From assembly GCA_029785235.1 (NCBI GenBank), contig JAFMAA010000013.1:1-23451 (forward strand): a stretch of 23,451 bases of DNA, written 5' to 3'. A program made the translations under genes and the position numbers. Source of the DNA: Nitrososphaerota archaeon. GTDB lineage: Archaea; Thermoproteota; Nitrososphaeria; Nitrososphaerales; UBA183. Below are positions 1 through 23,451 of this stretch, piece by piece; position 1 is the stretch's first letter; every line of letters begins with the position of its first letter. The notes beneath the pieces were generated by a model. That model was not told the origin of the DNA and did no database searches. It saw only the letters and a program-made list of their open reading frames with translations.

Positions 1-5
1 CAGCG

Positions 6-1793
6 ATGAAGCGCCTTTCCGCTCTCCTGATAGGGACGCTCCTGGCCTTCTCGTTCATGGGGCTGGCGATGTTGCCGCCTGCCGTCCATGCGGCGGGGGG
101 CGCGGCCAACATCTACGCCCAGGGCTCCAATAGCTGCGTCCTGACCGCCGCTGGTTCATGCACGATTACCTTCACAAACGTCGTGTATGGCGACCTCCTC
201 ATAGTGACCGGGGAGGCTAACGAGCCCTTCAGCATCACCGACAGTTTCGGCTCGTTGTTCAAAACGGCGGCGTCGGTCAACTATGCGCAGGTGGTCTATG
301 TCCAACTGACCTCTTCAGGGAGCGACACCATCACGCTTTCAGCCGGCTCGGCAGGGGATTACGCTGTCCAGGCTTTCGACGTCCAGGGGCTCTTTTCTGA
401 CTTTGTGACGACGACCGGGACAGGCACCGGGAACAGCGTCGATTTGGCTGCCTCTTCGACCTCATATTCAGGATATACCGCCTGGTGCGTCGGGGCACTC
501 GATGGGTATGCGACCTCGGGGAATGTCCTCACGGCGGGGACGTCGTTCACGCTCTTACAGAGCGCGGGCCAATCCTACTATGGCGCCGAACATTCATCTA
601 CGGTCGCGTCCCCCACCACCTTCCCCGCTACACAATCTACCTCTGGCGGCTGGGCAGACGCAGGGGCCTGTTTTGCCAGGAGCTATATCAACCCCAGCGA
701 CGTCCAGCTCGTCCAGGCCAACACGCCTTCCCCGGCTCCATTCTTCTACATCAATGAATACAAGGACTCCTACCTCGTGGTGAACTTCGCAAGCGCGACG
801 CCTACCTTCGTGAAGCCCGTGACCGTCCCCCAGCTCGACCCCTCGATAAGCGGCTCCAACCTCCTTACGATGTGGGTCGGCTCCTCCTATTTCGCCACGC
901 TCATCCCCTCTACAAATAACACCTTCTACCTCTCCCCTCCCTCGGCGGTCAACGAATACACCTTCAATGTCGAAGACCTCTCAGGGCAGTTCAGCGCGGG
1001 TGCGACGGTCAAAATCGAGCTCGGCAACGTGGTGATACGCAGCGGCTATCTCGACGGCTCTAACTCCTTCGTCGCGTGGCTCCCGGCAGGATATTACACC
1101 GTCGTCCTGAGTCAGAACGGCGCCAGCTACTCGACCCCTGAGAACCTCCCCCTGGCGTCCGGGGTGAACCAGGTTTCTATCCAGATACTCTATCAGGCCT
1201 TCACGTCTACCTGCGGAGGCCTCTGTGAAGTCTCCTACGGGGCCAACATCACAGGCACGAACGCGATAATCACCTACAAAGACCTGTCGGCCAGCACCAC
1301 CAGCATCACCGACTCCATTTATCGCCAGAACTCGACCGGGACGTATCTCTTCTACACCCACACGTGGGCGTCCGTCTCTTCCCTCACCGACACCGTGGCC
1401 TGCGACAACGACAACTGCAACAGCAGCATCGCCTCCCAGATGTATGTGGTGCTCACGTTCACGAACTCGTTCGGGGGGAGCCAGCAGGCGCGGATCCAGC
1501 TCGCGGGCGGCTATGGCGTCCCCCTCCCCTTCAGCGGCCTCAACGACGTGTTCGGCTGGGGCTACTCGTTCCCCAACATCCCGGTCTCGGAGCTGATAGG
1601 GTTCGCCATCGTGGTGCTGGCGGGGGCGGGCATGGGAGCCTTGGCCGCGAAGTTCGGCGCGATAGTGATAGCCGTCCTGGTGGCGGCCCTCTCCGCCTTC
1701 GGGTGGCTGCCGGGGCTCTCCCCCGCGATAATCACGCTCCTTGTGGCCTTCGCCGTGCTGGCCTTCGTCGCATGGCTGGAGCAGGGGCGTTGA
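6..1793 (+). CDS. Large secreted, membrane-anchored surface protein
   Basis: This 595-residue protein is not a family I recognise. A Sec-type signal peptide occupies about residues 1-29 (basic MKR, hydrophobic core, AVHA cleavage site). A long Ser/Thr/Gly-rich, probably beta-stranded ectodomain follows, with a few cysteines (for example TCGGLCE and ACDNDNC) that could form disulfides outside the cell. About residues 527-591 contain three closely spaced hydrophobic segments, ending in WLEQGR. The architecture (signal, ectodomain, three-segment anchor) is shared with the protein at 4581-5972 and suits a virion spike or host-surface protein; that role is inference. The upstream region lies outside the window, so its promoter cannot be judged. 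The stop overlaps the next start (TTGA). Confidence 0.85.
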   Translation: MKRLSALLIGTLLAFSFMGLAMLPPAVHAAGGAANIYAQGSNSCVLTAAGSCTITFTNVVYGDLLIVTGEANEPFSITDSFGSLFKTAASVNYAQVVYVQLTSSGSDTITLSAGSAGDYAVQAFDVQGLFSDFVTTTGTGTGNSVDLAASSTSYSGYTAWCVGALDGYATSGNVLTAGTSFTLLQSAGQSYYGAEHSSTVASPTTFPATQSTSGGWADAGACFARSYINPSDVQLVQANTPSPAPFFYINEYKDSYLVVNFASATPTFVKPVTVPQLDPSISGSNLLTMWVGSSYFATLIPSTNNTFYLSPPSAVNEYTFNVEDLSGQFSAGATVKIELGNVVIRSGYLDGSNSFVAWLPAGYYTVVLSQNGASYSTPENLPLASGVNQVSIQILYQAFTSTCGGLCEVSYGANITGTNAIITYKDLSASTTSITDSIYRQNSTGTYLFYTHTWASVSSLTDTVACDNDNCNSSIASQMYVVLTFTNSFGGSQQARIQLAGGYGVPLPFSGLNDVFGWGYSFPNIPVSELIGFAIVVLAGAGMGALAAKFGAIVIAVLVAALSAFGWLPGLSPAIITLLVAFAVLAFVAWLEQGR

Positions 1794-1969
1794 CGTTCCG
1801 CATCTGGGCCGGCCGTCTCGCTCTCATCCCTCTCGCCGTCTACGCGCTGGGCACCCCGCTGGAGCTGCTCTACCGTGGGGCCGTCCTCCTCCATGCCGAC
1901 ATGTGGCTCCCCTTCGAGGCGGCAGGCTTATCGGTCGCGCTCGTGATAGCTGTGTGGGGGTATAGGTAG
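1790..1969 (+). CDS. Small two-segment membrane protein
   Basis: This 59-residue protein starts at a TTG that overlaps the stop of the preceding gene by 4 nt (TTGA), the coupling style used throughout the window. Two hydrophobic segments (about residues 9-31 and 38-57) separated by a short polar loop predict an integral membrane hairpin. It lies between a large anchored surface protein and another membrane protein, so a role in the same envelope or surface complex is plausible. No family is recognised. TTG is the only start that gives a compact gene in this frame. Confidence 0.6.
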   Translation: MTFRIWAGRLALIPLAVYALGTPLELLYRGAVLLHADMWLPFEAAGLSVALVIAVWGYR

Positions 1970-1970
1970 C

Positions 1971-2444
1971 ATGGGCCGCGTGTTCGCTATCCTGGCGTTC
2001 ATGACCGTCATGGGCCTCGTCGTCCCCTTCCTCAACACCAATTCCCCCTTCGCCGCCTCTTCGCAGATACAGGTCAACAACCCTCTCGGCGCGGGCGTCT
2101 ACCAGAAGGCGGTAGGGGTCAACGTGACCGGAGGCACCGTGAAGGCCAACGCATCGATAGGAGCGGGGAGCACGGGCGGCAGCACCAGCGCCTTCGGCTC
2201 GCTCATCACGGGCACCTTGCTTGTCTTCGGGAACTTCTACGCCGCCGTGCAATACCTGGCGTCCCTCGCCGTGGGCGCCATGCTCCCCTACCGGTATGTC
2301 TACAAGTGGCTCGCATGGTCGAACGCCCCTTCCGTGACTTCGACGGCCTCGCTCATCGCGGGCATGGTCAACGTCTTGGTGTGGGTGGCGTATGCGAATG
2401 AAATAATTTTCATGATTAGCGGGCGCTGGATTTTTTCTCCGTAA
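1971..2444 (+). CDS. Membrane protein, putative virion envelope component
   Basis: This 157-residue protein has an N-terminal hydrophobic segment (about residues 4-22) that could be a signal anchor. A Gly/Ser/Thr-rich extracellular-looking stretch follows (about 25-75), then two or three hydrophobic segments (about 78-100 and 118-148). It begins 1 nt after the upstream stop and is probably co-translated with it. No family is recognised. Position suggests it belongs with the upstream surface proteins. An AT-richer gap of about 115 nt follows its stop, so it probably ends this transcription unit. Confidence 0.7.
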   Translation: MGRVFAILAFMTVMGLVVPFLNTNSPFAASSQIQVNNPLGAGVYQKAVGVNVTGGTVKANASIGAGSTGGSTSAFGSLITGTLLVFGNFYAAVQYLASLAVGAMLPYRYVYKWLAWSNAPSVTSTASLIAGMVNVLVWVAYANEIIFMISGRWIFSP

Positions 2445-2559
2445 TTGAGGGAAATAGTGAAATAATTTGATAGCAAGGAAACACGCCCGACATAGGGACG
2501 AGTCTCTGGCGAAAACATCTAACGTCGCGAATGATAAGCGGAAGGTGGATTTTCAGCCC

Positions 2560-2589
2560 ATGACTGGAGGATGGATGTTTCCCCCATGA
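2560..2589 (+). CDS. Nine-codon leader ORF overlapping the next gene
   Basis: An ATG at 2560 opens a nine-codon frame (MTGGWMFPP) whose TGA overlaps an ATG at 2586 in the ATGA arrangement used elsewhere for translational coupling. A weak AT-rich element (GATAAG, 2533-2538) lies about 25 nt upstream, so the mini-ORF could be leaderless. The same architecture recurs at 10489-10521 and perhaps at 2962-2979. It could equally be chance. Confidence 0.25.
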   Translation: MTGGWMFPP

Positions 2590-2816
2590 GCCGCTTCTCC
2601 TTCATCTCCGGCGCGGCGGTCGGCTTCTTCTTTGCGCTCGTCCTCCTCGGCTGGTGGGGGTTCTCCGAGGGGCTCGGCGTCTCCGGGGGCGTCTACGTCT
2701 GGCCTTTTCAAATTCTGACCACGGACGTGTGGGTGACGGGAGACATCTTCCTGGCGCTGACGGCCTTCCTGACGGGGCTCGCCGTGGTTCTGGCTTCGAG
2801 GATGGACAGGGCATGA
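2586..2816 (+). CDS. Small membrane protein
   Basis: This 76-residue protein from ATG 2586 (MSRFSFISG) has hydrophobic segments at about residues 6-25 and 50-70, separated by a short polar region. An in-frame ATG at 2571 would add five residues. That start sits directly against a GGAGG (2566-2570) with no usable spacing, whereas 2586 forms an ATGA overlap with the small frame at 2560, so 2586 is preferred. No family is recognised. Its stop overlaps the start of the following zinc-finger gene. Confidence 0.6.
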   Translation: MSRFSFISGAAVGFFFALVLLGWWGFSEGLGVSGGVYVWPFQILTTDVWVTGDIFLALTAFLTGLAVVLASRMDRA

Positions 2817-2923
2817 GCCACGGGTGCATGTGTGGGGCGGAGTTCTTTTCTGAGGTCTCCTATCGTCTGCACGTCCGGCGCAAGCATGGCTCGGTGTCCT
2901 ATGCGGCATGGAGCCTCCTATGA
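2813..2923 (+). CDS. C2H2-type single zinc-finger microprotein
   Basis: This 36-residue protein starts at an ATG overlapping the upstream stop (ATGA). It consists almost entirely of a C2H2-like finger: CMCGAEFF, then SYRLHVRRKH, giving two Cys, an aromatic, a Leu and two His in the usual order, although the Cys pair has only one residue between it. Single C2H2 fingers are well known in archaeal viruses and plasmids as DNA- or protein-binding regulators. A regulatory role here is inference. It ends just before the promoter of the tatA/fibre unit. Confidence 0.65.
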   Translation: MSHGCMCGAEFFSEVSYRLHVRRKHGSVSYAAWSLL

Positions 2924-2928
2924 GAGCC

Positions 2929-2934
2929 TTTAAA
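2929..2934 (+). promoter_or_regulatory. TATA box for the tatA/fibre unit
   Basis: TTTAAA in the context GAGAGCCTTTAAATCC matches the CTTTAAA boxes elsewhere in the window. The usual 30-34 nt spacing predicts transcription starting at about 2959-2963, where a GTG (2962) lies. That GTG frame closes after five codons (MSAQR), its TAG overlapping the ATA at 2976 of the tatA frame. Confidence 0.7.
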
Positions 2935-2972
2935 TCCTCAATCCGCTTCCATCAGCGCGAGGTGTCCGCACA

Positions 2973-3125
2973 ACGATAGGCAGCATCTCGGACTGGGCTA
3001 TACTCGCCGTGATTGTCGTGGTCTTGTTCTTCGGGGCCAAGAAGATTCCAGAGTTGGCTCGCTCATTGGGCTTGGCGAGGCGGGAGTTTGACCAAGGGCG
3101 CAAAGAGGAGGACAAGACGACGTGA
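2973..3125 (+). CDS. tatA: TatA/E-type twin-arginine translocase subunit
   Basis: This is a protein of about 50 residues with the full TatA signature: an N-terminus reading MIGSISDW if ACG is the start, one transmembrane segment (WAILAVIVVVLF), the FFGAKKIPELARSLG hinge and amphipathic helix with the conserved Phe-Gly and Pro-Glu-Leu, and a short charged tail. TatA multimers form the pore that carries folded proteins with twin-arginine signals across the membrane. Most TatA proteins have a longer acidic tail, so this is a minimal version. No ATG, GTG or TTG exists in frame. ACG 2973 lies 9 nt after GAGGT (2959-2963); ATA 2976 overlaps a TAG; a missing base after GTG 2962 is the third option. 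Its stop overlaps the next start (GTGA), and that next protein carries a Tat signal. Confidence 0.85.
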   Translation, partial: TIGSISDWAILAVIVVVLFFGAKKIPELARSLGLARREFDQGRKEEDKTT

Positions 3126-4051
3126 GCGTCCGCAGCCCTTCGAGACGAAAAACCCTGAAGTATGTGATGATGGCTGTTCTGGGGCTCGGCGCAGGCGTCG
3201 CTCTGGGCGAGGTCACAGGCGCGGACCGATTAGTCCACGCCGCGTCTCCGTCTGGTCCCGACCCCGTCTTTTCAGGCACGGGCATACAGTTCCCGTCGCT
3301 GACCTCTGACCCGTCACAGCTCGTCGGCAACATGTGGTATCGCTCCGACCTGACGGCGATGAAGTATTCGGATGGGACGAACTCGCACGAACTGGCGGCT
3401 CTCGATTTGGCCCTGACATGGACGGGGGTGCAGACGTTCAACGGGGGGATAGTGTTCGACGCCGCCGGGTCGATAGCGGGGACTTCGACGTTCATTGAGG
3501 CGGACGGGGTGGCAGGGGACTTGGTACTAAATGCAGGAGGGACGAATCGCATATACCTGGGCTTGGGTGGCACAACTTATTACCGATTCGACAGCGGAAA
3601 TTTCATCCCAGTAACAGATTCCTCAGTGGGCATTGGCTATCCAAGCTTTAGGTTCGCCCAAGCCATCGCCAACGTCCACAGTGTCTATCACGCCGCCGGC
3701 GCATCCTTCCCCACGGCGCAGTTGGCAGACGGGGTTCTGAATCTGGGAACCGGCACTGCGGCGACCGACACTCAGATAAACAGGGCGGCGGCTGGAGTTG
3801 TTGGTCTCCCAGGTATTAAGACAGCGGCCGGAGGGACAACTCCCACCACCGTCACGCTCACTTCAGGAACGGCCTACACCGCCTCTACAACCCAGAACAT
3901 GATAGTCACCATCGGAGGCGGCACGGTCACAGCCATAGCCATAAACGGCACCACAACAGGGCTCATATCGGGAGTTTTCTACTTGAAGGCCAATGATACG
4001 ATAACTGTTACGTTCACGACCGCGCCGACCGCCTTGCAGATGGTGGCTTAG
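3122..4051 (+). CDS. Twin-arginine-signal fibre-like structural protein
   Basis: This 309-residue protein starts at GTG overlapping the tatA stop. Residues 7-13 (SRRKTLK) match the twin-arginine consensus S-R-R-x-F-L-K except for the Phe. A hydrophobic stretch (about 14-34) and a VHA cleavage site near residue 40 follow. The mature part is Gly/Thr/Ser-rich and resembles phage and viral tail-fibre or head-fibre proteins: MWYRSDLTAMKYSDG, a middle beta-rich region, and a C-terminal TVTLTSGTAY...ANDTITVTF module typical of trimeric fibres. I infer a receptor-binding or surface fibre that folds in the cytoplasm and is exported by the Tat route using the adjacent TatA. The sequence does not prove that it is in the virion. 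Confidence 0.8.
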   Translation: MSVRSPSRRKTLKYVMMAVLGLGAGVALGEVTGADRLVHAASPSGPDPVFSGTGIQFPSLTSDPSQLVGNMWYRSDLTAMKYSDGTNSHELAALDLALTWTGVQTFNGGIVFDAAGSIAGTSTFIEADGVAGDLVLNAGGTNRIYLGLGGTTYYRFDSGNFIPVTDSSVGIGYPSFRFAQAIANVHSVYHAAGASFPTAQLADGVLNLGTGTAATDTQINRAAAGVVGLPGIKTAAGGTTPTTVTLTSGTAYTASTTQNMIVTIGGGTVTAIAINGTTTGLISGVFYLKANDTITVTFTTAPTALQMVA

Positions 4052-4102
4052 ACGACCCTCGTAAAATTCCCCGTTCGAAAGGGCTACTCCGCCAAGGTCT
4101 CC

Positions 4103-4579
4103 GTGCTCGCCAAGAAGTCGAACCTGAAAGACCTCTCAGACTGGGAGCGCCAGCGCATACGCCTCCTCCTCCAGGGGCCTCCTAACGGGAGCGGCCTGAT
4201 AGCCTCCCTCAAGGCATGGGAAGACCTCCACGAGATCACCGACCCGCGCACCGTCACCAAGGAGCACCCTGAAGGCAAGAAAATAGACTTCGAGTTTGAC
4301 GAAGCGAAAGCTCTCCCCCTCCATAACGGAAAGCCCAAGCTGACGAAGGAACAGGAACTGAGGGCCCTCGACCTGAAGGACAGGACGCTATACTGGCTGT
4401 CCCGGGGGACGGCGTTCAACAGGGAAGTCACAAAAGCTTTCAACAGCGTGAAAGGGTTGCCTCAGTTCATGGAGGGGCCTGAGACGAAGGCAAAGACCGT
4501 CGCGGATTTCCTCTCGACTTACCTCCAGAGGGAGGTGTGGCGCTCCGACCTCCAGCAGGAATACGGGGAGATAGATTGA
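4103..4579 (+). CDS. Soluble protein of unknown function
   Basis: This 158-residue protein (GTG start) is highly charged, mainly helical, and has no signal peptide or membrane segment. The GTG is preceded by AGGT (4096-4099 region). The frame is also open back to the stop of the upstream gene, and an ACG directly after that TAG (4052) would give an N-terminus of MTLVKFPVRKGYSAK; see the findings on near-cognate starts. It sits between the fibre protein and a second large surface protein, so it could be a cytoplasmic chaperone or assembly factor, but nothing in the sequence shows that. Its TGA lies just before GTG 4581. Confidence 0.7.
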   Translation: MLAKKSNLKDLSDWERQRIRLLLQGPPNGSGLIASLKAWEDLHEITDPRTVTKEHPEGKKIDFEFDEAKALPLHNGKPKLTKEQELRALDLKDRTLYWLSRGTAFNREVTKAFNSVKGLPQFMEGPETKAKTVADFLSTYLQREVWRSDLQQEYGEID

Positions 4580-4580
4580 T

Positions 4581-5972
4581 GTGGCCCTTCGACATCGCCG
4601 CCTTCTTGTCACCGCGACCCTGATACTGCTCCTCGTGACAGCCGTCGCCTACGCCTTCACCGTCAACGTCACCATGACGACATCCTACTCCTACAAGTCT
4701 AACTACTGGGGGACATACGTGAAATGGGGCTCGACCTTCTACGCGACCGAGGTGGAATATAACGTCGGCGCCGACCAGCACATCAATTTCACTTCCATCG
4801 CTTTCGGCTCGGCCTCCAACCCTACGCACACCTTCGGGGCGGTCATGGACGGGGGCAACATCACCCTCTATGACGCGAACCCTCCCTCAGCGAACGCCGT
4901 CCTCTATTCTCTCTCCTGCTCTGTCTCTCCCTGCTATCCCTTCTACTACTTCCCTAAGACCACTTCGGCCGTCTCCGAGGTTGACATCTACACGGGAGGT
5001 TCGACGCAGGTAGTCCGCACCTTCGTCACCACACAGGCCGCCTTTGCCGCAGGGCCCCCGGGCACCGTCCTCCTTAACGTCACGGGAGGATACGCAGAGG
5101 CTAAGGTCGCCTACAATCCGCCGACCACGGTCACATGGATAACAGGCTCCAACCCCACCATCACCGTCTCCTACTCCATCTCCGGCGGGGGGACGCCCAC
5201 GGCCCCGACGTTCACCTACTACAGCGGCGGGACGAAGCTCACGGCCACGGTCACGACGACTCCTACACCCTACACCGTGGACTATGGCTCGGCATGGAGC
5301 ATCACCCCTAACCCGCTGACGGGCTCAGGCACCACGGAGAGGTGGGCCACCAATGGAATCACGTCAGGAACAGCGACAACCAGCATCACCGTTTCGCCAG
5401 TCTACTACAACCAGTATGGCCCCAACGTAGCTTTCACCCTGACCGATTCTTACACCCTCAAGAACGCGCCCATCTTCACCTACGTCCTCTACGGGCAGAC
5501 GGCCACGGCCACCATGAGCAAGACCCCCACGCAGATATGGATAGACTCCGGCTCTACGTGGAGCGCACAGAGCCCCTTCGTCACCAACCCCGACCTGACC
5601 ACCTACTACGGCAACGTCACGTCCGGCACGGTTTCAGGGGCCACCCACATCACGGAGGCATACACCACAGCCAAGTCCTGCGTCGGCTCGACCCCGCTCA
5701 TCTCTCTTGAGCATGGGTGCGTCGTCCCCGCCATCCTAGGCACATGGGGGAACTTCTTCGGACAGCAGATATGGCTCTCCTTCGTCCTCCTGGGGGTGAA
5801 CGTCGCCATCTTCAACAAGACCCAGAGCATAATGATAGCGCTGTCCCTCCTCATGGTGGTGGGGGCGGTCTTCGGGTTCGCGTTCCCTGCCGCGTTCGCG
5901 TCGATAGCAGAGGCGTTAGCCGCGATAGCCCTGGCGGGGATAGTCACTAAAGCGGTCCTAATGATCCGTTAG
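4581..5972 (+). CDS. Large secreted, membrane-anchored surface protein with internal repeat
   Basis: This 463-residue protein starts at GTG 4581. Its signal peptide spans about residues 1-25 (RHRRLLV, hydrophobic core, AYA). The ectodomain is rich in Thr, Ser, Tyr and Pro. Two copies of a module of about 50 residues occur near residues 210-257 (FTYYSGG ... YTVDYGSAWS) and 298-350 (FTYVLYG ... IWIDSGSTWS). The C-terminus has three hydrophobic segments at about 397-412, 417-436 and 442-461. The architecture parallels the protein at 6-1793 without obvious overall sequence identity. It is probably an envelope spike or adhesin exported by Sec, in contrast to the neighbouring Tat substrate. No named family is recognised. 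Confidence 0.85.
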   Translation: MALRHRRLLVTATLILLLVTAVAYAFTVNVTMTTSYSYKSNYWGTYVKWGSTFYATEVEYNVGADQHINFTSIAFGSASNPTHTFGAVMDGGNITLYDANPPSANAVLYSLSCSVSPCYPFYYFPKTTSAVSEVDIYTGGSTQVVRTFVTTQAAFAAGPPGTVLLNVTGGYAEAKVAYNPPTTVTWITGSNPTITVSYSISGGGTPTAPTFTYYSGGTKLTATVTTTPTPYTVDYGSAWSITPNPLTGSGTTERWATNGITSGTATTSITVSPVYYNQYGPNVAFTLTDSYTLKNAPIFTYVLYGQTATATMSKTPTQIWIDSGSTWSAQSPFVTNPDLTTYYGNVTSGTVSGATHITEAYTTAKSCVGSTPLISLEHGCVVPAILGTWGNFFGQQIWLSFVLLGVNVAIFNKTQSIMIALSLLMVVGAVFGFAFPAAFASIAEALAAIALAGIVTKAVLMIR

Positions 5973-6048
5973 GTCAACAAGAGATTACATTCTGGTCGAA
6001 CTTCTCAACCGTGGGGGGTTAACCAAGAAGCACGACCATAGGAGGCCG

Positions 6049-6582
6049 ATGAAGAAAATCATCCTAATCCTCGCCATCGTCAGCATCGCCAGCATCTCCA
6101 CGGTCGCCTTCGCGTCCGGCCTCTTCGCCACCATGTCCGCGTCCACCACTTTCAGCGTTGGGTCCGACCTCACCGTCTACGGCCTCCAGGTCGCCTATGA
6201 CACAGCGCCTTCGTCCACCTTCACCGCCTACCAACCATGCACACAGGGCGCCTTCCCCGCATGGTCGTGCCCCGACCCCGTGAACCACAGCCTCTATGGA
6301 GGCGACACCCTCACCTACACCTTCGCCACCATGACGGACGAAGCAGGCGTCACCCCCTTCTTGAATGCGTCCACAGGGGCCTACGGCTACATCGCCCTCT
6401 CGTCAGACTACCAGACTCTCTCAGGGCCCCCGTCGTCGTCGCCCACGCTCACAGGCTCCATGTCTGCAGGCTTGCCCCTCATGGCACAAGGTCAATGGTA
6501 TCAGGTCTGGGCCGTCGTCACGCTCGCCCCCAACGCGCCAGCAGCCACCGTAGTCACCCTCGTCTTGAACTTCACGAAATGA
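6049..6582 (+). CDS. Secreted protein of unknown function
   Basis: This 177-residue protein has a strong ribosome binding site (AGGAGG, spacing of about 4) before ATG 6049. Residues 1-23 form a classical Sec signal (MKKIILILAIVSIASIS ... AFAS). The mature domain is Thr/Ser/Ala-rich and probably a beta-sandwich, with two cysteines (PCTQG and WSCPD) that may pair outside the cell. There is no C-terminal membrane anchor, so it is either released or bound to another surface protein. It follows the large surface protein by a gap of 76 nt that contains the palindrome GGTTAACC but no clear TATA box. No family is recognised. Confidence 0.75.
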   Translation: MKKIILILAIVSIASISTVAFASGLFATMSASTTFSVGSDLTVYGLQVAYDTAPSSTFTAYQPCTQGAFPAWSCPDPVNHSLYGGDTLTYTFATMTDEAGVTPFLNASTGAYGYIALSSDYQTLSGPPSSSPTLTGSMSAGLPLMAQGQWYQVWAVVTLAPNAPAATVVTLVLNFTK

Positions 6583-6665
6583 GCCGCCACATCCCTGAGC
6601 TGGACGAAGGCCCTGACAGATGCGAGTGCAACGAATGCCAGGAAAGACGCGACCCGGGGCTCTAA
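6579..6665 (+). CDS. Cys-rich 28-residue microprotein
   Basis: This 28-residue frame overlaps the upstream stop by ATGA. Its only notable feature is the cluster RCECNEC, three closely spaced cysteines that could bind metal, flanked by acidic and basic residues. It is too short for family assignment. Gene overlap and the many other small Cys/His proteins in the window support it being real, but only weakly. Confidence 0.4.
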   Translation: MSRHIPELDEGPDRCECNECQERRDPGL

Positions 6666-6696
6666 GGAAGAGCCCTGCCTCCCTTTTTCCCAAGCC

Positions 6697-6702
6697 TTTA
6701 AA
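6697..6702 (+). promoter_or_regulatory. TATA box for the 6727 unit
   Basis: TTTAAA in CAAGCCTTTAAAAGC lies exactly 30 nt upstream of GTG 6727, the same motif and spacing as at 23092. The transcript is predicted to be leaderless. Confidence 0.75.
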
Positions 6703-6726
6703 AGCAGAATCTTCCATCTCTCCGGC

Positions 6727-6840
6727 GTGAGCCGAGAACACCGGCACCATTGTCGTTCCTGCGGGCGCCCTCACGGCCATGAGTCGCACGCCCATCGAAG
6801 GCACCACTGCCCCCACTGCGGCGCGAAGTGTGACTGTTGA
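6727..6840 (+). CDS. Zinc-ribbon-like microprotein, leaderless
   Basis: This 37-residue, His- and Cys-rich protein has two CxxC pairs, HHCRSCGR and HHCPHCGAK, and ends in CDC. That gives two knuckles of a zinc ribbon separated by a His-rich loop. The start is GTG at the predicted transcription start. It is the first gene of a unit continuing through 7406. Such ribbons bind nucleic acid or protein; the partner is unknown. It would be missed by a 60-residue cutoff. Confidence 0.6.
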   Translation: MSREHRHHCRSCGRPHGHESHAHRRHHCPHCGAKCDC

Positions 6841-7046
6841 TGGCTGACCACCTCTATCGCCACGGGGCCAAGCGCCGGGAAGAACGCAAGTTCGAGGAAC
6901 GCTACGGGAAAGAGAAGGGCGCTGAAATCTACGGCGCCGTCGTGGGGAAGGTCAAACGGGAGAGAGAGGCCAAGAAGGCCGACCCGCCGCCAAGGCGCGG
7001 ACGCAGGAGTCCGTCCGTCTTTGACGAATCCTATTGGACGGGATAG
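6840..7046 (+). CDS. Small basic protein of unknown function
   Basis: This 68-residue protein from ATG 6840, which overlaps the last base of the previous stop, is strongly charged and rich in Arg, Lys and Glu (for example RREERKFEERYGKEKGAEIY). It probably forms an amphipathic or coiled helix followed by a basic Pro-rich tail (PPPRRGRRSP). The composition would suit nucleic-acid or scaffold binding, but no family is recognised. It is co-transcribed with the zinc-ribbon microprotein. Confidence 0.6.
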   Translation: MADHLYRHGAKRREERKFEERYGKEKGAEIYGAVVGKVKREREAKKADPPPRRGRRSPSVFDESYWTG

Positions 7047-7049
7047 AGC

Positions 7050-7406
7050 GTGGGGAAAATCTTCGACCGCATCCACGAGAAGATAAAGACCTCCGAGCAG
7101 CAGCGCAGGGACAAGAAGGCTGAAGACGCCAAGCTCAAAGAAGCGGCCCATGTCGCCGAGCAGGAGGCCTACACCAAAGCATACGTCTCCGAAAGGGTGA
7201 AGGTCGCCACCGAGAAGGGTCGAAAGAAGGCACACGGGGGATGCTCTCTTGGAGGCTTCGGAGAAATCGGCTCCTTCATCACTTCGCATCCTATGGACAC
7301 CGAGAAGGTCGGCAGGATGATGGGCGGCTCGTCGGCGTTCGACCTCGGCATGAGTTCGCCCCGTAAAGGGAAGAAGTCCGCTCTGGAAAAGGAACTCGGT
7401 CTTTAA
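7050..7406 (+). CDS. Coiled-coil protein of unknown function
   Basis: This 118-residue protein (GTG start 3 nt after the previous stop) has a long Lys/Glu/Ala-rich N-terminal half (about residues 8-65) likely to form a coiled coil. A Gly-rich centre (GGCSLGGFGEIG) and a basic C-terminus (SPRKGKKSALEKELGL) follow. There is no signal or membrane segment. It could be an internal virion or scaffold protein; that is inference. Its last codons overlap the TATA box of the next unit. Confidence 0.65.
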   Translation: MGKIFDRIHEKIKTSEQQRRDKKAEDAKLKEAAHVAEQEAYTKAYVSERVKVATEKGRKKAHGGCSLGGFGEIGSFITSHPMDTEKVGRMMGGSSAFDLGMSSPRKGKKSALEKELGL

Positions 7407-7407
7407 G
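7402..7407 (+). promoter_or_regulatory. TATA box for the paired membrane-protein unit
   Basis: TTTAAG in GGTCTTTAAGTAGC lies 33 nt upstream of ATG 7435, giving a leaderless transcript. The box overlaps the stop codon (TAA) of the preceding gene. Confidence 0.7.
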
Positions 7408-7434
7408 TAGCAACCTCGGCATACCCTCCCCGGC

Positions 7435-8121
7435 ATGGGGGGCGTCCTCCTCACCGACTTCGACTACATCGTGGAGTTCACCCTCGGCGGGATGCTCTGG
7501 GCCTCCATCGGCTCATTCGACCTGTTCTTCGCATGGCTCAGGAAGCTCCCGCACCCCTTCGGCCTCGCCAACGTCACCGCCCGCATATCCCGCACCCTCT
7601 TCGTCGCCGTCGCCCTCTTCAGCGTCATCACCATCCTCGACGCCAGGATCCTGCTCATCCGCGTCCTCATCACAGACAGCTACGGCCCCAGGGCGGTCGA
7701 CCTCCTGGTATGGAGCCTCTTCGCCGTCGTCATCCTGGCACCCCGCTTCAAGTGGAAGCTGGTCCCCGCCGTCCTGTTCTTCTACGGCTTCGAGGAGCTG
7801 TTCTGGAACACGGAGTTCGACATAGGCCACGTCGGCGACCCCTACCTCTCCTACCTCTCGACCCCCTACTGGTCGCACTTCTTCATGCTCATGGTGGGCT
7901 TCTTCGTCGTGGGGTATCTCATAGTAAGGCCTCATCTGAGATGGAGCTGGGTCGTCGTCCCTGCCGTGCTATACTTCGCGTTCGACTTCGCGCTGGGTAT
8001 GCCTATCGGTGCGTCCATCCCGCAGATGCTCGCTCACCCGTGGTGGCCCTATAACTACGTCTACGAGCTTGGGTGGCAACTCTCCTATCTGGGGATAATC
8101 TGGGGATGCGTTCGGGCGTGA
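7435..8121 (+). CDS. Polytopic membrane protein, first of a tandem paralogous pair
   Basis: This 228-residue protein has about six or seven hydrophobic segments (roughly residues 16-32, 45-62, 85-103, 104-118, 145-165, 172-190 and 208-226). A conserved-looking polar core between them reads FEELFWNTEFDIGH, and the next gene has a counterpart, YTEFEFNTLYDLRY. Both proteins place it after WK(L/T)-(V/L)P and before a W..(Y/F)FF or HFF.LM segment, so they are paralogues. The Glu/Asn/Asp core inside the membrane region suggests an enzyme or transporter of unknown type. The start is the leaderless ATG. Confidence 0.7.
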   Translation: MGGVLLTDFDYIVEFTLGGMLWASIGSFDLFFAWLRKLPHPFGLANVTARISRTLFVAVALFSVITILDARILLIRVLITDSYGPRAVDLLVWSLFAVVILAPRFKWKLVPAVLFFYGFEELFWNTEFDIGHVGDPYLSYLSTPYWSHFFMLMVGFFVVGYLIVRPHLRWSWVVVPAVLYFAFDFALGMPIGASIPQMLAHPWWPYNYVYELGWQLSYLGIIWGCVRA

Positions 8122-9026
8122 ACCTCCCGAAAGTCTACTTCGGCCTCCCCTTCCTCGTCCTCGGCCTCTACTCAGGGTTCCTGATCCTCAACACCAGCGA
8201 CCCGCTCTTAGCCATCGTCTTCGTCATCCCGACCTTCCACCCCTACGCCTACACCGCCGTCGTCTACGGCCTGTTCGCCTTCATGCTCTCCCTCCGCTGG
8301 GGCTGGAAGACCCTCCCTCTGTTCGGCCTCTTATGGTCATACACCGAGTTCGAGTTCAATACGCTTTATGACCTGAGATACCCCGTCGCGACAGCGCCCT
8401 TCAACACGGGCCATTGGGTGAGCTATTTCCTGCTCATGGTCGTCCTCTTCGTAGGCTCTTCCGCCGTCCTGGTGCGCTACGTCCGCTTCAGGCTTCACCC
8501 GGTCTTAATCCCCTACGTCCTCTACGTCGGGGCTTGGTGGCTTCTCGGTGCGCCCATCGCCAACGACTACGCCATAGGGAAATTCATCCCTCAGAACGCA
8601 TGGATAGAGCTCGTCCACGGCCTCCTCATCTTCGCCTGCTTCTGGTTCTGTCTATCCCCTGAGAATCCAGCACGTCGGGGAAACGCGGGCCACAGGCTTA
8701 AGATGAAACCTCTCCGAAAGGGCGCTGGCGATGTCTCGTCGGCCGCTCAGGATGGCGTGGGCCTCGATGGCGCAGGGCCGGATGTCTCCCTCCCAACCCA
8801 ACAGGATGCGCTCTCCCCCCTCGATGTCCACCTTCAGGAAGTCGTGCGGGATGAGCAAATCCGAGAGCCTGAACCTTCGGGCGATTACGTCCGTGAACCC
8901 GTTCCGCCTGAGCATGCCGGCCTTCATGGGGTCGGCCTCGACGCATACGACAGACGACGCTCCATGCTCCATGAACCATGCGGCTGTCTCTCCGCACCCC
9001 GCCCCCACGTCCAAGACCGTCCCTGA
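8118..9026 (+). CDS. Polytopic membrane protein, second paralogue, with antisense-overlapping tail
   Basis: This protein starts at GTG 8118, which overlaps the upstream TGA (GTGA); ATG 8106 is an alternative. About the first 180 residues are a multi-segment membrane domain paralogous to the preceding protein (shared core NTLYDL and GHWVSYFLLMVVLF; shared LG(A/M)PI motif). The frame then stays open for about 120 further residues to 9026. That tail lies wholly antisense to the methyltransferase gene at 8652-9203 and is polar and low-complexity, so it may simply reflect lost or missing stops in GC-rich DNA rather than a functional domain. The paralogue ends where the overlap begins. Confidence 0.6.
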   Translation: MNLPKVYFGLPFLVLGLYSGFLILNTSDPLLAIVFVIPTFHPYAYTAVVYGLFAFMLSLRWGWKTLPLFGLLWSYTEFEFNTLYDLRYPVATAPFNTGHWVSYFLLMVVLFVGSSAVLVRYVRFRLHPVLIPYVLYVGAWWLLGAPIANDYAIGKFIPQNAWIELVHGLLIFACFWFCLSPENPARRGNAGHRLKMKPLRKGAGDVSSAAQDGVGLDGAGPDVSLPTQQDALSPLDVHLQEVVRDEQIREPEPSGDYVREPVPPEHAGLHGVGLDAYDRRRSMLHEPCGCLSAPRPHVQDRP

Positions 9027-9203
9027 GAACCGCTCCCCATACCACTTCGCCCACGACCTCCGTTCGGCCGCCGCCACGCCCGCCGTCTTCCTGTCCATTT
9101 CTAAGCGCAGAGGGTAGGGGTCTATGGCCCTGAAAGCCTGCTCCACGGCGAACCTCCCCACGGAGGCCCAGCGCGGCGTTTCAGGCGGAGTCAGCCACCA
9201 CAC
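8652..9203 (-). CDS. FkbM-like SAM-dependent methyltransferase
   Basis: This 183-residue protein has a class I methyltransferase fold. The glycine-rich SAM-binding motif is VLDVGAGCG (residues 63-71), the acidic ribose-binding position is in CVEADP (near 89), and DFLKVDIEGGE (121-131) is the hallmark of the FkbM family. FkbM-type enzymes typically O-methylate sugars or polyketides. Next to a glycosyltransferase, methylation of a surface glycan is the likely role. The start is GTG, overlapping the upstream gene by 23 nt; it is the last gene of a minus-strand operon. The N-terminus is short compared with larger FkbM proteins. It overlaps the plus-strand frame at 8118-9026. Confidence 0.85.
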   Translation of the reverse strand: MWWLTPPETPRWASVGRFAVEQAFRAIDPYPLRLEMDRKTAGVAAAERRSWAKWYGERFSGTVLDVGAGCGETAAWFMEHGASSVVCVEADPMKAGMLRRNGFTDVIARRFRLSDLLIPHDFLKVDIEGGERILLGWEGDIRPCAIEAHAILSGRRDIASALSERFHLKPVARVSPTCWILRG

Positions 9204-10107
9204 TCAGCATCTTCTCCAATCTCGGCCCGATTGACGACAGGAAATAGGGTTTCGCCTTCTCTCTCTCCTTCAGGGGGTCGCTCACGCCTCTGGCCCATCG
9301 GTTGTATTCCGACAGGATTCCCACGACGAACCCTGACGCTGAGGACTCATAGTGCACGTCGAGCCCCAGCGCGAGATGCTCCGGTATGGCCGAAGTCACG
9401 ACGGGCGTCCCTGACGCGAGTGCTTCTATCTGCACGAGCCCGAACGAATCCAATCGTGAAGGCACCACCACGACGTGCGCCCTCTTCATCTGCTCCGCCA
9501 CCTGCTCCGGCGTCCCTCCATCGGTCTCCTGCATGTCGAACCCCACAGGCGAAAGCAGGCGCTTCACCGACAGCCACACGTCATACCCCTTGTCCCACGA
9601 CTTACGCGAGGCATACAGCGCCGTGAACCGCTCCGCCTTCTCGCCGGGGTAGAACAGCCGCTCGTCTACGAAGTCGGGGATGAGGAACCTCTTCCGGCAC
9701 GACAGCGCAGAGTAAAAGGGGTTGTGCATGTGGAGCGCGTCCAGCGAGCCCATCACCCCGCGCGAGGTCAGGCGGGCCGCCAGCGTGGAGACGAGCGGCA
9801 TGGCCTTCCGCTCCCTGAGGAGCCGCACGAAAGACCGCCTTACCCGGAACGTCATGTAGGTATGCAACCCTGCCACCACGGGCGAGCGCGGAAGCATCAG
9901 CATCCTGTCCAGGGGCGAGGTCAGGTATGTCACATCCGGCTTCTGCATCTCTTCAGCGAACATCTTCCTCCCCTTCCCCCCTATGAGTGGGACGCACCGC
10001 ACCGCGACCTCGTGCCCCCTCTCCTGAAGGAACCGCCCTGTCTGCTCTATCCACCTCTCGGAGCCTCCGTTACCCAAGGGCGCATGGTGCCAGAACAGCA
10101 CCCTCAA
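9181..10107 (-). CDS. GT4-like glycosyltransferase
   Basis: This 308-residue GT-B fold glycosyltransferase resembles family 4 (group 1). The N-terminal domain opens with LFWHHAPLGNGGSERW, the usual Gly-Gly acceptor loop. The C-terminal donor-binding domain has VVPSRLDSFGLVQIEALASG (about 214-233), the EX7E region with Asp in place of the first Glu, followed by TPVVTS. Such enzymes transfer sugars from nucleotide-sugar donors. With a methyltransferase and a membrane protein in the same operon, it probably decorates a virion or host envelope glycan. It starts at TTG overlapping the upstream stop by 4 nt (TTGA). Confidence 0.88.
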   Translation of the reverse strand: MRVLFWHHAPLGNGGSERWIEQTGRFLQERGHEVAVRCVPLIGGKGRKMFAEEMQKPDVTYLTSPLDRMLMLPRSPVVAGLHTYMTFRVRRSFVRLLRERKAMPLVSTLAARLTSRGVMGSLDALHMHNPFYSALSCRKRFLIPDFVDERLFYPGEKAERFTALYASRKSWDKGYDVWLSVKRLLSPVGFDMQETDGGTPEQVAEQMKRAHVVVVPSRLDSFGLVQIEALASGTPVVTSAIPEHLALGLDVHYESSASGFVVGILSEYNRWARGVSDPLKEREKAKPYFLSSIGPRLEKMLSVVADSA

Positions 10108-10400
10108 CGGAGCAGCCTCTTCGCGCCTTCATACAGCCCCCCAGCCATCAGGCCCCCATAGAGCAGCCCCAGCGGCCAAAAGCTGCCCACCCACCACGAG
10201 AGCTGTATCATCACCAGCGCCATTATCGTCGTCATGGCTCCCACCGAGAGAGCCCCCGCATGTCTGCTCATCCATCTTGCCCATGAGGGTTCTACCCACG
10301 GCTTTGAAACCCGCCTCTTGAGGAACTTCGGCGGATAGGCATAGAAGACCACGGCGAACACGAACCCCCAGAACAGGACGAGGAGGGTTGTCAGGCCCAA
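10104..10400 (-). CDS. Small membrane protein leading the glycosylation operon
   Basis: This 98-residue protein has an N-terminal hydrophobic segment (about residues 4-22), a basic loop (KFLKRRVSKPW) and two further hydrophobic segments (about 48-66 and 72-90). The TTG start is 30 nt from a TATA box on the same strand, so the message is probably leaderless. It precedes and overlaps the glycosyltransferase gene. It could be a flippase-like or anchoring partner for the two enzymes, but no family is recognised. Confidence 0.65.
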   Translation of the reverse strand: MGLTTLLVLFWGFVFAVVFYAYPPKFLKRRVSKPWVEPSWARWMSRHAGALSVGAMTTIMALVMIQLSWWVGSFWPLGLLYGGLMAGGLYEGAKRLLR

Positions 10401-10424
10401 CGCGGGGAAGTCAACATTGTTCGC

Positions 10425-10430
10425 ATTTAA
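10425..10430 (-). promoter_or_regulatory. TATA box for the minus-strand glycosylation operon
   Basis: Read on the minus strand the site is GGCCTTAAATGCG. The first T of the box is 30 nt from TTG 10400, matching the spacing of the plus-strand promoters and supporting the TTG start. Confidence 0.65.
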
Positions 10431-10456
10431 GGCCTAAGGATGATGACGCTCTGAGG

Positions 10457-10462
10457 CTAAAT
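10457..10462 (+). promoter_or_regulatory. Putative TATA box, divergent from the glycosylation operon
   Basis: CTAAAT in GAGGCTAAATAGGG lies about 31 nt upstream of GTG 10489, which opens a ten-codon frame leading into the gene at 10518. It is divergent from the promoter at 10425-10430, only about 27 nt away. Confidence 0.45.
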
Positions 10463-10488
10463 AGGGAAGAGATGAATGGGGTTATGGC

Positions 10489-10521
10489 GTGTCCCGCGCA
10501 GGAACAAAGACAAAGACATGA
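10489..10521 (+). CDS. Ten-codon leaderless mini-ORF coupled to the next gene
   Basis: GTG 10489 lies at the predicted transcription start and encodes MSRAGTKTKT. Its TGA overlaps ATG 10518 (ATGA). A ribosome that starts at the bare 5' end would therefore be delivered to the start of the next gene. A longer frame from ATG 10476 into the same gene is the alternative. Confidence 0.35.
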   Translation: MSRAGTKTKT

Positions 10522-10904
10522 AATTGACCGAGCGAAAAGAGGCCGCTCTCGCTATCAGCGGTATCGCGTTGCTGGTATTAGTAGTCGCCATGGGCTTCTA
10601 TAGTGAAAGCACATGGCAACAAATACAGTATTCAGGAACAGTAACATCATTCTATGTCAAAGCAACGATACCTGGTTGGATGGCTTACCCTCTCCCCGGC
10701 AATACAACTTACTATGGAATGACGGTCCTACTGGCTAACGGAACCTCAATCCCCATTGAAATCAGTGGGGCATGCATACCCCCTGGATTCGGGGTAGGCA
10801 GCCCTGTCTTCGTTGCACATAACACGGGACTTTGGAACCCCAGCACTGCGTGGATATTGTTCGCGCCAAGGGCGGCCTATTGTAGCATAAGCGGGGCAGA
10901 GTAA
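10518..10904 (+). CDS. N-terminally anchored extracellular protein, paralogue of 15549-15884
   Basis: This 128-residue protein begins MKLTERKE, followed by one hydrophobic segment (about residues 9-27) and an extracellular-looking domain with NTT and NGTS sites and two cysteines. The N-terminal motif and layout match the protein at 15549 (MNIRERKE plus a hydrophobic segment), which supports ATG 10518 over the in-frame ATG 10476. KEAALAIS also fits the loose archaeal class III (pilin-type) signal pattern, so processing by a prepilin peptidase is possible. Base composition is visibly more AT-rich than its neighbours. Function is unknown. Confidence 0.65.
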   Translation: MKLTERKEAALAISGIALLVLVVAMGFYSESTWQQIQYSGTVTSFYVKATIPGWMAYPLPGNTTYYGMTVLLANGTSIPIEISGACIPPGFGVGSPVFVAHNTGLWNPSTAWILFAPRAAYCSISGAE

Positions 10905-10930
10905 GACAATCAGCATATAAGCCCTCATCC

Positions 10931-10936
10931 TTTAAG
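10931..10936 (+). promoter_or_regulatory. TATA box for the 10965 gene
   Basis: TTTAAG in CATCCTTTAAGAGCG lies 34 nt upstream of ATG 10965. A second AT-rich box, CATATAAG (10913-10920), lies just before it, so the gene may have two promoters. Confidence 0.6.
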
Positions 10937-10964
10937 AGCGAAACTCACGCTTGAAGCGCCGAAG

Positions 10965-11358
10965 ATGCGAACCATCAACGAGTCCATGGCAAGGGTCAGA
11001 CTGGCCCTCGCCGTGGCTCTCTCCAACATCAAGGCCGTCTGGGCCACCAACGCCTCCCTCCCCGCGAAGCTGTTCTGGACCGTAAGGTCTGGGGCGGTCA
11101 TAATCGCGGCGGTCGTGGCGCTCGGTGTCCTCACCATCGTCATCCCCATCGTCTACCTCATCTCGGTGTCCGTGGGCAACACCCTCCCGGCAGGCGGTCT
11201 GTCGGCGGGTCAGTCCTCGACGCTGCAGACGCTGGTAGCGAACGGCGGATCGGCGCTGGTCCTGACCACGACTGCTGAGACAGTCGGCAACGACCTCAAG
11301 AGTGACGGGGGCAGGAATCATCCTGCTTGCTGTCTACCTGTTCACGGGCTTCAGCTAA
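10965..11358 (+). CDS. Two-helix membrane protein, apparent +1 frameshift; candidate major virion protein
   Basis: The frame from ATG 10965 encodes a basic N-terminus, a strong hydrophobic segment (about residues 44-70) and a Gly/Ser/Thr-rich region. In that frame the sequence after about 11300 loses protein-like character and runs to 11468, inside a terminator hairpin. Skipping one base near 11301 instead continues into VTGAGIILLAVYLFTGFS, a second hydrophobic helix, and stops at 11358. The restored product of about 130 residues (helix, about 40 polar residues, helix) resembles small major capsid or membrane proteins of spindle-shaped and pleomorphic archaeal viruses in architecture only. 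A sequencing indel, a mutation or programmed shifting are all possible. A strong promoter region and terminator suggest high expression. Confidence 0.55.
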
Positions 11359-11455
11359 TCGCTGGGTCCGGCAGAGATGCAGTTCAGAAGCCGATAGGCT
11401 TTCTGACTGTAACAGGCAGCACCCGTCCGTCGTGGTCATGCGGCTTTGGCCCGAT

Positions 11456-11497
11456 GGGGCGTCCCTGACGCTGGGACGCCCCTCCCCTCTGTTTTTA
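11456..11497 (+). terminator. Strong intrinsic-type terminator
   Basis: A perfect 10-bp stem (GGGGCGTCCC, 11456-11465, with GGGACGCCCC, 11473-11482) and 7-nt loop is followed by a pyrimidine run ending in GTTTTTA. It follows the 10965 gene and precedes a new promoter at 11505. Confidence 0.75.
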
Positions 11498-11504
11498 GAT
11501 AGTG

Positions 11505-11513
11505 CTTAAATAA
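11505..11513 (+). promoter_or_regulatory. TATA box for a probable small RNA
   Basis: CTTAAATAA directly follows the terminator. The 30-nt spacing seen elsewhere predicts a transcript starting at about 11536, where no start codon lies but a run of hairpins begins. Confidence 0.5.
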
Positions 11514-11535
11514 CGCGTATGCAAAATCATAACTT

Positions 11536-11605
11536 ACCCTTGCGAGGGGGATGGCCTGCTCCGTTGTGCCAGGCGGGGAGCCCTAAGAGGCTCCCTTCCC
11601 TCTTC
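11536..11605 (+). ncRNA. Candidate structured small RNA of about 70 nt
   Basis: Three consecutive hairpins are visible: CCCT-TGCG-AGGG (11537-11548), GCCTG (11554-11558) with CAGGC (11570-11574), and GGGAGCC (11576-11582)-CTAAGA-GGCTCCC (11589-11595), followed by a pyrimidine-rich tail (TTCCCTCTTCT) that could terminate transcription. The unit sits between its own TATA box and the next gene's TATA box, and contains no convincing coding frame; the longest from ATG 11551 is 11 codons and the 33-codon frame from ATG 11520 starts before the predicted transcript. It matches no tRNA or named RNA I know. Confidence 0.5.
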
Positions 11606-11615
11606 TCTGATAGCC

Positions 11616-11621
11616 TTTAAG
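11616..11621 (+). promoter_or_regulatory. TATA box for the 11647 unit
   Basis: TTTAAG in TAGCCTTTAAGTAG lies 31 nt upstream of GTG 11647; the transcript is predicted to be leaderless. Confidence 0.7.
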
Positions 11622-11646
11622 TAGAAACTCATCTCTCCCTCCTGCC

Positions 11647-12054
11647 GTGTATGTAGACGACGCCTCGATATGGTGGTCTACGCTGGCGCTCTGCATCTAC
11701 TTCACGGAGAGAGCGTCCTCCTTCTCGCTGGGTTACATGCAAGGTGAGAACAAGCTCACGGCAGGCGTCATCTGGACGCACCTGAGAGCTGTCATCTGGC
11801 CCTTCATCGCCGCCACGTCGTGGTATGTCATGGCCGCCGAGTCCATCTCCCTGAACAACTGCATCTCCGAGTTCGGATGCTTCACATCGCCCGCGTGGAC
11901 GTCCACCACCACCGTCACGATAAACCAGTTCGGCCCCATCCTCTATCTCCTCTTCCTGGGCCTGTTCTTCACCTTCGTGGTGATAGGCTTGGTGTTGGCC
12001 GTCTACTTCGCCATACGGCCCCTGGAGGCGTCCATGAAGGGGGAGGTCGAGTAA
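11647..12054 (+). CDS. Membrane protein of unknown function
   Basis: This 135-residue protein starts at GTG on the predicted transcription start. Hydrophobic segments lie at about residues 11-28, 45-63 and 98-124. A short extracellular-looking loop between them contains two cysteines (NNCISEFGCF). It is the first gene of a unit that continues to 12839. No family is recognised; composition suits an envelope protein. A strong ribosome binding site for the next gene (GGGGGAGGT) lies inside its last codons. Confidence 0.7.
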   Translation: MYVDDASIWWSTLALCIYFTERASSFSLGYMQGENKLTAGVIWTHLRAVIWPFIAATSWYVMAAESISLNNCISEFGCFTSPAWTSTTTVTINQFGPILYLLFLGLFFTFVVIGLVLAVYFAIRPLEASMKGEVE

Positions 12055-12056
12055 AC

Positions 12057-12188
12057 CTGAGGGAGAGGAAATGCGCCGTCTGTAGGTCTCCAGTCAGTGC
12101 CGGAAGCGGGGCCTACTATGGCGGCAGGCTGATACATCATGGTTGCCGAAGGGTCGCCAAGATTCAGCCTTACAGGTTGGCCGAGTAA
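12057..12188 (+). CDS. Zinc-binding microprotein with a probable CTG start
   Basis: This frame of about 43 residues reads RERKCAVCRSP, a Gly-rich turn, then RLIHHGCRR, giving a CxxC plus HHxxC ligand set typical of a small zinc knuckle. There is no ATG, GTG or TTG in frame. CTG 12057 sits 9 nt after GGGGGAGGT (12039-12047), an excellent ribosome binding site. GTA 12051, which overlaps the upstream TAA, is a less likely alternative. The stop is 1 nt before ATG 12190, so the gene fills the gap between two membrane-protein genes exactly. Confidence 0.55.
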   Translation: MRERKCAVCRSPVSAGSGAYYGGRLIHHGCRRVAKIQPYRLAE

Positions 12189-12189
12189 C

Positions 12190-12573
12190 ATGCCCTCCCA
12201 GAAGTTCGCTTTCTTCGCCTTGTCGCTGGGCGCGTCTTTCGCGTTGAGTTCAATCCCGGTCGTCGGGGGCGGCCTCGCCTTCTACCTCTCTATCGTCGTC
12301 TGGGCCGTCGCGGGCTTCCGATACTGGCTCCTGTCAGGGGCCTTCGGGATTGTGATGAGCCTGCCTTACACGCTTGCGGCGTCTTCTGCGTCCCCGGTCT
12401 TCACCGCGGTCGGCGCGTCCGTCCATCAGGCGCTCGCGTCAGCGCCGGGAGCGGGCGTCGCCCTGAGTCTCATAGGCAACGGCCTCCTGCTCCTCCTCCC
12501 AGTCTCCATGTGGCTCTGGATGCGCTCCGTCAGGGTCTTTCTTAGGAAGCGGGTGGGGAACCGTCTCCCATGA
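12190..12573 (+). CDS. Membrane protein of unknown function
   Basis: This 127-residue protein from ATG 12190 (MPSQKFAFF) has hydrophobic segments at about residues 6-22, 25-45, 48-66 and 95-112, and ends in a basic tail (RVFLRKRVGNRLP). The in-frame ATG 12139 lies inside the zinc-knuckle gene and is rejected as start. It is overlapped at its stop by the next gene (ATGA). No family is recognised. Confidence 0.65.
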   Translation: MPSQKFAFFALSLGASFALSSIPVVGGGLAFYLSIVVWAVAGFRYWLLSGAFGIVMSLPYTLAASSASPVFTAVGASVHQALASAPGAGVALSLIGNGLLLLLPVSMWLWMRSVRVFLRKRVGNRLP

Positions 12574-12839
12574 GCCTCCGAAAGCACATCCACAACAGCA
12601 TCATGGTCGTCGCCGTCGCCCTCCCCAACCTCGCCATCACCCTCTCGACCGTCACTATCCTCGCCGTCGTCTTCCACTGGTCAGGCTGGCTTGCCACGCT
12701 CGCCTACCTGATAGGCCAGTTCTTCAGCGTCCAATGGAGCGCCCTCTTCAACCGGGGGGCGAAGACGAGTATGACTTTCAGGAGCTGGACGTATCGCTTC
12801 TCGGAGAAGGAGCCTTCGGCCTCTTCATCAGCCCCATGA
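12570..12839 (+). CDS. Small membrane protein convergent with the integrase
   Basis: This 89-residue protein starts in an ATGA overlap. Two hydrophobic segments (about residues 10-33 and 36-55) are followed by a polar Ser-rich tail. The last 62 nt overlap the 3' end of the minus-strand integrase gene. Part of the tail may therefore be a by-product of the overlap. Function is unknown. Confidence 0.55.
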   Translation: MSLRKHIHNSIMVVAVALPNLAITLSTVTILAVVFHWSGWLATLAYLIGQFFSVQWSALFNRGAKTSMTFRSWTYRFSEKEPSASSSAP

Positions 12840-13494
12840 GTATCCTGTGCCCCTCCGTCCCCCTTTGATACCCCGCGAACTGCTCCTCCTTGGCATGCTT
12901 AGTGATCGTCATCCCCACCTGCGCAGGCACCTTCATCTGGCTCAGCTTGTTTATCAATGCGTAGCGGAGCGAGTGCGAGTTCATCCCCATCTTGGAGATT
13001 AGAAACACCTTATAGGCGCTCAGGGTCGTGTGCTCGGTAAGGAGGCTCTGAAGCGGCTCCCTATCGTCGTCTGACAGTTCTTCGGGGATCAACACTTCTC
13101 TGGGGATGTCTATCAGCTCCTGAGTCAATGGATGGCTGTTCGCCTCGGAGTGCTTCTTAGCCTCCGCAACCGATTCTTCCGACCGCAGGCTCCAGGAACG
13201 AGAAGGTGCGCACATGTGGCACACGAGCATGGAGCCTCGCTTCCGCGTCCTGACTTGGTTGTTTCTCAGCCCGTGCTTCAGCCACGAGAGATACCCATCC
13301 CACGCTTCTGAGGCCCTGGCCCCGTTGACGAGCTGCACCAGCGCCGCCCCCAGGTAGACCACAGCCCTCGACTGGTAGCCTTCCTGCCCCTGGAACCTTG
13401 CCTTCTCGGCCTCGAAAGCATCCGTCAGGGACTTGCGCGTGGCGTCGAAGTCCAGCCCTCTGTCCCAGCCCCTTCGAGGCTCTAATTCGTCCAA
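12778..13494 (-). CDS. int: Tyrosine recombinase (archaeal-type integrase), catalytic domain only
   Basis: This 238-residue protein has the catalytic set of tyrosine recombinases in order: Arg I in NGARASEA (R60), a basic beta-hairpin (RTRKRG, 82-87), H174-x2-R177 in MNSHSLRYALINKL, a KH pair in ITKHAKEE (199-200), and the nucleophile in FAGYQRG (Y209). These enzymes integrate or excise DNA by strand exchange through a 3'-phosphotyrosine. Only about 45 residues precede the catalytic domain, so the usual N-terminal core-binding domain is missing or reduced. A Ser/Pro-rich tail follows. It starts at TTG 13494. No att site is identifiable without the flanking chromosome. Confidence 0.85.
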   Translation of the reverse strand: MDELEPRRGWDRGLDFDATRKSLTDAFEAEKARFQGQEGYQSRAVVYLGAALVQLVNGARASEAWDGYLSWLKHGLRNNQVRTRKRGSMLVCHMCAPSRSWSLRSEESVAEAKKHSEANSHPLTQELIDIPREVLIPEELSDDDREPLQSLLTEHTTLSAYKVFLISKMGMNSHSLRYALINKLSQMKVPAQVGMTITKHAKEEQFAGYQRGTEGHRILMGLMKRPKAPSPRSDTSSS

Positions 13495-13576
13495 GTCTCG
13501 TCTACCCCCGCACTTATCTTACGGCTGTATGGTAAAAGGCTTGCGATTCGGGCTTGTTTTGAACCCCTTCTTCTCT

Positions 13577-13595
13577 TTCTAATATCATTATAGAA
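13577..13595. promoter_or_regulatory. Imperfect palindrome between divergent genes, possible operator
   Basis: TTCTAATATCATTATAGAA has TTCTA/TAGAA arms and pairs at 7 of 9 positions around a central C. An 8-bp palindrome, ATGCGCAT, lies close by (13602-13609). They sit in the AT-rich gap of about 150 nt between the integrase and the 13643 gene, where a lysogeny-type regulator could bind. Confidence 0.3.
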
Positions 13596-13610
13596 TGTTC
13601 AATGCGCATG

Positions 13611-13618
13611 CTTATATC
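13611..13618 (+). promoter_or_regulatory. TATA box for the 13643 unit
   Basis: CTTATATC lies 31 nt upstream of TTG 13643, matching the leaderless spacing. For the integrase on the other strand only a weak box (minus-strand AAGATAAG, about 13512-13520) is visible. Confidence 0.55.
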
Positions 13619-13642
13619 CGCGATTTTCCAAGCCTCAGCCCG

Positions 13643-14059
13643 TTGTCTGCTTCTGAGCACACCAGCCACGCAGAGACGGGCGCACGGATGTTCGACCACG
13701 ACAACGCCGTGAAGATGAACAAGCACTTTGGCCCTACCGTGGACAACGAGCATGGCGTCTATGGTTATATCAGAAGCGCGGACATGGTTAACGTGCAAGC
13801 AAGAGCGCGTATTCTTTGGTCTTGGGCCGCTATGGGGGCCTCAGACTATCTGGACACAGAGGAAGCACTTCTTATCGAAGGTGGTAAGTGGACGACTGAA
13901 CGGATGGTTGAGCGGGCTCGAGACGGCTTCGAGCGGAAGATAGGGCAGACCGAGATAGGCATCGAATACACCGACAGACCGGAGCCGAAGAAGGGGTTCC
14001 TGGCGGGGCTGTTCTCTCGGAAGAAGAAGGAGGAGAAGGTGGAGGCGGGGCCGAGATGA
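13643..14059 (+). CDS. Soluble protein of unknown function
   Basis: This 138-residue protein from TTG 13643 is chosen because it lies 31 nt from the TATA box. The upstream ATG at 13595 would precede the promoter. There is no signal or membrane segment. The sequence is mixed alpha/beta-like, with a His-rich N-terminal part and a strongly basic C-terminus (FSRKKKEEKVEAGPR). It leads a long plus-strand operon of overlapping genes that includes the ATPase at 16549. No family is recognised. Confidence 0.6.
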   Translation: MSASEHTSHAETGARMFDHDNAVKMNKHFGPTVDNEHGVYGYIRSADMVNVQARARILWSWAAMGASDYLDTEEALLIEGGKWTTERMVERARDGFERKIGQTEIGIEYTDRPEPKKGFLAGLFSRKKKEEKVEAGPR

Positions 14060-14175
14060 CAATCCCTCCTTACCTACTCGAGGGGCTCATCGTCGCATGG
14101 GGCGCCGTGGCCGTGGTGGTGGTAATCCTCTTGCTGACGGTGCGGAAGAAGATGCGGGTGAAGGTCGAGCCATGA
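14056..14175 (+). CDS. Single-span membrane microprotein
   Basis: This 39-residue protein lies between two ATGA overlaps. A short N-terminus (MTIPPYLLEG) is followed by one hydrophobic segment (about residues 10-28) and a basic tail (RKKMRVKVEP), giving a predicted N-out topology. Exact nesting between overlaps at both ends supports it being a gene. Function is unknown; small virion membrane proteins are one possibility. Confidence 0.6.
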   Translation: MTIPPYLLEGLIVAWGAVAVVVVILLLTVRKKMRVKVEP

Positions 14176-14492
14176 CCCAAGAAGGACAGAGCGCCACTTC
14201 AGCCAAGCCAGCGCCGAAGGGACTCATCGCCTTACGAGCAAGAGGATTGACAAAGCGACTGGATGAACAGGCTTGCATCAGAGAGGGGTTTACTGAAAAG
14301 ACATTCTATCTTCTCAAAGATGCACTTGAAACACTTGCTGACGAAGCCTCACCAGCCGCAGAAAGGACAGCCATCATCGCGGAGATACGCCGAAGGTCAA
14401 GCCTGCACACGACAAAGGACGGCGATACCCATTATCATGTTGACGATTCACTTTTGGATGAACTCGACGCACAGGAGAGAGCAGGAGCATGA
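14172..14492 (+). CDS. Small soluble protein, mosaic relative of 19396-20308
   Basis: This 106-residue protein (ATGA overlap at start, next gene overlaps its stop) is helical and charged. A central region, LTKRLDEQACIREGFTEK, could be a helix-turn-helix-like segment but this is unproven. At DNA level it shares four exact blocks of 19-30 nt with the 19428-20277 region (encoding TQEGQS, SAKPAP, AAERTA and ELDAQERAGA) in the same order, with unrelated sequence between the blocks. It is therefore a mosaic partner of the genes at 19396 and 19859. Function is unknown. Confidence 0.65.
   Translation: MTQEGQSATSAKPAPKGLIALRARGLTKRLDEQACIREGFTEKTFYLLKDALETLADEASPAAERTAIIAEIRRRSSLHTTKDGDTHYHVDDSLLDELDAQERAGA
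14174..14192 (+). repeat. Mosaic block A (second copy 19428-19446)
   Basis: GACCCAAGAAGGACAGAGC is identical at 14174-14192 and 19428-19446, in the same reading frame. The first copy begins inside the start codon of its gene (ATGACC), where the second copy reads ACGACC. Confidence 0.8.
14197..14215 (+). repeat. Mosaic block B (second copy 19869-19887)
   Basis: CTTCAGCCAAGCCAGCGCC is identical at both places and encodes the SAKPAP motif in each. Blocks A and B are 23 nt apart in the first locus but 441 nt apart in the second. Confidence 0.8.
14354..14372 (+). repeat. Mosaic block C (second copy 20089-20107)
   Basis: AGCCGCAGAAAGGACAGCC is identical at both places and encodes AAERTA in both frames. 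The sequence on either side is unrelated. Confidence 0.8.
14459..14488 (+). repeat. Mosaic block D (second copy 20248-20277)
   Basis: A 30-nt exact repeat starting TGAACTCGACGCACAGGAGA and ending GCAGGAGC encodes ELDAQERAG at the C-termini of both proteins. It contains GGAGAG and AGGAG, so it also supplies the ribosome binding site for the following gene in the first copy. Confidence 0.85.
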
Positions 14493-15547
14493 GCATCTCT
14501 CCCCCTGCCTGCACCGTCTTCGTCAACGGCTCCTACATCGGCAACTGCCCTACCAACCCCACGCTCAGGAGCTTCTTCGGCACCAGCCCCATCGTCATGG
14601 ACATCTTCTATGGGCTCATCGTCGCGTCCTTCGTCCTGGGCGCCCTCTTCATCATCACCAAATACAGGGAGAAGCCGCTGGGCAGGTTCCTTGAAGGTTG
14701 GACGGGGCTCATCGGGATAGGCAGGCTCAGGGGCCTTCCATCACAGGTGGGTAAGATAACTCCGATTTCAGACAAGGTGGGTTTCTTCGATGCGGGAAGA
14801 GGAAAAGGAAAGATGCGCGGCTATGTCTCCCTGATGCCCGACTCAGTATTTTCCCTCGGCGCAAAGGACGGAGGAGCTTCATTCACCCTTGTCGATTTGG
14901 ACAAACGGTCCACTATAGCGCCGGATGTGTTAGAATGGGCATACACGCAGTTTTCACAGTTCGCAAAGTCGCACGACTGGCCTGCCTTCTGCTTCAATTT
15001 CAAGCTCTTCGAGATGCAGCAGGTGGAACAGGCGAAGGCGAGGCTGACGCAGTTCCCGCCGCTCAATAATGCAGGCGCATGGAAGGCCCTGCCAAGAGAG
15101 GCCATAGAAGAATACCAGAGGCTCTTACCCTTCGCCTCAATGCCTGACCCTGACCCGATAATGAAACTGAAGCTCCAGGCCATGACACGGGGAGACAAGC
15201 AATACTACGCCGTCGAGAAGGACGCGAAAGGGAATGGCGTGAAGGTCAAGCATGAGCTCGCCCCATTGGAGATCGTCAGCATGGTCAGGTCGATAACATC
15301 AGAAATCGAAAATGTGGCTGGCCCGCTCGCTGACAGCGTTTATTTCGGCAAGACCATACCTGCCCAGCACATCGCGGGAATATTGAAGGGGATGCCCACC
15401 ATACAGCATCTGACCGCCGTAGCTGCGGACATGGAAGAGGCCATCCGCTCGAAGATAAAGAACTCATGGCAGCAGTATATCCCCCTCGCGGCCATCTTCG
15501 GCATCGTCGTCGGCGGCATCGTCCTGTTGGGGCTCGTGATAAAGTAG
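14489..15547 (+). CDS. Membrane protein with large cytoplasmic domain
   Basis: This 352-residue protein starts at an ATGA overlap. A short N-terminal polar part with two cysteines precedes a transmembrane segment at about residues 36-57. A large, charged, soluble domain (about 60-325) follows, then a second transmembrane segment close to the C-terminus (about 330-350). Both ends in the membrane and the bulk on one side suggest a structural or assembly protein. It lies upstream of the P-loop ATPase in the same operon, as membrane partners of viral packaging or secretion ATPases often do. No family is recognised. Confidence 0.7.
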   Translation: MSISPPACTVFVNGSYIGNCPTNPTLRSFFGTSPIVMDIFYGLIVASFVLGALFIITKYREKPLGRFLEGWTGLIGIGRLRGLPSQVGKITPISDKVGFFDAGRGKGKMRGYVSLMPDSVFSLGAKDGGASFTLVDLDKRSTIAPDVLEWAYTQFSQFAKSHDWPAFCFNFKLFEMQQVEQAKARLTQFPPLNNAGAWKALPREAIEEYQRLLPFASMPDPDPIMKLKLQAMTRGDKQYYAVEKDAKGNGVKVKHELAPLEIVSMVRSITSEIENVAGPLADSVYFGKTIPAQHIAGILKGMPTIQHLTAVAADMEEAIRSKIKNSWQQYIPLAAIFGIVVGGIVLLGLVIK

Positions 15548-15548
15548 G

Positions 15549-15884
15549 TTGAACATAAGAGAGCGAAAGGAAATCGTTATAGTAGTTGCCATCGCTCTTG
15601 TGTTTCTCGTGGTAGGGGGGTATGAGGGAATGTCTTACCTCAGTTCTATTCAACCGGTTAAAACCATGCCAGGTATAGTGATAAACCAAAGATGCATCGC
15701 CCCGCTAGGGTTCTGCTGGAGCGGTGGATATAACGACACAGTCAAGCTGTCCAACGGCACTATCATCTATGCGGGCGATACATGTCAAGAAGGCGGTCGG
15801 GGTGGATTGCCGCTTGGCGTGTCAATGAACTTCAGCTACTACCCCAAAGAGGGTTGGATTCAGTCAACCGACATATGCATGTAG
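15549..15884 (+). CDS. N-terminally anchored extracellular protein, paralogue of 10518-10904
   Basis: This 111-residue protein starts at TTG 15549. The N-terminus MNIRERKE followed by one hydrophobic segment (about residues 9-24) mirrors the protein at 10518. The outer domain has several cysteines (RCIAP, GFCWSG, DTCQEG, DICM), probably in disulfides, and NGT and NDT sites. Composition is more AT-rich than the flanking genes. The two copies sit in different operons, so this is a dispersed duplication. Function is unknown. Confidence 0.65.
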   Translation: MNIRERKEIVIVVAIALVFLVVGGYEGMSYLSSIQPVKTMPGIVINQRCIAPLGFCWSGGYNDTVKLSNGTIIYAGDTCQEGGRGGLPLGVSMNFSYYPKEGWIQSTDICM

Positions 15885-15893
15885 GTAGAAAGC

Positions 15894-16373
15894 GTGTCCT
15901 CCCCTGAAGAGCCTCCTTCCGAGCGTTACGCCGAGACAGGCCGCTGGTGGATATTCCAATGGTATAACGAGATGCTCCAAGGGCTGAGGGGAGCTTACCA
16001 AGCGCTTCAGGGATTGAAGTGGGGAGGGCCTTCAGCGTGGGAGCTTGCTACCAGGGCCGCGTCCGAGCTTGCATACGTCGAGGGCTCCATACAGGGCCTC
16101 ATGGGCTATCTCACCGCCGAAGACCAGAAGAAGGTAAAAGGGTTCGATGAAGCGATGGAGATGGTAGAGACCGAAGCGTCGGAGTCCAGCGAAGGCAACT
16201 ATAGGCAGTTCCTGGAGACCCGGACCGCTCTGGAGAAACGCTATCATGCGCTCCTGGTGGTGGCTGATTCCCTCCGTGCGATAGCCGCCGAGCGCAAATG
16301 GTGGGAGCTGAAATGGAGGCCGGAGGAGCGGCGCCACTCGACGAGCTTCACAAAGAAGGATGCGACCCAATGA
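15894..16373 (+). CDS. Helical soluble protein of unknown function
   Basis: This 159-residue protein (GTG start 9 nt after the upstream stop) is rich in Glu, Ala, Leu and Trp and predicted to be almost all helix, with likely coiled-coil stretches in the second half (about residues 75-130). Tryptophan pairs (GRWWIFQW, RKWWELKW) near both ends could contact membrane or partner proteins. There is no signal peptide. It is in the same operon as the ATPase. No family is recognised. Confidence 0.65.
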   Translation: MSSPEEPPSERYAETGRWWIFQWYNEMLQGLRGAYQALQGLKWGGPSAWELATRAASELAYVEGSIQGLMGYLTAEDQKKVKGFDEAMEMVETEASESSEGNYRQFLETRTALEKRYHALLVVADSLRAIAAERKWWELKWRPEERRHSTSFTKKDATQ

Positions 16374-16549
16374 TTACACCAGATTTCGGCTTGTTCCTAT
16401 GGCTCCTTCTTGCATGGTGGGGCGTAACCGGGGTAACATACATCATAGCTGGGGCGTTAAGGCTCGAAAGAGACGCCCACTATGGCCCTTTCGACGTCTT
16501 CTGGGGAATCGGACTTTTACTCATATTGCTATGGGTGATAGTCGCTTAA
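16370..16549 (+). CDS. Two-span membrane microprotein
   Basis: This 59-residue protein has an ATGA overlap at the start and shares one base with the ATPase start at its end (TAATG). Hydrophobic segments at about residues 7-27 and 42-58 are joined by a polar loop (RLERDAHYGPF). Its tight coupling to the ATPase suggests it could be the ATPase's membrane partner. This is inference from position. Confidence 0.6.
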   Translation: MITPDFGLFLWLLLAWWGVTGVTYIIAGALRLERDAHYGPFDVFWGIGLLLILLWVIVA

Positions 16550-17397
16550 TGACTGAAGAACGTGCCGCCGAGAAAGACCGCTTCACCCAGGCCTGCGAAG
16601 ACGCCATCTCCGAGAACCAGCTTGTCATCTGCGCCGTCACGTCAGGCACTCAGGCCAGCTTCCCGTCAGATGCCGTGCCCTACGGCGCAGGAAAGTCGAC
16701 CCTCGCCTTTCATCTCGCCTACCACCTCAACCACTTCGACCCCGTGCAGAAGCGATACTCTGACGTGGCGATAGATCCCGATGACGAGGCTGCGTGGGCC
16801 ACGACCAAGCGCAACGCGTGGTATTACCCCTCGAAGATACTCAGGGGCATAGACGCCGCATCCGCTGAAGGGAAGATAATCAACGCGGGAGTCTGGGACG
16901 ACGTGCAGTTCACAGCCCCCAAGAAGGCGGGCTTGCCGAAGGCGCTGGAGCGGCTCGTCGGGGTCTTGACTACGGAGCGCCCTATCCTGAGGGTGTTGAT
17001 AATGACCTTCCCCAGCATGGATGACATCTCCAATGTTGTCGCTCGTCTGATACAGTTCGAGCTGATAGTCAACAGGCGCGGCTACTACGAAGTCCAGCAG
17101 ATAATGAAGCGTAAGAACTACAAGAACCCCCGCAAGGACTTCATCCACCTCGGCTATGTCTCCGGTTTAGACCCCGTGGGAAGGCCTCCTGATTTCGACC
17201 CCTTGCCGGCGCACATGCAGACGTGGTATGACCTTTGGAGAGAAGAGCAGAAGCGTCCCAGCCGCAAGAGCGCCATCAAGGAACTGGAGCGCTATGAAAA
17301 CGTCATGCCGAGGGAGGAGCAGGACAAGCTGACTTCGAGCGCCGCATCCGCGTTGGCCTTCAAGCGCTGGGGGGATAAGAGTGTCAAACAAGGTTGA
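16549..17397 (+). CDS. P-loop ATPase, possible virion assembly or DNA-translocation motor
   Basis: This 282-residue protein from ATG 16549 has a Walker A motif at residues 45-51 (PYGAGKST) and a Walker B-like strand ending in two Asp (KIINAGVWDDVQ, D117 and D118). A later strand reads ILRVLIMTFPSMDD, with a polar sensor-like Thr. It binds and probably hydrolyses ATP. Length and the closing Asp-Asp resemble small viral packaging or FtsK/HerA-type ATPases of archaeal viruses, but I cannot exclude a DnaA-like or other AAA/RecA-type role. It lies among membrane-protein genes, which favours an assembly role. The frame extends upstream to 16360, but 16549 fits the gene spacing. Confidence 0.75.
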   Translation: MTEERAAEKDRFTQACEDAISENQLVICAVTSGTQASFPSDAVPYGAGKSTLAFHLAYHLNHFDPVQKRYSDVAIDPDDEAAWATTKRNAWYYPSKILRGIDAASAEGKIINAGVWDDVQFTAPKKAGLPKALERLVGVLTTERPILRVLIMTFPSMDDISNVVARLIQFELIVNRRGYYEVQQIMKRKNYKNPRKDFIHLGYVSGLDPVGRPPDFDPLPAHMQTWYDLWREEQKRPSRKSAIKELERYENVMPREEQDKLTSSAASALAFKRWGDKSVKQG

Positions 17398-17572
17398 CCG
17401 GACAGCTCACAAGGTTAGACTACCAGAGGTTATTACCCGTCCTCACTATGGCTACGACATGCGACCGACATGGACATGCCTGGACTGTGGGAGGAGCATG
17501 CGCACCGAATACGAGCTCAAGGCTCACACGGAACGATGCCGGTCGAGCGCCTTCAGGAGGTCAGAGCCATGA
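17381..17572 (+). CDS. Zinc-finger protein (C2HC-like)
   Basis: This 63-residue protein starts at GTG within the last codons of the ATPase gene (17-nt overlap). After a basic N-terminus, residues of about 32-54 form a finger: WTCLDCGRSM, then YELKAHTERC, that is C-x2-C ... H-x3-C with the conserved Leu. The tail is basic. It is probably a nucleic-acid-binding regulator. A clear AGGAGGT near its end serves the next gene. Confidence 0.65.
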   Translation: MSNKVDRTAHKVRLPEVITRPHYGYDMRPTWTCLDCGRSMRTEYELKAHTERCRSSAFRRSEP

Positions 17573-18003
17573 GACTTCTCCGTCGTTTGCTTGCCGTCGG
17601 CGTGGTTCTCTCCCTCATCATCGTCAGCGGGGCCGTCGCTTACACGGTTCTAAGTGGTTCGGCTTCCGCCAAGGTCCAAGAGCCTCTCTCAGTCTCCGGC
17701 GTCGCCGCGATGGACACGTCGTCTAACACGCCTGGCACCTGCTCTCAGGACACCTGTAGCTTGACCATGTATGCGGGCGAGTCCGGTCAGGTCACCTTCA
17801 CCCTCAGCAACGCCGCCAGCGTCACCATCATCCCCTCGGTCACGGCCACCTCCAGCGATTCCACCAACATCCCCGTCACGGTCAGCGGCATTCCCAACAA
17901 GGGCATAGCGGCCCAGTCGTCTATCAAGGTCACCATCAGCTTCACCGCTTCGCAGAGCACCCCGCCTGAGACCGTGACGATAACTTGGAGCGTGAGCAGA
18001 TAG
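17569..18003 (+). CDS. Secreted or anchored beta-sandwich protein
   Basis: This 144-residue protein has an excellent ribosome binding site (AGGAGGT, 17554-17560, spacing of 8) and an ATGA overlap at ATG 17569. Residues 1-34 form a signal peptide or anchor (RLLRRLLAVGVVLSLIIVSG ... SASA). The rest is Thr/Ser/Val-rich with alternating strands, ending in ETVTITWSVSR, like an immunoglobulin-type domain, with two cysteines (GTCSQDTCS). It is a candidate virion surface protein following the ATPase. No named family is recognised. Confidence 0.7.
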   Translation: MRLLRRLLAVGVVLSLIIVSGAVAYTVLSGSASAKVQEPLSVSGVAAMDTSSNTPGTCSQDTCSLTMYAGESGQVTFTLSNAASVTIIPSVTATSSDSTNIPVTVSGIPNKGIAAQSSIKVTISFTASQSTPPETVTITWSVSR

Positions 18004-18005
18004 CC

Positions 18006-18209
18006 ATGATGTCGCTTGAAGCCCGCGCCTACACCCGTGCCGAAGCCGTCTTGCTAAGAGAGCAAGGCTACGTCCTCTCTGGCTGCGCCTACTGCGTGGA
18101 GACATGGGGGATTACGCCGGGGGCGCTTACCCAGTGGCCTGTGGAACTTTTGAGGATGCACGGCCACCGCCAACTATGCCCGAAGCATTACGGGGAGGAA
18201 TCAAGATGA
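18006..18209 (+). CDS. Small zinc-ligand protein
   Basis: This 67-residue protein from ATG 18006 has a probable zinc site: GCAYCVETWG, then RMHGHRQLCPKHYG, with two Cys, then His, Cys and His candidates. The N-terminal third is helical and charged (LEARAYTRAEAVLLREQ). It is the first of a long run of very small genes linked by 4-nt overlaps. It is probably a regulatory or host-interaction protein, but nothing specific is visible. Confidence 0.6.
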   Translation: MMSLEARAYTRAEAVLLREQGYVLSGCAYCVETWGITPGALTQWPVELLRMHGHRQLCPKHYGEESR

Positions 18210-18385
18210 ACTCAGCCTATCGGGGAAGGATGTCTGACCACAAAGACAAGCCCACCTACTCCGAGTTGCGACGCATCGAGGCTGACTACGACCCAGAGAA
18301 GGACATGATTACAGATAGGGTCTATGCCCTGCTTTCGATAGCCGAGCGGCCGAGAAGGAACCTCACGGGGAGAGCTTCAGGATGA
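18206..18385 (+). CDS. Small charged protein of unknown function
   Basis: This 59-residue protein has a strong ribosome binding site (GGGGAGGA) and ATGA overlaps at both ends, which fixes the start. The sequence is polar and probably helical (TYSELRRIEADYDPEKDM). No motif or family is recognised. Confidence 0.55.
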   Translation: MNSAYRGRMSDHKDKPTYSELRRIEADYDPEKDMITDRVYALLSIAERPRRNLTGRASG

Positions 18386-18501
18386 CCTATCTTTACATCT
18401 GCAATCTGGACGGGAAAACCTACACGCGGCCCGGCCTAGCTCTACTCCATGAGAAAGCTTATGGGCATATGTCATTCAAGGTGGTGGAGGAAGTAAGATG
18501 A
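18382..18501 (+). CDS. Degenerate C2H2-like microprotein
   Basis: This 39-residue protein overlaps both neighbours by ATGA. YICNLDGKTYTRPGLALLHE followed by KAYGH keeps the spacing of a C2H2 finger (aromatic, Leu, two His) but has Asp where the second Cys should be. It may be a decayed finger or one with an Asp ligand. Confidence 0.5.
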   Translation: MTYLYICNLDGKTYTRPGLALLHEKAYGHMSFKVVEEVR

Positions 18502-18674
18502 ACCAACAGAGACAAACCGAGAAAACAAAAGAGCACACCCACCGATGGGTGCCGACCAACGGGGCAATCCTCTCCGAGGGATATCCAAACTTCATCGTGC
18601 GTTATGTGTGCACGACTGAAGAAAACCCTTGTGATGAGGAACAGTGGGAGATAGTCGAGGGGTTCGAACTGTGA
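18498..18674 (+). CDS. Small protein with possible metal site
   Basis: This 58-residue protein starts in an ATGA overlap and ends in a GTGA overlap. KEHTHRW near the N-terminus and VCTTEENPC near the middle could together bind zinc. The remainder is acidic. No family is recognised. Confidence 0.5.
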   Translation: MNQQRQTEKTKEHTHRWVPTNGAILSEGYPNFIVRYVCTTEENPCDEEQWEIVEGFEL

Positions 18675-19105
18675 GCCCCTCCGCCCCCATTTTTGACAAA
18701 TACTCACCCACCGTGGAAAAGAAGCCCTACTCAGGCTATTCCATGCGGCTAAGCGAGCGCAACGTAAAGACGTTCAAGAAGGATGCCGTAAGGATCGCCG
18801 CCGGCTTGAACGCCGCAGGGATAGGCTGCGAGCTGGAATCTCTGGTCTTAAGGGAAGGCGAACTCACTTCAAAGGGAAAGCCAAAGTTCTACTCCGTGGA
18901 CCTAGCCGTGAAGGACACAAGGTTTGAACGGGTCGCGATAGAGCTCGAAGGCCGGGGGAGCGCGTCGAAAGACGACATCGAGAGGGACGAATATCTCCTG
19001 AGCCACGGCTTTGTGGCTGTCCTGCACTACCCGAACAGCAAGCGCTCGGAGGACGTGATCGCCGACCTGAAGAGGGACTATCTGAAGGATGGGGGGGTGC
19101 GTTAG
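18671..19105 (+). CDS. PD-(D/E)XK-like nuclease (DUF559/Vsr-type fold)
   Basis: This 144-residue protein starts at a GTGA overlap. The C-terminal half matches the Vsr/DUF559 branch of PD-(D/E)XK nucleases: FYSVDLAV (D77), then VAIELEGRG (E91, E93), then a helix IERDEYLLSHGF and the closing strand VAVLHYPNS. In these families the Asp and Glu bind the catalytic metal. The N-terminal 70 residues are basic and may bind DNA. Possible roles include a nicking or junction nuclease for element replication, or host DNA interference. The family link is by motif only. Confidence 0.6.
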   Translation: MSPSAPIFDKYSPTVEKKPYSGYSMRLSERNVKTFKKDAVRIAAGLNAAGIGCELESLVLREGELTSKGKPKFYSVDLAVKDTRFERVAIELEGRGSASKDDIERDEYLLSHGFVAVLHYPNSKRSEDVIADLKRDYLKDGGVR

Positions 19106-19150
19106 GGCCATGACAGGCACGGAAGGGCAAGCGAGGAAGGGCGAATAGAG

Positions 19151-19399
19151 ATGGCGAAAACAACCAAAGGCCGCAACGAGCCTCTCACTTTCAAGTGGGA
19201 AGACTCAATCCAAGAACTTGAGAGCCCAGACCATGAGCCCCTCACGATAGGGTTCAACTGGGGAAGTCTCAAGTTCACGAGCAAAGAAGCGGCCAAAATA
19301 CGCAGACTAAGGCCCTACTATGAGGACAAGGTAGACATCACCGTGTCCTTCAGGAGGGGCCGACTAAGAGAGGCCAAAGAGGAGAACGGCTCCGAATGA
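19151..19399 (+). CDS. Small protein of unknown function
   Basis: This 82-residue protein lies 45 nt after the nuclease gene, with its stop overlapping the next ATG. It is charged, with a possible beta-rich core (LTIGFNWGSLKFTS, DITVSFRRG). There are no Cys/His ligands, signal or membrane segment. No family is recognised. Confidence 0.55.
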   Translation: MAKTTKGRNEPLTFKWEDSIQELESPDHEPLTIGFNWGSLKFTSKEAAKIRRLRPYYEDKVDITVSFRRGRLREAKEENGSE

Positions 19400-19650
19400 C
19401 CTCCCCCCTTTTTCTTAGAGAACGCACGACCCAAGAAGGACAGAGCACCCGTAAGAAGGGGCCTTCAATCGTGGCGGTGAGGAGAGCCGTTGCCGACTAC
19501 ATGAGAACTGAAGGATGCTCCTGTTGCCAAGACACAGAGGGGCATGAGCAGGCAAAGAAACGGCTCGCCAAACTTCTGAACGTTCCCCAGTATGACGACG
19601 GTTCAGGGTTCGACTTCTACCGTTTCAGCACGAAGGGGGACTTCGCTTGA
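19396..19650 (+). CDS. Small Cys/His protein, contains mosaic block A
   Basis: This 84-residue protein starts at ATG 19396 (ATGA overlap). Residues 12-17 (TQEGQS) come from a DNA block identical to the start of the 14172 gene. There the block begins at the start codon ATG, whereas here the aligned codon is ACG (19426), an alternative start giving a shorter protein of about 74 residues. The centre has GCSCCQDTEGHE, a possible metal site. The rest is basic and helical. The following gene starts in its stop (TTGA). Confidence 0.55.
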   Translation: MTSPLFLRERTTQEGQSTRKKGPSIVAVRRAVADYMRTEGCSCCQDTEGHEQAKKRLAKLLNVPQYDDGSGFDFYRFSTKGDFA

Positions 19651-19862
19651 GCGCCCGTAAGAAGAAGGATGAACACGACTGGGAAAGCGTTCCCTGGTCT
19701 ATAATCAAACGCTGTCGGGTTTGCGGCAAGGAGCAAGACCCACGCCTTTGTCCTCATGGTATACCTCAGGAAATGGTTTGCGTTGGATGTGGCCGTATTC
19801 CACCGGTTAGAACCTCTGAAGAAATACGACGGATGGTTCAAAAATGGAAGTCAGAGCTTTGA
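19647..19862 (+). CDS. Zinc-ribbon-like small protein
   Basis: This 71-residue protein from TTG 19647 has KRCRVCGKE and MVCVGCGRI, two CxxC-G knuckles about 22 residues apart with an extra Cys-Pro-His between them. This is a typical zinc-ribbon arrangement. A basic N-terminus and a helical C-terminus flank it. Zinc ribbons often bind nucleic acid or transcription machinery. Function here is not shown. Confidence 0.6.
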   Translation: MSARKKKDEHDWESVPWSIIKRCRVCGKEQDPRLCPHGIPQEMVCVGCGRIPPVRTSEEIRRMVQKWKSEL

Positions 19863-20308
19863 GCACCGCTTCAGCCAAGCCAGCGCCCCAAATGATTTTG
19901 AGGCGCGTAGCCCTATGGGACAGACAAGAGGTCGAGGCGGGAGTCTGCGCCGAATGTTCGCTGTCCCGGCTTCTCACTTTTTACATGGCTTACGATTGGG
20001 AGCCGGGCGTCTCAAGGGAATTGCTTGCGCTCTGCGATTCATGCGGGCTTGATCTGTTAACAAGGTCAAAGGCCCTCGAATCCCAACTAGCCGCAGAAAG
20101 GACAGCCCTCGAAAAAGTTCGTGCCCTAAGAGAACAGCTTGACAACTGGGTAAGACTGTTCGAGACTGCAAATCCGGGTTCTCCTGCTCTGCGATATACG
20201 AGACAGGCATGGAAGGTTGTCAGAGATGAAATAGATTTCCGATTCCCTGAACTCGACGCACAGGAGAGAGCAGGAGCGAAGGGCGCCTCGGAACAGGGGG
20301 GAGCATAA
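19859..20308 (+). CDS. Zinc-ribbon and coiled-coil protein, mosaic relative of 14172-14492
   Basis: This 149-residue protein starts at TTG 19859, which overlaps the upstream TGA (TTGA); ATG 19844 is the alternative. It has two CxxC pairs (GVCAECSL and ALCDSCGL, about 24 residues apart), then a coiled-coil-like helix containing AAERTALEKV, and ends with ELDAQERAGAKGASEQGGA. Three exact DNA blocks (B, C, D) are shared with the 14172 gene, which lacks the CxxC pairs. The zinc region thus appears to be an inserted or exchanged module. Confidence 0.6.
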   Translation: MSTASAKPAPQMILRRVALWDRQEVEAGVCAECSLSRLLTFYMAYDWEPGVSRELLALCDSCGLDLLTRSKALESQLAAERTALEKVRALREQLDNWVRLFETANPGSPALRYTRQAWKVVRDEIDFRFPELDAQERAGAKGASEQGGA

Positions 20309-20770
20309 ACGACTGACCTTACCGATTTCTTGGAGGCCGCCCAGAAGCTCGCCAACGAAGCCGAGGAGGGAAGGCGCATCAAGGAGGCCGCCCAGAAGGG
20401 CTATGTCGACACCACATCCTACGTCAGACAGTCGGACGCCAACGAGGACGAAAGGCTCAGGGAGATGGCGCGAGAAGTCATCTTCGAGACCTGGCACAAA
20501 GAACGCCGCCCCGCCAGCTTGAACGAGGTCTATGAAGGGGTCTTGCGGAAGATAGCCCAGGACATCGACGATGGCGCGTGGCCCCGCATCTGGAACGCGC
20601 ACCCCCTGAAGCGCACCGTGGACAGGCGCACGGGCGAACTTCATGAGATGGACTCCCGCTTCTGGGGCCCCTACACCTGCCCGCCCTGCCTGCTCGTCCG
20701 GCCAGGGTATAACCAGCCTAACCCGATGCTTTTCGACGACTCCGTGAGGGAGGAGATAGCGAAGACGTGA
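20309..20770 (+). CDS. Soluble protein with a probable ACG start
   Basis: This protein of about 153 residues has a charged helical N-terminus with an internal repeat (LEAAQK at 8-13 and KEAAQK 17 residues later), followed by a mixed region with TCPPCL near the middle of the C-terminal half. The frame opens directly after the previous TAA with ACG ACT GAC, giving MTDLTDFLEAAQ. A GGGGGGAG run sits 6-7 nt before the ACG. The next usual start, TTG 20330, has no ribosome binding site and would cut into the helix. Function is unknown. Confidence 0.6.
   Translation, partial: TTDLTDFLEAAQKLANEAEEGRRIKEAAQKGYVDTTSYVRQSDANEDERLREMAREVIFETWHKERRPASLNEVYEGVLRKIAQDIDDGAWPRIWNAHPLKRTVDRRTGELHEMDSRFWGPYTCPPCLLVRPGYNQPNPMLFDDSVREEIAKT
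20332..20398 (+). repeat. In-frame 16-nt direct repeat
   Basis: GGAGGCCGCCCAGAAG occurs at 20332-20347 and 20383-20398, exactly 51 nt (17 codons) apart, encoding the two EAAQK helical units. Confidence 0.7.
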
Positions 20771-20946
20771 GCGTAGTCTGTATCCAATGCCGAGGCACAG
20801 GGAAGCCCAGAAACTCTTGCAACGAAGGCTCGCGCTGTGCTTGCTGCAACGGACGAGGCCATCATCCTTCAGGACTCAAGCTCGCAGGGGAGCCATCGCC
20901 AAAGGCTCAGTCGCCATCGGCTCCCCCACACCCCCCAAAGAGGTAG
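20767..20946 (+). CDS. Orphan DnaJ-type zinc-finger protein
   Basis: This 59-residue protein starts at GTG in a GTGA overlap. VCIQCRGTGKP, then CACCNGRGHH, carries the CxxCxGxG signature of the DnaJ cysteine-rich zinc finger, with two repeats instead of four and no J domain. A Pro/Ser-rich tail follows. In DnaJ this finger binds unfolded substrate. Small stand-alone versions occur in viruses and in some regulators, and could be adaptors for chaperones. The function here is inference. Confidence 0.6.
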   Translation: MSVVCIQCRGTGKPRNSCNEGSRCACCNGRGHHPSGLKLAGEPSPKAQSPSAPPHPPKR

Positions 20947-20952
20947 TGAAAA

Positions 20953-21057
20953 CTGACTAACTGCCGTAAGACAAACCTTCACCGGAGGGCTCTCGAAGGG
21001 GTCCTGGACGCGTTGGCGCAGCTTGAACGGATGACGCAGGAGGCGAGGTTTCCATGA
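20953..21057 (+). CDS. Microprotein with a probable CTG start
   Basis: This 34-residue helical frame (TNCRKTNLHRRALEGVLDAL, then AQLERMTQEARFP) fills the gap between two genes and ends in an ATGA overlap. CTG 20953 lies 8 nt after GAGGT (20940-20944). Later in-frame TTG 21013 and ATG 21031 would leave only a stub. The ribosome binding site and exact fit support the CTG start, but a peptide this short is uncertain. Confidence 0.45.
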   Translation: MTNCRKTNLHRRALEGVLDALAQLERMTQEARFP

Positions 21058-21338
21058 GCCAATCCGACAGGGCCAAGGCGCTCATCAAGGACATGGAGGC
21101 ATACTTTAGAGCGGCCAAAGAGAATGAAGGCGAAGACGGTATGAAAACACAGCAACCTTACGAAGGGGGTTCGCCTGACTCGGCCAAAGCGCACCTCGGG
21201 GCGGGCAAAGAACATGAAGGCCATAACGAAGGGTCTGGGAATCGGGTCTTAACCAGCATTCCATCCCCTTCGGGTCAGATTCGCCCAGAGCTCTGGGGGA
21301 AACCAGGACCTGAGATACAGGAGGCACTCTTCTCATGA
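21054..21338 (+). CDS. Small polar protein of unknown function
   Basis: This 94-residue protein lies between two ATGA overlaps. It is highly polar and Gly/Glu-rich and contains a loose internal repeat (AAKENEGEDG and AGKEHEGHNEG). It is likely to be partly disordered. No motif, signal or membrane segment is seen. The strict overlaps support the reading frame and the start. Confidence 0.55.
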   Translation: MSQSDRAKALIKDMEAYFRAAKENEGEDGMKTQQPYEGGSPDSAKAHLGAGKEHEGHNEGSGNRVLTSIPSPSGQIRPELWGKPGPEIQEALFS

Positions 21339-21955
21339 GTGAATTCGAAGCCCAGACCTATGCCCCCCGCTTCAAATGGGAATTGAAGACCGGCGAGCTG
21401 AACGTCCAGCAAAGGCGGCAGGCCCGGGCGATGCTCTTCGGGTGCTTCGGACAAAAAAAATGCTTCTTCACCGGCAGGCCTGTAGTCCCCCAGCTCCTCC
21501 ATGACGCCTACGACTTGCATCATTTGGTGAAAAGAGGCTCTCCGGGTTGCAATTTTCTCATAAACCTCCGATTAGCCCTTCATGGCCCCAACGCCAACGC
21601 GGGTAAACAAAACATCCTGTCGACCATCCGAATCCGAGACAAACAAAGAATCCCCCTGTCAGCTACCGAAACTCTCAGACAGACCGTGCCTTACGACCAG
21701 GGGAGCGCAGAGATGCGGGCCAACGGAGAGGCTGAAGTCCCCTATCGTGCGTGGCTCTGGGAGAGGGTGATAGAAGCGGGGAGCGCGGGCTATCCGTGGA
21801 GCCAGGCGATAAACGCCGGCGCAGAACATACAGGCGTCTCCCCCCAGGCGACGCGAGACTATCTCAACAAGGCGGTCAGTGACGAGGGGCCTTTCTTCTG
21901 GGAGAAGGTCAACGGCGTCAAGCGGGTGTTCTTGAGGAAGGGGAGGGTTCTATGA
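21335..21955 (+). CDS. HNH-type nuclease with C-terminal winged-helix-like domain
   Basis: This 206-residue protein starts in an ATGA overlap. The first half has a CFFTGRP knuckle, then DLHHLVKRG and NLRLALHGPNANAGK, the His-His ... Asn ... His/Asn pattern of an HNH (beta-beta-alpha metal) nuclease. The second half ends in AEHTGVSPQATRDYLNKAVS followed by DEGPFFW and VFLRKG, typical of a winged helix with a recognition helix and wing. Fusion of an HNH core to a DNA-binding domain suggests a site-directed nuclease, either a homing-type enzyme or a DNA-processing one. Catalytic competence is not certain because the zinc Cys pair is not complete. Confidence 0.6.
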   Translation: MSEFEAQTYAPRFKWELKTGELNVQQRRQARAMLFGCFGQKKCFFTGRPVVPQLLHDAYDLHHLVKRGSPGCNFLINLRLALHGPNANAGKQNILSTIRIRDKQRIPLSATETLRQTVPYDQGSAEMRANGEAEVPYRAWLWERVIEAGSAGYPWSQAINAGAEHTGVSPQATRDYLNKAVSDEGPFFWEKVNGVKRVFLRKGRVL

Positions 21956-22119
21956 CTGATTACATGGAGGTAGCGAAAATCGAAGGACAGTCGCTGGAGC
22001 GGTTCTGGGCAGAGGCTGACAAGATCATCGCACGAAGGAAGGCCCTGATGCGTCGGCTAAACGATTTACAAGAGAAGACGGACGCGCTGATACATGCTGT
22101 CGACGAGGTGCAAGTATGA
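21952..22119 (+). CDS. Coiled-coil microprotein
   Basis: This 55-residue protein lies between two ATGA overlaps. It is almost entirely a charged helix (IIARRKALMRRLNDLQEKTD) with heptad-like hydrophobics. No family is recognised. Confidence 0.55.
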   Translation: MTDYMEVAKIEGQSLERFWAEADKIIARRKALMRRLNDLQEKTDALIHAVDEVQV

Positions 22120-22172
22120 CCTCTGAAGCCGTGCGGGGAACTGGTAACTTAACAATTTGGGGGGTGGCTTGA
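22116..22172 (+). CDS. 18-codon frame of uncertain status
   Basis: ATG 22116 in an ATGA overlap encodes MTSEAVRGTGNLTIWGVA and stops at the base before ATG 22173. The continuous overlap pattern is its only support. It may act mainly to deliver ribosomes to the next gene. Confidence 0.3.
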   Translation: MTSEAVRGTGNLTIWGVA

Positions 22173-22283
22173 ATGCAAGCGGGCTTTTTCATCTTAGGCG
22201 CCTTGATTATCTTCATAATCTTGTGGTTTCTACTTGCGTGGCCCGAGTCTAAAAAGAGAATGAAGCGCTCTCCAAGCGGTTAA
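22173..22283 (+). CDS. Single-span membrane microprotein
   Basis: This 36-residue protein begins MQAGFFILG, has one hydrophobic segment (about residues 4-23) and a strongly basic tail (SKKRMKRSPSG), so the C-terminus should face the cytoplasm. GGGGGG (about 22159-22165) upstream can serve as ribosome binding site. The size and layout resemble holin-like or small virion membrane proteins, with no proof of either. Confidence 0.5.
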   Translation: MQAGFFILGALIIFIILWFLLAWPESKKRMKRSPSG

Positions 22284-22316
22284 CAGGGAGAAAAAGAAGA
22301 ACGGGAGCATCGCCAG

Positions 22317-22493
22317 TTGAGTTACCAGAACCCCATGCGGTCCATGATAGAGCGGAGTGAGGAATCAGAGCGCCAGATAGAAGAGGGCCTTCAAGAGATA
22401 TGCATGCGTTCAGCCGTGATAGAGCAGAAACAGGAGCTCCAGGCGACGAGCGACTATTGGGCCTTCATACGCCCCTTTAGGAGCTCTAAATGA
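22317..22493 (+). CDS. Helical microprotein of unknown function
   Basis: This 58-residue protein starts at TTG 22317 with GGGAG 9 nt upstream. It is predicted to be helical and acidic (SMIERSEESERQIEEGLQEI), with a C-terminus ending in FIRPFRSSK. Its stop overlaps the next ATG (ATGA). No family is recognised. Confidence 0.5.
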   Translation: MSYQNPMRSMIERSEESERQIEEGLQEICMRSAVIEQKQELQATSDYWAFIRPFRSSK

Positions 22494-22594
22494 CCACCTA
22501 TTACCTTTCACATACGTTTACGACTACGCGGTGCGACGACTGCGGTATCACTTTCACTGAGGCCCTATTGAAAGAGAAGGATTGCGAACCATGA
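22490..22594 (+). CDS. CxxC microprotein
   Basis: This 34-residue protein lies between two ATGA overlaps. RCDDCGITF is a single zinc-knuckle-like CxxC-G motif, with one more Cys near the C-terminus (KDCEP). The gene is exactly nested between neighbours. Function is unknown. Confidence 0.45.
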   Translation: MTTYYLSHTFTTTRCDDCGITFTEALLKEKDCEP

Positions 22595-22656
22595 GCTTGC
22601 TCTTCTTTTGGCTTCTACTTTGCGCCTTCAGGGAGTGGACGGAGGAGATGCGATGA
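22591..22656 (+). CDS. 21-residue hydrophobic peptide frame
   Basis: ATG 22591 overlaps the upstream stop and the frame encodes a short hydrophobic peptide (MSLLFFWLLLCAFREW ...) whose stop overlaps the next ATG. GGAGGAG inside its end serves as ribosome binding site for the 22653 gene. It may be a leader rather than a functional protein. Confidence 0.35.
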   Translation: MSLLFFWLLLCAFREWTEEMR

Positions 22657-23096
22657 GCTTCCCCCTCGGCTTCCCTCTCTTCCTGGCAGGCTTCTGTCTG
22701 ACTGGCGGCATGGTCGCGTTCTCCGAAGCCAAGACCTCTATGGTGCGAGATGTGCTGTGGCTCCCCGCCCTCCTCGGTGCGTTCTACTTCTTCGTCTCTG
22801 CTGGTTCGTTCCGGCTCCTGTTCACCTCCGTCCTGCTCGACCTCGCCATCACAGGGCTCGCAAGCCTCGTCCTGTATCTCTGGTCCCGAAAGGTAGGAGG
22901 TGCAGACCTCATCGCCATGCTCGTCTTCGGCCTCTGGCCTATCCTCCTGGTGGACTCGCTCGTCTATGCCTCCCTAGCGCTGTTCGCCGTCAACGTCTTT
23001 AAGGGCCGGAGATACATCCCATCCTTGAAGCTCGCGGGGTGGCTCGGCCTCATGGTCCTTCCCGTGGGACTCTCGTTCCTCCTCCCAAGCCTTTAA
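22653..23096 (+). CDS. Prepilin-peptidase-like membrane protein (A24/FlaK-PibD type) with Asp-to-Glu change
   Basis: This 147-residue protein has about five or six transmembrane segments. RKVGGADLIAML (D85) matches the archaeal GGAD version of the GxGD motif of type IV prepilin and prearchaellin peptidases. In those enzymes the first catalytic Asp lies 8 residues before the Asp of a VPD-like motif. Here the aligned pair is E25 and D33 (FSEAKTSMVRDVLW), so Glu replaces the catalytic Asp. The enzyme family cleaves class III signal peptides at the membrane face. This copy may be impaired, altered, or a decoy. The start is ATG 22653 with GGAGGAG upstream. Confidence 0.6.
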   Translation: MSFPLGFPLFLAGFCLTGGMVAFSEAKTSMVRDVLWLPALLGAFYFFVSAGSFRLLFTSVLLDLAITGLASLVLYLWSRKVGGADLIAMLVFGLWPILLVDSLVYASLALFAVNVFKGRRYIPSLKLAGWLGLMVLPVGLSFLLPSL

Positions 23097-23097
23097 A
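23092..23097 (+). promoter_or_regulatory. TATA box for the 23122 gene
   Basis: TTTAAA in CAAGCCTTTAAAAGC overlaps the stop of the upstream gene and lies exactly 30 nt before GTG 23122. The sequence from CAAGCC through AAAGC is identical to the promoter at 6691-6705. Confidence 0.75.
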
Positions 23098-23121
23098 AGC
23101 CGCATATCCCCTCTTCTCGGC

Positions 23122-23439
23122 GTGTCGGTCGATAAGGCCCTCTTCGACGACGCCCTCGATGGCTTCGTGTGTTCGAGCAAGTCGAGGTTCACGACGGTCT
23201 CTTCAAAGCAGCTCCTCCTCTACATGAAGCGCAACATGGCGGACAGGCTCTCGCCGGAGATGCTGGCCGACGAAGGAAGGCTGAAGATTCAGATTGCCGC
23301 GTATCTGCGCTCCCGCATGGTGCTTACGAAGCTGACGATATTCGACACGGAGAAATGGAGGCAGGCGCACAGCGCAGGCGTGAACTCCTTCATGGTGGAC
23401 AAGATGGGCGCGGTCATCGCGTTCACCCGGAGCGGCTGA
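23122..23439 (+). CDS. Small soluble protein, leaderless, unknown function
   Basis: This 105-residue protein starts at GTG on the predicted transcription start. It is mostly helical and basic, and includes SRFTTVSSKQLLLYMKRNMA and a C-terminal strand-like VIAFTRSG. The overall pattern (three helices, then a short hairpin) could be a winged helix, but no family is recognised. It is the first gene of a new transcription unit; ATG 23444 just before the window end may begin the next gene. Confidence 0.6.
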   Translation: MSVDKALFDDALDGFVCSSKSRFTTVSSKQLLLYMKRNMADRLSPEMLADEGRLKIQIAAYLRSRMVLTKLTIFDTEKWRQAHSAGVNSFMVDKMGAVIAFTRSG

Positions 23440-23451
23440 CGACATGGTAGA

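Follow-up and report, generated by a model that had tools for sequence, protein, structure and literature searches.

What would a mobile genetic element of an archaeon gain from a tatA gene of its own, placed so that it overlaps a gene for a protein with a twin-arginine (Tat) signal? The question is raised by a 23,451-nt stretch of DNA (here called the window), which is probably a mobile and virus-like element whose host is an archaeon in the class Nitrososphaeria.

A short tatA overlaps the gene for a Tat-type, fibre-like protein

The initial annotation had taken a small frame of the window for TatA, and the profile searches bear this out. Translated from 2940-3125, the frame scores 47.7 bits against PF02416 (cut-off 21) and 56.5 bits against TIGR01411 (cut-off 53.9), and it matches phrog_29532 (E 9.1e-7). 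By these matches, the product of 2973-3125 is a member of the TatA family. It has the short N-terminal helix, the FG hinge and the amphipathic helix in common with the TatA/TatE family (PF02416, TIGR01411), but differs in being only 49-50 aa long, in lacking the long hydrophilic tail and an adjoining tatC, in its non-standard start and in being borne by an element. The polar residue before the helix, the Phe-Gly hinge and the amphipathic helix, the last read from the sequence, are all present in the element TatA, and D6, F19, G20, K22, K23, P25, E26 and L27 are invariant across eight element TatAs. As annotated, tatA and the following gene overlap by 4 nt (GTGA 3122-3125), because the TatA stop TGA lies at 3123-3125 and the next gene begins with GTG 3122 (Table 1).

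The N-terminus of the second protein, MSVRSPSRRKTLKYVMMAVLGLGAGVALGEV, has a twin-arginine signal according to a motif rule of our own, which asks for an S/T-R-R-x-F-L-K-like motif and a moderately hydrophobic, uncharged stretch (mean hydropathy here 1.89); signal cleavage near VHA-A is likely. The SRRKTLK signal named initially thus fits our rule, but not the curated signal profiles, of which only TIGR02811 responds, at 13.5 bits against a cut-off of 48.45. Because of this low score we label the protein as Tat-type and not as a proven Tat substrate. The strict form of the rule picks out two window ORFs of at least 50 aa, 3122-4051 and 4581-5972. Since RR precedes an uncharged stretch in the latter as well, the claim that the Tat route is specific to the first protein is not secure.

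The first protein had also been described as a fibre, which we retain as fibre-like. PHROG matches to tail spikes are weak (E 2.8e-4 and 7.5e-3), the phage tail spikes phrog_11182 and phrog_1171 giving short, weak matches to its C-terminus and middle, and the C-terminal module recurs in other modular, fibre-like proteins. Its structure models were poor (pLDDT 49 and 61.5), and fold searches with these models returned nothing at E<=0.001.

Table 1. Features of the window discussed in the text.
Feature	Position	Strand	Remarks
Small membrane protein upstream of tatA	2571..2816	+	72% over 54 aa to an ORF on contig G799:C23
Promoter-like BRE/TATA motif AGCCTTTAAA	2925..2934	+	one of three copies in the window
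Shine-Dalgarno-like GAGGTG	2959..2964	+	8 nt before ACG 2973
Minimal tatA, 49-50 aa	2973..3125	+	begins at ACG 2973 (preferred) or else ATA 2976; ends with TGA 3123-3125
Shine-Dalgarno-like GAGGAGG of the fibre gene	3105..3111	+	inside tatA
Tat-signal fibre-like protein, 309 aa	3122..4051	+	GTG start; motif rule, relatives, weak PHROG matches
Twin-arginine signal	3122..3247	+	SRRKTLK, 16-residue uncharged stretch; conserved in relatives
Next gene, 175 codons and stop	4052..4579	+	from ACG 4052; no known family
Secreted surface-like protein, 463 aa	4581..5972	+	relatives behind Tat fibre heads in L045 and L046
Integrase	12778..13494	-	phrog_9208, E 1.7e-14; evidence for a mobile element
ATPase-like ORF	16360..17397	+	phrog_5484, E 4.5e-5; weak match, DnaA-like viral replication proteins

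Start codons and a promoter-like motif

The TatA frame holds no ATG, GTG or TTG before its transmembrane part, and an in-frame TAA lies at 2931. When the proteins were compared, the residue aligned with ACG 2973 was M in seven TatA relatives and T, as in the window, in one (P0030). The called start of P0030 is an M 17 residues upstream, and the remaining protein is intact. At the position of ACG 4052, in the gene behind the fibre gene, three relatives show M, again by comparison of proteins. Two genes 1.1 kb apart thus have ACG where their relatives have M (2973 and 4052). Shine-Dalgarno statistics over the whole window gave no general signal for ACG starts (ACG 11/222, ATG 14/246, mean 4.2%), so that we offer ACG initiation at 2973 and 4052 as possible and as a suggestion only. 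A GTG at 2962, ahead of tatA, begins a frame of 5 codons, and the stop of this frame overlaps ATA 2976.

This start bears on the possibility that tatA is a captured host gene that has no specific role, the host exporting the neighbouring protein unaided and tatA being a passenger or, in this copy, silent. That ACG and ATA are the only starts available in the window copy speaks for such a reading, whereas P0030 also lacks M at this position and has nevertheless kept the rest of its protein, which speaks against a silent gene.

Both genes had initially been placed under one promoter. AGCCTTTAAA is found at 2925-2934, 6693-6702 and 23088-23097, three copies against 0.01 expected, and none of 100 shuffles reached three; the copies at 6693 and 23088 are, however, non-independent, as both lie within a 43-base repeat. 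CTTTAAAT alone is within chance, one being present in 26 of 100 shuffles. GTG codons at 6727 and 23122 lie 30 nt after the start of TTTAAA in the respective copies of AGCCTTTAAA, which suggests leaderless genes at these two codons.

Relatives of the two proteins among archaea

A protein search with TatA returned 14 sequences, of which one is the window's own, eight are close relatives (74-91% identity) and five are more remote. The search with the fibre-like protein gave 23, headed by that of the window. Across 11 aligned relatives of the latter the signal has RR in nine and KR in P0010, and P0015 as called begins after the signal. A longest contig of 8003 nt is reported both for P0026, a relative of TatA (90%), and for P0004, a relative of the fibre (76%), which suggests that they lie on one contig; relatives of ORF 4103 and of TatA had no longest-contig size in common.

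TatA matches were found in 379 of 400 genomes from the class of a Nitrososphaeraceae genome (the five best at 77-80 bits over the full length, the next at 68), in 204 of 389 from the phylum of the euryarchaeal genome G002 (best 73 bits) and in 37 of 46 from the family of genome G172, nine of these at 77 bits or more. The five nearest chromosomal TatAs (L017-L021), from the candidate host lineage, are 68% identical to the window TatA over 47 aa. They are longer than the 49-50 aa of the window protein (109 aa in four, 114 aa in L021 as called), and in all five loci tatC, confirmed by Pfam, adjoins tatA, whereas no tatC accompanies the window gene. A scan of genome contigs gave 12 TatA loci, among them one beside tatC (L001, by Pfam) and one beside a TatC-like ORF (L011, by eye).

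The fibre alignment matched none of 61 genomes from the order of G172 and three of 46 from its family. In two of these three genomes there are fibre heads that carry Tat-type signals, with RR in both L045 and L047 and with KR in L046, whose head matched no signal model; the third matches the middle of the fibre only (L048). No tatA was seen ahead of the heads in L045-L047. A relative of the 4581-5972 ORF follows the head in L046 and, after one intervening ORF, in L045; the latter locus also has a glycosyltransferase gene and the former an epimerase gene. Because of these heads, ORF relatives and enzyme genes, host-side surface proteins seem to share the fibre head and the Tat route. L047, from an archaeal genome of this family, also encodes at 1174-2889 a second Tat-signal surface-like protein (PF10518 18.0 bits, below the cut-off of 22.7).

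With their glycosyltransferase and epimerase genes L045 and L046 resemble host surface loci, so the cargo of the window could itself be a cell-surface protein. The fibre-like protein would then have no place on a virion but would act on the surface of the infected or carrier cell, in superinfection exclusion, receptor masking or adhesion, and TatA would boost its export. The weak tail-spike matches and the recurrence of the C-terminal module in other modular proteins count against this, and we rate it slightly below an even chance.

tatA and Tat-signal genes are paired in viral contigs

A wider TatA alignment identified two IMG/VR contigs. In L093, tatA is followed by a 4-nt-overlapping ORF that begins MNRREFLGVAALGLSVIAF, and in L094 by a 44-nt-overlapping ORF that begins MSKKSTKMTRKDFLKRGGLATLVGM. 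An alignment of bacterial TatAs again found only these two among the viral contigs, while scans with the window fibre, the window TatA, the fibre alignment, the surface protein 6-1793 and the close TatA alignment found no relative there. We also scanned the DNA of viral contigs for a single version of the TatA hinge, in which FG is followed by P/A/S, by KK, by a further residue and by P. As the pattern covers this version only, the resulting 28 stretches are a partial sample of viral TatAs. Eighteen were dropped for a hydropathy below our limit, leaving ten with a hydrophobic stretch before the motif, and eight of the ten are full TatA frames (L093, L094, L100, L105, L109, L110, L113 and L118, the last counted without a Pfam run of its own, as its frame is identical to that of L105). 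With starts chosen by us, their sizes are 44, 45, 47, 55, 58, 60 and 60 aa. The other two were set aside: with 13.4 bits, L106 does not reach the cut-off of PF02416, and L104, a frame of 31 aa, narrowly passes (23.6 bits, cut-off 21) on its membrane part and has neither an amphipathic helix nor a Tat neighbour.

Behind six of the eight viral tatA genes (six of nine if L104 is counted) the next ORF has a Tat-type signal, with strict RR in L093, L105, L118, L110 and L113 and relaxed RK in L094. In the same fetched contigs this was so for one of 361 other ORFs, 228 of which had a same-strand ORF starting in the same range. The contigs L105 and L118 have 888 identical bases in common and could represent a single virus; without L118, five of seven are paired. 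Common proteins or DNA further unite L093, L105, L110 and L118 in one phage group, so that the six paired contigs represent three groups, or three of five when groups are taken as the independent units. A binomial comparison with 19 of 1453 mechanical ORFs gives about 2e-5, a rough value in that this background includes the pairs themselves. Judged by these counts, the pairing of tatA with a Tat-signal gene is real, above chance and recurrent in unrelated viral contigs. The conserved tatA-fibre pairing for which the initial annotation had wanted related elements surveyed is thereby seen in part, since pairs recur, but the heads of L045-L047 lack a tatA, and L100 and L109 have a full tatA and no adjoining Tat cargo.

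Terminase and head genes are present in L105 and a terminase gene in L094; L113 has a sub-threshold match to an SU10 adaptor (26.2 bits, cut-off 27). The phage cargos are unlike the window fibre, three of them being proteins of 61-82 aa with Pro-rich stretches. The cargo of L113 reaches 16.5 bits against TIGR01409, just below the cut-off of 16.7, and that of L110 matched no signal model. The 61-69 aa Tat-signal proteins of L105, L110 and L118 have a Pro-Thr-rich stretch and a C-terminal LLLLF.

Could the small TatA instead have been co-opted as a holin-like, membrane-weakening factor, the adjoining Tat signal being incidental? TatA and one holin family both consist of a short transmembrane and an amphipathic helix, and a similar membrane-weakening action is proposed in the accessible part of PMC9527704. 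The same text describes a similar helix layout for TpeE/BhlA-type holins and calls TpeE unrelated to TatA in sequence, whereas the element protein does match TatA. A CHAP endolysin ORF lies 1.2 kb from the tatA of L100, on the other strand; this contig, however, also has an ORF with a strict Tat motif 7.7 kb from tatA on the same strand. A holin-like role would leave unexplained the excess of Tat-type neighbours over the controls and the retention of TatA-typical residues, and we hold it to be very improbable. The tatA and the distant Tat-motif ORF of L100, the contig with the CHAP endolysin ORF, occupy 10995-11177 (-) and 2687-3256 (-).

Among phage records, tblastn with the fibre-like protein found none, and five TatA queries gave weak matches only (best E 5e-3). 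Five phage-filed TatA records were opened, a set that excludes three records from Salmonella, three more from Listeria, two that belong to one Faecalibacterium phage and a second one from Acinetobacter. All five resemble bacterial chromosome and were rejected: tatA and tatC stand together in L096, tatABC is annotated in L127, a TatB-like frame lies beside an Mrp-like ORF in L095, and ORFs that look TatC-like by eye follow tatA in L128 and L129. The phage-filed but chromosome-like stretches are MT837480.1, MT835995.1, CAKLQH020000005.1, OR849886.1 and OR848119.1.

Origin of the element TatA

In a FastTree phylogeny of 42 columns the eight element TatAs group together (support 0.958), whereas the phage TatAs are scattered in several places among bacterial TatAs, with L100 beside an archaeal TatA. 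Separate captures of tatA would be the simpler reading, in an alignment that is too short for firm claims. The tree also bears on the passenger reading introduced above. A single clade in which the protein has been kept, and the recurrence of the pairing in phages, argue against a passenger; the occurrence of unpaired Tat fibre heads argues for it. We consider a captured gene without a specific role unlikely.

A proposed export route

We lean towards the reading that an element-made minimal TatA and the host's TatC together export one cognate Tat-signal, fibre-like protein. Translation of tatA would be coupled to that of the twin-arginine-signal gene. The minimal TatA, a short transmembrane helix and an amphipathic helix with almost no tail, would join host TatC, which is presumably used because TatC had no match among the 20 ORFs of the window that were run against Pfam. 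The supply of TatA protomers would be raised locally for one cargo whose synthesis coincides with it in time and place, and the folded, probably multimeric fibre would be moved across the membrane to the cell surface or to a budding virion. Virions of tailed phages assemble in the cytoplasm, so that a Tat cargo of such a phage would end outside the assembly site. There the cargo would act off the virion, more likely at the surface of the infected cell; in the archaeal element either place is conceivable. Tailed phages such as L105, with its terminase and head gene, thus add to the case for an off-virion surface protein, and L113, where the second gene further on contains the fibre-like string WTGIQTF, detracts from it.

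A Tat substrate gene beside a tatA of its own is familiar from a cellular operon, phoD-tatAd-tatCd of Bacillus subtilis, which includes tatC. The pairs described here have the juxtaposition in common with it, but comprise tatA only and lie on viral or element DNA. A host TatA already exists, which counts against a need for an element TatA.

In the accessible parts of two reviews, PMC13186574 and PMC9527704, what TatA is said to require is its membrane anchor, the amphipathic helix and a small number of further residues, whereas it can dispense with its hydrophilic tail; the features named as needed are a polar residue before the helix, Phe at the helix end and the amphipathic helix. The viral (44-60 aa) and window TatAs are about as long as this minimal unit. 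A broader reading would be that archaeal and bacterial viruses have acquired tatA several times over, cut it down to its two helices and linked it to a single cognate Tat-signal protein, as a dedicated export booster that works with host TatC and through which the infected cell or the virion comes to display a protein of the virus; for this we see the balance as even. That the same pairing occurs in unrelated contigs of bacterial viruses suggests that viruses supply assistance with the export of a protein of their own.

The initial annotation knew of no described virus-encoded TatA-substrate pair, and none was found in the open full-text literature as judged by titles and the beginnings of abstracts. 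Nor did the open literature, within a scope that mostly leaves out subscription papers, yield a virus-encoded part of a folded-protein exporter paired with its own cargo; TatA and twin-arginine are absent from the main text of PMC6563490 and of PMC11849493. If the pairs are read rightly, there are viruses for which a folded protein has to be outside the cytoplasm ahead of release. If they work as read, the viral TatAs would be natural examples of the shortest working TatA. The pairs also provide a sequence rule for finding cargos among unknown viral genes, namely that a short tatA ORF lies no more than a few bases from an ORF with an RR signal.

The window and its host

Integration and replication genes of mobile elements are present in the window (phrog_9208, phrog_5484), the ATPase-like ORF being without a Pfam match. 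Comparison of 20 window ORFs with PHROGs revealed no recognisable gene for a capsid or for packaging, and the window has neither exact terminal repeats of 10-200 nt nor Rfam families.

Because the DNA of window positions 1-19950 matches genomes of the family of G172 (10 of 46, with at most six candidates scored per genome), a host in or near this family appears likely. Several of these matches are the chromosomal tatA itself. Others lie on short contigs, including G149:C43 (84% over 382 bases) and G799:C23 (74% over 216 bases), the latter a resolvase-bearing contig of a related archaeal genome; P-loop-like ORFs on the matching short contigs were recognised by eye and have no Pfam ATPase match. 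ORF 14489 matched none of 61 genomes from the order of G172, and the ATPase at 16360 none of 46 genomes. In the accessible part of PMC11849493, three contigs are tied to proviruses of UBA183/Group I.1c/Gagatemarchaeaceae archaea. Prompted by this statement, and going by G+C, we name that group as the host, which is no more than a guess.

The window might also be a chromosomal island of the host and neither virus nor element. Its G+C (0.55-0.62) fits the candidate host genomes (0.58-0.61 in L017-L021), relatives of the fibre head and of the 4581-5972 ORF lie in host-family loci, and the lack of a recognised capsid or packaging gene is in line with such an origin. The integrase, the virus-type ATPase match and the similarity in DNA to short contigs, of which one bears a resolvase, speak instead for a mobile element, and we consider an island distinctly unlikely.

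Two minor observations concern the remainder of the window. The membrane protein encoded at 22653-23096, which matched no profile, has a GGAD string that we take to recall prepilin peptidases. Positions 14459-14488 and 20248-20277 are 30 identical bases in two different ORFs, and both read LDAQERAGA.
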